A stretch of DNA of 64,000 nt from Halarcobacter anaerophilus. Lineage in GTDB: Bacteria; Campylobacterota; Campylobacteria; Campylobacterales; Arcobacteraceae. The stretch is from positions 868,001 through 932,000 of the forward strand of contig NZ_CP041070.1 in assembly GCF_006459125.1 (NCBI RefSeq). Reading direction: 5' to 3'. Every line of letters begins with the position of its first letter. The stretch's first letter is position 1. Position numbers and translations under genes: made by a program. Shown one piece after another: positions 1 through 64,000 of this stretch. The notes below the pieces were generated by a model that was given only the letters and a program-made list of their open reading frames with translations, was not told where the DNA came from and made no database searches.

Positions 1-572
1 TTAAGTTCTATATTTACCGTATTTAAAGATTGTCCTACAAAAGTTCTAGGTGTTTCTCCTATATAAAAACCTTTTGTTTGTTCAAACTTTGTTAAAACTT
101 CCATCTCATTTCCCGCAAAATGAAAACCCACAAGAAGATGATCAAAAATCTTATAACCGCTTGCCCAGGTTAAAATACCGTTTAATTTATATCCGTCTTT
201 GCATTTTTTTGCATTTACATAGGTTTGTGTTGATCTTAAATGGTTTATTGCAATACCGCATTTTTTATCAAAATAGAACTCTTTTCTTTTAAAGTTGTTT
301 TTACTCATTATCGTATTTGCGGCTAATATTTGAATTCCCAAAAAGGTTAATGAAGCCGAATATTTTGTAAATTTTGAGAAGAGTTTCAGTTTTAATTTAT
401 CTTGAATCTCTTTATCATAATCATAAAGTCTAAAGCAATCTTTTTTATAGGCTATATCAAAAGATTTTTTTAATAACTCTACATCTTCATCTACTTGGTT
501 CAAAGGAAGTTTTTCCAGTTTTTCCGAAACTTTTTTTAAATTTTTTATATATTTTTTGTATCTGTTTTCCAT
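1..572 (-). CDS. acyl-CoA dehydrogenase-like protein, 3' end cut off by the window
   Basis: The frame opens at ATG 572 and runs without a stop to the window edge (190 codons). An amphipathic N-terminal part (about residues 1-60) is followed by a segment reading GILTWASGYKIFDHLLVGFH at about 132-151, which resembles the beta-domain of acyl-CoA dehydrogenase/FAD monooxygenase-type flavoproteins, where a G-x-W-x-SG stretch precedes the substrate strand. The catalytic C-terminal helical domain is outside the window. It starts one base after the stop of the upstream membrane-protein gene, so it is the last gene of a three-gene operon. The family call rests on a pattern match only; the substrate is unknown. 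Confidence 0.5.
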   Translation of the reverse strand, partial: MENRYKKYIKNLKKVSEKLEKLPLNQVDEDVELLKKSFDIAYKKDCFRLYDYDKEIQDKLKLKLFSKFTKYSASLTFLGIQILAANTIMSKNNFKRKEFYFDKKCGIAINHLRSTQTYVNAKKCKDGYKLNGILTWASGYKIFDHLLVGFHFAGNEMEVLTKFEQTKGFYIGETPRTFVGQSLNTVNIEL

Positions 573-573
573 C

Positions 574-984
574 TTATTTCTCTATACAGTTCTCTTTTAG
601 ATTATGAAAGTTTTCAAAAACATATTCATCTTCGATTTTTTTTATTTTTATGTTTTTTGCTTTACAAAGAAACTCTTTGCCGTCTTTTTTGATTATATAA
701 TCAAAGTTATATATAAAATTTGTTTTTGATGAAACATTTCTATTATTTAACCTCTCAAAAGAGAGTTTTTCTATAACTACATTTCTTTCTTGTTCATATT
801 TTTGTTTAAAAAGAAGAGGCACCTTTTCTTCTTGATTTCTCATCATACTAACAACAACTAAGATAGTTACTATAATTACTGCTATTAAAGTTATAAGCTC
901 TTTTGTTGCAAATCTATTATTGATTTTGTATATTACAAAAGCTAAAAAGGCTATTATAATAACAGCCACAAACATTATCTGCAT
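574..984 (-). CDS. small two-helix membrane protein, unknown function
   Basis: A 136-residue protein with two N-terminal hydrophobic segments (about residues 3-19 and 29-47) separated by a short basic linker, then a soluble lysine/glutamate-rich domain of about 85 residues. The arrangement suggests an inner-membrane hairpin presenting a cytoplasmic or periplasmic domain. I do not recognise the family. It is separated by one base from the genes on both sides (986-1273 upstream, 1-572 downstream), so the three are almost certainly co-transcribed and perhaps translationally coupled. Confidence 0.7.
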   Translation of the reverse strand: MQIMFVAVIIIAFLAFVIYKINNRFATKELITLIAVIIVTILVVVSMMRNQEEKVPLLFKQKYEQERNVVIEKLSFERLNNRNVSSKTNFIYNFDYIIKKDGKEFLCKAKNIKIKKIEDEYVFENFHNLKENCIEK

Positions 985-985
985 T

Positions 986-1273
986 TTACATTCCTCTTAA
1001 TTTTTTTTTGAATTCATCTTTTGACAGATATCTGCCTTTTGATGTAGTTTTAGGTAAGAACTCATCGTTTAGTGCATTTTGTTGTATTTTTTGTTTATAC
1101 TGCTCTTTTGATAGATATTTCTTGTTTGAACTGCTTAAAGAAGAGGATATAGGTTTTATCTTCTCTTTTTTTTCAACTTCTATATTTTTTATAAGACCTG
1201 TTTTTAAATTTTCTAAAATATTTAATATTACAGGTAAATTCTTCTCATCTAAATCAATTTTAATTTTTGCCAT
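986..1273 (-). CDS. small basic protein with a duplicated YLSK motif, unknown function
   Basis: A 95-residue, lysine-rich protein without membrane segments. The first 30 residues look like a compact alpha/beta unit, then comes a Ser-rich linker and two copies of a short motif, KYLSKEQYKQKI (about 53-64) and RYLSKDEFKKKL (about 82-93). The repeat suggests two equivalent binding peptides or helices. It is the first gene of the left-edge operon, with the TonB receptor diverging on the other side. I do not recognise a family; ribosome- or nucleic-acid binding would be guesses. Confidence 0.65.
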   Translation of the reverse strand: MAKIKIDLDEKNLPVILNILENLKTGLIKNIEVEKKEKIKPISSSLSSSNKKYLSKEQYKQKIQQNALNDEFLPKTTSKGRYLSKDEFKKKLRGM

Positions 1274-1314
1274 AAAACACCTTTTTGTAAGTATATCATA
1301 AAAAAAGAAAACTA

Positions 1315-1338
1315 TTTTTAAGAGAGTTTTCTTAAAAA
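1315..1338. promoter_or_regulatory. inverted repeat in the divergent promoter region before the TonB receptor
   Basis: Between the left operon and the receptor gene there is a 9-bp inverted repeat, TTTTTAAGA (1315-1323) and TCTTAAAAA (1330-1338), with a 6-base spacer. It could be an operator for a metal-responsive regulator or a weak hairpin. I see no good Fur-box consensus in the 134-base gap. Confidence 0.3.
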
Positions 1339-1407
1339 AAACTAAAAATTAACACTTAATTAACTGCTGCTTATTAAAATAACAAAAATTAATCACAAAG
1401 GAAATAA

Positions 1408-3339
1408 ATGAGAAAGATAGCAACTATCTCCATAGCTTGCGCGGCGATAATGTTTGCAAATGATTCTGTAGATATAGGAACTGTATCAATAACAGAAAAA
1501 GTAAATAGCAAAGTTGTTGAAAATGTTAGTCACGAAGAGATTAAATCGGCAGATCTAGCAGAAGCTTTGATGAAAAATATACCTTCAATTTCTATTGTAA
1601 GAAGAAGTGGAATCGCAAATGATATTATCTTAAGAGGACAAAAAAAAGATAATATCAATATCTTAATTGATAATGCAAAAATCTACGGTGCTTGTCCAAA
1701 TAGAATGGATCCTCCGACTTCACATATTCTTACAAATAATATTGAAAGTGTTGAGATAGTTGAAGGTCCTTATGATGTAGAAAACTTTGGAACACTAAGC
1801 GGTAAAGTTAGCGTAAAAACAAAAGATCCTAAAAAAGGTGTTCACGGAGAAGTTAACGTCTCAAAAGGAAGTTACGGTTATGAGAAAGTTAGTGCTACAT
1901 TAAACGGAGGAACAGACAAATTTAAATTTTTGATTTCTGCTTCAAGAGAAGAGAGCGATCAATATGAAGACGGTGACGGTGATGATTTTTATGACCAACA
2001 AGTTAAACACGGTGTTCCTTTTGCAAATCGATACTCAAAAGATGATGAGGAAGCTTATGAGAAAAAAACTTTTCTTTCGAAATTTATTTATAATATAGAT
2101 GATTCCTCGGAATTAAAACTATCGTACACTGCAAACAGAAGTGATGATGTTTTATATCCAAATACTCCAATGGATGCAGACAGCGATGATTCGGATATTT
2201 ATACTTTAGGATATACAAAAAGAGATTTGGGAAAATATTCAAAAGAGTTAAATATAGATTATTACTACTCAAAAGTTGACCATCCTATGAGTACGACACT
2301 AAGAAACAATGCTGTTATGTCTGATTATAAAACAAATCATATGAAAACTTCAATTTGGGGCGCAAAAATAAAAAACAGTATGGAGCTTGCAGATTATCTT
2401 GTAACTTTCGGTCTTGATACAAGTGTAAGAAACTGGAGAGGAAGATATACTTACGATACAAAAGCAGATCAAATAAGTTTGACTTCAACCGATACTACAA
2501 ATAAAGCAATTTTTACAAAAGTGGAAAAAACTTTCGGGAAACTTGATTTAGAGTTTGGTGCAAGATATGATTATACGGATATAGAAGCAACAGATAGTTC
2601 AAAAACAGATAAAACCTATGTGGCTTTAAGCGGAAATATCTTCGGTATATATAACTGGGACGAAGATACAAAAATATTTGCAGGTGTGGGTAAATCTTCA
2701 AGAGTTCCCGATGCAAGAGAACTTTACTACGGATCTTCAAATAATGATTTGGAAGATACGAAAAATTACGAGGCTGATTTAGGATTTGAAAAAATTATCG
2801 GTGATTTAAGCGTTAAAACAAAACTTTTTTATTCAAGATTGGAAGATTATATCTATAACACGGGAACTTTTGAAAATATAGATGCAAAAGTTTACGGAGC
2901 TGAGATTAGCGGTATTTATCAAGCTAGTGAAAACCTCTCTTTTGATTATGGAATTGCTTATCAAAGAGGTAAAAAAGATGGAAATTATGAAGATAAAGAT
3001 TTAGCGGAAATTCCACCTTTAAAAGCGAATTTAGCTTTAAACTATGCTCAAGATACTTCAAAATATACAGCAGAAATAATTGCGGTTGACAGTTGGGATG
3101 ATTATGATGAAAGTGCAAAAGAACAAGAGTTATCAGGATATATGCTTGTAAATTTAAAATATAACAATAAATTGCACAAAAACTTTGATATAACAATCGG
3201 AGTGGATAACTTATTTGATACGACATACGCCTCAACAAATACATATCAAGACGTTACATATGTAACATCGGGAACCGACAGAGTATTATTAAATGATCCT
3301 GGAAGATTTGGATATATAAACTTTAGATACAGTTTCTAA
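1408..3339 (+). CDS. TonB-dependent outer-membrane receptor, copper-receptor (OprC/NosA) type
   Basis: A 643-residue protein with a signal peptide (about residues 1-17), a plug domain (about 25-155) and a 22-strand-type barrel ending in the aromatic motif FRYSF, as outer-membrane barrels do. The plug holds GACPNRMDPP with C96 and M100 in a CxxxM spacing. A barrel loop has H292-P-M294 (HxM). Those two motifs are the known copper-binding signature of OprC-type receptors, so the likely cargo is copper rather than a siderophore (family knowledge plus inference). It is a single-gene unit preceded by AAAGGAAATAA and closed by a strong hairpin. TonB/ExbBD are not in the window. Confidence 0.85.
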   Translation: MRKIATISIACAAIMFANDSVDIGTVSITEKVNSKVVENVSHEEIKSADLAEALMKNIPSISIVRRSGIANDIILRGQKKDNINILIDNAKIYGACPNRMDPPTSHILTNNIESVEIVEGPYDVENFGTLSGKVSVKTKDPKKGVHGEVNVSKGSYGYEKVSATLNGGTDKFKFLISASREESDQYEDGDGDDFYDQQVKHGVPFANRYSKDDEEAYEKKTFLSKFIYNIDDSSELKLSYTANRSDDVLYPNTPMDADSDDSDIYTLGYTKRDLGKYSKELNIDYYYSKVDHPMSTTLRNNAVMSDYKTNHMKTSIWGAKIKNSMELADYLVTFGLDTSVRNWRGRYTYDTKADQISLTSTDTTNKAIFTKVEKTFGKLDLEFGARYDYTDIEATDSSKTDKTYVALSGNIFGIYNWDEDTKIFAGVGKSSRVPDARELYYGSSNNDLEDTKNYEADLGFEKIIGDLSVKTKLFYSRLEDYIYNTGTFENIDAKVYGAEISGIYQASENLSFDYGIAYQRGKKDGNYEDKDLAEIPPLKANLALNYAQDTSKYTAEIIAVDSWDDYDESAKEQELSGYMLVNLKYNNKLHKNFDITIGVDNLFDTTYASTNTYQDVTYVTSGTDRVLLNDPGRFGYINFRYSF

Positions 3340-3343
3340 AGAA

Positions 3344-3370
3344 GATTAAAAGAGAGTTTCTCTTTTAATC
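3344..3370. terminator. bidirectional hairpin between the TonB receptor and the HD-domain gene
   Basis: A perfect 11-bp stem (3344-3354 with 3360-3370) with a 5-base loop sits in the 25-base gap between two convergent genes and overlaps the stop codon of the minus-strand gene. It probably ends transcripts from both sides. Confidence 0.75.
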
Positions 3371-4594
3371 AAAATCTATTCTAACTTGAGTCTGTCCTGT
3401 TGTTCCAAACTCTTCATCTATATTTTTTGCTAATGCTTGAAAGTCTACACCTTCAACTTCTTGCAAAGTTTTCATAATCTGTTTTTTACCGTTTACCAGC
3501 TCTTTTGATTTTATGCCGTGAGAGATAGAGAGACTAGCTTCCACAAAAGCAGAAAGTTTATCACACTGTTTTAAAGCTTTTCCGTCAACAGGATTGTATC
3601 TGTCCATATTGTATTTAGAAATATCATCAACAAATTCTACTTCATCATCTTTGTAAATTCTATTTGCAAATTCATCTTTTGAATCTTTGTATAAACCTAA
3701 AATATAACAAAATTCATCATGGACAAATTCGGGAATATTGGGTAAAATCTCATCATTGATTTTTTTTATCTCATATTCGGCTATTATATTAGAAAGTTCA
3801 TCTACTGAATATTTTACGGGAGTTATAATATCTCTTGTCAAGGCTTCGGGCAAATCATGAAAAAGTGAAACGTAAAAGTTATTTATAACTCTTTTATCGC
3901 AGGCGTTTACTTCTAAAGAGTAAAAGTAAGAAAAAATAGCAACCGTAAGCATATGTCCTAAAACGGAAGTTTCCGGAATTCTAGGGGTTTGTGCCCATCT
4001 TTTTTGAAATCTTAATCTTCCGCTTAGATCAACAACTTTTGCCAATTTTTTATTTAATGCAATTTTTCTAACTCCGATTAATTCATAATAATCTTCCAAC
4101 TCTTCATCAACGCTTTTTTTTACGTTTTCAATATCCGACAAAAATTTTGAAGTTTGATAAACTATTGAAAATTCCCATCTTGTAGATAAATAAGAAGCGG
4201 CTTTTAAAATAAATCTCTCTTTTTTGTATATATTAGGATTTGACAGATACTCTTCAAATTTTTGTAAAAAAAGTCCGTTATCTATGGAAGAAATTGATTT
4301 TTCTAAGTTTGTTATAACCCAAGAGTTTATCTCTTTTGCTTTTTTTTGTAGAGCATTTCTAAAAACATCAGGTCTTATATCTGTTACTACTACACGTCTT
4401 AAAAACTCAAAAATCCCGGCTTCTATTAGGTGATTAAAGTTTACGTCAGGTTCAAATTTTGCTATAAAGTAAGCAATTATAAATTTATGGGCTTGTTTGT
4501 CAAGTTCAACAAGTTCAACCATTCTTGGATAATCGTTCCATCTTTGAATAGAAGCAGATGAAAATATATAATCAATTATTTTAGGAGTAATCAT
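3365..4594 (-). CDS. HD-domain phosphohydrolase (YfbR-like HD family)
   Basis: A 409-residue soluble protein. The C-terminal half has the HD signature: GHMLTVAIF at about 218, then LFHDLPEALTRDI at about 247-259 giving the H...HD metal ligands. An N-terminal segment with DKQAHKFIIAYF looks like a second, degenerate HD-like region. Related HD_3 proteins include 5'-deoxynucleotidases and are widespread in Campylobacterota as uncharacterised HD proteins. The substrate cannot be read from sequence. It is a single gene, divergent from the DUF2156 gene and convergent with the TonB receptor. Confidence 0.75.
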   Translation of the reverse strand: MITPKIIDYIFSSASIQRWNDYPRMVELVELDKQAHKFIIAYFIAKFEPDVNFNHLIEAGIFEFLRRVVVTDIRPDVFRNALQKKAKEINSWVITNLEKSISSIDNGLFLQKFEEYLSNPNIYKKERFILKAASYLSTRWEFSIVYQTSKFLSDIENVKKSVDEELEDYYELIGVRKIALNKKLAKVVDLSGRLRFQKRWAQTPRIPETSVLGHMLTVAIFSYFYSLEVNACDKRVINNFYVSLFHDLPEALTRDIITPVKYSVDELSNIIAEYEIKKINDEILPNIPEFVHDEFCYILGLYKDSKDEFANRIYKDDEVEFVDDISKYNMDRYNPVDGKALKQCDKLSAFVEASLSISHGIKSKELVNGKKQIMKTLQEVEGVDFQALAKNIDEEFGTTGQTQVRIDFD

Positions 4595-4670
4595 TCTTTA
4601 TCTTCTCTCATAATGTCTCTTCTGTTTCTTTTGATTATCCCATAATGTTGATAAATAGGTGCTTATAATA

Positions 4671-4715
4671 AAATTAAAAATTTTTTGATGCAAAATTAAA
4701 AATCGGATGTATAAT
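4671..4715 (+). promoter_or_regulatory. promoter with 22-bp-period direct repeats before the DUF2156-GNAT pair
   Basis: A TATAAT -10 box lies at 4710-4715. Upstream, AAATTAAAAAT occurs at 4671-4681 and again at 4693-4703, a period of 22 bp (two helical turns). The repeat could be a regulator site or A-tract UP-type DNA; the neighbourhood is very AT-rich, which weakens the case. Confidence 0.4.
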
Positions 4716-4744
4716 TTCGAAAATATTTCATACAAGGAAAATTT

Positions 4745-5725
4745 ATGTCAACTCTGACAATAGGTGATTATACACTTAAATATTTTGATTTAAATGCAAA
4801 AGAGGTTATGGATAAATATTTAAGACTTATAAATGTAGATATAAGCGATTATACTTTTGCAGGCAATTATATTTGGCTTTCAACCGCAACTGGATTTTAT
4901 TCAATAGTAAATGATACTTTTTGTCTTTTTATATTAAATTCAGGCGAATTAACAATGCTTCTTCCTCCTATCGGAAAAAAAGATAATACTTATGAAGCTA
5001 TTTTAAAATGTTTTGAAATAATGAATGCCCATAACAGTAATAAAAACTACTCAAAAATAGAGTATGTTCATGAAAATATATTAGAGGGTTTTGTTGATTA
5101 TTTGGAAGAGGGCACTTTGATTTACGAAATGTTAAAAGATTTCGTAATAGAAAAAAAATTAGTTGATTATATTTACAAAGTAGACGATTTAATTGACCTA
5201 AAAGGTGACTCTTATAAATCAAAAAGAAATGAGATAAATAAGTTTAAAAAAATCTATCCCAATCATAAAATCGAAATTTTAGATAAAAAAAAGCATGGAA
5301 ACGATGTTTTAAATCTATTTAACAAATGGGTAAAAGATAGAACGACTTATATGCCAAAAGAGGAAGTTGAACTCTTTTTAGACGGGATATATTTTGAAAG
5401 ATTTGCAATAAAAAGGTTAATAAACGATTATGACAATCTCGATATTACTGGACTTGTTATCTATATAGACGGGCAGATAAAAGGTTTTACCGTAGGAGAA
5501 AAGATAAATGAAAACACGGCAAGTGTTATTATAGAAAAAACAGATTTTGAAATACTTGGCTGTGCTCAGTTTATTTTTAGAGAGTTTACAAAAATTTTGA
5601 AAAATGAATATATGGTCGAGTATATAAATGTAGGAGATGATATGGGTTTTGAAAATTTAAAAAAAGTAAAAATGTCATATAGACCGAAAAAATTAGTTCC
5701 CAAATATGTGATTTATCAAAAATGA
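4745..5725 (+). CDS. DUF2156 (LPG-synthase C-terminal type) protein
   Basis: A 326-residue soluble protein. The N-terminal pattern (Y..F.GNYIWLS..TGFYSIVNDTFCL) and the body (LLPPIG, then KRNEINKFKK at about 160) match DUF2156, a double-GNAT fold shared with the C-terminal domain of aminoacyl-phosphatidylglycerol synthases (MprF). Such proteins use acyl-CoA or aminoacyl-tRNA donors; the substrate here is unknown. No membrane-flippase domain is attached, unlike full-length MprF. Its last bases overlap the start of the next gene, a GNAT acetyltransferase, so the two are coupled. Confidence 0.75.
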   Translation: MSTLTIGDYTLKYFDLNAKEVMDKYLRLINVDISDYTFAGNYIWLSTATGFYSIVNDTFCLFILNSGELTMLLPPIGKKDNTYEAILKCFEIMNAHNSNKNYSKIEYVHENILEGFVDYLEEGTLIYEMLKDFVIEKKLVDYIYKVDDLIDLKGDSYKSKRNEINKFKKIYPNHKIEILDKKKHGNDVLNLFNKWVKDRTTYMPKEEVELFLDGIYFERFAIKRLINDYDNLDITGLVIYIDGQIKGFTVGEKINENTASVIIEKTDFEILGCAQFIFREFTKILKNEYMVEYINVGDDMGFENLKKVKMSYRPKKLVPKYVIYQK

Positions 5726-6144
5726 AATTATCCAAAGCAGTTAGAAGTGACGCCAAATCACTTTTTAAAATAGAACAAGAGGTTTTTAAAAACGATAATA
5801 TGGCTTTATCTCTAAGAAGTTTTTATTATCATTTAAAAAATAGTATTATTTATAAAGTTGAAGTAGATAAAAAAACAGTAGCTTATATTTTATGGTTAAA
5901 AAGAAAAGAGTTTTTCAGACTCTACTCTTTTGCTGTTTTAAAAGAGTATAGAAATTTAGGTTTAGCTTCAAATCTTTTGACTTTTAGTTTTAAAAATCTT
6001 GAAAAGAAAAAGATGCAGTTAGAAGTTAGAAAATCAAACAAAAAAGCAGTAACTCTTTATACAAAGTTCGGGTTTAAAAAGATAAAAGAGTTAAAAAATT
6101 ATTATGAAGATGAAGACGGTATTTTAATGAGATTGGAAAGATAA
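5722..6144 (+). CDS. GNAT family N-acetyltransferase (RimI-like)
   Basis: A 140-residue protein covering one GNAT fold. The acetyl-CoA motif is seen in LKEYRNLGLASNLLTF (about 73-88), a version of the Q/RxxGxG/A loop, and the C-terminal motif B region reads NKKAVTLYTKFGFKKIKEL (about 112-130), typical of N-terminal peptide acetyltransferases such as RimI. It overlaps the end of the DUF2156 gene by 4 bases (ATGA). The stop codon lies in the loop of the terminator at 6133-6153. The substrate is unknown. Confidence 0.8.
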   Translation: MKLSKAVRSDAKSLFKIEQEVFKNDNMALSLRSFYYHLKNSIIYKVEVDKKTVAYILWLKRKEFFRLYSFAVLKEYRNLGLASNLLTFSFKNLEKKKMQLEVRKSNKKAVTLYTKFGFKKIKELKNYYEDEDGILMRLER

Positions 6145-6153
6145 TCTTTCCAA
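6133..6153. terminator. hairpin between GNAT gene and rpiB
   Basis: A perfect 9-bp stem, TTGGAAAGA (6133-6141) and TCTTTCCAA (6145-6153), whose 3-base loop is exactly the TAA stop codon of the acetyltransferase. It serves two convergent genes. Confidence 0.7.
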
Positions 6154-6157
6154 CTCT

Positions 6158-6607
6158 TTAAGCTCTGCAGCTTCCGTAAAGGTTATTGATTTTTTGAACT
6201 CTTCCTTCATGTCTTCCACCTTGAAAAGAGGCATCGTTCCAAGCATCTACGATAGCTTCAACCATACCGTATCCCGAAACTCTTTCTCCCAGACATAATA
6301 CATTTGCATCATTATGTTCTCTTGCCATTTTTGCAGAGTATTCATTGTGGCAAAGTGCAGCTCTGATTCCGTCAAATTTATTTGCCGACATAGACATTCC
6401 GATTCCTGAACCGCAAATTAAAATACCTTTGCTTCCTTCATTTGCAAGAACTTCTTTACAAACTTTTGCCGCATAATCGGGATAATCGACTCTGTCTGTT
6501 GAAAAAGGACCCATATCAATAACTTCATGACCTCTTTTTTCAAATAACTCTTTAACAAACGCTTTTATATTAATTCCGGCGTGATCTGCTCCTATAAAAT
6601 ATTTCAT
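6158..6607 (-). CDS. rpiB: ribose-5-phosphate isomerase B
   Basis: A 149-residue protein of the RpiB/LacAB family, which interconverts ribose-5-phosphate and ribulose-5-phosphate in the pentose phosphate pathway. It shows the N-terminal GADHAG motif with H9, and the active-site loop ILICGSGIGMSMSANK with C65, the usual catalytic cysteine. The length is normal for the family. It is the last gene of the folD-lepB-rpiB operon and its start touches the lepB stop. Confidence 0.95.
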   Translation of the reverse strand: MKYFIGADHAGINIKAFVKELFEKRGHEVIDMGPFSTDRVDYPDYAAKVCKEVLANEGSKGILICGSGIGMSMSANKFDGIRAALCHNEYSAKMAREHNDANVLCLGERVSGYGMVEAIVDAWNDASFQGGRHEGRVQKINNLYGSCRA

Positions 6608-7404
6608 TAGTAAATTCCCTCTTTATGATTTATCTCTATTTTTTTGCCTTCCATATCTTCTTCGATACTTTCGACACTTCTAAAAATTCTGTCCCATCTA
6701 ATCTCTTTATTTTCATCCCAAGAGAAGTATACAAACCAAGGTTCACCCACTATATATTTATAAGGAACTGTTCCCCAAAATCTTGAGTCGTTTGAGTGAT
6801 CTCTGTTATCTCCCATCATAAAATATTCACCTTCAGGGATTTGTATAGGAAGCATATCAAAAAGTTGATAAGGTTGTAATCCGTCTTTTGTTACAGACGG
6901 ATCGTTATGAATTCCAGGGTGATCTTTTCTATATGGATCAACAACGAAAAGTTTTCCGCTTATCTCTACTATTTGTTGATTTTTATAGTTCTCTTTTACG
7001 AACTCATTTCCTTCATTTGGATGTAATAAAAGATGTTTGTCTTTTAGTGCAACGATATCTCCGCCTTTTGCAACACATCTTTTTACATAATGAATATAGT
7101 TTCCTCTTTCTCTTTCATGAGGAGCATAAAAAACTACAATATCTCCACGTTCCGGACCTTCCGCATTTATAATGTGTTCATTTCCTCTAAAATCGGGTAA
7201 TACTTGAAGATTGATCCAAGGAATTCTAGGAAGAGGTATTCCGTAAGCAAATTTTTTGACAAAAAGCATATCACCTATTAAAAGGGTGTTTTTCATACTT
7301 CCGCTAGGAATAACAAAAGCTTGGGCTATAAAAAATATAATTGCAAGTACAATTATAACGGTCCCAGTCCAAGAACTAGACCATCTATAAACTTTTTTTA
7401 ACAT
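6607..7404 (-). CDS. lepB: signal peptidase I
   Basis: This enzyme removes signal peptides from exported proteins at the inner membrane. I chose ATG 7404 (MLKKVYRW, 265 residues) over an upstream start at 7467 because it follows a GAAAG ribosome site and leaves folD intact. One transmembrane helix (about 15-32) precedes the catalytic IPSGSM box with S36. The general-base lysine is in YVKRCVAKGGD, and the late box GDNRDHSNDSR is intact. A long insertion between the lysine and the late box is common in Campylobacterota. It sits between folD and rpiB. Confidence 0.95.
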   Translation of the reverse strand: MLKKVYRWSSSWTGTVIIVLAIIFFIAQAFVIPSGSMKNTLLIGDMLFVKKFAYGIPLPRIPWINLQVLPDFRGNEHIINAEGPERGDIVVFYAPHERERGNYIHYVKRCVAKGGDIVALKDKHLLLHPNEGNEFVKENYKNQQIVEISGKLFVVDPYRKDHPGIHNDPSVTKDGLQPYQLFDMLPIQIPEGEYFMMGDNRDHSNDSRFWGTVPYKYIVGEPWFVYFSWDENKEIRWDRIFRSVESIEEDMEGKKIEINHKEGIY

Positions 7405-7408
7405 ATAT

Positions 7409-8263
7409 TTACTTTCTTTTCTCTCTAAGTTTTGCCGCTTTAACTGTATTTTTAAGCAACATAGCAATAGTCATGGGACCTACACCGCCAGGAACAGGAG
7501 TTATAAAAGAGCATTTATCTTTACACCCTTCAAAATCTACATCTCCTACTAATTTTCCGTTATCTAATCTATTTATTCCCACATCTATAATAATTGCACC
7601 CTCATTTATCATATCTGCCGTTACTAGATTTACTCTTCCTGCTGCTACTATTACGATATCAGCTCTTAATGTATGGGCTTTTAGATCTTTTGTTTTTGAG
7701 TTACACACTTCAACCGTAGCTTTTGCATTAATTAAAAGTGAAGCCATAGGTTTCCCTACAATATCAGAAGAACCTATTATACATACGTTTTTCCCTATTA
7801 AATCGATATTATATTCTTGAAACATTCTCATTACGCCAAAAGGTGTTGCAGGTAAAAAAGCATCCAGGTTTGATACCATTCTTCCTACATTGTAAGGATG
7901 GAAACCGTCTACGTCTTTTAAAGGATTGATTGCTTCTAATACGGTCGTCGTATCAATATGTTCAGGAACAGGTAATTGAACTAAAATACCGTCTAATTTA
8001 GGGTCGTTGTTCATTTTCTCAATTAGTTTTAGCAACTCTTCTTGAGTCGTAGATGAATCTTTTTTATGTACTTCCGAATAAATACCCGCTTTTTCGCAGG
8101 CTTTGTGTTTACTGTTTACATATGTAGCACTTGCTGCATCATCTCCTACAAGAACAACTGCCAAGCCTGGAGTTACACCTTTTTCTTGTTTTAACTGCTC
8201 AACTTCAACTCTTACTTCTTCTTTAATTTTATTAGATAAGGATTTACCATCTAGTAGTGTCAT
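7409..8263 (-). CDS. folD: bifunctional methylenetetrahydrofolate dehydrogenase/cyclohydrolase
   Basis: A 284-residue FolD, which makes 10-formyl-THF for purine and formyl-methionine synthesis in one-carbon metabolism. Diagnostic parts: YVNSKHKAC with the catalytic Tyr and Lys (about 50-58), GILVQLPVP, the NADP-loop region IGSSDIVGKPMA, and the C-terminal FITPVPGGVGPMT. The loop reads GSS where many family members have GRS. It is the first gene of the operon with lepB; the promoter region 8264-8336 is shared with the divergent cytochrome gene. Confidence 0.96.
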   Translation of the reverse strand: MTLLDGKSLSNKIKEEVRVEVEQLKQEKGVTPGLAVVLVGDDAASATYVNSKHKACEKAGIYSEVHKKDSSTTQEELLKLIEKMNNDPKLDGILVQLPVPEHIDTTTVLEAINPLKDVDGFHPYNVGRMVSNLDAFLPATPFGVMRMFQEYNIDLIGKNVCIIGSSDIVGKPMASLLINAKATVEVCNSKTKDLKAHTLRADIVIVAAGRVNLVTADMINEGAIIIDVGINRLDNGKLVGDVDFEGCKDKCSFITPVPGGVGPMTIAMLLKNTVKAAKLREKRK

Positions 8264-8300
8264 TGCTTTATAGCCTCATATATTTTTAATTTTAGGGTGA

Positions 8301-8306
8301 TATAAT
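8301..8306 (+). promoter_or_regulatory. -10 box for the cytochrome c gene
   Basis: TATAAT preceded by TG and one base (an extended -10), about 30 bases before the TTG start at 8337. No convincing -35 box, as usual in this phylum. Confidence 0.55.
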
Positions 8307-8336
8307 ATCCAAAAAAATTTTACACAAAGGTTAAGA

Positions 8337-8708
8337 TTGAGACTACTCTTTTTTCTATCTTTTTTTATAAGCATTTTATTCTCTCAAACTATTGATACCT
8401 CATTTATTACAAAATTTGAATACGGAGCAATGCTTTATGAAAATCCAAGGGGAATAGGGTGTGTAAAATGTCACGGCAGAGGCGATAAGCCGGTAGTAAT
8501 CGCTAGATATAAACAAAAAGATAAAAAGAGTAAAAAAGTTATTGAAAAATCAATTATAGCTCCTGCTATAAACAATGTAAGTTTTTCTTTATTTATAGAT
8601 AAGATGACGGCTGATAAAACAGAATCAAAAGTAATGCCTACATATTTTCTAACGGATGAAGAGTTAAAATCTTTATATTACTATATAAAAAATCTAAATA
8701 AAAAGTAA
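8337..8708 (+). CDS. small exported monohaem cytochrome c
   Basis: A 123-residue protein starting at TTG with AAAGGTTAAG just upstream. The signal peptide covers about residues 1-16 (hydrophobic core, cut near FSQ). One haem motif, CVKCH, is at C42-C45-H46; a candidate distal Met ligand lies in KVMPTYFLTDEE, followed by the typical C-terminal helix ELKSLYYYIKNL. It is expected to be a periplasmic electron carrier. Class I cytochromes of this size are common near core genes in Campylobacterota; its redox partner is unknown. Confidence 0.85.
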   Translation: MRLLFFLSFFISILFSQTIDTSFITKFEYGAMLYENPRGIGCVKCHGRGDKPVVIARYKQKDKKSKKVIEKSIIAPAINNVSFSLFIDKMTADKTESKVMPTYFLTDEELKSLYYYIKNLNKK

Positions 8709-8736
8709 CTTAAACAAAATTTAAACAAATTTTACA

Positions 8737-8742
8737 TATAAT
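8737..8742 (+). promoter_or_regulatory. -10 box for rplY-pth-permease-NUDIX
   Basis: TATAAT 31 bases before the rplY ATG, in the gap after the cytochrome stop. Supports a separate transcript for the ribosomal protein operon. Confidence 0.55.
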
Positions 8743-8773
8743 CACGCTCTTAATTTTAAAACAAAGGAAAGTT

Positions 8774-9310
8774 ATGTTAGAGGGTATCGTAAGAGATAGT
8801 ATGACAAAACAAGGAACTAAATCTTTAAGAAGAGACGGTTATCTTATTGCTAATATCTACGGAAAAGGTTTAGAAAATATTAATGCAGCATTCAAAAAGA
8901 ATGAGTTTATTAAATATTTAAAAAATAAAACAACACTTGCATTTGATGTAAAAGTTGGTGATAATACACTTAAAGTTGTTGTTCAAGAGTATCAAAAAGA
9001 TCCTATTTCATCTGATTTGTTACATGTGGATTTAATGGTTGCTCAACCAGGTGTTAGAACTACTTACAAAGTTCCTGTAAAAGTTGAAGGTACACCGGTA
9101 GGTTTAAAAAACAAAGGTTTATTTATCTTCCATAAAAAAAGAGTTCCTGTAAAATCTACAATTGAAAATTTACCGGAATCTTTTACTTTACAAATTGCAG
9201 ATCTTGATGTAGGTCACTCTGTTTTAATAAGAGATCTTGACTTACCTGAAGGTGTTGATTGTTACTTAGACCCTAGAGTTCCGCTTGTGGGTGTAATCAA
9301 AGCTAAGTAA
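8774..9310 (+). CDS. rplY: 50S ribosomal protein L25 (Ctc/TL5 type)
   Basis: A 178-residue, two-domain L25 of the Ctc kind: the N-terminal 5S rRNA-binding domain (about 1-90, [29 protein letters not shown]) plus a C-terminal beta domain ([19 protein letters not shown]). It binds 5S rRNA in the large subunit. The start follows AAAGGAAAGTT. It is followed directly by pth and an LptG-type permease, an arrangement conserved in Campylobacter. Confidence 0.95.
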
Positions 9311-9321
9311 TTAAAGCAAAA

Positions 9322-9876
9322 ATGCATTTAATTGTAGGTCTTGGAAATATTGGTGAAAAATATCAATTAACAAGACACAATATAGGTTTTTTAGTCATCG
9401 ATGAGATGACTAAAAACTTAAATACTTCCAATATAAACAAAGCAAACTTCAAAGCTGATGTTCTGAAATCAGGTTATAATCTTTTTGCAAAACCTAAAAC
9501 TTATATGAATAATTCGGGTGAAGCTGTAGTAGCTATAAAAGATTATTATAAAATTGATATTGAAAATATTATTGTTATTCATGATGACTTGGATTTACCT
9601 TTTGGAACCGTAAAATTTAAAACAGGCGGCGGCAACGGCGGTCACAACGGTTTAAAATCAATTGATTCTCATATAGGAAAAGATTATATAAGAGTTAGAA
9701 TCGGTATAGGAAAACCAAAAACGAAAAATGAAGTTGTAAATTATGTTTTATCAAACTTCTCAAAAGAAGAATTAAATGAACTAGAAGGTATAATCTCACA
9801 TACTATTTTAGCAATTGATGCGCTTAAAAGCGGTGAATCAATTAATGAAGTAAAATCTAAATTCACATTGAAGTAA
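9322..9876 (+). CDS. pth: peptidyl-tRNA hydrolase
   Basis: A 184-residue Pth, which frees tRNA from drop-off peptidyl-tRNA. Visible: N9 and catalytic H19 in GLGNIGEKYQLTRHNIGF, the TYMNNSGEAV strand, HDDLDLPFG, and the substrate loop GGGNGGHNGLKS. Normal length. It lies 11 bases after rplY and one base before the permease gene, so it is co-transcribed with both. Confidence 0.96.
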   Translation: MHLIVGLGNIGEKYQLTRHNIGFLVIDEMTKNLNTSNINKANFKADVLKSGYNLFAKPKTYMNNSGEAVVAIKDYYKIDIENIIVIHDDLDLPFGTVKFKTGGGNGGHNGLKSIDSHIGKDYIRVRIGIGKPKTKNEVVNYVLSNFSKEELNELEGIISHTILAIDALKSGESINEVKSKFTLK

Positions 9877-9877
9877 G

Positions 9878-10948
9878 ATGAGTATAATTACAAAATATAT
9901 ATTAAGAAAATATCTAGTCAATTTTATAATTGTTTTAATTTCTCTGGAACTTTTTTTCGTAGGAATGGATTTCCTTCAAAATCTTAGTAAGTTACCGGGG
10001 TCTGCCAATTTACAACTGCTTTATCTAATGTATAACAGTTTTTTTACTTTAACGTTGACTCTTCCTTTATCTTTGGTATTTGGATGGATTTTAACTCTTG
10101 TATTATTTGTAAGGAATAATGAGCTTATTGCTTTTAACTCTTTAGGCGCGACAAAAGTAAATATTTATCTGCCTGTAATGATTATTTCTACACTGCTGCT
10201 TATAATTCTTATTTCTATTCAAATGACGCCTATGGCATACTCTTATGAACAGAAAAAAAAGATTCTTGACGGTAACTATTTTACAAATACAAAATCCGAT
10301 ATTTTTTTAAAGTATGATGATAATTTTGTATATTTTAAAAAACTATTGCCTTTGAAAAAGCAGGCTGAGGGAATTCATATTTATAAAGTAAAAGATGAAG
10401 ATATCGTAGAAACAATTATTGCAAAAAAAGCATATTTTCAAAATAACAAATGGTATGTAGTTGATGCAAAAGTCGTAAAAAAACCCAAATATATGGATTT
10501 TGAAAATTCAAAATTGGAAGTAAGGTATGAAAAATTTTTAAATACTTTAGACGGTTTTAAACCGAAAATCCTTGATAATGTTTATGATGATAAGTCAACT
10601 TTTTCCATACTTGATGCTATATCTGCACTTTCACTTTTAGCAAAACAGGATATTAGCACGGATAAAATAAGGGCTGCAATATATTACAATATTTTGATTC
10701 CTTTTTTTATTCTTCCTATGATGATGCTGATTTTTGCTTTTGTCTCTTCAAACAGAAGATTTTTTAATATGGGATCGTTTACTTCATTTTCAATATTTTC
10801 TACCCTAGTTGTCTGGGGAATATTTTTTATGTTGCATAAATTTTCAAATAGTGGTGTAATGAGACCGGAGTTTTCACTTCTAATACCGATGGCACTTTGG
10901 TATGTGGTTTCATATTTTATTTATAAAAAAAGAAGTAGAGTATTATAA
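9878..10948 (+). CDS. LptF/LptG-family permease (YjgP/YjgQ)
   Basis: A 356-residue inner-membrane protein with three N-terminal helices (about 12-33, 50-76, 96-118), a periplasmic beta domain (about 125-240) and three C-terminal helices. This is the LptF/G layout: the pair forms the transmembrane part of the LptB2FG ABC transporter that extracts lipopolysaccharide for export. The conserved coupling region FGWILTLVLFVRNNELIAFNSLGATK is present. I cannot say whether it is LptF or LptG; the partner and LptB are elsewhere. Its stop overlaps the NUDIX start (TAATG). Confidence 0.85.
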   Translation: MSIITKYILRKYLVNFIIVLISLELFFVGMDFLQNLSKLPGSANLQLLYLMYNSFFTLTLTLPLSLVFGWILTLVLFVRNNELIAFNSLGATKVNIYLPVMIISTLLLIILISIQMTPMAYSYEQKKKILDGNYFTNTKSDIFLKYDDNFVYFKKLLPLKKQAEGIHIYKVKDEDIVETIIAKKAYFQNNKWYVVDAKVVKKPKYMDFENSKLEVRYEKFLNTLDGFKPKILDNVYDDKSTFSILDAISALSLLAKQDISTDKIRAAIYYNILIPFFILPMMMLIFAFVSSNRRFFNMGSFTSFSIFSTLVVWGIFFMLHKFSNSGVMRPEFSLLIPMALWYVVSYFIYKKRSRVL

Positions 10949-11394
10949 TGAAAAAAATAGAAGCGTACGGAGTTGTTTTATACACTGTAGAAAAAGATTC
11001 CATAAAAATTTTATTATGTAAATCCGTAAAGAGTAGAGATAAGTGGGGCTGTTTAAAAGGCGTAAAATTATCTTCTGAAACTCCAAGAGAGTGTGCAAGA
11101 AGAGAGTTTTATGAAGAGTCTTCGATTAAAGGTGTAGAAAGTTATCTTTTTGAAGATTATTTTGAACAAAGAAATGAAGAGAAGAATATAGGCGTGTGGC
11201 TGGTAAATATTCAAAAAGTGGCAAATTGGAAGAGTTACTTTTTTGAAGATAAACTTTTAGACAACTATTTATCTTGGGAAAATTCAAAAGTTAAGTTTTT
11301 TGATATTAAAAAACTGCCGAATATTAAAAAGAAACAAAAAGATTTAATCAAACAGATTAAGGATTTTTTGCAAAATAAGAGTCAACACCGTTAG
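10948..11394 (+). CDS. NUDIX hydrolase
   Basis: A 148-residue protein with a clear Nudix box: G38, five residues, E44, seven residues, R52-E53, then F-Y-E56-E57. Such enzymes cleave nucleoside-diphosphate-linked substrates such as Ap4A or 8-oxo-dGTP with Mg2+. The box is GCLKGVKLSSETPRECARRE. The specificity is unclear. It is the last gene of the rplY operon. Its 3' end overlaps the convergent amidase gene by 38 bases, in antisense. Confidence 0.85.
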   Translation: MKKIEAYGVVLYTVEKDSIKILLCKSVKSRDKWGCLKGVKLSSETPRECARREFYEESSIKGVESYLFEDYFEQRNEEKNIGVWLVNIQKVANWKSYFFEDKLLDNYLSWENSKVKFFDIKKLPNIKKKQKDLIKQIKDFLQNKSQHR

Positions 11395-12748
11395 CAATAC
11401 CTATTGCTAAATACTCTTGATATCTTCTATTAAAGATTCTTCTTCCCTCTTTTTTATGGGTTATATATCCGATTTCAATTAAAACTGAAGGCATTTGAGC
11501 TCCTACAAGTACCCAAAAAGGTCCTTCTCTTACTCCTCCGTCTTCCACATCTTTATGTAATTTTCTAGTGCTGTAGAGCATATTTCTTTGAATATCTATT
11601 GAGAGTTTATGAGAAGCTGTAATTCTAGGTCTGTTAAGTGATTCCAAGAAAGCTTTTTTAGAAGAACCGCTCATTTTTCTTATATCTGATTTGTTTTCCA
11701 AGGCTGCTACCCTTTTTGCTCTTGAACTTCTTGCAGGGCTTAAAAAGAAAGTCTCTACACCTTGAAGTTTACTTACTTTTGATTTAGGTGCCGCATTTGC
11801 ATGAATTGAGATAAAGATATCGGCTTTTTTCTTATTAGCTAAAACCGTACGGTGTCTTACTTTTATAAATCTATCGTTGTTTCTTGTCAGATATACTTTG
11901 TAGCCTCTTTGTTTAAGTATTGCTTCTAGGTATTTAGTAACACTGAATACCGCGTATTTTTCATACATTTTTTTACCGCTTCCCACTGCTCCTGAATCTT
12001 TTCCCCCATGTCCTGCATCCAAAACAACGACTCTGTTAAGTCCTGGTTTATAAACTTTGGGTGATTTTGAAATTTTTGCACTGCTTTTTGCTATTACATT
12101 ATCTTTTCCCAAAACTTTTAATACTAAACGATTATTATTTATAAAATATATGGTTTTTAAATTTGTTTTATCTTCAAAAAGTATTCTTAATGTACTTTTA
12201 TCTATCTGTTTTATTACTATTTGATTTACGCCTTTTATAGAGAGTTTAGTGGGATAGGCATCTTTAAAATTCCCTTTTATATCATATACATCTTGATATG
12301 CGTCTTTTTCTCTTTTTTCATAAAACTTTACATAATCTTTTGTGATTTTTGTTTTGAAGTCAATAATAATCATATTATTTCTATCTTCTACGGATTTAAT
12401 GGTATAGTTACTGTTTGAAGGAAGATTTTTTATTTTCGGTTTTGAAATAGTTTTTGTGTTTTCTTTTCTTTTATTTTGACTTATTTTTAAGGGTTCTATC
12501 TTTTTTACACTGTTAATTGAACCATTATATTTTTTGAGTTCTTTTTGATATTTTCTTATATCTTTATTTAATTTTTTACCTGTAGAAATTAATATTTTCA
12601 GATTTTTTATTTCACTGTTTCTGTCATTATTTAAAACTGCTTTTAGATAGCCTATTCTAGCATCATTATATGTTTCAGACAAGCTAGCTAAAGCAGAAGT
12701 TGCAAATAAGAAAATAAAAATGACTGAGAGGAAAATTTTTTTAAAAAT
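11357..12748 (-). CDS. exported N-acetylmuramoyl-L-alanine amidase, apparently starting at ATT
   Basis: Amidase_3 enzyme that cuts the stem peptide from N-acetylmuramic acid in periplasmic peptidoglycan, used in cell separation. The catalytic domain is C-terminal: VVLDAGHGGKDSGAVG (Zn His), ISIHANAAP, and PSVLIEIGYITH with the catalytic Glu. Upstream is an AMIN-like, lysine-rich region. The first conventional start is TTG 12682, but that would skip an obvious signal peptide encoded in frame at 12748-12683 (FKKIFLSVIFIFLFATSALA). The only fitting start for it is ATT at 12748, six bases after AAAAGGGG and after an in-frame TGA, with no ATG, GTG or TTG between. I therefore extend the gene to 12748. 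Confidence 0.8.
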   Translation of the reverse strand: MFKKIFLSVIFIFLFATSALASLSETYNDARIGYLKAVLNNDRNSEIKNLKILISTGKKLNKDIRKYQKELKKYNGSINSVKKIEPLKISQNKRKENTKTISKPKIKNLPSNSNYTIKSVEDRNNMIIIDFKTKITKDYVKFYEKREKDAYQDVYDIKGNFKDAYPTKLSIKGVNQIVIKQIDKSTLRILFEDKTNLKTIYFINNNRLVLKVLGKDNVIAKSSAKISKSPKVYKPGLNRVVVLDAGHGGKDSGAVGSGKKMYEKYAVFSVTKYLEAILKQRGYKVYLTRNNDRFIKVRHRTVLANKKKADIFISIHANAAPKSKVSKLQGVETFFLSPARSSRAKRVAALENKSDIRKMSGSSKKAFLESLNRPRITASHKLSIDIQRNMLYSTRKLHKDVEDGGVREGPFWVLVGAQMPSVLIEIGYITHKKEGRRIFNRRYQEYLAIGIANGVDSYFAKNP

Positions 12749-12749
12749 T

Positions 12750-13823
12750 TTATTCCCCTTTTGTCAGTTTTTCCATTAATTCATGTACAGAAATAATTTT
12801 GTCGATTTTATAACCGTTTGCTCCGGTGAAGAATAGACCTGTGTCTAAATCTCCTTTATATGCAGCACCAAGTCTATCTGCAATACAATATCCGACTATT
12901 TTTGCTTCTTGTCCTCTGTTACAAGGAGCAACACAGTTGGATATACAAGCAACTTTTGGTGCAGTACCTACTTCCATTGATTTTTGAAGATTTGTTCTAA
13001 CACCTCTTGCCGGTAGACCTACAGGTGATTTCATAAGTTGGATATCTTCTTTTTTTGCATCAAGAATTACTTTTTTGAAATTTGCATCGGCATCACATTC
13101 ATATGTTCCTATAAATCTTGTTGCCATTTGAACTCCGGTACAACCCATTGCCATATATTTATCAATATCTTTTTTATCCCAAATTCCACCGGCTGCAATA
13201 ATAGGGAAATCTCCCCAATTTTTAGCTTCTTCAATTACTTGGGGAACTATATTTTCTAATTGGTACTCTTCTTGGAAACACTGCTCATAGGTAAAACCTT
13301 GATGCCCTCCAGATTTTGGACCTTCTACTATAACAGCATCGGGAAGTTTATTATATCTTTTCCATTTTTTACAAATAAGTTTTAAAGCTCTTGCACTTGA
13401 TACGATAGGTATTAATGCAACATCCGGAAAATTTTTTGTAAATTCCGGCATATTAGTTGGAAGTCCGGCTCCTGTTATAATCATATTAATACCTGCTTCG
13501 CATGCATCTTTTACTATTCTTCCGTAGTCATTTGAAGCATATAATACGTTACATGCAAGAGGTAAATTCCCGCATATTTTTCTTGCATTTTTTATTATTG
13601 TTGTTAAAGCCTCTTTTGAATAAAAGTTAAGTACATCAACCGGTTTATCTTTTTTTGTTTTAATAGTAAATTCATCACTTTTATAATAACCGGTTCCAAC
13701 TCCGGAAATAACTCCTAGTCCTCCCTCTTTACTAACAGTCCCAGCTAATCTGTCCCAACTAATTCCAACACCCATACCACCTTGTATGATAGGGTATTTT
13801 ATTTCATATTTTCCTATTTTCAA
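12750..13823 (-). CDS. nitronate monooxygenase / FMN-dependent NPD-family oxidoreductase
   Basis: A 357-residue TIM-barrel flavoprotein of the 2-nitropropane dioxygenase family. Visible: PIIQGGMGVGISWDRLA at the N terminus, VIVEGPKSGGHQG (FMN phosphate and active-site His), PIIAAGGIWD and GVQMATRFIGTYE. A C-terminal cysteine cluster (CISNCVAPCNRGQ, then YCIADRLG) is typical of the Campylobacterota version and is not part of the basic fold; it may bind metal. Related folds include FabK-type enoyl reductases, so the physiological substrate is open. The amidase follows two bases later. Confidence 0.8.
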   Translation of the reverse strand: MKIGKYEIKYPIIQGGMGVGISWDRLAGTVSKEGGLGVISGVGTGYYKSDEFTIKTKKDKPVDVLNFYSKEALTTIIKNARKICGNLPLACNVLYASNDYGRIVKDACEAGINMIITGAGLPTNMPEFTKNFPDVALIPIVSSARALKLICKKWKRYNKLPDAVIVEGPKSGGHQGFTYEQCFQEEYQLENIVPQVIEEAKNWGDFPIIAAGGIWDKKDIDKYMAMGCTGVQMATRFIGTYECDADANFKKVILDAKKEDIQLMKSPVGLPARGVRTNLQKSMEVGTAPKVACISNCVAPCNRGQEAKIVGYCIADRLGAAYKGDLDTGLFFTGANGYKIDKIISVHELMEKLTKGE

Positions 13824-13833
13824 ACTTTACCTT

Positions 13834-15042
13834 TTATTTTATTATTATCTTAGCAAAACTTTTTTTACCTTTTTGTAAAATATATTCTCCTGCTTCTAAA
13901 TTTAACTTCTCATTTTTTACTTTTTCTTGGTTTATACTTACTGCGTTTGCTTTTACGTCCCGTCTTGCTTGAGAAGTGGAATTAACAAGTTTTGCATCAA
14001 CAAGAGCTTGACAAATCCATATTCCGTTTTCCATTTCAAACTCCGGCATATCGGTTGGAATATCTTTTTTTGCAAAAACTTTTTCAAATTCTGTTTTTGC
14101 TTTTATTCCAACTCCTGCTCCATGATATCTATCAACTATTTCAATAGCAAGTTCTTCTTTTACTACTTTAGGATGTAATGTACCATTTTTTACGCCATTT
14201 TTCAAATTTTCTATATCTTTTAATGATTTAGATGATAAAAGTTCGTAATATCTCCACATTAAATCATCTGAAATTGATAATGTTTTTCCAAACATATCAT
14301 TTGGCTGATCTGTAACACCGATATAATTACCCAAAGATTTCGACATTTTTTGAACTCCGTCAAGACCTTCTAAAATAGGCATCATTAGTACTGCTTGTTG
14401 TTTTTTGCAGTTATAAGCTTTTTGAAGTGTTCTTCCCATAAGTAAGTTAAACTTTTGGTCAGTCCCTCCTAGTTCTATATCCGTACCCATTGCAACAGAA
14501 TCATAACCTTGAAGTAAAGGATAAATAAATTCACTAACCGCAATAGGAGTATTTGAACTGTATCTTTTTGAAAAATCGTCTCTTTCTAACATTCTTGCAA
14601 CCGTTAAGTTAGAAGCAAGTGAGATTAATCCGCCTGTTCCAAGCTCTTTTAACCATTTTGAATTAAATTTAACTTCTGTTTTTTCAGGATCTAAAATTTT
14701 AAATACTTGTTCTTTATATGTTTCGGCGTTTTTTAAAACTTGTTCTTCACTTAATATTTTTCTTGTTTCACTTTTTCCTGTCGGGTCACCGATTGTAGCA
14801 GTAAAGTCTCCAATCAAAAACTGAACAATCGCTCCGAATTTTTGAAAAGTTGCCATTTTTTGAATTAAAACAGTATGCCCTAAGTGTAAATCAGGAGCAG
14901 TTGGATCAAATCCGACTTTCACATAAAAGTTTTCACCGTTTTCAAAGTAATTTCTTAATAGTTTTTCTATTCTTTCGATATCTATTATTTCGGCTGTTCC
15001 TCTTTGAATTTCAGCTAGGGCCTCTTTTATCTTCTCTTCCAT
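13834..15042 (-). CDS. tyrS: tyrosyl-tRNA synthetase
   Basis: A 402-residue class I synthetase (TyrRS type with a C-terminal S4 domain). The HIGH-like motif is in [12 protein letters not shown] (about 46-57) and the KMSKS loop in [10 protein letters not shown] (about 229-238). The C-terminal [15 protein letters not shown]...[13 protein letters not shown] is the S4-like RNA-binding domain. It charges tRNA-Tyr. It follows spoT closely, an order (pyrH-rpoZ-spoT-tyrS) that is conserved in Campylobacter. Confidence 0.97.
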
Positions 15043-15055
15043 TTATCCTCTTTCC

Positions 15056-17194
15056 TTATTTATTATATGCATCTCTTTTAGAAAAAAATTCAATAACTTT
15101 TACTTTTTTTTCTATAATTTTTCTAACTTCTTCAACATTTGAGATGTTTATTTCAAACTCTATATCACAATATTGTCTATATGAGTGTTTTTCTCTACCG
15201 TAATCAACTGATAATATATATCCTTCATATTGGCTCATATAGGTTAACAGTCTTGCTAATTCACCTTTTGTATTAGGTAAACTTACGACCATTTTATATT
15301 GATAAAGGGTATCTTTTGTCCACTTACAAAATAACATAGGTTCATTGCTCATTATTTTTTTGTAAGCTTTATCACACATTTTGTGATGAATAACCGCTTT
15401 GTTTCCCTCTTTGAAAGCAACAATTTCATCGGCAAATTTAGGGTGACAGCAGTGGTCAAATGATACAGAATTTATGCTAAAATTTGAGTATATAATAAGA
15501 TTATCAAATTTATATCTTTTGATTTTACTGGTATATATTTTAAATCTAGCTACAAAACCTCTGTGCTGTATAATTTTTTTCTCAATTTCATGTTTGACAT
15601 GTTTAAAATAATCCAGAATTTGGGGTACTTTATAAAGTGACTCAAATTTATATATTGAAGTTACTTTCTCCATATATTTAGAGAATACAGTATTTATTAT
15701 ATTTCTTCCCGTTAATTCATCTATCTCTTTAATTCTTTGAGAGCAAAGAAGTCTTATCTGTTTTTTTGCTCTGTTTGTTTTTACCATCTCTATCCATGAA
15801 CATCTAGGAATAGCATAATCAACGGTTTTAATAGATACGATATCTGAGCTGTGAAGTTCCGTCAATAAAGGTTTTTTTATCTTATTTATATAACATTCGA
15901 CTGCATTTTTACCTACATCCGTATGAACAGCATATGCAAAATCATAAGCTGTTGAACCTCTTGGAAGATTAAAAGTATCTCCGTGTGGAGAGTAAACAAC
16001 AATCTCTTCTGAAAAGAGGTCATCTTTTGTATCTTGGTAAAACTCTTCTACATTGTCATTTGAAAATTCTAATGATTTAAGCCAATTTAAATTAGGTTGA
16101 TGTTTTAGTCCGCTTTTATATTTCCAATGGGCAGCTATACCGTATTCGGCAACTTTATTCATCTCAAAAGTTCTAATTTGAATCTCATAAATTTTAGAGT
16201 TATAAAATACTGTTGTATGAATAGTTTGATAACCGTTCTCTTTTGGTGTTGCGACATAATCTTTAAATCTTGAGATTAGAGGTTTGTACTCTAAATGTAA
16301 AAAACCTAAAACTCTATAGCAGTCAATATCTTCGGGAACTAAAATTCTAATTGCCAAAAGGTCTAGAATTTCATCTATTGTTACACCTTTTCTTTGCATT
16401 TTCAGATATATTGAATAGTAATGTTTGATTCTGCTGAAAATTTGGATTTTATCTAAGTCAAAACCGTTTTTTTCCAGTATATTTTTTGTTGATGAAATAA
16501 ATTTGTTAAAAGTTAATTGAATTGCATGTTCATGTTCAATCATAAAATTATCGATTTTTTTATATTCATTGGGATAAATATAGTAAAAAGCCAAATCTTC
16601 CAAAGTATTTTTTACGGTTGAAATACCAAGTCTGTGGGCAATGGGTACATAAACGACTAAAGTCTCTTCTGCTATTCTTTGTTGTTTGTTCTTAGGAAGA
16701 GCTTTTAAAGTCAGCATATTATGCAATCTATCGCAAAGTTTTACTATTAAAACTCTTACGTCATCGATTGATGCAATTAACATTTTTCTAAAAGTCATTG
16801 CAGAAGAGATTAATTTTTTATCTGAATCAGAGGGTGCTAATTCACTCTCTCTTATGGCATCAATTTTTGTCAAACCGTCAACCATATGGGCAACATTTTC
16901 ACCCCATCTGTTTCTTACATACTCTAAAGTATATTTTGTATCTTCTACTACATCATGAAGTAGGGCAGTTGCTATTATATCTTCATCTTTTGAAAAGTGA
17001 GAAACAACGGTTGCAACAAGAATTGGGTGAATAACATAAGGTTCTCCGCTTTTTCGAAATTGACCTTCGTGTGCTTTTATAGCAAAATCAATTATATCTT
17101 CAAGCTTTGCAGAGACTCTTGTTTCATTGTGAAGAAGTGCGATTGCATCATCCAAAGTATTTATACTTTGAACTTTTAAAATAAATGGATCCAT
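15056..17194 (-). CDS. spoT: bifunctional (p)ppGpp synthetase/hydrolase
   Basis: A 712-residue long RelA/SpoT homolog controlling the stringent response. Domains in order: HD hydrolase (about 45-190, with ATALLHDVVEDT), synthetase (about 245-360, with RIKHYYSIYLKMQRKG, LLAIRILV and the GYQTIHT loop), TGS (about 400-460, EIVVYSPHGDTFNLPRGSTA), a linker and a C-terminal ACT domain (about 640-705). Both catalytic domains keep their key motifs, so it is expected to make and degrade (p)ppGpp. Campylobacterota usually have just this one long RSH. It is preceded by rpoZ. Confidence 0.95.
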   Translation of the reverse strand: MDPFILKVQSINTLDDAIALLHNETRVSAKLEDIIDFAIKAHEGQFRKSGEPYVIHPILVATVVSHFSKDEDIIATALLHDVVEDTKYTLEYVRNRWGENVAHMVDGLTKIDAIRESELAPSDSDKKLISSAMTFRKMLIASIDDVRVLIVKLCDRLHNMLTLKALPKNKQQRIAEETLVVYVPIAHRLGISTVKNTLEDLAFYYIYPNEYKKIDNFMIEHEHAIQLTFNKFISSTKNILEKNGFDLDKIQIFSRIKHYYSIYLKMQRKGVTIDEILDLLAIRILVPEDIDCYRVLGFLHLEYKPLISRFKDYVATPKENGYQTIHTTVFYNSKIYEIQIRTFEMNKVAEYGIAAHWKYKSGLKHQPNLNWLKSLEFSNDNVEEFYQDTKDDLFSEEIVVYSPHGDTFNLPRGSTAYDFAYAVHTDVGKNAVECYINKIKKPLLTELHSSDIVSIKTVDYAIPRCSWIEMVKTNRAKKQIRLLCSQRIKEIDELTGRNIINTVFSKYMEKVTSIYKFESLYKVPQILDYFKHVKHEIEKKIIQHRGFVARFKIYTSKIKRYKFDNLIIYSNFSINSVSFDHCCHPKFADEIVAFKEGNKAVIHHKMCDKAYKKIMSNEPMLFCKWTKDTLYQYKMVVSLPNTKGELARLLTYMSQYEGYILSVDYGREKHSYRQYCDIEFEINISNVEEVRKIIEKKVKVIEFFSKRDAYNK

Positions 17195-17211
17195 AAAATT
17201 AGTACCTAGGC

Positions 17212-17237
17212 AGTAATAAAGCTTTTGCTTTATTACT
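17212..17237. terminator. hairpin between rpoZ and spoT
   Basis: A perfect 11-bp stem (17212-17222 with 17227-17237) with a 4-base loop in the 41-base gap. It covers the end of the rpoZ stop codon. No T-run follows on the minus strand, so it may be an attenuator or a processing/stability element rather than a full terminator. Confidence 0.5.
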
Positions 17238-17451
17238 ACTCTTTAGAAACAAGACCTTCGATTTTTAGAAGACCGCTTGCAATTTCATCTATTGCAATGT
17301 CAGTGTATTTCATGTTTTGAGTGTTTTTGTCTAATAACGGTTTTGCGCCTTTACTTAGTTCGTCTGCTCTTTGCCCCACAGCGATAGCTAAAATATATCT
17401 GTCATTGTTTACTCTTTTTAACGCTTGTGACATTCTCTCTTCTAATCTCAT
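17236..17451 (-). CDS. rpoZ: RNA polymerase omega subunit
   Basis: A 71-residue omega, short but normal for the phylum. MRLEERMSQALKRVNNDRYILAIAVGQRADEL matches the conserved N-terminal helices (usually written as V..RY.LV..AA.RAR.L), and the tail AIDEIASGLLKIEG is the conserved region. It helps assemble RNA polymerase; in many bacteria omega forms part of a ppGpp site and sits next to spoT, as here. Confidence 0.92.
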   Translation of the reverse strand: MRLEERMSQALKRVNNDRYILAIAVGQRADELSKGAKPLLDKNTQNMKYTDIAIDEIASGLLKIEGLVSKE

Positions 17452-17467
17452 TAATATTCCTTAATTT

Positions 17468-18175
<708 letters not shown>

Positions 18176-18236
18176 TCATGTCCTTTTGTAGTTGTGCGAT
18201 TTTATCTAAAAAATTCTAAAAAATAAGTTAATAAAA

Positions 18237-19304
18237 TTAACCTAGTGCCCATTCATAAAAAGGCAGAACATTTATCTGCAGCTCTTTTGACTTTACTGTT
18301 TCATTATTTGATACTGTTACGATGTTTATCTCTTTGATATTATATTCCAATGCAGTTTTTTTTATTTTTTTTAGTTGAGATTGCATCATTGTTGAATTGA
18401 AAAAAGGGATAGAGACTATCGCCAACTCTTTTTTGGGAATATAAAAATCTATATAATCTAAATAATAAATTTCACTGAATTTGTTTATTAATTCTTGAAA
18501 AATAATATTTGTAAGCTCGTTTTTAAACTTCTTTTTATAGGTTATTGCTGTAAAAAAAGCACCATTATACGAATATATTTTTTTAACCGCTTTTTCTTGA
18601 TTATATTTTGAAATAAAATATATAATCTTTCTGTTTTCAAAGATTTTGCACTGTTCGTAAAACTTGTCTTTTGAGATTTTTATTTTACTTTTTAGGCTTA
18701 AAAACAGTTGGTTTAAAGATTTTTTTTCATCAATATTTAAAAATAAAAGTTTTAATATCTCTTGGGAAGTTTTATCAAAAGTTATTAGCCAAATTATATT
18801 TTGCAACTCTCTATAAACTTTAAAATCAGGTGTTTGAATGGTTTGAGGAAGATTTCCGTATTTTAAAAAATTATTAAAGTTATGGGTTATATTTTGGTTT
18901 TTCTTATCATGTAACAAATACTCTTCAAAATCTAAAGGCGTTAAAAAAAGTTTTTTATACTCTTTTAAATCTTTAGGCTCTTTTGAGGTAATAATTACGC
19001 TTTCACAAAAGGGTATTTTTATATCAAATTCAAAGTTTTCTAATACAATAACTTTTATTTTATTCTTGTAAACATACTCTTCTAAATCCTCTTTTATTTG
19101 ATCTTTTTCTACTCTTAAATCATCAAAATCTATATATAAATAATCTTTTGTTTCAAAGTTTGATAAATAATCATAAATTAAAAAACTTTTACCTGATTTT
19201 GGAGGACCTAAAAGAATAGTTTTTGGATGAGTAATTCTTATTTTTCTTTCAGTAAAAACAATTTTACTGAATTCAAGCTCATGGCAGAACTCTAAAGAGG
19301 TCAT
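18237..19304 (-). CDS. P-loop ATPase of unknown role (AAA-type, DUF4143-like)
   Basis: A 355-residue protein with a Walker A motif GPPKSGKS at residues 33-40 and a Walker B-like strand KIKVIVLENFEF at about 81-92. The rest resembles the AAA_14/DUF4143-type ATPases, with a C-terminal alpha/beta domain (about 255-355) that could be nuclease-like, but I cannot see a definite catalytic motif. It is very rich in lysine and aromatic residues. Its start codon overlaps the pdxA stop (ATGA-type coupling), so it is in the pdxJ-pdxA transcript. I do not know its function. Confidence 0.6.
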   Translation of the reverse strand: MTSLEFCHELEFSKIVFTERKIRITHPKTILLGPPKSGKSFLIYDYLSNFETKDYLYIDFDDLRVEKDQIKEDLEEYVYKNKIKVIVLENFEFDIKIPFCESVIITSKEPKDLKEYKKLFLTPLDFEEYLLHDKKNQNITHNFNNFLKYGNLPQTIQTPDFKVYRELQNIIWLITFDKTSQEILKLLFLNIDEKKSLNQLFLSLKSKIKISKDKFYEQCKIFENRKIIYFISKYNQEKAVKKIYSYNGAFFTAITYKKKFKNELTNIIFQELINKFSEIYYLDYIDFYIPKKELAIVSIPFFNSTMMQSQLKKIKKTALEYNIKEINIVTVSNNETVKSKELQINVLPFYEWALG

Positions 19305-20239
19305 TATCTCTTATCTTGTAGGATTATAGCCTCTTTTACCGCATTAATATAACTTTTACAGTTAAGCTCTCTATTTTGTTTATAAGCTATATCAAAAGCA
19401 GTTCCATGGTCAACGGAAGTTCTTATTATAGGAAGATTAAGACTTACATTTATACTTTGATCAAAATATAGTGCTTTAAGAGGAGCCAATCCTTGATCGT
19501 GGTACATGGCAACAAAATACTTTAAGTTTTTTCTTGATGCAGGCGAGAATGCGGTATCGGGAACAAGCGGACCTTTGAAAATATCTTTTTGCAGTTTTTT
19601 ATTTGCATTTTTTATTGCTTTGAAAATTTCAACTTCTTCATTTCCCAAAACGCCGTTATCGCTTGCATGGGGATTTAAAGCTAAAACTCCTATTTTATCG
19701 CTGTTTACGCTTTTATAAAAGTCTAATAAAAATTTTGTTAAATCTTTTTCATTAATTGCTTTTGCAACTTTTTTTAAAGGAACATGTTCGGTAAACAAAG
19801 CTACGAAGAGTTTTTTACAGCCTAACATCATAATTGCATTTCTGCCGAAAAAATCTCTTAAAACTTCCGTATGCCCTTTATATTTTATTTTTGCTTTGTT
19901 CCAAGACTCTTTGTTAATAGGAAGGGTTACGATAGCTTCTACTTCTTTATTTTTTGCTAATTCGATTGCCTCGGTAAAAGAGTCATAAGAAAATTTTCCG
20001 CTTTTTTTTGAAACTTTTCCAGGTTTTATATCAAATTCACCTTTTACTTCATGGATATTAAAATCATTTGGAATTTCAAGAGATAAAAGGTTTGAGGCTT
20101 TTTTCAGCATCTTTTTATTTATACAATAAACAGGAGTACAAAATTTTGAAATTTTTCCATGAGACTTAAGAGCTATTTCAACTCCCACACCGTTTAAATC
20201 TCCTATAGATACGGCAATTTTAATTTTTTTGTTTTCCAT
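19304..20239 (-). CDS. pdxA: 4-hydroxythreonine-4-phosphate dehydrogenase
   Basis: A 311-residue PdxA, which oxidises 4-phosphohydroxy-L-threonine for pyridoxal phosphate synthesis (DXP-dependent route). Seen: SIGDLNGVGVEIALK, the metal-site histidines in GHTEVLRDF, the loop MYHDQGLAPLKAL and the signature VDHGTAFDIAYK. The product is used by PdxJ, whose gene is immediately upstream and overlaps by one base. Confidence 0.95.
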   Translation of the reverse strand: MENKKIKIAVSIGDLNGVGVEIALKSHGKISKFCTPVYCINKKMLKKASNLLSLEIPNDFNIHEVKGEFDIKPGKVSKKSGKFSYDSFTEAIELAKNKEVEAIVTLPINKESWNKAKIKYKGHTEVLRDFFGRNAIMMLGCKKLFVALFTEHVPLKKVAKAINEKDLTKFLLDFYKSVNSDKIGVLALNPHASDNGVLGNEEVEIFKAIKNANKKLQKDIFKGPLVPDTAFSPASRKNLKYFVAMYHDQGLAPLKALYFDQSINVSLNLPIIRTSVDHGTAFDIAYKQNRELNCKSYINAVKEAIILQDKR

Positions 20240-21015
20240 TATAAAAGTTCTTTCATCTCTTTTATCGCTTTTTCAAGTCCCGTAAATACCGATCTTGCAA
20301 TAATACTTTGACCGATATTTAATTCTTCTATTCCTTTGATTGAAGAGATTTCTTGAACATTTTGATAGTTTAAACCATGTCCTGCAGCCACTTTAAGATC
20401 TAATTCTTTAGCTTTTTTCGTAGCTTTTTTTATCTCTTTTTTTGCTTTTAAAAGAAGAGTGTTTAATTGTTTTCTTGAGAGTTCTAACTCTTTTATACTA
20501 TGGTGGGTATTTGAAAGATTTCCGTAAAGCATTGCAAAAATATTTGCGTATGTACCTGTATGAAGTTCAATCCATTGGACATCAAGTTTTGAAGCAGCTT
20601 CAATCATCTCTTTACAAGGATCTATAAAAAGTGAAACTTCAATTTCATTTTCATGAAGTTTTTTAACGGCATTGTTTATTCTGTCGTAATTTGCAATTAA
20701 ATCTAAACCGCCTTCGGTTGTTACTTCTTCTCTTTTTTCAGGAACTAATGTTGCTCTTAAGGGTTTTAGTTTACAAACTATATCTATAATCTCTTCATTG
20801 ATTGAACACTCTAAATTAACAGGAAGAGCTGAAAGTTTGCAAATTGCCTGTGCATCTTCATCATGAATATGTCTTCTGTCTTCTCTTAAATGAATTGTTA
20901 TTTGATCCGCTCCTGCTAATTTACAAATAGAAATCGCATCTAAAGGGTTTGGGTCATTTATTTTTCTAGCTTCTCTTAATACAGCTATATGGTCGATATT
21001 TACTCCAAGTAGCAA
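20239..21015 (-). CDS. pdxJ: pyridoxine 5'-phosphate synthase
   Basis: A 258-residue PdxJ TIM barrel, which condenses 1-deoxyxylulose-5-phosphate with 3-amino-2-oxopropyl phosphate to form pyridoxine phosphate. Seen: LGVNIDHIAVLREAR, DQITIHLREDRRHI, LVPEKREEVTTEGGLD and the C-terminal AAGHGLNYQNV. It is somewhat longer than the Enterobacterial protein, with an extra lysine-rich helix at about 190-210. It is coupled to pdxA, so both steps of the pathway are made together. Confidence 0.95.
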   Translation of the reverse strand: MLLGVNIDHIAVLREARKINDPNPLDAISICKLAGADQITIHLREDRRHIHDEDAQAICKLSALPVNLECSINEEIIDIVCKLKPLRATLVPEKREEVTTEGGLDLIANYDRINNAVKKLHENEIEVSLFIDPCKEMIEAASKLDVQWIELHTGTYANIFAMLYGNLSNTHHSIKELELSRKQLNTLLLKAKKEIKKATKKAKELDLKVAAGHGLNYQNVQEISSIKGIEELNIGQSIIARSVFTGLEKAIKEMKELL

Positions 21016-21025
21016 AGTTTTTCCT

Positions 21026-22438
21026 TTATGATAAATCTTTTAGTGTTGAGATATTTGCCGCAAGTTTATTTTGAACTTCCAAAAATTCAAGTTCGGGAAT
21101 ACTGTCTGCGACAATTCCTGCTCCTGCTTGAAAAATTACTTTGTCTTTTGTTAACATGGTAGTTCTAATAGTAATTGCAGAATCCATGTTTCCGTCAAAA
21201 CCAAAGTAAGCTACGCTTCCTGAATAGAAGTTTCTTTTTATTCCTTCAAACTGGGCTATAAGTTCCATTGCTCTGATTTTTGGAGCTCCTGTCATTGTTC
21301 CGGCAGTAAAAGTTGCCGCAAAAAGATCAAACATATCGTATTTGCTTTCATCAATTTTGGCTTCTACGTCTGATACCATATGCATTACATGGGAATATCT
21401 TTCTACTCTCATTAAGTCAGTTGCTTTAACAGTTCCTGCTTGGGCAACTCTTCCTACATCGTTTCTTCCAAGATCAACAAGCATAATATGTTCTGCTCTC
21501 TCTTTGTCATCTTCAACCATCTCTTTTTCTAACTCTAAATCTCTATCTAAAGTTTTTCCTCTTTTTCTAGTTCCAGCAATAGGTCTTAAAAGAATATGTC
21601 CGTCAACTAATCTAACCATAACTTCAGGAGAACTTCCCGCTATTGAGAAATCTTCAAATTGAAGGAAAAAAAGGTATGGGCTTGGATTTTTACTTCTTAA
21701 TGCTCTATAAAAACTTAAGTGATCTACTTTTGCATTTTGAATAAATCTGTTAGACATTAAAATTTGAAAAACATCTCCTGATTTTATCATCTCTTTTGAT
21801 TCTTGAACCATTTCAAAAAATTTATCTTTTGTATAGTTAAATTTTCCTTCATCTAAGATAGTTGCTTTTTTAAGAGGAGTAAAAAGATAAGGAGATAAAA
21901 GTTCTTGTTCTATTTTTTCTAAATCTTTTTCTTTGTCTTCAACCGAAGTTACCATTACAAGTTTTGAAGTTTTATGAGAGAATCCAAGAATAATATTCGG
22001 TCTGATTAGGTCTAAATCGGGCATATTTAGCTGATCTTCAAGATTTTTCATATATTTTTTTAAAACAGGTTCAAACTCTTTTGACATATCATATCCCACA
22101 TTCCCGATAAATCCGTCAATAAGACCTATACCTAACTGCTCTGCTTTTTGTTTATAGAACTCTTTATTTATAGATTTATAATATTTTTGAAGAAATTTTA
22201 AGGGATTTGATTCAACTTGGCTAATCTCTTTTTTTTCGTTTTTATAGTAACAAATTCCGTTTTCATACCAAACTCTTTCTCTGTCACCGATTATAATATA
22301 AGAGTAGTTTCCTTCTGAGGAGTTTATAGTACTTTCATATAAAAAAGTCACTTCGTCTTTGTATAAGTTTTTGACTTTTTCATAGATCGAAACAGGAGTG
22401 AATTGATCTAGAAAAAGTTCTTTTGAAAAAAATTGCAT
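21026..22438 (-). CDS. trpE: anthranilate synthase component I
   Basis: A 470-residue chorismate-binding enzyme. The C-terminal domain has FQILMSNRF, RPIAGTRKRG, GRNDVGRVA, HVMHMVSDVEA and FTAGTMTGAPKIRAMELI, the chorismate site shared by TrpE and PabB. The N-terminal part FLYESTINSSEGNYSYI resembles the LLES element of the Trp feedback site, which favours TrpE over PabB. No trpG, trpD or trpC is adjacent; trpB is 12 kb away at 33681, so the pathway genes are dispersed. Confidence 0.88.
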   Translation of the reverse strand: MQFFSKELFLDQFTPVSIYEKVKNLYKDEVTFLYESTINSSEGNYSYIIIGDRERVWYENGICYYKNEKKEISQVESNPLKFLQKYYKSINKEFYKQKAEQLGIGLIDGFIGNVGYDMSKEFEPVLKKYMKNLEDQLNMPDLDLIRPNIILGFSHKTSKLVMVTSVEDKEKDLEKIEQELLSPYLFTPLKKATILDEGKFNYTKDKFFEMVQESKEMIKSGDVFQILMSNRFIQNAKVDHLSFYRALRSKNPSPYLFFLQFEDFSIAGSSPEVMVRLVDGHILLRPIAGTRKRGKTLDRDLELEKEMVEDDKERAEHIMLVDLGRNDVGRVAQAGTVKATDLMRVERYSHVMHMVSDVEAKIDESKYDMFDLFAATFTAGTMTGAPKIRAMELIAQFEGIKRNFYSGSVAYFGFDGNMDSAITIRTTMLTKDKVIFQAGAGIVADSIPELEFLEVQNKLAANISTLKDLS

Positions 22439-22453
22439 ATATGTAATACCTTG

Positions 22454-23362
22454 TTAATATGTTAAGATAAATGCTCCGGATACATTAAGTTTTCTTTTTA
22501 TATCGTCTGTAGCATTTCTTGCTTGTCCTCTTGAAGTATATGGTCCTATTAATACTTTATGGAACATTTTCCCGTTTATTGAAACTTTATATATTTTATA
22601 TGAGAAACCTTTACTTGTAATTGTGTTTAGATATTTTGCCGAAGGCATTTTTGAAAATGCTCCGATTTGAACAAAAGTACCTTTTGGTTTTGTCGTAACT
22701 GTTTGTGAACTTGAAGATACTGCTTTTGGCACACTCTTTTTAGGTTCGCTTTTTTTAACGGCAGGTTTTGGTTTGACTACTTTTTTTACGGGTTTGGGTT
22801 CCTCTTTTTTTACTTCAAATACATCAGGTTTTGTTTCAGGTTCTACTGTTTCATTAACCTCATTTTGCTCTATTTGTTTAAGATTTAAATTTTTATCTAC
22901 TTCTTGCTCTACTTGAGCCTCTTTCTCTTTTCCTTCTTTTATATTTTTTAATTTTTCATTGATAATTTTTTGGTATTGTTCTTCAATATTCTCATTCCCC
23001 GACAACTCTTGTTGTGTCTGTTCATTGTCGTTTGTAAATGAATCATTTGAAGTAGAGTCATTTGTTAAAAGGCGAATTATTATTATTGTTAATAAAAAAA
23101 GAATTACTAAGATTAAACCAAGAACAAGGTATTTCTTTTTATTTTGCTCGTTTGTATTGCTTTTACCGAGCATAATATCACTATATTCTCTCTCTTCTTG
23201 AATCTCTATTTCTCTGTCTAACTGACTTTGAGAAGGTCTTTGCTGTGCCTCTTCTTGAAACTGTGATTCACTGCTTTTTATCTCATTTAATCTCTGTTCA
23301 ATTTCACTTTTCTCTTGCTTTAACTGAACTTTTTTTATAAAATCTTCGCCTTTAATTTCCAT
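22454..23362 (-). CDS. SPOR-domain protein, single-pass inner membrane
   Basis: A 302-residue bitopic protein: a charged cytoplasmic coiled part (about 1-76), one membrane helix (79-99), a low-complexity periplasmic linker rich in E, K, P and V (about 105-220) and a C-terminal SPOR domain (about 225-300, KGTFVQIGAFSKMPSAKYLN ... VLIGPYTSRGQARN). SPOR domains bind denuded glycan strands at the division septum, so a role in cell division is likely (family knowledge). The position between trpE and glyA echoes the lysS-glyA-SPOR neighbourhood in Campylobacter. Confidence 0.85.
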   Translation of the reverse strand: MEIKGEDFIKKVQLKQEKSEIEQRLNEIKSSESQFQEEAQQRPSQSQLDREIEIQEEREYSDIMLGKSNTNEQNKKKYLVLGLILVILFLLTIIIIRLLTNDSTSNDSFTNDNEQTQQELSGNENIEEQYQKIINEKLKNIKEGKEKEAQVEQEVDKNLNLKQIEQNEVNETVEPETKPDVFEVKKEEPKPVKKVVKPKPAVKKSEPKKSVPKAVSSSSQTVTTKPKGTFVQIGAFSKMPSAKYLNTITSKGFSYKIYKVSINGKMFHKVLIGPYTSRGQARNATDDIKRKLNVSGAFILTY

Positions 23363-23395
23363 AGATTATCCTTAATACTTTTAAGTTTTAAACTT

Positions 23396-24658
23396 TTAGT
23401 ATGTACTACTATTATAAATCACAAAACGATTAGCAAGGTCTTTAAGCTCTAAACTAATCTTAGCTTGTAAATCCGTGTTGTTAATATCATCTAATACATC
23501 ACAAATTTTATTTGCTATTAACTTAAACTCTTCTTCTTTCATCCCTCTTGCTGTTAAAGCCGGACTTCCTATTCTTATCCCGCTTGTTACAAACGGACTT
23601 CTTGTTTCTCCGGGTACTGTGTTTTTATTTACTGTTATTCCTGCATTCCCTAATGCTGCATCTGCATCTTTACCTGAAAAATCTTTATTTAAAAACGATA
23701 CTAACACTAAGTGATTATCAGTACCTCCAGATACTACATCATATCCTCTTTTACTTATTACCTCTGCTAGTATTTGTGCGTTTACTTTTACTTGTTTTGC
23801 GTACTCTTTCCATTTTGGATCTAACACTTCTTTAAAAGCTACTGCTTTTGCTGCTATTACATGTACTAATGGTCCACCTTGCAATCCAGGGAAAATTGCC
23901 GAGTTTATTTTTTTTGCAAGTTCTTCATCATTTGTCATTATCATCCCACCTCTTGGACCTCTTAGTGTCTTATGGGTAGTTGTTGTTACTACATGTGCGT
24001 AAGGAAAAGGACTTTGATGTTCTCCTGCTGCTACTAATCCTGCTATATGTGCTATATCTGCAAAAAGTATTGCTCCTACTTCATCTGCTATTTCTCTAAA
24101 TCTTTTAAAGTCTATCTCTCTTGCGTATGCGCTTGCTCCGCACACTATTATTTTTGGTTGTACTATTTTTGCTATTTCAAGAACTTTATCATAATTTATT
24201 CTTCCGTCTAATTCTACTCCATAGTAGAAAGCATGATAGTTTTTCCCTGAAAAAGATGGTTTTGACCCATGAGTTAAGTGTCCTCCATGACTTAAATCCA
24301 TACCTAAGATTTTATCTCCTGCTTTTATTAATGCTGCGTATACTGCTCCGTTTGCTTGAGATCCGCTATGAGGTTGTACATTTGCATATTTACAGTTAAA
24401 GATTTCACAAGCTCTATCAATAGCTAGTTGTTCTACTTTATCTGCTTCTTCACATCCACCGTAATATCTTTTATTTGGGTATCCTTCTGCGTATTTATTT
24501 GTAAATATGCTTCCCATTGCTTCCATTACGGCAGGACTTGTAAAGTTCTCACTTGCTATCATTTCCAAGTGTGTTGTTTGTCTCTCTAATTCATTCTCTA
24601 ATATCTCAAATACTTCTTTATCTGCTTCTTCTAAGCTTTTGTTTGTTATGTAACTCAT
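23396..24658 (-). CDS. glyA: serine hydroxymethyltransferase
   Basis: A PLP enzyme that converts serine and THF to glycine and methylene-THF. I use ATG 24658 ([13 protein letters not shown], 420 residues), which follows TAGGAGAACAAAT, rather than an upstream start. The PLP lysine is in [17 protein letters not shown]; other motifs are [32 protein letters not shown] and the C-terminal [15 protein letters not shown]. It lies just downstream of lysS. It feeds FolD, encoded at 7409. Confidence 0.97.
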
Positions 24659-24685
24659 TATTTGTTCTCCTAAATTATTCAATAA

Positions 24686-26203
24686 CTACTTTTCTTCTTC
24701 GTCTTCTTCATTCTCTTCAATTTTCAGAGGTTTCATTGCAGGGAATAATAATACATCTCTAATAGAGTGTTCATTTGTAAGCATCATTACTAATCTGTCA
24801 ATTCCGATACCTTGTCCGGCAGTCGGTGCCATTCCGTATGATAAAGCATTTACGAAGTCTTCATCCATTTCATGAGCTTCATCATCTCCTGAATCTTTTG
24901 CTTCCATCTGTTTTTCAAATCTTCCTAGCTGGTCTAAAGGATCATTTAACTCACTAAAGGCATTTGCAATCTCTTTACCTGCGATAAAAAGTTCAAATCT
25001 ATCTGTTAAATGAGGTTTTTCATCAGATCTTCTTGCAAGAGGTGAAATTTCAACAGGGTATTCCGTAATAAATGTAGGGTTTATTAATTTTTCTTCAACA
25101 AATTCATCAAAAAGTTCCCCTTGAAGTTGTCCTAAATTCATATTTTCATTTACTTCAAGATTATGCTCTTTTAGATATGCAATGATTTTTTCTCTATCTT
25201 CTGTTATCTCTTTAGGAACTCCTCCTATTGAGCTTAAAGATTCGATTAACGGAACTTCGCTGAAATTAGAAAAATCAATTTTTATATCACCGTAAGGAAG
25301 AACAGTAGGTAAATCCAAATTATCAAATAAAAATTCAAAATACTCTTTTGTAAGTTCAATTAAATCTTTATAGGTTTTATATGCCCAATAAAATTCTATT
25401 GACGTAAATTCGGGATTGTGTGTTGCATCCATTCCCTCATTTCTAAAGTTTCTGTTTATTTCAAATACCGCTTCAAAACCACCTACAATTAATCTTTTTA
25501 AATAAAGTTCAGGTGCAATTCTTAAATATCTGTTTACTCCTAAAGCATTATGATGAGTTACAAAAGGTTTTGCATTTGCTCCACCTGCTATTGGGTGCAT
25601 CATCGGAGTTTCAACTTCTAAGAAACCTTTTGCTTCAAAAAATCTTCTAGTAAGTGAGATTACTTTTGATCTTAATTGGAAAGTTTTTCTAACTTCCGAG
25701 TTCATAATAAGATCTAAATATCTTTGTCTGTATCTTGACTCTTTATCTTGGATACCGTGATACTTTTCAGGTAGGGGAGATATAGCTTTTGTTAAAATTT
25801 TTAGATTTGATACATGAAGCGATAGTTCACCTTTATTTGTAATAAAAGGGTATCCGCTAACTTCGACAATATCTCCTACTTCAACATTTTTTTTAAAAAT
25901 TTCGTTATAAAAACCTTCTGGCAGATTGTCTCTTGCCACATAAAGTTGAAGTAATCCGCTTTCATCTTCTATTTTTAAAAATGAAGCTTTTCCCATAAGT
26001 CTAAAAAATTTTATTCTACCTGCAACCGTATATTTTCTTGTTTCATCTCTTTTTTCTTCAGTTTGAAAAAGATCACTATTTACATTTAAATATTTAGAAA
26101 TGGTAGTATTCCTCGCAGACTCGTTTGAATATGGATTAAATCCTTTTTCTCTTAAAAAATTTGCTTTTTCTATTCTTTGTTGTATATATTTGTTTTCAAA
26201 CAA
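24686..26203 (-). CDS. lysS: lysyl-tRNA synthetase (class II)
   Basis: A 505-residue class IIb synthetase. The N-terminal OB fold holds the anticodon-binding region (about 60-150), followed by the catalytic core with motif 2 ([20 protein letters not shown]) and motif 3 ([15 protein letters not shown]). The acidic tail ends in [10 protein letters not shown]. It charges tRNA-Lys. Gene order lysS-glyA is conserved in the phylum; cvpA lies 20 bases upstream. Confidence 0.97.
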
Positions 26204-26223
26204 TCTTCTCTTCCTTTGTACTC

Positions 26224-26970
26224 TTATTTATTATCAGTATTTATATCTGTTTCTTCTTTTTGTAACTGTTCTATTTGCTCTTTTGTCTCTTTTTGTATAG
26301 ATTCTGAAATCTCGTCAGCTACACTTTTCTTTACTGTATCAACAACTGCATTGCCTGATTCTACAGCTTTTTCTTTTATCTCTTTTACCGTATCGGAAAC
26401 TTCTTGACTTAAAGAATTTTTTTCTTCTTTTTGATTTTCTTTATCTTCAGAAGAGACGCTGTTTTCAACTTTTTTAACAATATCAGAGGTATCTAGTTTT
26501 ACAATATAACCACCTGTTTTTACAAGTAAAGGGAAAGTAATTGAATCTGATACTTTATTGTTCATCAAATCTTTAAACGATTGAACTTGATATAAAGCAT
26601 AAGCGATTACCGAGAAAATAAAAAATACTTTTGCACTTCCAAAAACAAATCCTAAAATTCTATCAAAAAATCCTAATCCGCTTACTGAGAAGATTTTACT
26701 TAAAATAATTCCAAGAATATAAATAATTGCCCAGAATCCTACAAGTCCAATTATAAAACCTATAAGTTTTATTGTTGCAGAATTTTCTAAAGCTAGAAGC
26801 GGAGCTACAAGACTTCCTATCTCTTCAGCCATTCTTGAGGCTACGAATATCCCTCCGATGATTCCTACAAGTCCAAAAATCTCTTTTATAAAACCTCTTA
26901 AAAGACCTTTTAGTCCAAGTAGTACAGTGATACTTATTATTACTATATCAAAAACAGTAAAACTTTGCAT
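26224..26970 (-). CDS. CvpA-family membrane protein
   Basis: A 248-residue protein. The N-terminal 160 residues hold four hydrophobic helices of the CvpA/colicin V production family ([20 protein letters not shown], then [19 protein letters not shown]), followed by a highly charged, Glu/Lys/Ser-rich cytoplasmic or periplasmic tail of about 90 residues. CvpA proteins affect envelope stability; the precise job is not settled. The long charged tail is unusual compared with the roughly 160-residue Enterobacterial protein. The gene is just before lysS. Confidence 0.8.
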
Positions 26971-27046
26971 TTGGTTCCTTATGTATAGTATGGCGCAATT
27001 ATATCTTAGTTTTTCAAAATTAAAGTTTAATGACTTTTATACTGAA

Positions 27047-29281
27047 TTAAGGCTTACTTTTAAGGGTTATTTTGAAACATGCTCCGTAAAGTTTTTCTCC
27101 TTCTAACTCAAAAGATTCATTATTTACCTCAATAGCAAAATTCATATGTTTTGTTAATATCTCTCTGGTCATATAAAGTCCTATTCCTGTACCTTGACTT
27201 TGGTGTTTTGTAGTAAAATAGGGCTCAAAAATTCTATTTATTATCTCTTCTTTTATTCCTTTTGCACTATCTTTTATTGTTAGGGTTTTATTTGAACACT
27301 CTATTACGATAACTTTTTTTTCTATATCTTTTTTGGAATTTAAAGCATCAACACTGTTATTTATAATATTTAAAATTGCTTGTTGAAACTCATTTTTATA
27401 TCCGTAAAGCTCTACTTTCTCGTCAATACTTAAAATAACTCTGATTTGATCATGTTTTAGTTTGTCTTTTAGTAGTGAGATATTTTCCAAAATACTCTTT
27501 TTTAGTAAAAATTTACTTTTTTCTCTATCTTGTCTAAAAAAGTTTTTGAAATCTTCAATTGTCTGAGATAGATATTTAGAGTTTCTTAAAATCAAATCAC
27601 AAGTTGACTGAAATCCGGAAGGATCGACTACTCCTAATTCATTTTGCAGTTTTAAAGAACTTATTGCTGCTGATATGGAGCTTAAAGGTTGTCTCCATTG
27701 ATGAGCAATATTACTTAGCATTTCCCCCATTGCAGCCATTTTGTTTTGTTGAAACAACATTCTGTCTTTTGTTTTACTCTTTTCAATCTCTTCTTCGACT
27801 CTTTTTTCCAAAGATTCGTTTAACTCTTGTAACTCTTTTGTTTTTATTTCTACCAAATCCTCTAAATTATCGTTTAATCTTTTTAGTTTTTTTTGCTGTT
27901 TTACTTCTTGAGTTATATCTGTTAAGGTCACAATTATATAAGGAACATCATCTTCGTCAAAAATTGTAGAGTTTACATTTAAGGTAAAGTGATGAAGTCT
28001 GTTATCTTTTTCTATTGCGGCTTTAAATCTGATTTGCGGATTTTCTAAAATATATTCTGCCCAGTTTTTCCCATTGTAATCTTTATCTATTAAATATGTT
28101 TCATCATCCATATTTACAAAAGTTTCACATACGCATTCATATCTTTTTTTAAAATCTTCCAATGAAGAGAAGTTAAAAAATTCTAAAAGCTGTTTGTTTG
28201 AATTTTTTATATGATAACCGTCTGTTATTACGATAATATTTTTTTGAGAATCTAAAATAATCTGATTTTTCTTCTCTTGCATCTTTATTTTTTTTAAATT
28301 TTTTTCTAATTTGAGATTAAGATTTTCAATACTTCTTAGATAAATATAATATGAAATAATTGTATAAAGCAGTCCAATTAGAAATATTGATAAAAGAACA
28401 TAAGCTTCTGAATTTTTCTTAAATTTTTTTATATCTAAAATATCTATATCATTTAAGTTTTTTGTTAGGATCATATATCCTATTAGATCATTATCTACTT
28501 CTAAAACTTTTAAAGTTGTTAAAATTCTGTTTTCTATTAATTCATAATCTTTTATAGACAAAACTTTTTCTAAATTCTCTTTTTCTACCAAGTTAAGAAG
28601 GTTTTTATTTGCATTTAAATTTGCAATATAATAGTCTTTTATAAATCTTTTGGTAAAGGGATATTTTATTGTCTCTTTATATTTTTTATCTGCTAAAACA
28701 AGAGCATCTATTTTGTTCTCTTTTAGTATTTTTGCTATTGAATTAAAATGAGTAATAATCTCAAAAATTCCTATAAATTCATTATTATGAAAAAGAGGAA
28801 TCATAGATTTAAAAGTCATATCAAATCTGCCTACACTAATTGAAGTTAAGATTTTTTTGTTTTTTAATATTTTTCTAACATCTGCTCTAAAATCCAAAGA
28901 GTCATGGGTTTTTTTCGTCCAGCTTCTATAAAAACTGTCGCCTTTTTTATCCAATACTTGAAACCATACATTTTTAAATTTAGTATTTTTTCTTAATTCC
29001 AAAGAGAACTTATCGTAATCAAGTTTTGAATTATCGTTGTTTAACAAAGCATCGATAATCCTTTTATCTTTTGAAATAGACATTGCAACTGCCAAGGTCG
29101 CATTTTTTTTGTCTTTTATTAAATTTGAGGCACTGTTTTTCAAGTTTTTCGAGATAGTTATATATTTTTGGTTTAACTGTTTTTTCTCTTCTTTATTGAT
29201 ATAAAAAGTTGAAACGGTATATATAACAAGTGCAATAAATATATAAAATAAAAAGTTTATGATGAATTTATTTTTTAGCAT
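27047..29281 (-). CDS. orphan membrane sensor histidine kinase with PAS domain
   Basis: A 744-residue protein: membrane helix (about 6-24), a long periplasmic sensor region (about 30-285) resembling a double Cache domain, second helix (about 290-313), PAS-like region (about 345-455), coiled linker, HisKA-type dimerisation box IAHQWRQPLSSISAA with the phospho-acceptor at H527, and an HATPase_c domain (about 625-744, with NSVDALNSK, DSAKGI and GTGIGLYMTREI). No response regulator gene lies nearby, so its partner is elsewhere. HQWRQPL-type kinases are abundant in Arcobacter-like genomes. Confidence 0.85.
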   Translation of the reverse strand: MLKNKFIINFLFYIFIALVIYTVSTFYINKEEKKQLNQKYITISKNLKNSASNLIKDKKNATLAVAMSISKDKRIIDALLNNDNSKLDYDKFSLELRKNTKFKNVWFQVLDKKGDSFYRSWTKKTHDSLDFRADVRKILKNKKILTSISVGRFDMTFKSMIPLFHNNEFIGIFEIITHFNSIAKILKENKIDALVLADKKYKETIKYPFTKRFIKDYYIANLNANKNLLNLVEKENLEKVLSIKDYELIENRILTTLKVLEVDNDLIGYMILTKNLNDIDILDIKKFKKNSEAYVLLSIFLIGLLYTIISYYIYLRSIENLNLKLEKNLKKIKMQEKKNQIILDSQKNIIVITDGYHIKNSNKQLLEFFNFSSLEDFKKRYECVCETFVNMDDETYLIDKDYNGKNWAEYILENPQIRFKAAIEKDNRLHHFTLNVNSTIFDEDDVPYIIVTLTDITQEVKQQKKLKRLNDNLEDLVEIKTKELQELNESLEKRVEEEIEKSKTKDRMLFQQNKMAAMGEMLSNIAHQWRQPLSSISAAISSLKLQNELGVVDPSGFQSTCDLILRNSKYLSQTIEDFKNFFRQDREKSKFLLKKSILENISLLKDKLKHDQIRVILSIDEKVELYGYKNEFQQAILNIINNSVDALNSKKDIEKKVIVIECSNKTLTIKDSAKGIKEEIINRIFEPYFTTKHQSQGTGIGLYMTREILTKHMNFAIEVNNESFELEGEKLYGACFKITLKSKP

Positions 29282-29419
29282 GATTGTCCTGTATATGATT
29301 TAATAATTATAATAAAAAACTATTAATTACTTAATTAATCAAGCATAGAGAATTTAAGTTATTTACAAAGTGAGAAATATTTACTAATAATTAATGTTTT
29401 TTTGATACAATTCTGAATT

Positions 29420-30490
29420 ATGAAAAATATAAAAAGATACCCAACAAAAAAGATATATGTAGGTGATGTTGCCATAGGAGGAGATTCTCCTATCTCTGTG
29501 CAATCAATGACTTACAGTAAAACTTCAGATATAGAAACTACAGTAGAACAGATAAAAGCTTTACATTTTGCAGGTGCAGATATCGTAAGAGTTGCAGTTC
29601 CCGATATAGAAGCTGCAAACGCCTTAAAAGAGATAAAAAAACAGAGTTCTCTTCCTATTGTTGCAGATATACATTTTAATCATAAATTAGCATTAATAGC
29701 AGCAGAGGTTGTAGATTGTATTAGAATAAATCCAGGAAACATAGGAAACAAACAAAGAGTACAAGAAGTTGTCAAAGCTTGTAAACAAAGAAATCTGCCT
29801 ATTAGAATAGGAGTAAACTGCGGTTCTTTGGAAAAAGAGTTTGAAAATAGATATGGACAAACTGCAAAAGGAATGGTTGAAAGTGCCGACTATAATATAA
29901 AATATCTTGAAGATTTAGGTTTTGATGATATAAAAGTTTCATTAAAAGCAAGTGATGTTCAAAGAACGGTTGAAGCATATAGAATGTTAAGACCTTTGAA
30001 TCATTATCCTTTTCATTTAGGTGTTACGGAAGCAGGAACACTGTTTCACTCAACAATAAAATCTTCTATTGCTTTAGGAAGTCTTCTTTTAGACGGAATA
30101 GGTGATACTTTAAGAGTCTCTATTACTGGAGAACTTGAAAAAGAGGTTGAAGTAGGGCGGGCAATTTTAAAAGATGCAGGACTTACAAAAGAGGGCTTAA
30201 ATATAATTTCATGCCCCACTTGCGGACGAATTGAAGCGGATTTAGTAAGCGCGGTTGCCCAAGTTGAAGAGAGAACCAAACATATTAAAACACCTCTTAA
30301 TGTTTCAGTTATGGGATGCGTGGTAAATGCGTTAGGTGAAGCAAAAGCGGCAGATGTTGCAATAGCATACGGAAAAGGGACAGGATTAATTATTAAAAAA
30401 GGTGAAACAATAGCCAAACTTCCCACAGATAAACTTCTTGACAGATTTTTAGAAGAGGTTGAAGTAGAAGCAAAGAAAAACCAAGATTAA
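29420..30490 (+). CDS. ispG: 4-hydroxy-3-methylbut-2-enyl diphosphate synthase (IspG)
   Basis: A 356-residue Fe-S enzyme of the MEP isoprenoid pathway, making HMBPP from MEcPP. Seen: [28 protein letters not shown], the TIM-barrel strand [11 protein letters not shown], and the cluster ligands in SCPTCGR and [12 protein letters not shown]. There is no clear ribosome-binding site; a TACAAT -10-like box at 29406-29411 would put the transcript start almost at the ATG, so it could be translated leaderless. It diverges from the sensor kinase gene. Confidence 0.96.
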
Positions 30491-30523
30491 ATTATTGAAA
30501 TTTTAAATTCAAAAGGAGAAAAT

Positions 30524-30571
30524 AAGGGGAATAAATAATCAAAAGTAAATATTGGTTATTTATTCTTCCTT
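30524..30571. repeat. inverted repeat between ispG and dnaB
   Basis: AATAAATAA at 30530-30538 pairs with TTATTTATT at 30556-30564, and the flanks AAGG (30524-30527) and CCTT (30568-30571) extend the stem around a small internal loop. It covers the region just before the dnaB start. It could end the ispG transcript or shape dnaB translation; no T-run follows. Confidence 0.4.
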
Positions 30572-30578
30572 AAAAAAT

Positions 30579-32018
30579 ATGGATAGTATATATAGTGTAA
30601 ATATCGAAAGAGCAGTATTAAGTTCAGTACTTTTTAACCCCGATGAGATAGAAGATATTTTAGGGATTTTAAAACCGGCAGATTTTTATTTGCCGGCACA
30701 TCAGAAAATTTTTGATGTAATGGTGAGACTTCATAATTCAGATATGCCAATAGACGAGGAATTTATCAGAAAAAGAGTAGATTCCAAAGATGTAGATGAT
30801 TCGATACTTTTAGAAATACTATCAGCTAATCCTATTACGAATACTTTAGCTTATGCAAGAGAGATCAAAGACGGTGCCGTAAAAAGAGAGTTGGCAACAT
30901 TGGCAACAACAATAAAAAAAGTTGCTATAGAAGATGAAGTAACCGCAAATGATGCTTTGGATGTAGTTCAAGGGGAACTTTATAAAATCTCTACGGATAG
31001 TGCAACCAGCGAATTAAAAGATATGGAAGTTGTTACAAACGATACGCTTTCATATATCAAAAAGATGAAAGAGTTAGGTAATAAACACCTAATCGGAGAG
31101 ACAACGGGATTTTATGATTTAGATAAAAGAACAACAGGTTTTAACGAAGGGGATTTGGTAATTATTGCCGCAAGACCTGCTATGGGGAAAACGGCACTTG
31201 TTTTAAATATGGCTTTAAAAAACGTTGAAGCTGGAAAAGGTGTAATTTTCTTCTCTCTTGAGATGCCTGCGGAGCAGTTAATGTTAAGAATGCTTGCAGC
31301 TAAAACTTCAATACCTCTGCAAAATTTAAGAAAAGGTGATATGGACGATAATCAATGGTCAAATCTAAATAGAGCCTTTGAAGATTTAAATACAAAAAAA
31401 CTCTTTGTCGATGACGGTGGTAGCATAAATATCAATCAATTAAGAGCAAGAGTTAGAAAATTGGCTCAAAATGAAGATAATAATATTTCAATGGTAATTA
31501 TAGATTACCTTCAACTTATGCAAGGTACCGGGAATAAAGATAGACATCAAGAGGTTTCAGATATTTCAAGGGGACTTAAAATGCTTGCAAGGGAGATGAA
31601 AATTCCTATTCTTGCTCTGTCTCAATTAAATAGGGGACTTGAAAACAGACCAGATAAAAGACCGATGCTAAGTGACTTAAGAGAATCAGGAGCTATTGAG
31701 CAGGATGCCGATATTATCATGTTTGTATATAGAGATGACGTATATAAAGAGAGAGATGAAGCAAGAAAAGAGAAAGAGGCATCAGACAAAGGCGAAGAGT
31801 ACAAATCCAAGTTTGTTAATAAACCCGTTGAAGAAGCTGAAATTATTATCGGTAAACAAAGAAACGGACCAATAGGTACTGTAAAACTTGATTTCCAAAA
31901 ACAGTATACGAGATTTGTGGACAAAGAAAATTCAAATGATGCTCCTATAGAAGTCGTTTTTGAATCAATTTCAGATACAAATAAAGAGACTAACGTGGAG
32001 ATACCTAATATTTTATAA
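30579..32018 (+). CDS. dnaB: replicative DNA helicase
   Basis: DnaB hexameric helicase that unwinds DNA ahead of the replisome. I prefer ATG 30579 (MDSIYSVNIERAVLSS, 479 residues) over TTG 30552 because homologs begin at this conserved stretch; neither has a good ribosome site. The N-terminal domain (about 8-110) is followed by the RecA-like core with Walker A ARPAMGKTALVLNMA, H1a FFSLEMPAEQL, Walker B MVIIDYLQLMQG, and the arginine-finger region KQRNGPIG. No intein or loop insertion is present. Confidence 0.95.
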   Translation: MDSIYSVNIERAVLSSVLFNPDEIEDILGILKPADFYLPAHQKIFDVMVRLHNSDMPIDEEFIRKRVDSKDVDDSILLEILSANPITNTLAYAREIKDGAVKRELATLATTIKKVAIEDEVTANDALDVVQGELYKISTDSATSELKDMEVVTNDTLSYIKKMKELGNKHLIGETTGFYDLDKRTTGFNEGDLVIIAARPAMGKTALVLNMALKNVEAGKGVIFFSLEMPAEQLMLRMLAAKTSIPLQNLRKGDMDDNQWSNLNRAFEDLNTKKLFVDDGGSININQLRARVRKLAQNEDNNISMVIIDYLQLMQGTGNKDRHQEVSDISRGLKMLAREMKIPILALSQLNRGLENRPDKRPMLSDLRESGAIEQDADIIMFVYRDDVYKERDEARKEKEASDKGEEYKSKFVNKPVEEAEIIIGKQRNGPIGTVKLDFQKQYTRFVDKENSNDAPIEVVFESISDTNKETNVEIPNIL

Positions 32019-32053
32019 TCATGTAAATTATAATAAATTAAGCTTTTTATAAA

Positions 32054-32059
32054 TATAAT
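32054..32059 (+). promoter_or_regulatory. -10 box for the pseudopilin gene
   Basis: TATAAT 30 bases before the ATG at 32089, in the 70-base gap after dnaB. Confidence 0.5.
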
Positions 32060-32088
32060 CTATCAAATTATTTATATGGAGCTTATAT

Positions 32089-32478
32089 ATGAAAGCTGCT
32101 TTTTCCCTTTTGGAACTTATTTTTGCAATTGTGATTATGGGAATAATCGCTTCTTTTGCTATTCCCAAATATATGGATACAAGAGATCAAGCTTTGGCAT
32201 CTACAATACAAAGAGACGTAGTAACCGCAATAAACTCTTTTCAAAGTTATTATTTAGTTAATAGAGAGATTAAAGAGATTTCGGATGTAATAACTTTAAA
32301 TACTAAAAACTGGTCTTTAGAAGAGAATAAAATGACTTTTTTAGAAGGAAATAAAAGTTGCGTAGAACTTTTAGTGGATAAAGAAAAAATTTCAATAACC
32401 GTCAATGAAGAGGCAGGAAGCGTCTGTAAAGAGCTTGCAAACAGAGGAATTATAACGCAAGATATTGATTTAATATAA
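32089..32478 (+). CDS. type II/IV-type pseudopilin (prepilin N-terminal domain)
   Basis: A 129-residue protein starting MKAAFSLLELIFAIVIMGII: a very short leader, then the prepilin peptidase motif with the methylated Phe at residue 5 and the conserved Glu at position +5 (FSLLE). The residue before the cut is Ala rather than the usual Gly. After the hydrophobic helix (about 5-25) comes a small globular domain with two cysteines (in KSCVEL and SVCKEL) that could form a disulfide. No other secretion or pilus gene is nearby, so it is an orphan. It probably joins a type II secretion or transformation pseudopilus. Confidence 0.85.
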   Translation: MKAAFSLLELIFAIVIMGIIASFAIPKYMDTRDQALASTIQRDVVTAINSFQSYYLVNREIKEISDVITLNTKNWSLEENKMTFLEGNKSCVELLVDKEKISITVNEEAGSVCKELANRGIITQDIDLI

Positions 32479-32520
32479 ATTTGATAAAATATAGCCACTA
32501 AATAAAAAAGGCAAGAAGAT

Positions 32521-33045
32521 ATGCAAAAGGCTATATTTTTAGATAGAGACGGAGTAATAAATATAGAAAAGGATTACACCTACAAAATCGAAGAGTTTGA
32601 ATTTGTAGATTCTTTATTTGATTCTTTGAAATATTTACAAGATTTAGGATATAAACTCTTTATTATCACAAATCAATCGGGTATTGCAAGAGGTTATTAC
32701 ACTATTCAGGATTATAAGATTTTAACAAATTGGATGCTTGATTATCTGGAACAAAAAGGTATTTTTATTTCTCAAACAGAGTTTTGCCCTCACGGTCCTG
32801 ACGATAATTGTAACTGTAGAAAACCGAAAACAGGAATGATTGACAATATCTTAAAAAAACATGATATTGATTTAGAAAATTCATGGCTCATTGGAGACAA
32901 ACAAGCCGATATTCAATGTGCAAAAAATGCAAATATCAAAAATACAATACAAGTAAAATCAGGACATAAGTTTGATGAAAAGGACTCTATAGCCGATTTT
33001 GTCTGCGATAGTATAAAAGATATTAAAAATATTATTAAGAATTAA
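32521..33045 (+). CDS. gmhB: D-glycero-D-manno-heptose 1,7-bisphosphate phosphatase
   Basis: A 174-residue HAD phosphatase of the GmhB group. DRDGVIN gives nucleophile D8 and acid D10, FIITNQSGIARGYY is motif II, the zinc loop reads CPHGPDDNCNCRKPK (Cys-x-His...Cys-x-Cys), and WLIGDKQADIQCAKNAN is motif IV. It removes a phosphate in ADP-heptose synthesis for lipopolysaccharide core. The kinase of the pathway (hldA) is at 36997 in the same direction. Confidence 0.93.
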   Translation: MQKAIFLDRDGVINIEKDYTYKIEEFEFVDSLFDSLKYLQDLGYKLFIITNQSGIARGYYTIQDYKILTNWMLDYLEQKGIFISQTEFCPHGPDDNCNCRKPKTGMIDNILKKHDIDLENSWLIGDKQADIQCAKNANIKNTIQVKSGHKFDEKDSIADFVCDSIKDIKNIIKN

Positions 33046-33125
33046 CTATTATATAAACGTAATATTTTTTTGGATAGAATATTACTCTTTTGAGACGATT
33101 ATTTTTAAAAAAAGAAAGAGTTGTA

Positions 33126-33668
33126 ATGGAATTAAGCGAAATAGATAAAAATTTAATACAAAACTCCATAAGAGATGTTAAAGACTTTCCCAAAGAGGGA
33201 GTTGTATTTAAAGATATAACTACTCTTTTAAATAACAAAGAGGCACTTCAAACACTGATTAATCATTTGGAAGATAGATATAAATCTTATGATTTGGATT
33301 ATATTTGCGGAATAGATTCAAGAGGTTTTATCTTTGGTTCGATATTAGCAGACAGATTAAACGTAGGTTTTGTGCCTGTCAGAAAAAAAGGAAAACTTCC
33401 TAGTACTACAGTTTGTGAAAAGTATGAGTTAGAGTACGGTTATGACGAAGTTGAAATACACCTTGATGCTTTTCCTAAAAAAAATCCAAGAGTTTTATTA
33501 ATAGATGATTTGATTGCTACGGGGGGAACTGCTGCTGCTGCGGCAAAACTTATAAAAAATGTTGATGCTAATTTAATCGAAGCCTGTTTTATTCTTAATC
33601 TTACATTTTTAAACGGTGTAAAAAAAGTAAAAGAGCATACTCCTGTTTATTCAGTATTAGATATATAA
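33126..33668 (+). CDS. apt: adenine phosphoribosyltransferase
   Basis: A type I PRTase that salvages adenine to AMP. ATG 33126 ([11 protein letters not shown], 180 residues) is chosen over a TTG 12 codons earlier; it follows AAAGAAAGAG and matches family length. Seen: [16 protein letters not shown], the [11 protein letters not shown] loop, [10 protein letters not shown], and the PRPP site [17 protein letters not shown]. It opens the apt-trpB-dedA-pepA run; apt next to dedA/pepA/ychF is familiar from Campylobacter, with trpB inserted here. Confidence 0.95.
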
Positions 33669-33680
33669 AAGAAGAGGAAA

Positions 33681-34895
33681 ATGAAAGAGAATTATTATAT
33701 ACCGAAAGTTTCAAAGTTTGATCCTGACGAAAACGGACACTTTGGAGAATTCGGTGGAAGATTTGTACCGGAAACATTGATGCCGATTTTAGAAGAATTG
33801 GAAGAGAGTTATAAAAAATATAGATTTGATAAAGAGTTCTGGAAAGATGTTGATTATTTGCTAAAAGATTATGTAGGAAGAGAGAGCCCTTTATACTTTG
33901 CAAAAAATATAAGTGATGAAATCGGAGCTAAAATCTATTTAAAAAGAGAAGATTTAAATCATACGGGTGCGCATAAAGTAAATAACGTAATCGCCCAAGG
34001 ACTTTTGGCAAAAAAATTGGGTAAAACAAAAGTTATCGCTGAAACGGGAGCAGGACAACACGGAGTTGCAACAGCTACAATAGCTGCGCTTTTAGGTTTG
34101 GAGTGTACGGTTTTTATGGGTGCAAAAGATGTACAAAGACAAGAATTAAATGTTTTTAGAATGAAGCTTTTAGGAGCAAAAGTAATTCCTGTCGAAAGCG
34201 GAAGCAGAACTTTAAAAGATGCTATGAATGATGCTATTAGATATTGGGTTACTAATGCAAGAGATACTTTTTATATAATAGGAACTGTCGCAGGTCCTCA
34301 CCCTTATCCTATGATGGTAAGAGATTTTCAAAGTATAATCGGATGGGAAGCAAGAAGACAGATACAAGAAAAAGAGGGAAAACTGCCTGATTACATAGTT
34401 GCTTGCATCGGTGGAGGTTCAAATGCAATCGGTACTTTTTCCCATTTTTTAGAAGATGAAAATACAACTTGCATAGGTATCGAAGCAGGAGGAATGGGAG
34501 TTGAAACAAATAAGCACGGTTGTTCCTTGAAAAAGGGAAGTCCAGGTGTTTTACACGGTCAATGCTCATATCTTCTTCAAGATGAAGACGGACAAGTTTT
34601 AGAAGCCTATTCTATTTCTGCGGGATTAGATTATCCGGGTATTGGACCTGAACACTCATTTTTAAAAGATAATGATGTAGTAAAATATGACTCAATAACA
34701 GATGAAGAGGCATTGGAAGCTTTTGTATGGCTTAGCCAAAAAGAGGGGATTATTCCTGCTTTTGAAAGTTCACATGCCGTTGCATATTTAAAGAAAGCAA
34801 AAGAGAAGTTCAAAGACAAGATAGTAATAGTAACTCTGTCTGGACGAGGTGATAAAGATATGGTTCAAGCCAAAGATATATTGCATTTTAAATAG
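33681..34895 (+). CDS. trpB: tryptophan synthase beta chain
   Basis: A 404-residue PLP enzyme joining indole and serine to tryptophan. The PLP lysine is in [19 protein letters not shown], SVGxLG-type substitution [10 protein letters not shown] (phosphate loop) and the C-terminal LSGRGDKDM are intact. The N-terminal [18 protein letters not shown] is diagnostic for TrpB1. trpA is not adjacent, which is unusual compared with trpBA operons, and trpE is far away. Confidence 0.97.
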
Positions 34896-34903
34896 GCTTG
34901 AAG

Positions 34904-35590
34904 ATGATTGAAAAATTACAAAATAATTCGGGGAAAATACTCTTTGTCGTAGTAATGATATTCCTTGTTTTTTTGGGATATAGTCTTTATCAAGCTCCTG
35001 AAGGTGGACTAGAAGATAAATTTATATATCTTTTAAAAACTTACGGATATATAATACTTTTTGCTTGGAGTATATTAGAAGGAGAGATTGGTCTTATTAT
35101 GGCAGGACTTCTTTCTCATTCAGGTCATATGAACCTTTATATCGCAATATTCGTTGCGGGACTCGGAGGCTTTGCAGGAGATCAAATCTATTTTTATATA
35201 GGAAGATTTAATAAAGCCTATGTGCATAAAAATTTTAAAGCACAAAGAAGACAGTTTGCTTTGGCACACCTTCTTCTTATGAAATATGGATGGCCTATTA
35301 TATTTATGCAAAGATACATGTACGGAATGAGAACAATTATTCCTATATCAATAGGTTTAACAAGATATAGCGGAAAGCTTTTTGCTTTTATAAATCTTTT
35401 ATCAGCTTGGATTTGGGCAGCAGTTACTATACTGCCTGCTTGGTATTTTGGCGAAGAGATTTTTATCGTAATTCATTGGGCGAAAGAGCATTGGTATTAT
35501 GCTGCTCCGTTTGGAGTGCTTATAGCAGGAAGTATAATTTACTATTTTTATAAAGTAACTAAGAAAAAGGAGCGAAATTTTGAAAGTTAA
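34904..35590 (+). CDS. DedA-family membrane protein
   Basis: A 228-residue protein from ATG 34904 (MIEKLQNNSG; a TTG two codons earlier is the alternative; AATAGG gives the ribosome site). It has the DedA/VTT architecture: helix near 14-32, then the reentrant LILFAWSILEGEIGLIMAG, GGFAGDQIYFYIGR, the basic MQRYMYGMRTIIPISIG motif, and C-terminal helices. DedA proteins act in undecaprenyl-phosphate or phospholipid flipping and envelope integrity. It is followed by pepA, whose start overlaps its 3' end by 11 bases. Confidence 0.85.
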   Translation: MIEKLQNNSGKILFVVVMIFLVFLGYSLYQAPEGGLEDKFIYLLKTYGYIILFAWSILEGEIGLIMAGLLSHSGHMNLYIAIFVAGLGGFAGDQIYFYIGRFNKAYVHKNFKAQRRQFALAHLLLMKYGWPIIFMQRYMYGMRTIIPISIGLTRYSGKLFAFINLLSAWIWAAVTILPAWYFGEEIFIVIHWAKEHWYYAAPFGVLIAGSIIYYFYKVTKKKERNFES

Positions 35591-36983
35591 TTTAATAGAA
35601 AATGATTTTAAAAATGTAGAATCAGATATTGAAATTTTTATTGTTGATGATTTGGAAAACTGTGAAGATAAAGATATTTTAGAAAACATCGGTTTTGAAG
35701 AAAAAGATGAAACAGTTGCACTTCTTCCTGAAATAGGAAGAATTTATGTAGGTTGTGAAAATCAAGATTATGAAAGTATTGCAATAGCAATTGCAGCTGC
35801 AATTAAAAAATTTAATGATACAAAATTTGAAACTGCAAAAATAGAGTTAAATGATTTAGACTTAAAAGCTTTGGTAGAAGGAGCTTTATTAGGTTCTTAC
35901 GAATTTGACGAATATAAATCTAAAAAAAAGAAAAAGAAAAAACAAGAGTTAAATATTTGCAACTCTAAACTCACTTCTGAAATGAAAGAGATATATGAAG
36001 AGTCAAAAATAATCTCAAAAGCAGTAAATAAAACAAGAGATATAGTAAACACTCCTCCTGCAGATTTTTATCCGAAAATCATGGCAAAAACAGCAAAAAA
36101 AATGGCAAAAGAGGCACAAATAGAGTGTGTTGTCCATGGAGAAGAGTATTTAAAGAAAAACAGCATGAATGCAATGCTTAGCGTGGGAAGAGCTTCAACT
36201 CACGAATCAAAACTTATTCACTTGAGTTATAAACCTGAAAATGCAAAGAAAAAAGTTGTTTTAGTAGGAAAAGGATTAACTTACGATTCGGGAGGTTTAT
36301 CTTTAAAACCTGCAGATTATATGGTTACAATGAAAAGTGATAAAAGTGGAGGAAGTGCAGTTATAGGAATTTTAAGTGCTGTTGCAAAACTTAACCTTCT
36401 TGTTGAGGTACACGGAATAATCGGTGCAGTTGAAAATATGATAGGCGGAGATGCTTATAAACCCGATGATGTATTAAAAGCTAAAAACGGTAAAACAATT
36501 GAAGTTAGAAATACGGATGCAGAAGGAAGATTGGTACTTGCAGATTGTCTTTGTTATGCTCAAGATGAGATTGAAGATATTGATTATATTTTTGATTTTG
36601 CAACTCTAACAGGAGCTTGCGTTGTAGGAGTAGGGGAATATACAATCGGAATAATGGGGAATGATACTGTATTAAAAAGAGAAGTAGTATCAAACAGTTT
36701 ACAATCCGGAGAATATGCTACAACTCTGCCTTTTAACAGATTTTTAAGAAAAACAATCAAATCAGAGATTGCCGACATTTGCAATATTGCAAATACAAGA
36801 TACGGTGGAGCAATTACAGCAGGACTATTTTTGGATAATTTTATTTATGAAGAGAATAAAGACAAATGGGTTCACTGGGATATTGCAGGACCTGCTTTTG
36901 TTGAAAAAGCTTGGGGATATAACCCTCACGGAGCAAGTGGAGCAGGCGTTAGAGCGACTCTACAATTTTTGAAAACCCTTTAA
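35580..36983 (+). CDS. pepA: leucyl aminopeptidase (M17)
   Basis: A 467-residue cytosol aminopeptidase. The start is TTG 35580, placed after AAGGAGCGAAA and inside the end of dedA. The C-terminal catalytic domain shows VGKGLTYDSGGLSLKPAD, MKSDKSGGSAVIG (metal Lys/Asp) and NTDAEGRLVLADCL (metal Asp/Glu and catalytic Arg). The N-terminal regulatory domain carries a lysine-only patch at about 118-125. It removes N-terminal residues from peptides. The pepA-ychF linkage is conserved in Campylobacter, here split by hldA and osmC. Confidence 0.95.
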   Translation: MKVNLIENDFKNVESDIEIFIVDDLENCEDKDILENIGFEEKDETVALLPEIGRIYVGCENQDYESIAIAIAAAIKKFNDTKFETAKIELNDLDLKALVEGALLGSYEFDEYKSKKKKKKKQELNICNSKLTSEMKEIYEESKIISKAVNKTRDIVNTPPADFYPKIMAKTAKKMAKEAQIECVVHGEEYLKKNSMNAMLSVGRASTHESKLIHLSYKPENAKKKVVLVGKGLTYDSGGLSLKPADYMVTMKSDKSGGSAVIGILSAVAKLNLLVEVHGIIGAVENMIGGDAYKPDDVLKAKNGKTIEVRNTDAEGRLVLADCLCYAQDEIEDIDYIFDFATLTGACVVGVGEYTIGIMGNDTVLKREVVSNSLQSGEYATTLPFNRFLRKTIKSEIADICNIANTRYGGAITAGLFLDNFIYEENKDKWVHWDIAGPAFVEKAWGYNPHGASGAGVRATLQFLKTL

Positions 36984-36996
36984 GAGAATTAAGGAT

Positions 36997-37995
36997 ATGA
37001 AAATGATTAACATAGAAAAAAAACCAAAGATATTAGTTATAGGAGATCTTATGATAGACTCCTATCTAATAGGAAAATGCGATAGAATAGCTCTGGATGC
37101 ACCTGTTCCTATTGTAGATGTAAAAGAAGAAAAAGACGAATTAGGCGGAGCCGGAAATGTTATTCGAAATCTTGCTTCACTTGGAGCAAAAGTTAGTGTA
37201 ATGTCGGTTGTCGGAGATGATGACAATGCAAAACTTTTAAAACATATGTTAGATGAAGAGGGAACAAAATCTTTCTTACTTGTACAAAAAGGAAGAAATA
37301 CTTCTAAAAAAACGAGAATAATGACATCAAATCAACAAATTTTCAGATTTGACCATGAAAGTAGAAATAATATCTCTTTTGACAATGTAAAAAAACTTTA
37401 CGAAAAACTTCAAGAAAAAATAAAAGCATATGACGTAATCTTATTGGCAGATTACGGTAAAGGTATTTTAACAAGAGACTTCACTCAAAAAATAATTTCT
37501 TATGCAAATAAAAACAACGTAAAAACAATAGTTGATCCTCACGGTACGGACTATAGCAAATATCAAGGTGCATATTTGATTATACCAAACAGAGACGAAG
37601 CAACGGCAGCAACAGGAATAGAAATAGAGAACAATGACAGACTGCTAGATGTTTTAAAAGAGATTAAAAATAAATTTCAAACACATGAAGCGATTGTTAC
37701 ACTATCTGAACAAGGTGTTGCTTTGTTAAAAGAGAACAAACTTGTAGTCTTGCCGACAGTTCCTTTGGAAGTGTATGATGTAGCAGGTTCGGGAGATACC
37801 TTGTTAGCTTCAATCGGTTTTGCTCTTGCTTTGGATAATACTCTTACTGCTTCATTGGAGTTTGCAAATTTGGCAACAGGTGTTGTATTGAGAAAACCCG
37901 GAACAGGAACAGTCTCGATAGAAGAGATTCAATCAGATCAAGTCTATTTAGATAGAAAAATAATAGAAAGAAATTTAAGCTGTCAAGTAAAATAA
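36997..37995 (+). CDS. hldA: D-glycero-beta-D-manno-heptose-7-phosphate kinase
   Basis: A 332-residue PfkB-type sugar kinase. GDLMIDSYLIG at the N terminus, the GGAGNVIRNLASLGA substrate motif, and the catalytic VAGSGDTLLASIGFAL are clear. It matches the kinase domain of HldE (RfaE domain I) but lacks the C-terminal nucleotidyltransferase domain, so this is the split HldA form; HldC must be elsewhere. It phosphorylates heptose-7-phosphate before GmhB acts (gmhB at 32521). Confidence 0.88.
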   Translation: MKMINIEKKPKILVIGDLMIDSYLIGKCDRIALDAPVPIVDVKEEKDELGGAGNVIRNLASLGAKVSVMSVVGDDDNAKLLKHMLDEEGTKSFLLVQKGRNTSKKTRIMTSNQQIFRFDHESRNNISFDNVKKLYEKLQEKIKAYDVILLADYGKGILTRDFTQKIISYANKNNVKTIVDPHGTDYSKYQGAYLIIPNRDEATAATGIEIENNDRLLDVLKEIKNKFQTHEAIVTLSEQGVALLKENKLVVLPTVPLEVYDVAGSGDTLLASIGFALALDNTLTASLEFANLATGVVLRKPGTGTVSIEEIQSDQVYLDRKIIERNLSCQVK

Positions 37996-38007
37996 AAAGG
38001 TAAAGTC

Positions 38008-38442
38008 GTGGCTAATACAAAATTTGGGATTCAAGCAGTATCGGAAAACAATACGAAAACCGTAGTAAAAGCAAGAAACTTTACTATGGTAATAGATGAA
38101 CCGCCGTCTTTGGGAGGAAATGATACAGGAGCAAATCCCGTAGAATATCTATTAGCTGCCTTGGCAGGATGTTTAAACGTAATGGGAAATCTTATAGCAA
38201 AAGAGATGAGCATAGTTTTAAAAAGTTATAAAATCAATATAAGCGGTTCTTTGGATCCTGATTATCTATTTGGAAAAACAGAAGAAGGCAGAGCCGGATA
38301 TAAAGAGATAATAGCCCAATTGGAAGTTCAAACAGATGCAAATAAAGAGATTTTGGAAAAATGGGCAAAAGAAGTAGAAAGAAGATGCCCTATTTCAGAC
38401 AATATTAGCCATCCTACCTCTTTGAAAGTTATTGTAAAATAA
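38008..38442 (+). CDS. OsmC-family protein
   Basis: A 144-residue OsmC-like protein starting at GTG after AAAAGGTAAA. It has the conserved GANPVEYLLAALAGCLNVMG stretch, with the first active cysteine of the peroxidase pair, and the second cysteine in VERRCPISDNISHPTS. OsmC/Ohr proteins reduce organic hydroperoxides with the two-cysteine pair. This version is more like the YhfA/OsmC group. It ends the pepA-hldA-osmC run and is followed by a strong terminator. Confidence 0.85.
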   Translation: MANTKFGIQAVSENNTKTVVKARNFTMVIDEPPSLGGNDTGANPVEYLLAALAGCLNVMGNLIAKEMSIVLKSYKINISGSLDPDYLFGKTEEGRAGYKEIIAQLEVQTDANKEILEKWAKEVERRCPISDNISHPTSLKVIVK

Positions 38443-38466
38443 ACAGAACTTTTATATCTTCTTTTT

Positions 38467-38506
38467 GTGAAATTCATTTAAATTTCAAATGAATTTCACT
38501 CTTTTA
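38467..38506 (+). terminator. strong hairpin after osmC
   Basis: A perfect 13-bp stem (38467-38479 with 38487-38499), 7-base loop, followed by TCTTTTAT. It closes the transcript that runs from apt or gmhB. Confidence 0.75.
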
Positions 38507-38560
38507 TATAATTAAATTTTCATACATTTTAAATTTATCTCTTTTTTTGAGTTTTTTAAA

Positions 38561-38566
38561 TATAAT
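38561..38566 (+). promoter_or_regulatory. -10 box for ychF
   Basis: TATAAT 55 bases before the ychF ATG, in the gap after the osmC terminator. The longer leader has no obvious hairpin. Confidence 0.45.
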
Positions 38567-38621
38567 ATATGCCTAATATAAATATGACAAATATGAATTA
38601 TGATAAATAAAAAGGAAATTA

Positions 38622-39725
38622 ATGGGATTAGGTGTAGGAATAGTAGGTCTTCCAAATGTAGGTAAATCAACAACTTTTAATGCTTTGACAAAAGCTCAAA
38701 ATGCGGAGGCTCAAAATTATCCGTTTTGTACTATTGAACCGAATAAAGCTGTTGTTCCTGTACCGGATAAAAGACTTGATGAATTGGCAAAAATCGTAAA
38801 TCCAAATAAAATTCAACACTCTACTATAGATTTTGTAGATATTGCAGGTCTTGTTAGAGGAGCTTCAAAAGGTGAAGGTCTTGGAAATCAATTTCTTTCA
38901 AATATTAGAGAAGTTGAAGTTATTTTACATATGGTAAGATGTTTTGATGACGGTAATATTACTCACGTTGAAGGTGATGTTAATCCTATTAGAGATATTG
39001 AAATTATTGAAACAGAACTTATTTATTCAGATATTTCTCAACTTGAAAAAAAGATTGAAAAACTAAAAAGACAAGCAAAAGGTTCAAAAGAGGCTGCTGC
39101 TATGTTAAGCATATCTGAGGCTGTTTATAAACATATTGAAGAACTTCAACCTGTAAAAACTTTTGAAGATAAAGATAGTGAACTATTTATTGCCCTTGAC
39201 AAAGAACTTAGATTTTTATCAAATAAAGATGTAATTTACGGTGCAAATGTTGATGAAGATTCTTTAGCTCAAGGTGGAAACGATTATGTTAATACTTTAA
39301 AAGCTCATGCCCAAGAAGTAGGTGCAGATGTTATTATGCTTTGTGCAAAGATTGAAGAAGAGCTTGTCGGACTTGAAGATGATGAGGCAAAAGAGTTTTT
39401 GACGGATTTAGGCGTAAAAGAGTCTGGTTTGGAGCAAATTATTCAAAAAGCATTTGATAAACTAGGACTTCAATCATATTTCACCGCAGGAGAGATAGAA
39501 GTTAGAGCTTGGACTATTACAAAAGGTACGAAAGCTCCTCAAGCAGCGGCTGTTATTCATAATGATTTTGAAAAAGGATTTATCAAAGCCGAGGTTATCT
39601 CTTATGAAGATTTTGTGGCTCTTGGCGGAGAAGCAAAATGTAAAGAAGCCGGTAAGTTAAGACTTGAAGGAAAAGATTATATTGTGCAAGACGGTGATAT
39701 CATGCACTTTAGATTCAATACCTGA
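38622..39725 (+). CDS. ychF: redox-regulated ATPase/GTPase YchF
   Basis: A 367-residue Obg-like protein. G1 is GLPNVGKSTTFNAL, G3 DIAGLVRGASKGEGLG, and the nucleotide-specificity motif reads YGANVDE where GTPases have NKxD, as expected for YchF, which prefers ATP. The C-terminal TGS domain ends in VQDGDIMHFRFN. It binds the ribosome and responds to oxidative stress (family knowledge). The ATG follows AAAAAGGAAATTA. Confidence 0.96.
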   Translation: MGLGVGIVGLPNVGKSTTFNALTKAQNAEAQNYPFCTIEPNKAVVPVPDKRLDELAKIVNPNKIQHSTIDFVDIAGLVRGASKGEGLGNQFLSNIREVEVILHMVRCFDDGNITHVEGDVNPIRDIEIIETELIYSDISQLEKKIEKLKRQAKGSKEAAAMLSISEAVYKHIEELQPVKTFEDKDSELFIALDKELRFLSNKDVIYGANVDEDSLAQGGNDYVNTLKAHAQEVGADVIMLCAKIEEELVGLEDDEAKEFLTDLGVKESGLEQIIQKAFDKLGLQSYFTAGEIEVRAWTITKGTKAPQAAAVIHNDFEKGFIKAEVISYEDFVALGGEAKCKEAGKLRLEGKDYIVQDGDIMHFRFNT

Positions 39726-39770
39726 TATATTTTAAAATAGATGCAATCTAATATAATGACGGAGTTATAC

Positions 39771-40589
39771 ATGAATGAAAATATTGTAGATAAAATCGAG
39801 TCTTTACCTCCTTTACCAAAGACTATTATTGAAATTGAAGAGTTTAGACAACAGCCCGATAAAGAGCCTTTTGATTTATTGAAAATTATTGAAAAAGATG
39901 CTCTTATCGTTTCAACTTTATTAAAAGTTTCAAATTCGGCAATGTTTGGTTTTAGAAGCAAAGTAGAAACAGCAAGCAAGGCTATAAGTCTTTTAGGAAT
40001 AAACTTTACTATTTCTATTGCAATTGGCGGAACAATCCAAAACTTGTTGAAAACAAATCTTAAACCTTACGGAATAAGTAGTGATGATTTTATGCGAGCA
40101 TCAAATTTGGCTACGACTTTGACTTCTTTATGGTTAAATAAAGTATCTTTTGATCTAAAAGAAGAGTTAGCTTTGCCTGCACTTTTGCAAGAAACGGGTA
40201 AATTTGTATTATCGGATGTTATTGCTTCATGCGAAAAAACCGAAGAATTTGAAGAACTTTTATCTTCTGGAAAAACAGTTGCTGAAGCAGAAGAAGAGAT
40301 TACGGGAACTACAACTTCTGAAATAACCGCTAGAATTTTCAAACATTGGAAATTAAGTGAAAACTTAATAAACGTTATTGAATATATTGACGATATTGAA
40401 AAATGTAAACCTGAGTATCTGCATAAAACACAGATTTTAAGTGTCGTAAAAACAATTTGTGATGTGAGAGATACTTTTTCGGATAATAGTATAAAAAAAG
40501 GTTTGTTAGAGGCTAAGAAGTATAATCTTAACACTATTGCGCTTCAAGATGCAATAGACAAACTACAAGAAAGACTTCTTGACGAGTAA
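39771..40589 (+). CDS. HDOD-domain protein
   Basis: A 272-residue protein. ATG 39771 follows CGGAGTTATAC, so it is preferred to an upstream ATG at 39741. The HDOD fold is seen in ESLPPLPKTIIEIEEF, the ALIVSTLLKVSNSAMFG stretch (about 47-63) and the later GKFVLSDVI. HDOD proteins are non-catalytic relatives of HD phosphohydrolases that act in signalling, for example with c-di-GMP or chemotaxis pathways. The neighbour ychF does not reveal its partner; the gene may be read through from ychF. Confidence 0.8.
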   Translation: MNENIVDKIESLPPLPKTIIEIEEFRQQPDKEPFDLLKIIEKDALIVSTLLKVSNSAMFGFRSKVETASKAISLLGINFTISIAIGGTIQNLLKTNLKPYGISSDDFMRASNLATTLTSLWLNKVSFDLKEELALPALLQETGKFVLSDVIASCEKTEEFEELLSSGKTVAEAEEEITGTTTSEITARIFKHWKLSENLINVIEYIDDIEKCKPEYLHKTQILSVVKTICDVRDTFSDNSIKKGLLEAKKYNLNTIALQDAIDKLQERLLDE

Positions 40590-40614
40590 TTTAAGAGTTT
40601 ATTCTTAATTACTC
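40584..40614. terminator. bidirectional hairpin between HDOD and recO
   Basis: A stem of about 12 bp with one bulged T (arm 40584-40596 with 40603-40614), overlapping the HDOD stop codon, in the 30-base gap between convergent genes. Confidence 0.6.
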
Positions 40615-40619
40615 AAAGC

Positions 40620-41237
40620 TTATAATCCTTGTAAAATGATTTTCCATAAATAATCAATCTCTTTATCCTCAAAACTGATTAAAGTTTTATCTTCAAAAAG
40701 TTCTTTTATTTTCTCAAAATCAAATGCTTTGCTGTATGTACAAGAGGCATGAACGGGCATAAAACTTCGAACCAGAGATATATCGCTTGTTATCTCTTTT
40801 TCACATAAAAAACAGTGAAATTCACTATGAAGTCGTCCTTCATGTTCAAGCAACTTTAAATATGCTTTGCATATAGCTCTTTTGGCATTTTGTTTTATCA
40901 TCTTGTGAGAAAGTTTGTCCAATAATTCAAAATAAAAACTGTCAAGAGTTTCAACATCTTTTAAATGAGGATAAAAGAGTTTTATAAATCTTTGCCAAGA
41001 GTAGAGTTTTTCATTGTCAAAAATCCATTGGAAACCTAGTTGAATTACATCTTTTAATCTTGGAAGCGAACTTTTCAGATTAGTTTCAAGTTCAAAGTCT
41101 ATTTTATAGCCGACATTTATATTTGAATGTCTTGCTCCATAAAATCTATAAGTAGTGTAAATGTGCTTTTCAGTTAAAATTGAGACTATCAGGTCATCAT
41201 CTTTGACTGCTTTAATATCTATTATATAACCTTGCAT
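40620..41237 (-). CDS. recO: DNA repair protein RecO
   Basis: A 205-residue RecO of the short Campylobacterota type. The N-terminal OB fold begins MQGYIIDIKAVKDDDLIVSIL; the helical part carries FHCFLCEKEI, a two-cysteine motif, with a later Cys in HASCTYS that may complete a zinc site. RecO loads RecA onto SSB-coated DNA with RecR. The assignment is by the overall pattern and phylum-level similarity; recO is weakly conserved in general. Confidence 0.75.
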   Translation of the reverse strand: MQGYIIDIKAVKDDDLIVSILTEKHIYTTYRFYGARHSNINVGYKIDFELETNLKSSLPRLKDVIQLGFQWIFDNEKLYSWQRFIKLFYPHLKDVETLDSFYFELLDKLSHKMIKQNAKRAICKAYLKLLEHEGRLHSEFHCFLCEKEITSDISLVRSFMPVHASCTYSKAFDFEKIKELFEDKTLISFEDKEIDYLWKIILQGL

Positions 41238-41349
41238 AAAACTTTCTAATAAAAATTATAAAAAATCTAAAACAAATGAATAATCGAAATTTGCTTCAAA
41301 TAAATATTATGGTAGTATTACACAAATTTATTTAAAAAAGGGAATGTGA

Positions 41350-41673
41350 ATGGAGTTTAATAACGTTTCTATCGCAAAAGAGGCAAATATTTTATATGAT
41401 GGTAATATCACAAGTAGAACAATTACTTTTGAAGATGGTACTAAAAAGACCTTAGGAATCATGTTGCCAGGTGAGTATGAATTAAATACTGTAAATAAAT
41501 CTACTATTGATATAAACTCAGGTGCAGTTGAAGTTATGTTACCGGCTGAAGATTGGGTTCAATACGTTGCTCCGGCTAGTATAAAAATTGCACAAAATTC
41601 TAAATATAAATTAAGAGTTAGTTCTCTTGTTGATTATTGTTGTTCTTTTGAAAAAGTACAATATTCAAAATAG
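41350..41673 (+). CDS. ppnP: pyrimidine/purine nucleoside phosphorylase (PpnP, DUF1255)
   Basis: A 107-residue cupin-like protein matching the whole PpnP/YaiE family: EFNNVSIAKEANILYDGNIT, LGIMLPGEYELNT, GAVEVMLPAEDWVQYVA, and the C-terminal CCSFEK. It phosphorolyses nucleosides to free base and ribose-1-phosphate. The ATG follows AAAAAGGGAATGTGA. It is a single-gene unit between recO and the sensory operon. Confidence 0.9.
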   Translation: MEFNNVSIAKEANILYDGNITSRTITFEDGTKKTLGIMLPGEYELNTVNKSTIDINSGAVEVMLPAEDWVQYVAPASIKIAQNSKYKLRVSSLVDYCCSFEKVQYSK

Positions 41674-41674
41674 G

Positions 41675-41696
41675 GTTAAAAGTATAAACTTTTAAC
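41675..41696. terminator. bidirectional hairpin between ppnP and the response regulator
   Basis: A perfect 9-bp stem, GTTAAAAGT (41675-41683) and ACTTTTAAC (41688-41696), with a 4-base loop, covering the regulator stop codon. It ends both ppnP and the sensory operon. Confidence 0.7.
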
Positions 41697-42408
41697 TCTT
41701 ATCTTTTTTTAAAACATATCCAAAATTTATAATGTTTTCAATATTTACTTCAGGGATTTTATTTTTAAGTCTTGAGACCGTATCTCTTATGGTTGATGAA
41801 GAGACATTTTTAGAGTACCAAATATATTCCCTCATAGTATCGTAAGAGATATTTTGATTGATATTGCGGCAAAAAAAGTTTAATACGCTAAGCTCTTTTT
41901 TTGTTAGGCTGATGGGTTTTGCTTTATATGTCAAAGTTGCAGTTTTCGGGTAATATTTATAATCTTTGGTTAAAGCAATAAAATCTGATAGGGGTTCTGT
42001 TTCTTTAGTTTTTTTCTCTTTGTCAAATTTACTAAGAAGATGAATAACCACTTTGATTGTTGCTTCTACGTCTTGCAGACTAAAAGGTTTTACTAAATAT
42101 CCGAAAACATTGCTTTGTTTTGTTTCATTTATTGTGTTAGTATCTCCATATGCCGTTGTATATATTATAGGAATAAAATACTCTTTGTTGATTACTTTTG
42201 CGCACTCTATGCCGTCTAAGTTTCCTTCTATATTTATATCCATAAGAGCTAAATCAATATGTTGTTTTTTTACGATTTCTATACTCTCTTTTGCACTTTT
42301 AGCTTGAAAAATATTGTTAAAATCCAAAGATAAAAGAATATTTTTTAGATATTCAAATGCGATAAATTCATCTTCTACTATGAGAATATTAAAATCTCTA
42401 CTTTTCAT
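41692..42408 (-). CDS. OmpR/PhoB-family response regulator
   Basis: A 238-residue regulator. The receiver domain (about 7-125) has the acidic pocket VEDE, phospho-acceptor D57 in LMDINI, the TTAYGD threonine and the VKPFS lysine. The C-terminal winged helix (about 155-238) contains PISLTKKELSVLNFF, SSSTIRDTVSRLKNKI and FGYVLKK, typical of Trans_Reg_C DNA-binding. ATG 42408 follows AAAAAGGATAGC, so the upstream ATG 42426 is not used. It overlaps the kinase gene by 11 bases, so the kinase is its partner. Confidence 0.9.
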   Translation of the reverse strand: MKSRDFNILIVEDEFIAFEYLKNILLSLDFNNIFQAKSAKESIEIVKKQHIDLALMDINIEGNLDGIECAKVINKEYFIPIIYTTAYGDTNTINETKQSNVFGYLVKPFSLQDVEATIKVVIHLLSKFDKEKKTKETEPLSDFIALTKDYKYYPKTATLTYKAKPISLTKKELSVLNFFCRNINQNISYDTMREYIWYSKNVSSSTIRDTVSRLKNKIPEVNIENIINFGYVLKKDKS

Positions 42409-44263
42409 TGCTATCCTTTTTTTCAAAAGTTAGTATAAATATTGTTCCTTTGTTAAATTCAAAACTAAAATTTGAGTTTAAAAGTTTTTTGGAAAAATCA
42501 TTTATAAGTTTTAAGCCTAAGCCTTCTTTGGAACTTTTTATATTAAAACCTTCTCCGTTGTCTTTAATTTTTAAAAGAATTTTATTTTTTTTCTCTTCTA
42601 AAGAGACAAAAATATTTATATTTTTTGAATCAGGATGATGTTTTATACTGTTATTTACGATTTCATTTATTATAATACTTAAAGATATTGCATCATCAAA
42701 TTTTAACTCTATATTACCTATGGAAAAATTGATAGTTATTTTTTTATTGGTATAAGTAGAAGAGATACTCTCTATAATATCTTTAAAATACTCTTTTACT
42801 TTTATATTTTTTAGATTTTCAGAGGTATACAAAAGGTATTCATGGGTTTTTGACATTGATTTTATGCGGTTTATCAAATCGGAAAAAATATCTTTTTCTT
42901 TATATTTTTTACTTTCAAACCATAAAATACCTAAAATCATATGGAAATTGTTTTTAACTCTATGCAAAATCTCTTTTAATAAAAGTTCTCTCTCTTTTAA
43001 GATTCGTGATAGTTTATTATTTGCTATTGTAAGTTCATTTGTCCTTTTTTTTACCTCTTTTTTTAAAAGTTTTGCATGTTCGTTTTTTATTGATAATAAC
43101 TCTTTTTGATATTGAATCTGCTCGTTTTTTATCTCATTATATCTACTTATAATCATTATAGAAAAGATTATATTTTCTAAGGCAGTTCCGTAAACTAATC
43201 CATATCTTGTTAGATTATTATACTCAATTAACCCACTTAACATCAGCATAAAAATCATAGCGAGGAAAAAATATATAAGTAGAGCAAAAGTATAATAAAC
43301 ACTTCTTTTATATCCTTTAAAAAAGATATATATAGATAAAGGCAAGAAAATAATAGTAATAAAAAGTGAAAGTGCATTTAAAATTTGATTCCAAGGTTGA
43401 TAATCAAAAAAAAGTATAAATCCTATTAAAAAAAAGGGAATAACCGAATATCTTAAAAGTTTGTCATATCTCTTTAGATATTTTTTCGTATTTAAATATT
43501 CAAGAGAAAAAAGAATTAAAAAAGCATCTAAAAAAGCAACGGAAGAGTGAAGAATATAAATATATTTTTGTAAATCAATGAAACATAACAGACCGCTTAT
43601 TTTAATAAGATAAATAAGGTTGAAAAGAGTATAACCGAGATAATAGTAATAGATCTTTTCTTTTAAAGTTGCTGATAATCCTATGCTAAAAATAAGTATT
43701 ATAAAAGTTGTACCGAATATAAATATATAAAGGTTATTCATATCAAGGAAATTTTTCAGTCTAAAATAGTTCTCTTTGTAGAAGGAAACTTCTCCAAAAT
43801 ATGCATATTTCCCTTTTAATTCAAGATAAATATTATTTTGATAGTTTCTAGGAAGATTTAATTTAAAAGATAGTTTGTTGTATTTTATTTCTCTTTGTTT
43901 AATAGGTATAAATAAGCCGTTCTCTTTTTTTATCCATCTATTATCTTTTTTGTAATATAAATTTGCTTTTTCGTAAAATGTTTCATTTAAAGTTAGTATG
44001 AAATTCTCTTCTTTACTTTTATTTAAAATATTTATTTTTATCCAAATTTTTTGATTTGAATATCCTAAGGCAAAACCGTTATTTGTGATCTTTTTAAACT
44101 CTTTTTTTTCTATATCTTTTATGTTTGAAAGGTTGGAATTATCTTTTAAATACTCTATTTTAAAATCATTATAAATATCAGTCGTATCATTAAAAGTAAG
44201 GGTTAGATTTTCTGAAAATAAAGAAGAAAAAAAGAGACAAAAAATAAAAAAATATTTGATCAT
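42398..44263 (-). CDS. 7TMR-DISM sensor histidine kinase (HisKA_2 type)
   Basis: A 621-residue protein. Signal peptide (about 1-17), extracellular 7TMR-DISMED2-like domain (about 20-165), seven-helix 7TMR-DISM membrane region (about 172-375), coiled linker, HisKA_2 box LLKEILHRVKNNFHM with phospho-acceptor H434, and an HATPase_c domain with INEIVNNSIKHH and DNGEGFN...GLGLKL. DISM receptors sense small molecules such as carbohydrates or related ligands in the periplasm. It lies between the diguanylate cyclase and the response regulator in one operon. Confidence 0.88.
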   Translation of the reverse strand: MIKYFFIFCLFFSSLFSENLTLTFNDTTDIYNDFKIEYLKDNSNLSNIKDIEKKEFKKITNNGFALGYSNQKIWIKINILNKSKEENFILTLNETFYEKANLYYKKDNRWIKKENGLFIPIKQREIKYNKLSFKLNLPRNYQNNIYLELKGKYAYFGEVSFYKENYFRLKNFLDMNNLYIFIFGTTFIILIFSIGLSATLKEKIYYYYLGYTLFNLIYLIKISGLLCFIDLQKYIYILHSSVAFLDAFLILFSLEYLNTKKYLKRYDKLLRYSVIPFFLIGFILFFDYQPWNQILNALSLFITIIFLPLSIYIFFKGYKRSVYYTFALLIYFFLAMIFMLMLSGLIEYNNLTRYGLVYGTALENIIFSIMIISRYNEIKNEQIQYQKELLSIKNEHAKLLKKEVKKRTNELTIANNKLSRILKERELLLKEILHRVKNNFHMILGILWFESKKYKEKDIFSDLINRIKSMSKTHEYLLYTSENLKNIKVKEYFKDIIESISSTYTNKKITINFSIGNIELKFDDAISLSIIINEIVNNSIKHHPDSKNINIFVSLEEKKNKILLKIKDNGEGFNIKSSKEGLGLKLINDFSKKLLNSNFSFEFNKGTIFILTFEKKDSNEK

Positions 44264-44310
44264 TAAAACTCCAAATACAAATTATAACATAAGTTATTTT
44301 TAAAGTTATT

Positions 44311-46593
44311 CTAAAAAAAAGTAACTTTGTTTCTTCCTGTTTTCTTTGATTTATAAAGAGCATTGTCTGCTCTTGAAACAAAAGATTCTACACTATCTTC
44401 TTTTTTAAATATTGTAACACCTATACTTGCGGTAATTTTTTGAGCTTTCGTGAAATTATACCCTTCTATTAAATCTTTTAAATGCTTGGCAAAGATTAAA
44501 AGTCTCTCTTTATTTGTATGAGGAACAATAATAATAAACTCTTCTCCTCCCCAACGTCCTACTGTATCCGTTCTTCTGCTATTACTTTTTAAAATATATG
44601 CAAACTCTTGTAAAACTACATCGCCTATATGATGACCGTAGATATCGTTTACTTTTTTAAAATAATCTATATCAAAGATTATTAAACCGAATTTATAGTT
44701 GTACCTGTCTGAGCGTAGTCTTTCACTTTTTAATACTTCATCTAATTTGTGGCGGTTATAAATATTTGTAAGTCTGTCAGTTATTGCTAATTGTTCTAAT
44801 CTTTTTTTTGCCAAAGATAATTTACAGTTGGCTTTTTTTAATTTTCTATTCCAATATAAAAAAACTATAAATATCAATAAAGTAACAAAAGCGAGCTGCC
44901 AAGCAAGAGTATAATTCACACTTTTTTCATATTTTACGGATACCCATCTATTAAAAATCTCTTTTTTTTGATTAGAATCTATTGTATTAATACTCTTTTG
45001 TAAAATAGAAAAAAGTAAGTTGTTATCATCTCGAACAGCAAAACTTACATCTAAATCATTAAAAATCTTTCCCGTAATTTTCAGTTCACCGATATAATTT
45101 TCCTGTATACTTGAACTTATTGCTGGCAGAGTATCGATATAACCGTAGAGTTCATCATCGCTGACTTTTTTTAATCCTTCTTTTACATCGTTATTTATGT
45201 AAATAAAATTTAAATATGGGTAGTGTTTTTTTAGAAGTTGCATATATGAATGATTTTTAGGAATTCCTATAGTTTTATTTTTTAGATTTTCAATACTGCT
45301 TAAAAAAGGAATATCAATTTTAGTAGCTAAAACTAAAGGAAGTTTTAAATAAGAGTCTGTAACTTTAATATTCTCTTTCTTTTTTTTATCTACAAAAAAA
45401 GGAAACAACTCACACTTTTTTTCTTCTATATATTCTAATGCCTGCTTTTTTGACTGAACTTTAACAGGGAAAAATTTTGTTCCTAATTTTTTTTCAAAAA
45501 TATTAAAATAGTCAGTTATCATTCCTTTATAAACACCGTTTTCTAAAAACTCAAAAGGTTTTTGAGGGATAATACAGGTTTTGATTAAAGAGGTTTTTTC
45601 TATATAATCTTTTTCTTCTTTATTTAAATAAAGTTTTGATGAGTCATTAAAAGGAACAACTTTATTAAAATCTATTTGACCTTTTACCAGTCCTAAAAGC
45701 TTGTATATATTGTAAATATTATCAAGTTTTTCTATATCAATCGTTCCTACTTTGTTTGTCTGATAATATGCCAATTTTTTCAATTCATTGGCTTCATAAA
45801 GAAGAGACTCTTTTGTTTTATTTTGAGAATTATACTTTTTTTGAATTAACTTTACGCTCTCTTTTATATTATTAAAAGCATATTCCCACCCTTTTAAAGT
45901 AGCCTCTCTAAACTCTTTTACCTCTTCTTTATTTTGATCATAATAATTTTTACTTGTTGCTAAAATATCATTGTAAAAATCAAAGCCGTAATCACGGGGA
46001 TTAAAAATTACGGGTTTCCCTCCTAATCTATTTAAAATAAAAGGTTCATTTGAGATGTAAGATGCCATTAAATCAGTTTTTCTATTTAGTAAATCTTTTA
46101 CGTTAAAAGAGTGTTTTATTATTGTTAAATCCTCAAGTTTTATTCCTTGGGAAAAAAGCATAGAGATAATTGAAGCATCACTGTTATGATTTGGTGTTGT
46201 CATTACTTTTTTGTTTTTAAAATCTTTTATAGTCTTTATTCCTGAACTTTTATCTGCAAGAAATACTAAAGGACTAGACTGATAAATTGCAGCCAAATAG
46301 ATAAGTTTTTTTCCTTTTGATATATCGATTAAAGAAGTAGGGCGTAGTATTGCATATTGACTTTTTTGATCTATTAAAGAATCAACGGAATTGATATTGT
46401 AATTCCACTCTTTTATATCAATATCCAAGCCTATATCTTCATAAAAACCTTTCTCTTTTGCCATATAAAAACCTGCAAATTCAAATTGATGTTTCCATTG
46501 TAATTGCAGAGTTACTTTTTTCAGAGTATGGGCATGGGAAAAAGAGAATAAAAAAATAGTAAATAAAAATAGTATTTGTTGATTAATATGCAT
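44311..46593 (-). CDS. diguanylate cyclase with two periplasmic binding-protein sensor domains
   Basis: A 760-residue membrane protein. Signal peptide (about 1-21). A NMT1/THI5-like binding domain follows (about 25-300; VTLQLQWKHQFEFAGFYMAK), the fold used for thiamine-precursor (hydroxymethylpyrimidine) and nitrate/sulfonate sensing. Then an SBP_bac_3-type domain (about 330-560) and one membrane helix (about 570-588). The GGDEF domain has W681-GGEEF and an inhibitory RxxD site at R673-D676 with the canonical 5-residue spacing, so c-di-GMP production should be feedback-inhibited. No phosphotransfer domain is present. It is the first gene of the operon. Confidence 0.9.
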   Translation of the reverse strand: MHINQQILFLFTIFLFSFSHAHTLKKVTLQLQWKHQFEFAGFYMAKEKGFYEDIGLDIDIKEWNYNINSVDSLIDQKSQYAILRPTSLIDISKGKKLIYLAAIYQSSPLVFLADKSSGIKTIKDFKNKKVMTTPNHNSDASIISMLFSQGIKLEDLTIIKHSFNVKDLLNRKTDLMASYISNEPFILNRLGGKPVIFNPRDYGFDFYNDILATSKNYYDQNKEEVKEFREATLKGWEYAFNNIKESVKLIQKKYNSQNKTKESLLYEANELKKLAYYQTNKVGTIDIEKLDNIYNIYKLLGLVKGQIDFNKVVPFNDSSKLYLNKEEKDYIEKTSLIKTCIIPQKPFEFLENGVYKGMITDYFNIFEKKLGTKFFPVKVQSKKQALEYIEEKKCELFPFFVDKKKKENIKVTDSYLKLPLVLATKIDIPFLSSIENLKNKTIGIPKNHSYMQLLKKHYPYLNFIYINNDVKEGLKKVSDDELYGYIDTLPAISSSIQENYIGELKITGKIFNDLDVSFAVRDDNNLLFSILQKSINTIDSNQKKEIFNRWVSVKYEKSVNYTLAWQLAFVTLLIFIVFLYWNRKLKKANCKLSLAKKRLEQLAITDRLTNIYNRHKLDEVLKSERLRSDRYNYKFGLIIFDIDYFKKVNDIYGHHIGDVVLQEFAYILKSNSRRTDTVGRWGGEEFIIIVPHTNKERLLIFAKHLKDLIEGYNFTKAQKITASIGVTIFKKEDSVESFVSRADNALYKSKKTGRNKVTFF

Positions 46594-46622
46594 AATAGAA
46601 ATAAAACCTTGATTTTTTCTCT

Positions 46623-46656
46623 ATTATATTTAAAACTTGACGGAATCCTGACGGAA
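46623..46656 (-). promoter_or_regulatory. promoter with Pho-box-like 11-bp direct repeats before the diguanylate cyclase operon
   Basis: On the minus strand, TTCCGTCA occurs twice (46656-46649 and 46645-46638) with an exact 11-bp period, 9 bases before a TATAAT -10 box (46628-46623). PhoB/OmpR-family activators bind such repeats (the E. coli Pho box has TGTCA every 11 bp, ending about 10 bp from the -10). The third gene of the operon encodes a PhoB-like regulator, so autoregulation is likely, though inferred. Confidence 0.6.
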
Positions 46657-46659
46657 AAT

Positions 46660-46703
46660 AATAAAATAAAAAAAGGCAGAAGCTAAAAAACTCCTACCTT
46701 TTT
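46660..46703 (-). terminator. terminator of the superoxide reductase gene
   Basis: On the minus strand a 13-bp stem with two G-U pairs (46703-46691 with 46682-46670), 8-base loop, then a T-rich run. The wobble pairs form only in the minus-strand RNA, so it acts for the gene at 46723, just upstream of the operator region of the next operon. Confidence 0.65.
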
Positions 46704-46722
46704 GAAGCATAGCACTTAAAAA

Positions 46723-47109
46723 CTATTCAGCTACTGTAACAGTAACGGGTGTTGATTCCCAAATACCATGCTTAGTACAGTAACCGTGAGCTACAAGGTT
46801 TAATTTTTTACCTGTTGGAATAATTGTAAATGTAGTTGTATTGTGAGCTTTTACATTTCCTAGTGTTCCAGGAACATAAGATGCTCTTGCTAATAATGTT
46901 TCACCGTTATATAATGCAACAGATTCGATATAGTGATCAAAATCATCCGGGTGAGTATATTCATTTCCCATTTTTACAGTTACTTCAAAAGGTTCACCTT
47001 TTTTTGCAGTTTCAGCACAGTGGATAAATGGACTGTGTCTATCAATTAAATCTTTTTTTGCTTCTCTTTCAACAGTATCAATGTCAACGTATTTGTTAAT
47101 TTTTGGCAT
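46723..47109 (-). CDS. superoxide reductase (class II, neelaredoxin type)
   Basis: A 128-residue SOR that reduces superoxide to peroxide at a mononuclear Fe(Cys)(His)4 centre. The five ligands are in place: H25, H53 (YTHPDDFDHY), H59, C111 and H114 (GYCTKHG). It lacks the N-terminal desulforedoxin domain. The loop that carries the Glu-Lys pair in the usual EKH motif reads D23-R24-H25 here, a conservative change of both residues. Cytoplasmic, no signal peptide. ATG follows TAGGAGAGAAAAT. It is a single gene with its own terminator and an unusual upstream palindrome. Confidence 0.88.
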   Translation of the reverse strand: MPKINKYVDIDTVEREAKKDLIDRHSPFIHCAETAKKGEPFEVTVKMGNEYTHPDDFDHYIESVALYNGETLLARASYVPGTLGNVKAHNTTTFTIIPTGKKLNLVAHGYCTKHGIWESTPVTVTVAE

Positions 47110-47139
47110 ATTTTCTCTCCTAATAAAATTTGGTCAAAT

Positions 47140-47145
47140 ATTATA
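47140..47145 (-). promoter_or_regulatory. -10 box for superoxide reductase
   Basis: TATAAT on the minus strand, preceded by TG plus one base (extended -10), 30 bases before the ATG at 47109. An imperfect TGGT...ACCA inverted repeat (47131-47148) covers it. Confidence 0.55.
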
Positions 47146-47162
47146 CCATTATTTTTTTAAAG

Positions 47163-47189
47163 TATTTAGGATAATTTTTATCCTAAATA
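47163..47189. promoter_or_regulatory. perfect 12-bp palindrome between superoxide reductase and thiL
   Basis: TATTTAGGATAA (47163-47174) and TTATCCTAAATA (47178-47189) form a perfect inverted repeat with a 3-base spacer. The centre is about 43 bases upstream of the expected superoxide reductase transcript start, a normal place for an operator or activator site. It could also be a hairpin. Confidence 0.5.
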
Positions 47190-47242
47190 AGACTCTTAAG
47201 AAAAATATCAGAAAACAAGCTTCAATGTGGTAATATTCTGCC

Positions 47243-48070
47243 ATGAATAAAGAAGATTTTTTTATAAAACAGTTTAATAATAATTCAAAACTAATAGGTG
47301 ACGACGGTGCTGTAATAGGTGAATTTGTTTATAGCAATGATGCTTTTTTTGAAAACGTGCATTTCAAAAAAGAGTGGTTTAGTTTAAAACAAATAGCAAG
47401 AAAAGCAATGCTTGTAAATATCTCCGATGCTATTGCAATGAATGCCAAACCTAAATATGCCCTTTTAACGGTTGCTATTCCCAAAGAGTATTCAAAAAAA
47501 GATATAAAGTATTTAGCTCAAGGTTTTTTGGAAGTTGCAAAAGAGTACGGTATAGAAATTATAGGAGGAGATACAATCTCTAACTGTAAATTGGATATTA
47601 GCGTTACAATTATCTCTACAACAAACAACCCTAAATTAAGAAGAGGAATAAAAAAGAGTGATTTGCTCTGTTTTACGGGAGATTTAGGCTCATGCAAAAA
47701 AGATTTAAGAAGATTGTTAAGCGGTAAAAAAATATCAAAAAAATCAAAATTTTATGAACCTAAATTAAAAGCAGAGTTTTTTTATGAAGCCTCAAAATAT
47801 GTAAACTCATGTATGGATATTTCAGACGGTCTTTTTTTTGAACTTGAGAGAATGTCAAAGCAGAGCAAAAAAGGTTTTGAGTTTTTTTATGAAATACCTA
47901 AAAGAGTAGGTTGCTCGGGAGAAGAGTATGAATTGCTTTTCTCTTTTGAAGAAAAACATAAGATGAAAATAGAAAAAATAGCAAAAAGATATGGTATAAA
48001 ACTTAATATATTTGCAAAAGCGGTTGAAGGCAGATATAAATGTGATTGTAAAAACCACCATTTTGGATAA
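47243..48070 (+). CDS. thiL: thiamine-monophosphate kinase
   Basis: A 275-residue ThiL, the last step of thiamine pyrophosphate synthesis. Seen: IGDDGAVI (Mg/ATP), SNDAFFENVHFKKEW, ARKAMLVNISDAIAMNAKPKY-like core motif, GGDTIS, and CMDISDGLF near the substrate site. It is about 50 residues shorter than the E. coli enzyme, mainly in the C-terminal domain. The start has only weak ribosome-site character; a TAATAT box just before the ATG may make it leaderless. truD follows after 9 bases. Confidence 0.88.
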   Translation: MNKEDFFIKQFNNNSKLIGDDGAVIGEFVYSNDAFFENVHFKKEWFSLKQIARKAMLVNISDAIAMNAKPKYALLTVAIPKEYSKKDIKYLAQGFLEVAKEYGIEIIGGDTISNCKLDISVTIISTTNNPKLRRGIKKSDLLCFTGDLGSCKKDLRRLLSGKKISKKSKFYEPKLKAEFFYEASKYVNSCMDISDGLFFELERMSKQSKKGFEFFYEIPKRVGCSGEEYELLFSFEEKHKMKIEKIAKRYGIKLNIFAKAVEGRYKCDCKNHHFG

Positions 48071-48079
48071 GGAAAAAGA

Positions 48080-49144
48080 TTGGAAAACTTGCAAAGATAT
48101 TTAACTCACTCAAAAATTGACGTACTTTTTAAACAGACAAAAGAGGATTTTGTAGTAACTGAAGTACCTTTATATGAATTTAGCAATGAGGGTGAACATA
48201 TAATTATTAAATTTAGAAAAAAAGATCTGACAACTTGGAATGCGGTTCAAATATTTTCAGAACAGTTAGGATGTAAATCAAGAGATATAGGATATGCAGG
48301 ATTAAAAGATAAAAATGCAATGACGATTCAACATATCTCTGTTCCCAAAAGTTGCGAAGAGAGATTAGAAAAATTTAATCATGAAAATATAAAAATATTA
48401 GAAATAACAAGACATAACAATAAAATAAGAGTAGGGCATTTAAAAGGCAATAAATTTTTTATAAGATTAAAAAGAGTTACTCCTTTGGATGCAAAAAAGA
48501 TAGAAGAGGCTATTGCAAAAATAGCCGTGTACGGTATGCCAAACTATTTCGGTTTTCAAAGATTCGGAATAGAAGGAGATAATTATAAAAAAGGTGAAGC
48601 TATAGTAAAAGGTGAATTAAAAGAGAAAAATAGAAAGTTAAAACAGATGTTTATTAACTCTTATCAAAGTTATTTGTTTAATTCTTGGCTTTCAAAAAGA
48701 ATTGAAATTTCAAAACTTATTGAAGCTTTTAAGCCAAAAGAGATTTATGAAAAACTCTCTTTGCCTTTAGATCTTGTTGAAGAGATGAAGAATCAAAAGC
48801 ACCCTTTTAAAATTTTAAACGGAGATTTGATGAGTCATTATCCGTACGGAAAAATCTTTTATGCCGAAGATTTACAAAGTGAAGCAGATAAATTTTTTGA
48901 TAAAGATAGAGTTCCAACAGGACTTTTATGTGGAAAGAGAGTTAAAAACTCTATTGATTTTGCATATGAAATTGAAAAAGAATTTGAAGAAAAAATTTTG
49001 GAAAACGGGGCAAGAAGATTTGCTTGGATATTCCCAACTGAGATTGAATCAAATTATAAAGAGGATAAAAACTGGCTTGAACTGCAATTTGAACTTCCTA
49101 AAGGTTCGTATGCAACGGAGTTTATAGCTGAGCTGATTCATTAA
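48080..49144 (+). CDS. truD: tRNA pseudouridine(13) synthase TruD
   Basis: A 354-residue TruD starting at TTG after AAGGAAAAAG. The catalytic Asp is in GYAGLKDKNAMTIQHIS, and MPNYFGFQRFG (RNA-binding), FINSYQSYLFNSWLS and the C-terminal LQFELPKGSYATEFIAEL are typical. It isomerises U13 in tRNA-Glu. It is co-transcribed with thiL. Confidence 0.93.
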   Translation: MENLQRYLTHSKIDVLFKQTKEDFVVTEVPLYEFSNEGEHIIIKFRKKDLTTWNAVQIFSEQLGCKSRDIGYAGLKDKNAMTIQHISVPKSCEERLEKFNHENIKILEITRHNNKIRVGHLKGNKFFIRLKRVTPLDAKKIEEAIAKIAVYGMPNYFGFQRFGIEGDNYKKGEAIVKGELKEKNRKLKQMFINSYQSYLFNSWLSKRIEISKLIEAFKPKEIYEKLSLPLDLVEEMKNQKHPFKILNGDLMSHYPYGKIFYAEDLQSEADKFFDKDRVPTGLLCGKRVKNSIDFAYEIEKEFEEKILENGARRFAWIFPTEIESNYKEDKNWLELQFELPKGSYATEFIAELIH

Positions 49145-49235
49145 AAAATTAACTATTAATCATATACCTCATTTAATTATTTTTTTTAAGTTAAAGTAGG
49201 TTAAACTTTACACTAGCTATAAATAAAGGTAAAAA

Positions 49236-49595
49236 ATGACGTATGAAGAGCTTATAAAAGAGTTATGTGATGTGATAAAAGAGTCTGAAGAAAATGCTAT
49301 TTCAATTTATGATAATTTGGAAAAGATAGATACGACTCTTGAATCTTTAGATATTCCTAGTCATAAATTAACAAAAGTACAAGAGTTTATATCTGCTTCA
49401 TTTGGTTTGTTGCAGCATCAAGATATACATAGACAAAAGATTGAAAGAGTTGTTAACTTTGTTTGTGAAAATAAACATATTGATTCAAGTGAATATAATT
49501 TGGCCTCTTCTGCGAAACATATAGCAGGGGATTCAGGTGAAGAAGTATTAAGTAATGACGAATTGGAAGCTTTGATTCAAAGTATGAAAAACTAA
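49236..49595 (+). CDS. mini CheZ-like chemotaxis phosphatase with FliM-like tail
   Basis: A 119-residue, mostly helical protein. Residues 61-67 read HQDIHRQ, giving D63 and Q67 in the D-x3-Q spacing of the CheZ active site (D143 and Q147 in E. coli), inside a helix GLLQHQDIHRQKIERVV. The C-terminal VLSNDELEALIQSM (104-117) matches the CheY-binding N-terminal peptide of FliM (LSQDEIDALL) in 6 of 10 places. It is half the length of CheZ, as a single helical hairpin would be. It converges with a chemoreceptor gene. A CheZ-like role on CheY is inferred. Confidence 0.6.
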   Translation: MTYEELIKELCDVIKESEENAISIYDNLEKIDTTLESLDIPSHKLTKVQEFISASFGLLQHQDIHRQKIERVVNFVCENKHIDSSEYNLASSAKHIAGDSGEEVLSNDELEALIQSMKN

Positions 49596-49625
49596 TCAAT
49601 AAAAGGTTTTTTCCTTTTATTGATT
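49594..49625. terminator. bidirectional hairpin between the CheZ-like and chemoreceptor genes
   Basis: A perfect 13-bp stem (49594-49606 with 49613-49625) with a 6-T loop. It includes both stop codons of the convergent genes. Confidence 0.8.
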
Positions 49626-51806
49626 TTTACACGCCTCTTTTTTTAGATGATTCAGTGTTCCGAAAATTCTAAGTGATTCTATCTCTATAGCTTTTGCTTT
49701 ATCATTTAGAACTTCATTTGGTTTTTTATCTGCATTTGCATTAATCAAATCTTGGAATTTTACTGTTAGATTTTTGTTTAATTCTTTTAAATTTTCTATT
49801 ACTTCAACATTTGCATTTGGATTAATAGTTATATAGTTTTCTATCCACTTGTTAAGCTCTTCTGAACTCTTTGCAGTCCAAGCTTCATAACTACCTAACT
49901 TGGTATATACGCTGTCTTTTACGCTTAATACGTCAACTTTTAATTTTGCAGTGTCATATACCAAATCCACATTGCATACTTCTTCTCTTGCTTCTTCTAG
50001 GAAACTTGCCCTTGCAGCTGCTGTTACAAGTGAGTTAGACATATTAGCGATTTCAGTAGACATTTTAGAAATCTCTTCTGCAACTTGCGCATTTTTTTGT
50101 GTTGCTTGATCTAAAGTATTAACAGCATCGTTTATTTGAGTAATACCTCTTTCTTGCTCTCTTGAAGCATTTGCAACAAAATCGATTTTTTCAATAGTAA
50201 ATTGAATATTTTTATTTAAAATCTCATATCCGCCTATCATATCATCAGAGATTTTTTTACCTTCATTGGCTTTTGTTGTTGCATTTTCAACTAAATTTTT
50301 TATCTCTTTTGCAGCTTCGGCACTTCTGCTTGCTAAGTTTCTAACTTCTTGCGCAACTACCGCAAAACCTTTTCCTGCTTCACCTGCCGTTGCTGCTTCT
50401 ACTGCTGCATTTAAAGATAGAATATTTGTTTGGAATGCTATTTGGTCAATTACTTCAATAGCTTCGTTAATAGAGCTTATCTGGCTGTTAATCTCTTCCA
50501 TTGCTGTTGCAGTTTTATTTGCAAACTCTTGACCCGTATTTGCAGCTTTTGTAACATCACTTGCCAAGTTTGTCATTTCCACCGTTGTTTGGGTATTTCC
50601 TTGAATATTAGCAGTAATTTGTTCAAGTGCCGCTGCTGTCTCTTCAAGAGAGGCTGCTTGTTGGTTTGAAGATTCCGAAAGACTGTTTGAAGCAGTTGAT
50701 AAAGTATGGGTACTTTTATTTAAAGAGTCTCCTGTGTTCATAATCATAGCTAAGATCTCAGAAGTATTGTTCCCTACAAGTTTAATCCCTGCAGTTAGAG
50801 AACCTAAATCTCCGTAAATCCCTTTGTCATCAATTCTATAATCAAATTTTGATTCGGAATAGTTTTTTAAAGTGATATTGATTTTATCAAGAGTCTCTTT
50901 TGTATGTGAAATCATAGTATTTAGTTTATTTTTCAGATCTTCAACATATGGATTTGCAGCAGTTGATTCAACTTGATAAACAAAAAAACCGTTTCCTGTT
51001 TTTTCTAAAATATCATTTGCTTCTTCAATTACTTTTTCATCTTGTTTTAATCCCTCGTTCATTTTATCCATATAAGTGTTAAAAAGCTTGGCAACTTCTC
51101 CTACTTCATCTTTTGAAGATACTTCTAATTTAATAGTCGAATCATTTGAACTTAAAAGATTTTGAAATCCGTATTTAAGTGCTTCAATAGGTTTTGTCGC
51201 TCTTTTTACAATTATAAGAATCAGCCCTATTGTAATCCATCCGAATATGGTAGAAGCTAATAAAATCTCTATAATCAAATCTCCGATTCTATCATCGGAT
51301 TCATCTAAAGAGAAGGTTAAATCCATTACACCTATTACGTCGCCTTGTTTTTGGTTAACATGGCATAAAAGACACTCTTGTGTTGCAACCATAGGTTTAA
51401 TCATTCTTAGGTCATGCTGACCGTTTTCATCTGTTTCTATAAGCTGGTTTTTTTTACTTTTAAAAGATTCTAATATATCTTTGTCTTTTGTAAATTTTGT
51501 TCCGGGAGAATACATCTCGATAAGTGGTTTACTCTTTGCTATGGTAAGATTTTTAACACCTTTTATTGTTCTTGCTTGTTCTTCGGCTTTTTGTATTTGA
51601 GCCGGGTCACCTGTATTCATTGCATTTCTTAAACTCTGAAACATTGCAGTGTTTAACATTTCCAAATTGACTTTTGTTGTTGCTATGGCATCTTCTTTTA
51701 CTTTTGATGTTGTAAAATAAGCTACAATTAAACTTGACAGCGACATAAGAACAAAAAGAGCAAATATAATTTTATTACTTATTTTTTTCGTTATTAATTC
51801 TAACAT
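49617..51806 (-). CDS. methyl-accepting chemotaxis protein with periplasmic c-haem motif
   Basis: A 729-residue receptor. TM1 (about 14-32); periplasmic sensor (33-177) with a single haem-binding motif C145-L-L-C148-H149 followed by GDVIGVMDL, as in c-haem PAS-like sensors of Geobacter chemoreceptors; TM2 (178-200); HAMP (200-252); a long signalling coiled coil with the tip [19 protein letters not shown]; then a C-terminal domain (about 615-729) that aligns by pattern with CZB zinc-binding domains but without their His/Cys ligands. It probably senses redox state or gases (NO, O2). Convergent with the CheZ-like gene. Confidence 0.88.
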
Positions 51807-51902
51807 TAACTATTCCCCAAATTATTAAGCTGGATTATTATATAATCTAAAACATTTATTATATATAAAATGCTTAATTAAATCAAATAAACTTGGAAAA
51901 TA

Positions 51903-52463
51903 ATGATAGTCGGAATAGAAGGAACAATAGAAAGAAAAGAACCTACATTATTAAATGTAAATGTTAATGGAATTATATATGAGATTTTTGTTTCCGTTAA
52001 TTGTAGTTCAAAAATTATTGATCAAAAAGTCAAGCTATATATCACCCATATCATAAGAGAAGATTCTCAAACTCTATACGGCTTTTTAGATCCAAACGAA
52101 AAAAAACTTTTTGATACCGTTATTAAAATAAACGGAGTAGGACCTAAAGTCGCTTTGGCAATTTGTTCAACCTTTACTCCATCTTCTTTTTCTCAAATAG
52201 TAAGTTCAAACGATGTATCAATGTTAAAAAGAGTTCCCGGAATCGGACCAAAAGGTGCAAGCAGGATTTTAGTCGAACTTTCAGGCTTTATTATTGATAC
52301 GGATGAGAATGAAGATTCAAGCAGTTCAAATCTTCTTGAAGCATCACTTGCTTTAGAATCTTTAGGGTTTAAAAAAGATATAGTTTCAAAAGTATTAAAA
52401 AACTGTTCAGGTACAAATACAAGCGAACTAGTAAGACAAGCATTAAAACAATTACAAAAATAG
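51903..52463 (+). CDS. ruvA: Holliday junction DNA helicase subunit RuvA
   Basis: A 186-residue RuvA: N-terminal OB fold ([20 protein letters not shown]), two HhH motifs ([20 protein letters not shown] and [20 protein letters not shown]) and a C-terminal domain III (about 140-186, [12 protein letters not shown]) that contacts RuvB. It binds Holliday junctions. It opens the ruvA-ddl-hydrolase-murF-HIT operon. Confidence 0.95.
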
Positions 52464-52477
52464 ATCAGGAGAAAATA

Positions 52478-53512
52478 GTGAAAATCGGTATAGTTTTCGG
52501 TGGAGTCTCTTATGAACATGAAATCTCTATTGTTTCGGCAATTGCGATGAAAGATGTTTTAAAAGAGGAATTAGTATATATTTTTTGTGATGAAAACAGA
52601 GACTTTTATCATATCCCTACAAATACAATAAAATCAAAACTTTTCAGCAGCGGTGAATATAAAAAATGTGATTCATTGACCCTTACAAAAGGCTCTTTCG
52701 TGAAGAAAAGTTTTCTTTCTCAAAAGAGTTTGGATGTTGACGTATATTTAAATCTTTCTCACGGTGCAGATGGAGAAGATGGAGTTTATGCTTCACTTTT
52801 TGAATTTTACAATCTGCCTTATATAGGACCTAGAAAAGGTGCAAGCAGTGTAAGTTTTAATAAGTTTTTAACAAAAGGTTATGCAAACAGCTGCGGTGTA
52901 AAAGCACTTGATTATAAATTTTATACAAAAAATACTCCCGTGGTAATTGAGGATTTCCCCGTTATTATTAAACCTGTAACTTTGGGAAGTTCAATCGGAG
53001 TATCTATTGTAAAAGATCAAAAAGAGTTGGAATATGCTTTAGACGTAGCTTATGAATTTGATGATGCAGTTTTAGTAGAACCATTTATTCCCGGAGTAAA
53101 AGAGTATAACCTAGCAGGTTGCAAAATTAATGGAACTTACAATTTTTCTATTGTAGAAGAGCCTCAAAAAGCGGAGTTTTTAGATTTTGATAAAAAGTAT
53201 TTGGATTTTGCAAGAACTTCAACTGCATTAAAAGCGGATATATCAAATGAATTAGAGGAAAAAATAAAAGACTCTTTTAAAAAAATATATAATAATACTT
53301 TTGAAGGAGCATTAATAAGATGCGACTTTTTTGTTATTGACAATGAAGTATATTTAAATGAAATAAATCCTGTTCCAGGTTCAATGGCAAACTATCTTTT
53401 TGAAGATTTTAATGCTACTTTAATCTCTTTGGCAAATAATCTTCCAAAAGTAAAAAAGATAAAAATTACATACGATTATGTAAATAAAATTCAAGCTGCA
53501 AAGGGTAAATAG
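52478..53512 (+). CDS. ddl: D-alanine-D-alanine ligase
   Basis: A 344-residue ATP-grasp ligase for the peptidoglycan precursor D-Ala-D-Ala. It starts at GTG after TCAGGAGAAAAT. GGVSYEHEISI is the N-terminal motif, HGADGEDG the substrate loop, KPVTLGSSIGV the ATP grasp lysine region and NEINPVPGSM the metal site. Its product is used by MurF, encoded two genes on. Confidence 0.96.
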   Translation: MKIGIVFGGVSYEHEISIVSAIAMKDVLKEELVYIFCDENRDFYHIPTNTIKSKLFSSGEYKKCDSLTLTKGSFVKKSFLSQKSLDVDVYLNLSHGADGEDGVYASLFEFYNLPYIGPRKGASSVSFNKFLTKGYANSCGVKALDYKFYTKNTPVVIEDFPVIIKPVTLGSSIGVSIVKDQKELEYALDVAYEFDDAVLVEPFIPGVKEYNLAGCKINGTYNFSIVEEPQKAEFLDFDKKYLDFARTSTALKADISNELEEKIKDSFKKIYNNTFEGALIRCDFFVIDNEVYLNEINPVPGSMANYLFEDFNATLISLANNLPKVKKIKITYDYVNKIQAAKGK

Positions 53513-54232
53513 TTGGCTTTAAAGAGTATAAACATTGACAATAAACAGTTTGAAATCTCTTATGAAATAATCAATCCCCAAAAAGAAAAAACAATACTTT
53601 TTCTACACGGCTGGGGTTCAAATAAAGAGATTATGAAACAGGCATTTTCCACTTTTTTAAAAGATTACAGACATATCTACCTTGATATGCCGGGATTTGG
53701 AAAAAGTTCAAATGATTATACCCTTACAACAAAAGATTACTCTAAAATAGTTAAAAATTTTTTAGAAGTTTTAAATATTGATCTTGTTGCAATAGCAGGG
53801 CACTCTTTTGGAGGTAAAGTTGCAACTTTATTAAATCCCGAGAACTTAATACTTTTAAGCAGTGCGGGGATTTTGGAAAAAAAACCTTTTTTAGTTAAAG
53901 TTAAAATTGCTTTTGCAAAACTTTTAAATAAATTAGGTCTAAAAAATATTACAAAAGCTTTTAGAAGCAAAGATGTAGATAAAATGAGCGAAAATATGTA
54001 TGCCACTTTTAAAAATGTTGTTGATGAAGATTTTAGCAATGATTTTAAATCTTATAAAAAAAACGGCATAATTTTTTGGGGCGAAGAGGATAATGCAACA
54101 AGTCTTAGTTCAGGCAAAAAAATCAACTCTTTGATAAATAAAAGCTCTTTTTACTCTTACAAAGCAGATCACTACTTTTTTTTAAAATTTGCGCAGGATA
54201 TTTGTAAAAAAATCGAAAATGGAATAAAATAA
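53513..54232 (+). CDS. alpha/beta hydrolase
   Basis: A 239-residue alpha/beta-hydrolase fold protein starting at TTG directly after the ddl stop. FLHGWGSNKE (oxyanion loop), the nucleophile elbow GHSFGG (Ser at about 99), and the C-terminal ADHYFFL with the catalytic His are clear. Substrate unknown. The gene is conserved between ddl and murF in Campylobacter relatives, which suggests a role in envelope or cell-wall metabolism. Confidence 0.85.
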   Translation: MALKSINIDNKQFEISYEIINPQKEKTILFLHGWGSNKEIMKQAFSTFLKDYRHIYLDMPGFGKSSNDYTLTTKDYSKIVKNFLEVLNIDLVAIAGHSFGGKVATLLNPENLILLSSAGILEKKPFLVKVKIAFAKLLNKLGLKNITKAFRSKDVDKMSENMYATFKNVVDEDFSNDFKSYKKNGIIFWGEEDNATSLSSGKKINSLINKSSFYSYKADHYFFLKFAQDICKKIENGIK

Positions 54233-55671
54233 TGGAATACTTGTATATCTTTACTCATATATTACTAATAATGTCTTTAGGATGGTATTTAATTACGAAT
54301 CTTCAATGGTACAACTATAAGCTTGAAAGAGTTGTTTTAAAACATCATAAATGGCAGTGGCATATTACATATTTTCTAGTACCGATAATCTTTTTTCATC
54401 TTTTTCCTGAGTTGTATTTTAATATTTATTTTTATCTGCTTTTTATAACAAGTTTTGTTTTATGGAATAAAAAACTTGATAGACCTCTTGTTTTAACCGG
54501 ACGCGTAAAAAGATTTTTGGCAATTTTATTATTTACTACTTTCTCAATAATCTCATTATGTCTTACAAGTGAAAACTGTAACTCTTCTGTTGTTTTATTT
54601 GTACCTCTGTTTATAGCTTATTTCGTATCTTTTGCTCTTGAAAAAATATTTTTTATCTCTTTTAAACACAAAGCCAAGCAAAGATTACAAACAATTCCGG
54701 GACTTAAGATTGTAGAAATTACTGCTTCATACGGGAAAACTTCTATTAAAAATTATTTGTATCATGTTCTAAAAAGAAAATACAAAGTATATAAAACACC
54801 AAGATCGGTTAATACCATGGGTGGAATAGTTCTTGACGTAAATAAAGATTTGCCTCTTGATACACAGATTTATGTGGCAGAAGCAGGAGCAAGACAAAAA
54901 GGCGATATTGAAGAAATTACCTCTTTTTTGGAACCTCAATATTGTGTTTTAGGAAGTGTAGGGGAACAACATATCGAATATTTTAAAACCTTGGATAATA
55001 TTATTAATACAAAAATGGAGATTTTAACTTCGCCTAAAATGATAAAAGGTTTTGTACATGAATCTGTTCCGATTAAAGATTATGATACCATAATTAAATT
55101 TCCTAATAATCTTCACGTAACTATGTCTAATCTTGACGGAATCTGGTTTGATATTATAATCAACGGAAAACAAGAACATTTTAATGCTCCTATTTTAGGA
55201 AGTTTTAATGCTATAAACCTAACGGCTGTAATACTTGTAGCCCATGAACTTGGAATGAGTATAGATGAAATAAAACTGGCATTAAAAAATTTACCGCAAG
55301 TTGAACACAGACTTCAAAAAATAGAAGCCGGCGGAAAGATTATAATTGACGACAGTTTTAACGGCAATTTAGAAGGAATGTTAGAAGCTATAAATATCTG
55401 CTCACATTATGAAGGAAGAAAAGTAATAGTAACTCCTGGACTAGTAGAATCAACATCCGAAGCAAATATTTTATTGGCAAATGAAATAAATGATAAGTTT
55501 GACCTTGCAATTATAACAGGAAGTTTAAATGCCCAACTTCTAAGTTCAAATATTAATGCAGAAAAACTATTTATTTTAAAAGAGAAAAAAGATTTGGAAA
55601 GTACGTTAGCACAAAGAACAAAAGCAGGGGATTTGATCCTTTTTGCAAATGATGCACCTAATTTTATTTAA
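54232..55671 (+). CDS. murF: membrane-tethered UDP-MurNAc-tripeptide:D-Ala-D-Ala ligase (MurF)
   Basis: A 479-residue protein. The first ~145 residues contain four hydrophobic segments (about 3-22, 46-75, 95-111 and 118-143), so it has a membrane domain in place of the usual MurF N-terminal substrate domain. The Mur ligase core follows: P-loop ITASYGKTSIK (G168-K169-T170), MGGIVLDVN, AEAGARQKGDIEE and the C-terminal IIIDDSFNGNLEGM with the conserved Asp-Asn. It adds D-Ala-D-Ala to the stem peptide. Its start overlaps the hydrolase stop by one base. Confidence 0.9.
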   Translation: MEYLYIFTHILLIMSLGWYLITNLQWYNYKLERVVLKHHKWQWHITYFLVPIIFFHLFPELYFNIYFYLLFITSFVLWNKKLDRPLVLTGRVKRFLAILLFTTFSIISLCLTSENCNSSVVLFVPLFIAYFVSFALEKIFFISFKHKAKQRLQTIPGLKIVEITASYGKTSIKNYLYHVLKRKYKVYKTPRSVNTMGGIVLDVNKDLPLDTQIYVAEAGARQKGDIEEITSFLEPQYCVLGSVGEQHIEYFKTLDNIINTKMEILTSPKMIKGFVHESVPIKDYDTIIKFPNNLHVTMSNLDGIWFDIIINGKQEHFNAPILGSFNAINLTAVILVAHELGMSIDEIKLALKNLPQVEHRLQKIEAGGKIIIDDSFNGNLEGMLEAINICSHYEGRKVIVTPGLVESTSEANILLANEINDKFDLAIITGSLNAQLLSSNINAEKLFILKEKKDLESTLAQRTKAGDLILFANDAPNFI

Positions 55672-55680
55672 GGAGAAGAT

Positions 55681-56169
55681 GTGGAACATTTATACGCTCC
55701 TTGGCGATATTCGTATGTAAGTGAAGAAAAAATAGAGGGTTGTGTTTTTTGTCATATCTCAAAACATATAAAAGAAGAGAAATATCAAGTTTTATTTCAC
55801 GATGAATTCTGTTATGTGGTTATGAATAAATTTCCATACTCACCCGGACATCTTATGGTGATTCCTCACTTTCATACTGACAAAATAGAAGAACTTGAAG
55901 ATGAAGTTTGGATAAGAATGAGTATAAGAATAAGACAAGCCGTGAGTTTGTTAAAAGATGTGATAAAGTGTGAAGGCGTAAATATAGGAATGAATTTGGG
56001 AAAAGCCGCAGGAGCAGGAATCGCCCAGCATGTACACTATCACGCCTTACCTAGATGGATAGGTGATACGAACTTTATATCCAGCATCGGCGAAGCAAGA
56101 GTTTATCCCGCTAATTTTGGTGAGATATTTGGAAAATTAAAACAGAAAGCTAGCAAATTTTTTATATAA
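55681..56169 (+). CDS. HIT-family nucleotide hydrolase
   Basis: A 162-residue HIT protein starting at GTG after AAGGAGAAGAT. The catalytic triad motif is HVHYHALPRW (HxHxH). Upstream is CVFCHI, a CxxC pair like that in related Ap4A-hydrolase-type HIT proteins, with NKFPYSPGHLMVIP. It hydrolyses dinucleoside polyphosphates or nucleotide adducts. It closes the ruvA operon. Confidence 0.88.
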   Translation: MEHLYAPWRYSYVSEEKIEGCVFCHISKHIKEEKYQVLFHDEFCYVVMNKFPYSPGHLMVIPHFHTDKIEELEDEVWIRMSIRIRQAVSLLKDVIKCEGVNIGMNLGKAAGAGIAQHVHYHALPRWIGDTNFISSIGEARVYPANFGEIFGKLKQKASKFFI

Positions 56170-56181
56170 AATACTATAAAG

Positions 56182-56589
56182 TTATTTATTTAAATTTAAT
56201 CCTAAACTTTTAAGAAAAAGTTTCATTTCTTCTGTTTTAAATTGAAAAGTTATTGAATTATTCGGAGCATACTCTTTATCAAAAATATTATCAATAATTT
56301 TTGTATTAAAATTTAATATTTTATTATTTATAATAATACCAAAATGTTTTCCTTCTTCATTTTTAAATAAGGAATACATTTTTTTATTGCCATTTTTCGT
56401 TAAAATGTAATAACCAGCGTAAGTATTATCACCTATTTTTTTATATTTAATTCTTTTAAAGTCATTTTTTGTCAATTCTATTGATTTATCAATTATGAAA
56501 ACAGTTTGATTATAATTGATATTTTCATTTTTAGAAGAGCATCCCGTAAATAAATATGCAAGCAAACTTAATAATATATACTTTTTCAT
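56182..56589 (-). CDS. small putative lipoprotein, unknown function
   Basis: A 135-residue protein with an N-terminal lipobox: MKKYILLSLLAYLFTGC gives lipid Cys17 after a short hydrophobic stretch. The mature part is lysine/asparagine-rich and mostly beta. No family recognised. Its start overlaps the end of the gene upstream (56586-56879) by 4 bases, so the two form a pair. Outer-membrane or inner-membrane location is undecided. Confidence 0.7.
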   Translation of the reverse strand: MKKYILLSLLAYLFTGCSSKNENINYNQTVFIIDKSIELTKNDFKRIKYKKIGDNTYAGYYILTKNGNKKMYSLFKNEEGKHFGIIINNKILNFNTKIIDNIFDKEYAPNNSITFQFKTEEMKLFLKSLGLNLNK

Positions 56590-56879
56590 ACTTTAACCAA
56601 TATTAATATATTTTGTCCAACTGTGTGGCTTGAAAATCTTGCACGAGTAATACAAGCACAATTAGAAGATGTAATTCTAGTTTTCCCTGGTCCAATAATT
56701 TTTCTTGTCATTGTTTTGCCTCCTTCTCTTACTTCAATGTCAAAAGTAGATTTTACATTAGATAAACTTTTAAACTCTACAATATATGACCCTTTTGTAT
56801 AATGGCTAATAATGTTAATCCATTTACTCCATCCTAAACCTAAAGGAGGTACCCAAGTTTGAATTTCTTTTAAAACCAT
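56586..56879 (-). CDS. 97-residue beta-rich protein, unknown function
   Basis: A short protein (MVLKEIQTWVPPLGLGWSKW at the start) with no signal peptide but with an aromatic/Pro-rich N terminus, a predicted beta core, and a Cys-x-Cys pair (NCACITRAR). The ATG has a strong AAAGGATAAAA ribosome site and its own TATAAT -10 box at 56912-56907, so it is probably well expressed. It is coupled to the lipoprotein gene downstream. I do not recognise the family. A toxin, binding or immunity role is possible but nothing in the sequence proves one. Confidence 0.6.
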   Translation of the reverse strand: MVLKEIQTWVPPLGLGWSKWINIISHYTKGSYIVEFKSLSNVKSTFDIEVREGGKTMTRKIIGPGKTRITSSNCACITRARFSSHTVGQNILILVKV

Positions 56880-56906
56880 TTTTATCCTTTTGAAATAAGT
56901 ACATTA

Positions 56907-56912
56907 ATTATA
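56907..56912 (-). promoter_or_regulatory. -10 box for the small-protein/lipoprotein pair
   Basis: TATAAT on the minus strand 28 bases upstream of the ATG at 56879, with an AT-rich upstream region and no clear -35. Confidence 0.45.
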
Positions 56913-57022
56913 TTGAAATAACCATAAAGAATATATTTATGAAATAAAGTTTAAAAATTTTTTCATTTTAAATAAGTAAAAATGCTACAATCATAAATCC
57001 CTTTTTATTTAAAGGAATTAAA

Positions 57023-57670
57023 ATGCTCCAAAATAAATTATATAAACAGTTTGAATTTATTTTTTTATATGCAGTTTTACCTGCTTTATTTGTTTTTGAT
57101 ATTCTTTCTATAAAATTTTTATTAGCTACTCTCTGGCTGATGACCTTTTATTCTGCTTATATTCTAAAAGTGACTAAGTGTAAATTTTCTCTTAAATTAT
57201 TTGATAAGAACCAATTAAAATATTTGCTATTAAGATTTTTCTTATTAGCTATTGTTTTTTTATTTGCAAGTTATCTATGCACTCCTGAAACTTTTTTTCA
57301 TATGGCAAAAAATGAGACGAAACTTTTTATTTTTCTACTTATTTTTTATCCTCTTGTTTCAGTACTTCCACAAGAGTTACTTTATAGGGTATTCTTTTTC
57401 TCTCGCTATTCATTTAAACTTTCAAAACAAAAACAGACTGTTTTAAATGCTGTACTTTTTTCTTTTTCCCATACTTTATTTGGATCATCTCTTGTATTAA
57501 TATTAACTTTTATAGGAGGATTGATTTTTTCACAAACTTATTTAAAAAATCGTTCTTTTCTTTTAGTTTGTATTGAACACACATTATATGGCTATTTACT
57601 GTTTGTTTCAGGTATTGGGGAGTTGTTTCTTCAAAAAGGCACTTTAGATACAATAAGAACTTTTTTTTGA
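57023..57670 (+). CDS. CPBP-family (CAAX protease-like) membrane protein
   Basis: A 215-residue polytopic protein of the CPBP/Abi family. The fold motifs are present at PQELLYR (Q117-E118...R122), FSFSH (H150) and EHTLYG (H186). Compared with the canonical EExxxR and HxxxN, the first Glu is Gln and the Asn is Gly, so proteolytic activity is uncertain. It lies divergent from the small-protein pair. A paralog is at 61235-61858 with the same spacing. Such proteins process or confer immunity to small peptides in some bacteria; the role here is unknown. Confidence 0.8.
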   Translation: MLQNKLYKQFEFIFLYAVLPALFVFDILSIKFLLATLWLMTFYSAYILKVTKCKFSLKLFDKNQLKYLLLRFFLLAIVFLFASYLCTPETFFHMAKNETKLFIFLLIFYPLVSVLPQELLYRVFFFSRYSFKLSKQKQTVLNAVLFSFSHTLFGSSLVLILTFIGGLIFSQTYLKNRSFLLVCIEHTLYGYLLFVSGIGELFLQKGTLDTIRTFF

Positions 57671-57702
57671 TAAATAAAATGCCTTTTTAAAAGATAAAAG
57701 AT

Positions 57703-57972
57703 TTATTTTTCTTCTGAATGTTCTTCTATTAATTTTTCTATTTTTTCATATATCTCTTGTGCTTGTTCATCATCTATTTTATTTTCATTAACTGCATAAA
57801 TTATATTTTGTAACTCTACAAGAAACGATTCCATCTCTCTTACTTCATTCATTGTATCATCTGTCTGTTCTTTTTTTTCAATTATTTTATGTAAATCTTC
57901 AATATAGGCTTCAACTTCAGGTATCATCGTAGCTTCAACCATTTCTAGTAAATCTTGCTTAATTTTTGTCAT
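57703..57972 (-). CDS. small acidic coiled-coil protein
   Basis: An 89-residue, strongly acidic, mostly helical protein with no signal or membrane segment. Heptad-like stretches at about 10-40 and 45-85. I recognise no family. The ATG at 57972 is preceded by AAAGGATGAAAAAT, a good ribosome site. It diverges from the DadA-like gene. It could be an adaptor or a solubility/regulatory protein. Confidence 0.65.
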   Translation of the reverse strand: MTKIKQDLLEMVEATMIPEVEAYIEDLHKIIEKKEQTDDTMNEVREMESFLVELQNIIYAVNENKIDDEQAQEIYEKIEKLIEEHSEEK

Positions 57973-58126
57973 ATATTTTTCATCCTTTGATTTTTCATAT
58001 TATAACTTATAAAAGCAATTATTATGATAATTTAAATATTAATTTAGTTAAAATATATACAAAAAATAGCCTGATTTTATGCTATATTTTAGTATGATTA
58101 AAATATTATTTTAGAAAGGACGTGTT

Positions 58127-59377
58127 ATGAAAAGAGATGTCGTTATCATAGGCGGTGGAATCGCAGGTCTTTGTACAGCTTATTATTTACAAAAAAGCGG
58201 TAGAAAAGTAACTATAATAGATGAAGCAGATATAACAAACTCTACTTCCTTTGGAAATGCCGGATTATTATCGGCATTTGATAAATCTCCTCTTAGTTGT
58301 CCAGGTGTAGTTTCAAATACTCTAAAACTTATGTTAAAAGGGCAGTCACCTGCCATTATCCATCCGACATTGGATTTTAAAATATATAAATGGCTTGTAA
58401 ACTTTATTAAAAACTCAAATGAAAAACGTACAAAAAAAACAATGATGCTTTTTGAAAAATACGGTGAGATAACATTAAATTTATATGAAAAAATGATAAA
58501 AGAAGATAACTTGGATTTTGATTATCATAGAGACGGAATGCTTTCTGTTTTTACCGAAGATAAAAGTTATAAAGAGAGATTAAAAAAGTATAATTATACT
58601 GATGATGAAAGATTTAAAATATTTAAAAAAGATGAGTTAAAAGAGTATTTACCAAGTGCAGATATCAAAAAAATAAAAGGGGCAATTCTTTTTAAAAAAA
58701 ATGCAAGATTTGATTCCGGAAGAGTTATGCTTGAATTAAAAAAACATTTGATAGATGCTGGAGTTGAGTTTATATTAAATGAGAAAATAGATAGTATGCG
58801 AATTGAAAACAATGAAGTAAAACATATAATTTCTTCAAAAAGTGTTTTTTACGAAGCAGAGCATTTTATTATGTCTACAGGTTATAAAACAGCGCTTGCC
58901 GGTAAATATTGCAATAAAGATTTGATGATGACTCCTGCAAAAGGTTACAGCATAACTTTTGAAATGCCAAAAGAGTTTATACCAAAAGTTTCGACGATTT
59001 TTAATGATCTTTTTATAGTTATGACTCCAAGAAGAGATAATGTACGGTTTACATCAAAACTAGAAATAGGAAGTGATGATCCCGCAATTATAGAAAAACA
59101 GATTGATAGTATAAAGAAAAACTTTTTTGAATATAATCAAACTTTTGAGATGAATAATGAAGTTTATTGGTCTGGATTCAGACCTCTTACTCCAAACGAT
59201 ATTCCCCTAATAGGAAGGGATGAAGATGTTAATAATCTAACATACTGCATGGGACTTGGTTGGCTTGGAATGACTTTTGGTCCAGCCCTTGGGTCTATTG
59301 TTTCCGATTTAGTCGTAAATGATAAAAAAAATGCACAAAGTGACGATATTTTGATGTTTTCAGGCTTTTACCAATAA
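58127..59377 (+). CDS. FAD-dependent D-amino acid dehydrogenase (DadA-like)
   Basis: A 416-residue DAO-fold flavoprotein. The dinucleotide motif is GGGIAGLCTAYYLQ (G9-G11-G14) followed by the acidic end of the second strand in VTIIDEAD. The C-terminal WSGFRPLTPNDIPLIGRDE and YCMGLGWLGMTFGPALG are typical of DadA/glycine-oxidase-like proteins. It oxidises D-amino acids or related amines and feeds electrons to quinone. The substrate is uncertain; no alanine racemase is adjacent. ATG follows AAAGGACGTGTT. Confidence 0.85.
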   Translation: MKRDVVIIGGGIAGLCTAYYLQKSGRKVTIIDEADITNSTSFGNAGLLSAFDKSPLSCPGVVSNTLKLMLKGQSPAIIHPTLDFKIYKWLVNFIKNSNEKRTKKTMMLFEKYGEITLNLYEKMIKEDNLDFDYHRDGMLSVFTEDKSYKERLKKYNYTDDERFKIFKKDELKEYLPSADIKKIKGAILFKKNARFDSGRVMLELKKHLIDAGVEFILNEKIDSMRIENNEVKHIISSKSVFYEAEHFIMSTGYKTALAGKYCNKDLMMTPAKGYSITFEMPKEFIPKVSTIFNDLFIVMTPRRDNVRFTSKLEIGSDDPAIIEKQIDSIKKNFFEYNQTFEMNNEVYWSGFRPLTPNDIPLIGRDEDVNNLTYCMGLGWLGMTFGPALGSIVSDLVVNDKKNAQSDDILMFSGFYQ

Positions 59378-59388
59378 CAAGGTAAAAG

Positions 59389-59712
59389 CTAGCTTACAGC
59401 TATCTCTTCAACATCAAAACCGTCAAAACTGTTTATATGCAATTTTTCTGCAAGAGTTTGAAACTCTTTACATCTGTTATATAAAGAATCTACATTATGA
59501 ACACTAATCTCTTCCACACATAGATAATAAGTTTTATTTTCAAAAATTATTTCTGAACTTGAATATCTATTTGGATCTAAAAGATTTTTTGCTTCTTGCA
59601 AATTATCACTTTGTTTATGACTAAAATAGAAACCCCAACTAAGTTTATTGTTAAGATTTAGATTATTCTCTTTTGCCGTTTCGTTAAAAAACTTTTTTAT
59701 ATTCTTTTCCAT
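59389..59712 (-). CDS. RraB-like (ribonuclease E inhibitor B family) protein
   Basis: A 107-residue protein from ATG 59712. The C-terminal part, EEISVHNVDSLYNRCKEFQTLA (about 68-88 region) followed by FDGFDVEE, matches the pattern of the RraB domain, where a conserved helix before an acidic YDGW-like motif closes the fold. RraB inhibits RNase E in gamma-proteobacteria. Campylobacterota generally lack RNase E, so a different target is expected. No ribosome site is visible. A family member is likely, but the role is not. Confidence 0.55.
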   Translation of the reverse strand: MEKNIKKFFNETAKENNLNLNNKLSWGFYFSHKQSDNLQEAKNLLDPNRYSSSEIIFENKTYYLCVEEISVHNVDSLYNRCKEFQTLAEKLHINSFDGFDVEEIAVS

Positions 59713-59793
59713 ATTCAAATTTTATAAACGAAAACTAAATCTTAGATAAAAAAGAGATTAAAGTTTTATATTTTACTGCTTTTGACCACAAAA

Positions 59794-59812
59794 CTGTGAC
59801 TTAACCTGTGAC
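59794..59812 (-). promoter_or_regulatory. direct repeat upstream of the RraB-like gene
   Basis: On the minus strand GTCACAG occurs twice (59812-59806 and 59800-59794) with a 12-bp period, in the 125-base gap before the gene. It resembles a direct-repeat operator. No confident -10 box is seen. Confidence 0.4.
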
Positions 59813-59837
59813 ATAATTTATACATAATTACTATAAG

Positions 59838-61124
59838 CTATTTTTTATTTTTTAAAATATCATTTGCAGCTCTAATTCCCGATGACCAAGCAGCTGTAAT
59901 TCCCCTGCTTGTTCCTGCCCCGTCACCTACTATATAATACCCTTCTTTTACCATAAAGTTTTTATTTAAAAATTGAGGTTTATTGGAGTAGGTTTTTATC
60001 TCGGGATAATAAAGAATAGTCGATGGATGTAAAACTCCCGGAACTATTGAATCAAGCTTTTTCAAAGCGCTCCAAATATCTCTTAAAATTTTTGCAGGCA
60101 TGCTAAGACTCAAGTCTGCCGCAACAGCATTTGATAAAGTCGGTTTAAAATCGTATAGGTCCTCATTAAAAGTCTCTTTTTTACTTCTTTGACCCAATCT
60201 AAAATCGCCGACTCTTTGCATAATCACCGAACCCCCGCTAAGCTGCATAACCATTTGTCCCAATATCTTTCCAAACTGCTGACCGCTTACAACCGGCTGG
60301 GTTAATCTAATAGTTTTTAGCATTGCGAAATTCACAAGATTGTTTGCTTTTTTCTCTTTTGAAAGAGAATGCCCGTTTACGGAGTAGTAGCCTTTGTATT
60401 TTTCCCTTACAATATGTGCGCAGCCTGAGTTTGTACAAAAAGTTCTGACTTTATTCGGAAATAAAATTTTAGGATCATAATAATCTTTTACAATAGGATA
60501 ATTCTCCTCTTTTGTTTCAACTCTAATTCCTATATCAACTATATTATCGCTGTATGTAACTCCTATTCTATCCATTTGTGTTTGCATCCAGTCATAATCG
60601 GCACGTCCCGGACCAAGGATAATATTTTCAAACTCTATTTTAAAACCGTTATCTAAGGTTATCTCTTTTTTATTTTCATTTAACTCTTTAACTTCTGTTT
60701 GCAAAGCAACGGTAACTTTCAAATCTCTTAGTTTTTGGATTAGATCATTAATCAGTTTTGAGGATTTATCCGTACCTACGTGTGCTTGGTCTATTGTCAA
60801 AATATTTACATCAAGTTTTTTTGCTCTTTGAATATATTTGTCAATATTTAATCTTTTTTCCATTTTTGGATTTAAATGATTTTTTACCTCTTCTAAAAGA
60901 GCGTGAGCTTCTTCTTTGCTCCAATACTCTAAAGGAAATCCTACAGGATAGGTATAGTTTTGTTTACAGTCGTTTCTTAAGCCGCCCGAACTGATTTTTT
61001 TCTTTTCAATTAGAAGAATTTTTTTGTCGGAGTTTTCTGCCAATTTAAAAGCAGCTCCCAAACCTGAAGGACCGGAGCCGACGATAATTACATCATAAAA
61101 TGAGTTTAATTTTAAATTTTCCAT
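59838..61124 (-). CDS. FAD-dependent oxidoreductase (COG2509-type)
   Basis: A 428-residue flavoprotein from ATG 61124; an upstream start at 61154 is less likely. The FAD motif is VIIVGSGPSGLGAAFKL, with the second strand KILLIEKKK. The middle has GPGRADYDWMQ and an unusual CTNSGCAHIV cysteine pair, and the C terminus GDGAGTSRGITAAWSSGIRAA is the second FAD contact. It matches uncharacterised FAD-dependent dehydrogenases of the COG2509 kind. The substrate is unknown. No neighbours in the same operon. Confidence 0.8.
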   Translation of the reverse strand: MENLKLNSFYDVIIVGSGPSGLGAAFKLAENSDKKILLIEKKKISSGGLRNDCKQNYTYPVGFPLEYWSKEEAHALLEEVKNHLNPKMEKRLNIDKYIQRAKKLDVNILTIDQAHVGTDKSSKLINDLIQKLRDLKVTVALQTEVKELNENKKEITLDNGFKIEFENIILGPGRADYDWMQTQMDRIGVTYSDNIVDIGIRVETKEENYPIVKDYYDPKILFPNKVRTFCTNSGCAHIVREKYKGYYSVNGHSLSKEKKANNLVNFAMLKTIRLTQPVVSGQQFGKILGQMVMQLSGGSVIMQRVGDFRLGQRSKKETFNEDLYDFKPTLSNAVAADLSLSMPAKILRDIWSALKKLDSIVPGVLHPSTILYYPEIKTYSNKPQFLNKNFMVKEGYYIVGDGAGTSRGITAAWSSGIRAANDILKNKK

Positions 61125-61234
61125 AATAAAAATTATACCCAATGTTATGTTCAAAGTCTAAATTCTTTTTATAAAATATAACCAATTTGTTACCGAATTT
61201 TTATAAAATGAAAAATTAACAAAGAGGATAATAG

Positions 61235-61858
61235 ATGAGAAAAATCAATTTTTTTAAGATTATAGAGTTTTTTTTTATTTTTATACTTTTACCCCTTTTC
61301 TTTTTTTATAAGATTTTACCCTCTGTTTTTGTGTTGCCTACTCTTTGGATTCTCTCTTTTTATGTAATTTTTTTATTAAGGAACGAGAACAATAAAGCAC
61401 TTTTTGATAAGTTTGATTTTAAAGATTTTTTGTCCGTAATAAAAAGATTTATTATCTTTTCTATTGCTATTTTTCTCTTTACATATATTTTTTATGAGGA
61501 TAAATTATTTAATTTTTTTTATCAAAAACCAAATATTTATATTCTTGTAATGATTTTATATCCTCTTCTTTCCGTTATTCCTCAAGAACTTATTTTCAGA
61601 AAGTTTTTTCTTTTTAGATATGAGTATATATTTACTCCAAAAGCTTTGATACTGCTAAATGCAGCTGTATTTGGTTTTATTCATATAATCTTTTCAAACT
61701 ACATTGCACTGCTTTTCAGTTTTATTGGAGGTTTACTTTTTATAAAAACCTATATAAACAGTAAATCTCTAAGTCTTGTATGTATTGAACATGCTTTATA
61801 TGGAGATTTAATATTTACAGTAGGTTTAGGGGAGTTTTTTTATCACGGTAATATTTAA
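61235..61858 (+). CDS. CPBP-family membrane protein, paralog of 57023-57670
   Basis: A 207-residue polytopic protein, extremely Phe-rich. It aligns without gaps to the paralog: PQELIFR at Q117-E118-R122, FGFIH at H150 and EHALYG at H186. As in the paralog, the first catalytic Glu is Gln and the HxxxN Asn is Gly. The conserved IGGLLF and SLVCIEH stretches are shared too. A gene duplication in the accessory region is likely. The last 4 bases overlap the convergent gene. Confidence 0.8.
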   Translation: MRKINFFKIIEFFFIFILLPLFFFYKILPSVFVLPTLWILSFYVIFLLRNENNKALFDKFDFKDFLSVIKRFIIFSIAIFLFTYIFYEDKLFNFFYQKPNIYILVMILYPLLSVIPQELIFRKFFLFRYEYIFTPKALILLNAAVFGFIHIIFSNYIALLFSFIGGLLFIKTYINSKSLSLVCIEHALYGDLIFTVGLGEFFYHGNI

Positions 61859-62271
61859 AAAACAAAAGATATATCGACAATACTAATATGATAAATCTCA
61901 ATTTTACTGCCTTCTGAATCCAAAATAGAATATTTGATCGTATACTCCAAAGGATCTCTAATCTCAATATTTTTTGCCACAAAATTAATATATTTTTTAT
62001 AATCTATAACAGAATATATAAATTTTACTTTTTCTTCAAATTTTTTATCATCTATATAAAGAGAATAAATCTCTTTGTCTTTTTTTCTATCATATTTATC
62101 TAAAAAATTTTTTTTATAAAGTTCTTCTGCCACAGAGTCATTTTTAAAATCACTGCTTTTATATAAAATGTAATCATCTGCTAAAATCTCTTCTAAATTT
62201 TCCGTTATTTCAAAATAGTTATATTTTTTATAATCATTTGTCTCTTCAAGTAAATGTTGTTTTATTATCAT
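61855..62271 (-). CDS. hypothetical protein
   Basis: A 138-residue, Lys/Tyr/Asp-rich protein without signal peptide or membrane segment and with alternating helix and strand. No family recognised. The ATG at 62271 has CAGGAGAAACT in front, a strong ribosome site. It converges with the CPBP paralog (4-base overlap) and diverges from the RNase T2 gene. Possibly accessory. Confidence 0.65.
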   Translation of the reverse strand: MIIKQHLLEETNDYKKYNYFEITENLEEILADDYILYKSSDFKNDSVAEELYKKNFLDKYDRKKDKEIYSLYIDDKKFEEKVKFIYSVIDYKKYINFVAKNIEIRDPLEYTIKYSILDSEGSKIEIYHISIVDISFVF

Positions 62272-62394
62272 AGTTTCTCCTGAAAATTTATTCTATTGTA
62301 AAATTGCTAATGAAATATTAATACAAGAGTAAATTTTTTTAAATATTATTTTGATATAATCAAAAAAATAATTTTTATAAAGGAGATTTTGTAA

Positions 62395-63144
62395 ATGAAT
62401 AAAATATTAATAATATTAGGTTTAACAATTACCTTGCTGTTTTCAAAAGGAGAAAAAGGGGAATTTGATTATTATGTCTTCGCTCTTAGCTGGGAAGCCG
62501 GGTTTTGTGAAAAACAAAATTACTCAAAAATAGAATGTAAAGAGGCGCAAAAAGATGAGTTCTCTGTAAACAATTTTATTTTACATGGATTATGGCCGAA
62601 TAAAAATGATGATCCGTTTTCTAAATATTCAGATTGTGAAAATACCTATAAGTGTGAAGGTGAAGGAGGTTGCTGGCCAAATCTGCCTGATTTGCATCTT
62701 ACCGCTGTGTACAAAGAAAAACTTAGTAAATATATGCCGGGCGTCGACTCTTATTTGCAAAGACATGAATGGCACAAACACGGAACTTGTACAAATAAAA
62801 CACCGACTGAATATTTTAATCAGGCTTCAAAATTGGTTGAAGAGTTTTCAAAAAGTAGTTTTGACGATTTTATATCAGACCACAGAGGAAGTAGAGTTTC
62901 AAACGGACAAATTTATCAAGAATTTGAAAAAGCATTTGGAAAAAGCAGTGCTAGAACCTTAAAATTACTTTGCTCTAAAAAAGCTAACGGAAAGTATTTA
63001 ACAGAGATTAGATTTTCTTTAAAAAAAGATATTGATGTTACAAAATCTATTTCAAGCAATATTTTTGCACCGGAAGGAAATCAGTTTGATGGATGCGGAG
63101 GAGAAAATAGTTATGTAAATATTTTAGAGTTAAAAACCAAATAA
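62395..63144 (+). CDS. exported ribonuclease of the T2 family
   Basis: A 249-residue RNase T2 (RNase I type). Signal peptide about 1-18. CAS I: FILHGLWPN with H64. CAS II: HEWHKHGTC with H124, E125, H127, K128 and H129. Several cysteine pairs (C38, C48 and others) fit disulfides in the periplasm. It cuts RNA non-specifically to 2',3'-cyclic phosphates, probably to scavenge external RNA. ATG follows AAAGGAGATTTTGTAA. A single-gene unit. Confidence 0.9.
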   Translation: MNKILIILGLTITLLFSKGEKGEFDYYVFALSWEAGFCEKQNYSKIECKEAQKDEFSVNNFILHGLWPNKNDDPFSKYSDCENTYKCEGEGGCWPNLPDLHLTAVYKEKLSKYMPGVDSYLQRHEWHKHGTCTNKTPTEYFNQASKLVEEFSKSSFDDFISDHRGSRVSNGQIYQEFEKAFGKSSARTLKLLCSKKANGKYLTEIRFSLKKDIDVTKSISSNIFAPEGNQFDGCGGENSYVNILELKTK

Positions 63145-63248
63145 ATCCAATAATTTACATTTATCTTAATTTTGTTTGAAAATAAATAAAGTTGTCCTTT
63201 TAAAAAGGAAAAAATATTTATAAAAAAATCATAGAAATACCATAACTC

Positions 63249-63277
63249 TTGACATTTAATAAAAAATTAATTATAAT
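63249..63277 (+). promoter_or_regulatory. consensus sigma-70 promoter of the S10 operon
   Basis: TTGACA at 63249-63254 and TATAAT at 63272-63277 are both perfect, with a 17-bp spacer. It is the only place in the window with both consensus boxes. It suits a strongly expressed ribosomal operon. Confidence 0.8.
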
Positions 63278-63283
63278 ACGCGC

Positions 63284-63323
63284 CCACTAAAAGTGGTTAG
63301 AGTGCTTTTTTAGCACGTCTAAC
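63284..63323 (+). promoter_or_regulatory. structured leader of the S10 operon
   Basis: Just after the promoter: a 5-bp hairpin CCACT/AGTGG (63284-63296), then an 11-bp stem with one bulged G (63296-63306 with 63312-63323) and a T loop. The ATG is at 63344, 20 bases on, after AAAGGAAAAAC. It may be an autoregulatory leader or transcript-stability element; there is no T-run typical of a terminator after the hairpin. Confidence 0.5.
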
Positions 63324-63343
63324 GAGTTCTTTAAAGGAAAAAC

Positions 63344-63658
63344 ATGGAAAAAATTAGATTAAAGCTTAAAGCTTATGATCATAGAGTTTTAGACAGAAGT
63401 GTTGCTTCAATTGTTGAAGCTGTAAAAAGAACTGGTGCTGAGTTGAGAGGTCCAATTCCTCTTCCAACGAAAATCAGAAAATATACAGTTCTTAAAGGTC
63501 CTCACGTAAACAAAGACGCGAGAGAGCAATTCGAAATCAGAGTGCACACAAGAATGATTGATATCATTGCTGCAACTCCTGATACAGTAGATTCATTAAT
63601 GAAACTAGACTTGGCTCCTGAAGTTGATGTTGAAGTTAGATCAATGGGTCAAGAATAA
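63344..63658 (+). CDS. rpsJ: 30S ribosomal protein S10
   Basis: A 104-residue S10, typical length, starting [19 protein letters not shown], with the [21 protein letters not shown] loop and the [12 protein letters not shown] strand. It binds 16S rRNA in the 30S head and also acts as NusE in antitermination. It opens the S10-L3-... operon. Confidence 0.97.
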
Positions 63659-63674
63659 GAAGAAAGGGTAGTAA

Positions 63675-64000
63675 ATGGAATTTATCGTAGAAAAAATCGG
63701 TATGAGTAGAACTATTTCAGTTCCTGCAACACCAGTTACACTTTTAAAAGTTCTTGATGCAAAAGTATGTGACGTAAATGAGGGTGTGGCACTTGTATCT
63801 TATAGCGATGGTAAAAAAATTAACAAAGCTATAGAAGGTCAACAAAAAAAATATGGTTTAAGCAAAGAGTTTAATAGATTTGCAACATTAGATGTTGCTA
63901 ACACTGAAGCTGGTGATTTAGATGTATCTGTATTATCTGAAGCTAAAGTTTTAAAAACAACTTTTAAAACTAAAGGTAGAGGTTTTCAAGGTGGAGTTAA
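63675..64000 (+). CDS. rplC: 50S ribosomal protein L3, 3' end cut off by the window
   Basis: The frame from ATG 63675 ([20 protein letters not shown]) runs to the window end without a stop (about 108 codons), ending in the GRGFQGGV motif near the conserved L3 signature. The ribosome site is AAAGGGTAGTAA. L3 is an early assembly protein of the 50S subunit. It follows rpsJ by 16 bases. Confidence 0.95.

Follow-up and report, generated by a model that had tools for sequence, protein, structure and literature searches.

A shortened CheZ paralogue of Arcobacteraceae as a probable second phosphatase for CheY

CheZ is the enzyme that switches off the steering signal of bacteria, and it sets both the rate at which this signal fades and the place in the cell where it does so. 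For E. coli CheZ, a fragment comprising residues 70-133, with the hairpin tip near residue 100, is sufficient for polar localisation (PMC7750401). CheZ of H. pylori depends on D189 and Q193 and on its final 12 residues and can do without residues 1-39, the function of the N-terminal region being stated as unknown (PMC11237671). An earlier account of Arcobacter gave CheC as an alternative to CheZ (PMC2147049), and in the more recent description the cheZ gene and its partner appear as CheYz/CheZ, the main text naming one CheZ (PMC9321776). The protein reported here amends this picture, in so far as it is drawn in the main text of PMC9321776 and in PMC2147049, and the open literature searched yielded no description of it.

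The window analysed is a 64,000-nucleotide stretch of the Halarcobacter anaerophilus genome. The initial annotation had singled out a short open reading frame at 49236-49595 as a CheZ-like protein of 119 aa, and this reading frame proved to be real, exactly as claimed; its ATG is preceded by an AAGG ribosome-binding site that we grade as good. We refer to the product as mini-CheZ. The features of the locus are as follows:

48080..49144, forward strand: truD (tRNA pseudouridine synthase), conserved upstream neighbour; NCBIfam TruD and synteny
49236..49595, forward strand: mini-CheZ, 119 aa, ATG start, a shortened CheZ paralogue; open reading frame, NF041271 match, conserved family, dN/dS
49242..49346, forward strand: hairpin helix 1, residues 3-37; AlphaFold (mean pLDDT 90-97) and alignment
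49359..49472, forward strand: hairpin helix 2, residues 42-79, with the catalytic motif QDIHRQKIERV; AlphaFold and alignment
49422..49436, forward strand: D63-I-H-R-Q67, predicted CheZ catalytic pair; invariant in 48 members, aligned with DxxxQ of full-length Campylobacterota CheZ, the pair known as D189 and Q193 in H. pylori
49509..49547, forward strand: flexible linker, residues 92-104; pLDDT < 50
49554..49589, forward strand: C-terminal helix, residues 107-118, NDELEALIQSMK; AlphaFold, putative FliM-like CheY-binding tail of CheZ type
49594..49625, no strand: inverted repeat between mini-CheZ and chemoreceptor; 13 bp, fold -14.1 kcal/mol, z -7.9
49617..51806, reverse strand: chemoreceptor, 729 aa; Pfam MCPsignal, weak matches to HAMP and to Tll0287-like/Mcp40H-20 sensor families

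The NCBIfam model of CheZ (NF041271) matches residues 57-117 of mini-CheZ over model positions 172-239 of 242 with an E-value of 2.8e-12; the score stays under the curated cut-off of 350 bits, which is reached in only 11 of the 299 genomes of the order. Relatives of intermediate length from other genera match the same model with E-values of 9e-27 and 3e-26. No match over the cut-off was obtained with the Pfam family (PF04344), a miss that is non-discriminating because full-length CheZs fail the same cut-off of 30.7 bits (19.3 bits for a Helicobacter-type CheZ and 18.5 for the full CheZ of this genome). The remaining Pfam matches of mini-CheZ were weak and meaningless, and none was of the CheC, CheX or FliY type, the structure model being an all-helical hairpin. 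Across an alignment of 48 mini-CheZ relatives six columns are invariant (Q60, D63, R66, Q67, E70 and A93), and residues 42-116 share 39% identity with the genome's own full CheZ, D63 and Q67 of helix 42-79 standing in register with D122 and Q126 of this paralogue. The spacing of D63 and Q67, which had been read as the D-x3-Q of CheZ, is present and invariant in these 48 relatives. By itself it is weak evidence, as DxxxQ appears in 30% of shuffles of the mini-CheZ sequence; it gains its meaning from the homology to CheZ and the invariance in the 48 relatives, and on the NF041271 match and the invariance of both residues we rejected a chance occurrence. Judged by sequence, mini-CheZ is a CheZ-family protein, as had been proposed. 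A profile search of this genome for CheC with PF04509 gave no match. Elsewhere in the genome, a 158-aa CheX/CheC-like reading frame (L151:1015-1917) that PF04509 misses adjoins a stand-alone cheY.

The C-terminus of mini-CheZ, EEVLSNDELEALI, is similar to the N-terminus of FliM from the same genome, MAEFLSQDEIDALL. The FliM-like character ascribed to the tail is thus real, but the join is not a new one: the tail is the ordinary CheZ C-terminal helix, every full-length Campylobacterota CheZ examined ending in SxDDIEALIASxG or similar, and a FliM-CheZ fusion was rejected for this reason. The arrangement of FliM itself, with an N-terminal peptide followed by the middle domain, was not found in mini-CheZ, whose peptide is C-terminal, and the genome's single FliM match lies elsewhere. 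Unusual in mini-CheZ, as far as sequence comparison goes, are two losses: the hairpin has been deprived of its outer half, and the N-terminal FliM-like peptide is missing. At the other end of the full-length Campylobacterota CheZs (L100-L129), the N-terminus MTQEELDALM closely resembles the CheY-binding peptide of FliM, and so does that of the long Arcobacteraceae CheZ (L006:1495-2601), MSMSQEEIESLM; these CheZs therefore have a FliM-like peptide at either terminus.

The genome, a single contig of 3.0 Mb, encodes one other CheZ of 368 aa downstream of a cheY (cheYz) in a flagellar cluster, and the suspicion that mini-CheZ is a second CheZ was correct. Known Campylobacterota homologs were said to be about twice as long, in agreement with the 228-252 aa found outside Arcobacteraceae and with the 368 aa of this paralogue. 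Most Arcobacteraceae genomes contain both the long CheZ and the short protein, and among the genomes examined outside the family there is nearly always one CheZ per genome. In a CheZ tree, which is unrooted and built on few columns, the short and intermediate forms fall together on one side of a branch (support 99/98.9; 100/99 in another analysis), and the full-length Arcobacteraceae CheZ forms a lineage separate from mini-CheZ (99/98.9). Since the forms of 152-171 aa found in other genera retain the N-terminal FliM-like peptide, the shrinkage of CheZ looks stepwise from the sequences at hand. Tandem duplicates of cheZ occur in two other Campylobacterota families (L143:2962-4161 and L144:2620-3841), the second copy in each case being without the N-terminal FliM-like peptide.

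AlphaFold predicts the mini-CheZ monomer as a helical hairpin (residues 3-37 and 42-79) followed by a low-confidence linker (92-104) and a tail helix (107-118), with D63 and Q67 on the second helix, so that the fold expected for a CheZ-like protein was indeed predicted. This predicted layout of hairpin, disordered linker and tail helix is that of CheZ, with a hairpin far shorter than usual. Foldseek returned no significant match of the model in the PDB, as may happen with a plain two-helix hairpin, and no CheZ came up when the PDB sequences were searched by profile. In the alignment mini-CheZ stays in register with full CheZ save for the deletions in the hairpin and at the N-terminus: the base of hairpin helix 1 (KVVHQLDDVTRDSExKATxIFDxLE, with which helix 1 of mini-CheZ aligns) is kept, and so are catalytic helix 2, linker and tail, whereas the hairpin tip with its surroundings (some 62 residues) is missing, as are the WPPPPP linker and the MTQEELDALM peptide of the N-terminus. 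In the model of the paralogue's C-terminal part the helices lie at 18-76, 81-147 (with D122) and 173-184; by comparison, mini-CheZ is shorter by about 24 residues on one side of the tip and about 21 on the other, and the distance from the tip to the catalytic aspartate is about 23 residues, against 44 in the paralogue. The invariant L..FP..F tip element of full-length CheZ (L73, F77, P78 and F83 in the paralogue) is absent. The tip segment is a docking feature and lies outside the catalytic site; it corresponds to the stretch (residues 70-133) by which E. coli CheZ localises to the pole. By analogy with the H. pylori protein, mini-CheZ would retain what CheZ function needs and drop what it can spare.

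Of 94 FliM-positive Arcobacteraceae genomes, about 89 contain mini-CheZ, whereas not one of the 10 FliM-negative genomes has it intact (Fisher p 1e-10, with related genomes counted and uncorrected for relatedness). In the FliM-negative genome G098 it is a pseudogene (L071:3490-3905, reverse strand) with stops and a D63 to Y replacement. Because of this co-occurrence and this decay, we conclude that mini-CheZ is tied to flagellar chemotaxis. Its reduced length relative to CheZ and the occurrence of tandem cheZ duplicates in other members of the order (L143, L144) could suggest a decaying, non-functional fragment of a cheZ duplicate; such a reading is close to certainly wrong, as dN/dS lies between 0.05 and 0.22 in all 13 pairs and so indicates purifying selection, the gene persists in some 89 of 94 flagellated genomes, and the one clear decay seen is in G098, which has no FliM. 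A pseudogene was likewise rejected on the dN/dS values and the invariant catalytic residues. In genome G102, a flagellin-like reading frame (L046:2529-3362, reverse strand) directly adjoins an intermediate-length CheZ.

On the strength of sequence, models and analogy, we consider it likely that mini-CheZ is an active, non-docked second phosphatase for the motor CheY (CheYz). Two copies would probably associate by way of their hairpins and so form a four-helix bundle of short length; on its flexible tether the C-terminal helix would capture phosphorylated CheY, and D63 and Q67 would enter the active site of CheY to speed its dephosphorylation as in CheZ. As this bundle is much shorter than in the CheZs of the literature consulted, the predicted activity could be low. 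Docking at the site of the full-length CheZ is improbable, since mini-CheZ lacks the outer hairpin half and the N-terminal FliM-like peptide; it would probably serve as a second sink of CheY-P that diffuses freely or is placed elsewhere. The motor-binding CheYz is the most likely substrate: in a comparison of five stand-alone CheY-like proteins from this genome, the FliM-binding residues W58, K91 and K119 (a criterion from PMC9321776) occur in CheYz only, so the FliM-like tail would be expected to prefer it. Another CheY (F7-CheY, CheYw, CheYc or CheYm) could be the substrate instead of the motor CheY, given that the full CheZ already lies beside cheYz and that four further CheYs are described for Arcobacter in PMC9321776; with the FliM-like tail, the restriction of FliM-binding residues to CheYz among the CheYs compared, and the coincidence of FliM loss with mini-CheZ loss, we find this quite unlikely. 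A regulatory role is very unlikely in our judgement, even if both proteins belong to the CheZ family and the models would allow the short hairpin to associate with the long one at its base: mini-CheZ would then act on the full-length CheZ by forming a hetero-dimer or through competition for CheY-P, itself contributing little catalysis, but its catalytic D and Q are invariant, and G026, G030, G091, G092 and G096 are without a second CheZ at E 0.001 in a search whose mini-CheZ query detects the long form weakly.

Mini-CheZ lies beside a chemoreceptor, and the adjacency noted in the initial annotation holds, with the qualification that the two genes are convergent in this genome. The inverted repeat between them is, to judge by its sequence, a probable bidirectional terminator common to both, and co-transcription here was rejected on the orientation of the genes and the strength of this repeat. 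A heme-c motif (CxxCH) starts at residue 145 in the sensor part of the receptor, and its conservation in 16 of 16 orthologues suggests a redox or gas sensor. The gene order thiL-truD-mini-CheZ-receptor-ruvA-ddl is widespread in Arcobacteraceae. The expected presence beside the receptor in relatives was borne out for most genera, in which the receptor orthologue adjoins mini-CheZ, and failed in several lineages, where mini-CheZ or an intermediate form has no adjoining receptor (L045-L047, L054-L056, L058, L059, L069 and L074). Mini-CheZ comes after the receptor gene on the same strand in six genomes of two genera (L049-L053 and L057), the two overlapping by 1-14 nt in five and separated by a gap of 23 bp in one, which suggests an operon in those two genera. 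The adjacency, the head-to-tail genes and the retained CxxCH would fit a receptor-coupled phosphatase that ends or biases the signal of the neighbouring heme-c receptor locally. We regard this as rather unlikely, in view of the convergent genes with their common terminator in this genome, the loci without an adjoining receptor and an adjacency that may be passive (the order thiL-truD-ruvA-ddl is conserved too); moreover, a diffusible CheY-P phosphatase could hardly target a single receptor. Specificity for the receptor thus stays at the level of the possible, and the more comprehensive proposal of a naturally minimal CheZ, stripped of its docking module and turned into a dedicated off-switch tied to the heme-c (redox or gas sensing) chemoreceptor, appears unlikely to us. 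If it were true, one receptor pathway would have its own signal decay amid several CheYs.

The chemistry and the family of mini-CheZ are known, and what is new is the halved hairpin, its family-wide conservation and its apparent absence from the open literature searched. A naturally halved CheZ, reduced to the catalytic base of the bundle plus the CheY-binding tail, reveals which parts of this enzyme may be dispensable, and in a genome with both forms the contribution of phosphatase activity can be told apart from that of its location. The forms of 119, 152-171 and 230-250 aa represent a ready-made deletion series.

In comparison with E. coli CheZ (PDB 1KMI; PF04344), mini-CheZ shares D-x3-Q on the second hairpin helix, the flexible linker and the C-terminal CheY-P-binding helix, but the E. 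coli hairpin comprises 134 residues (35-168) with a tip that docks to CheA-short, whereas that of mini-CheZ has about 77 and no counterpart of the tip. CheZ of Azorhizobium caulinodans is functional with a hairpin shorter than that of E. coli, although by only about 25 residues, and it has a long N-terminal helix (PMC7750401). The tandem duplicates (G294, G153) also provide a second CheZ without the N-terminal FliM-like peptide, yet they adjoin the full cheZ, have a longer hairpin and group with full-length CheZ. The long CheZ of this genome has the same D/Q and the same tail as mini-CheZ and differs in its long acidic N-terminus, which begins MSMSQEEIESLM, and its locus. Campylobacterota CheZ (NF041271; H. 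pylori CheZ/HP0170, the "remote CheZ orthologue") measures 230-250 aa against 119 and has the invariant FP tip element, the WPPPPP linker and MTQEELDALM, which mini-CheZ lacks; both share the catalytic helix QDIHRQKIERV, the base of hairpin helix 1, the SAKHIxGD linker and the C-terminal helix DELEALI.
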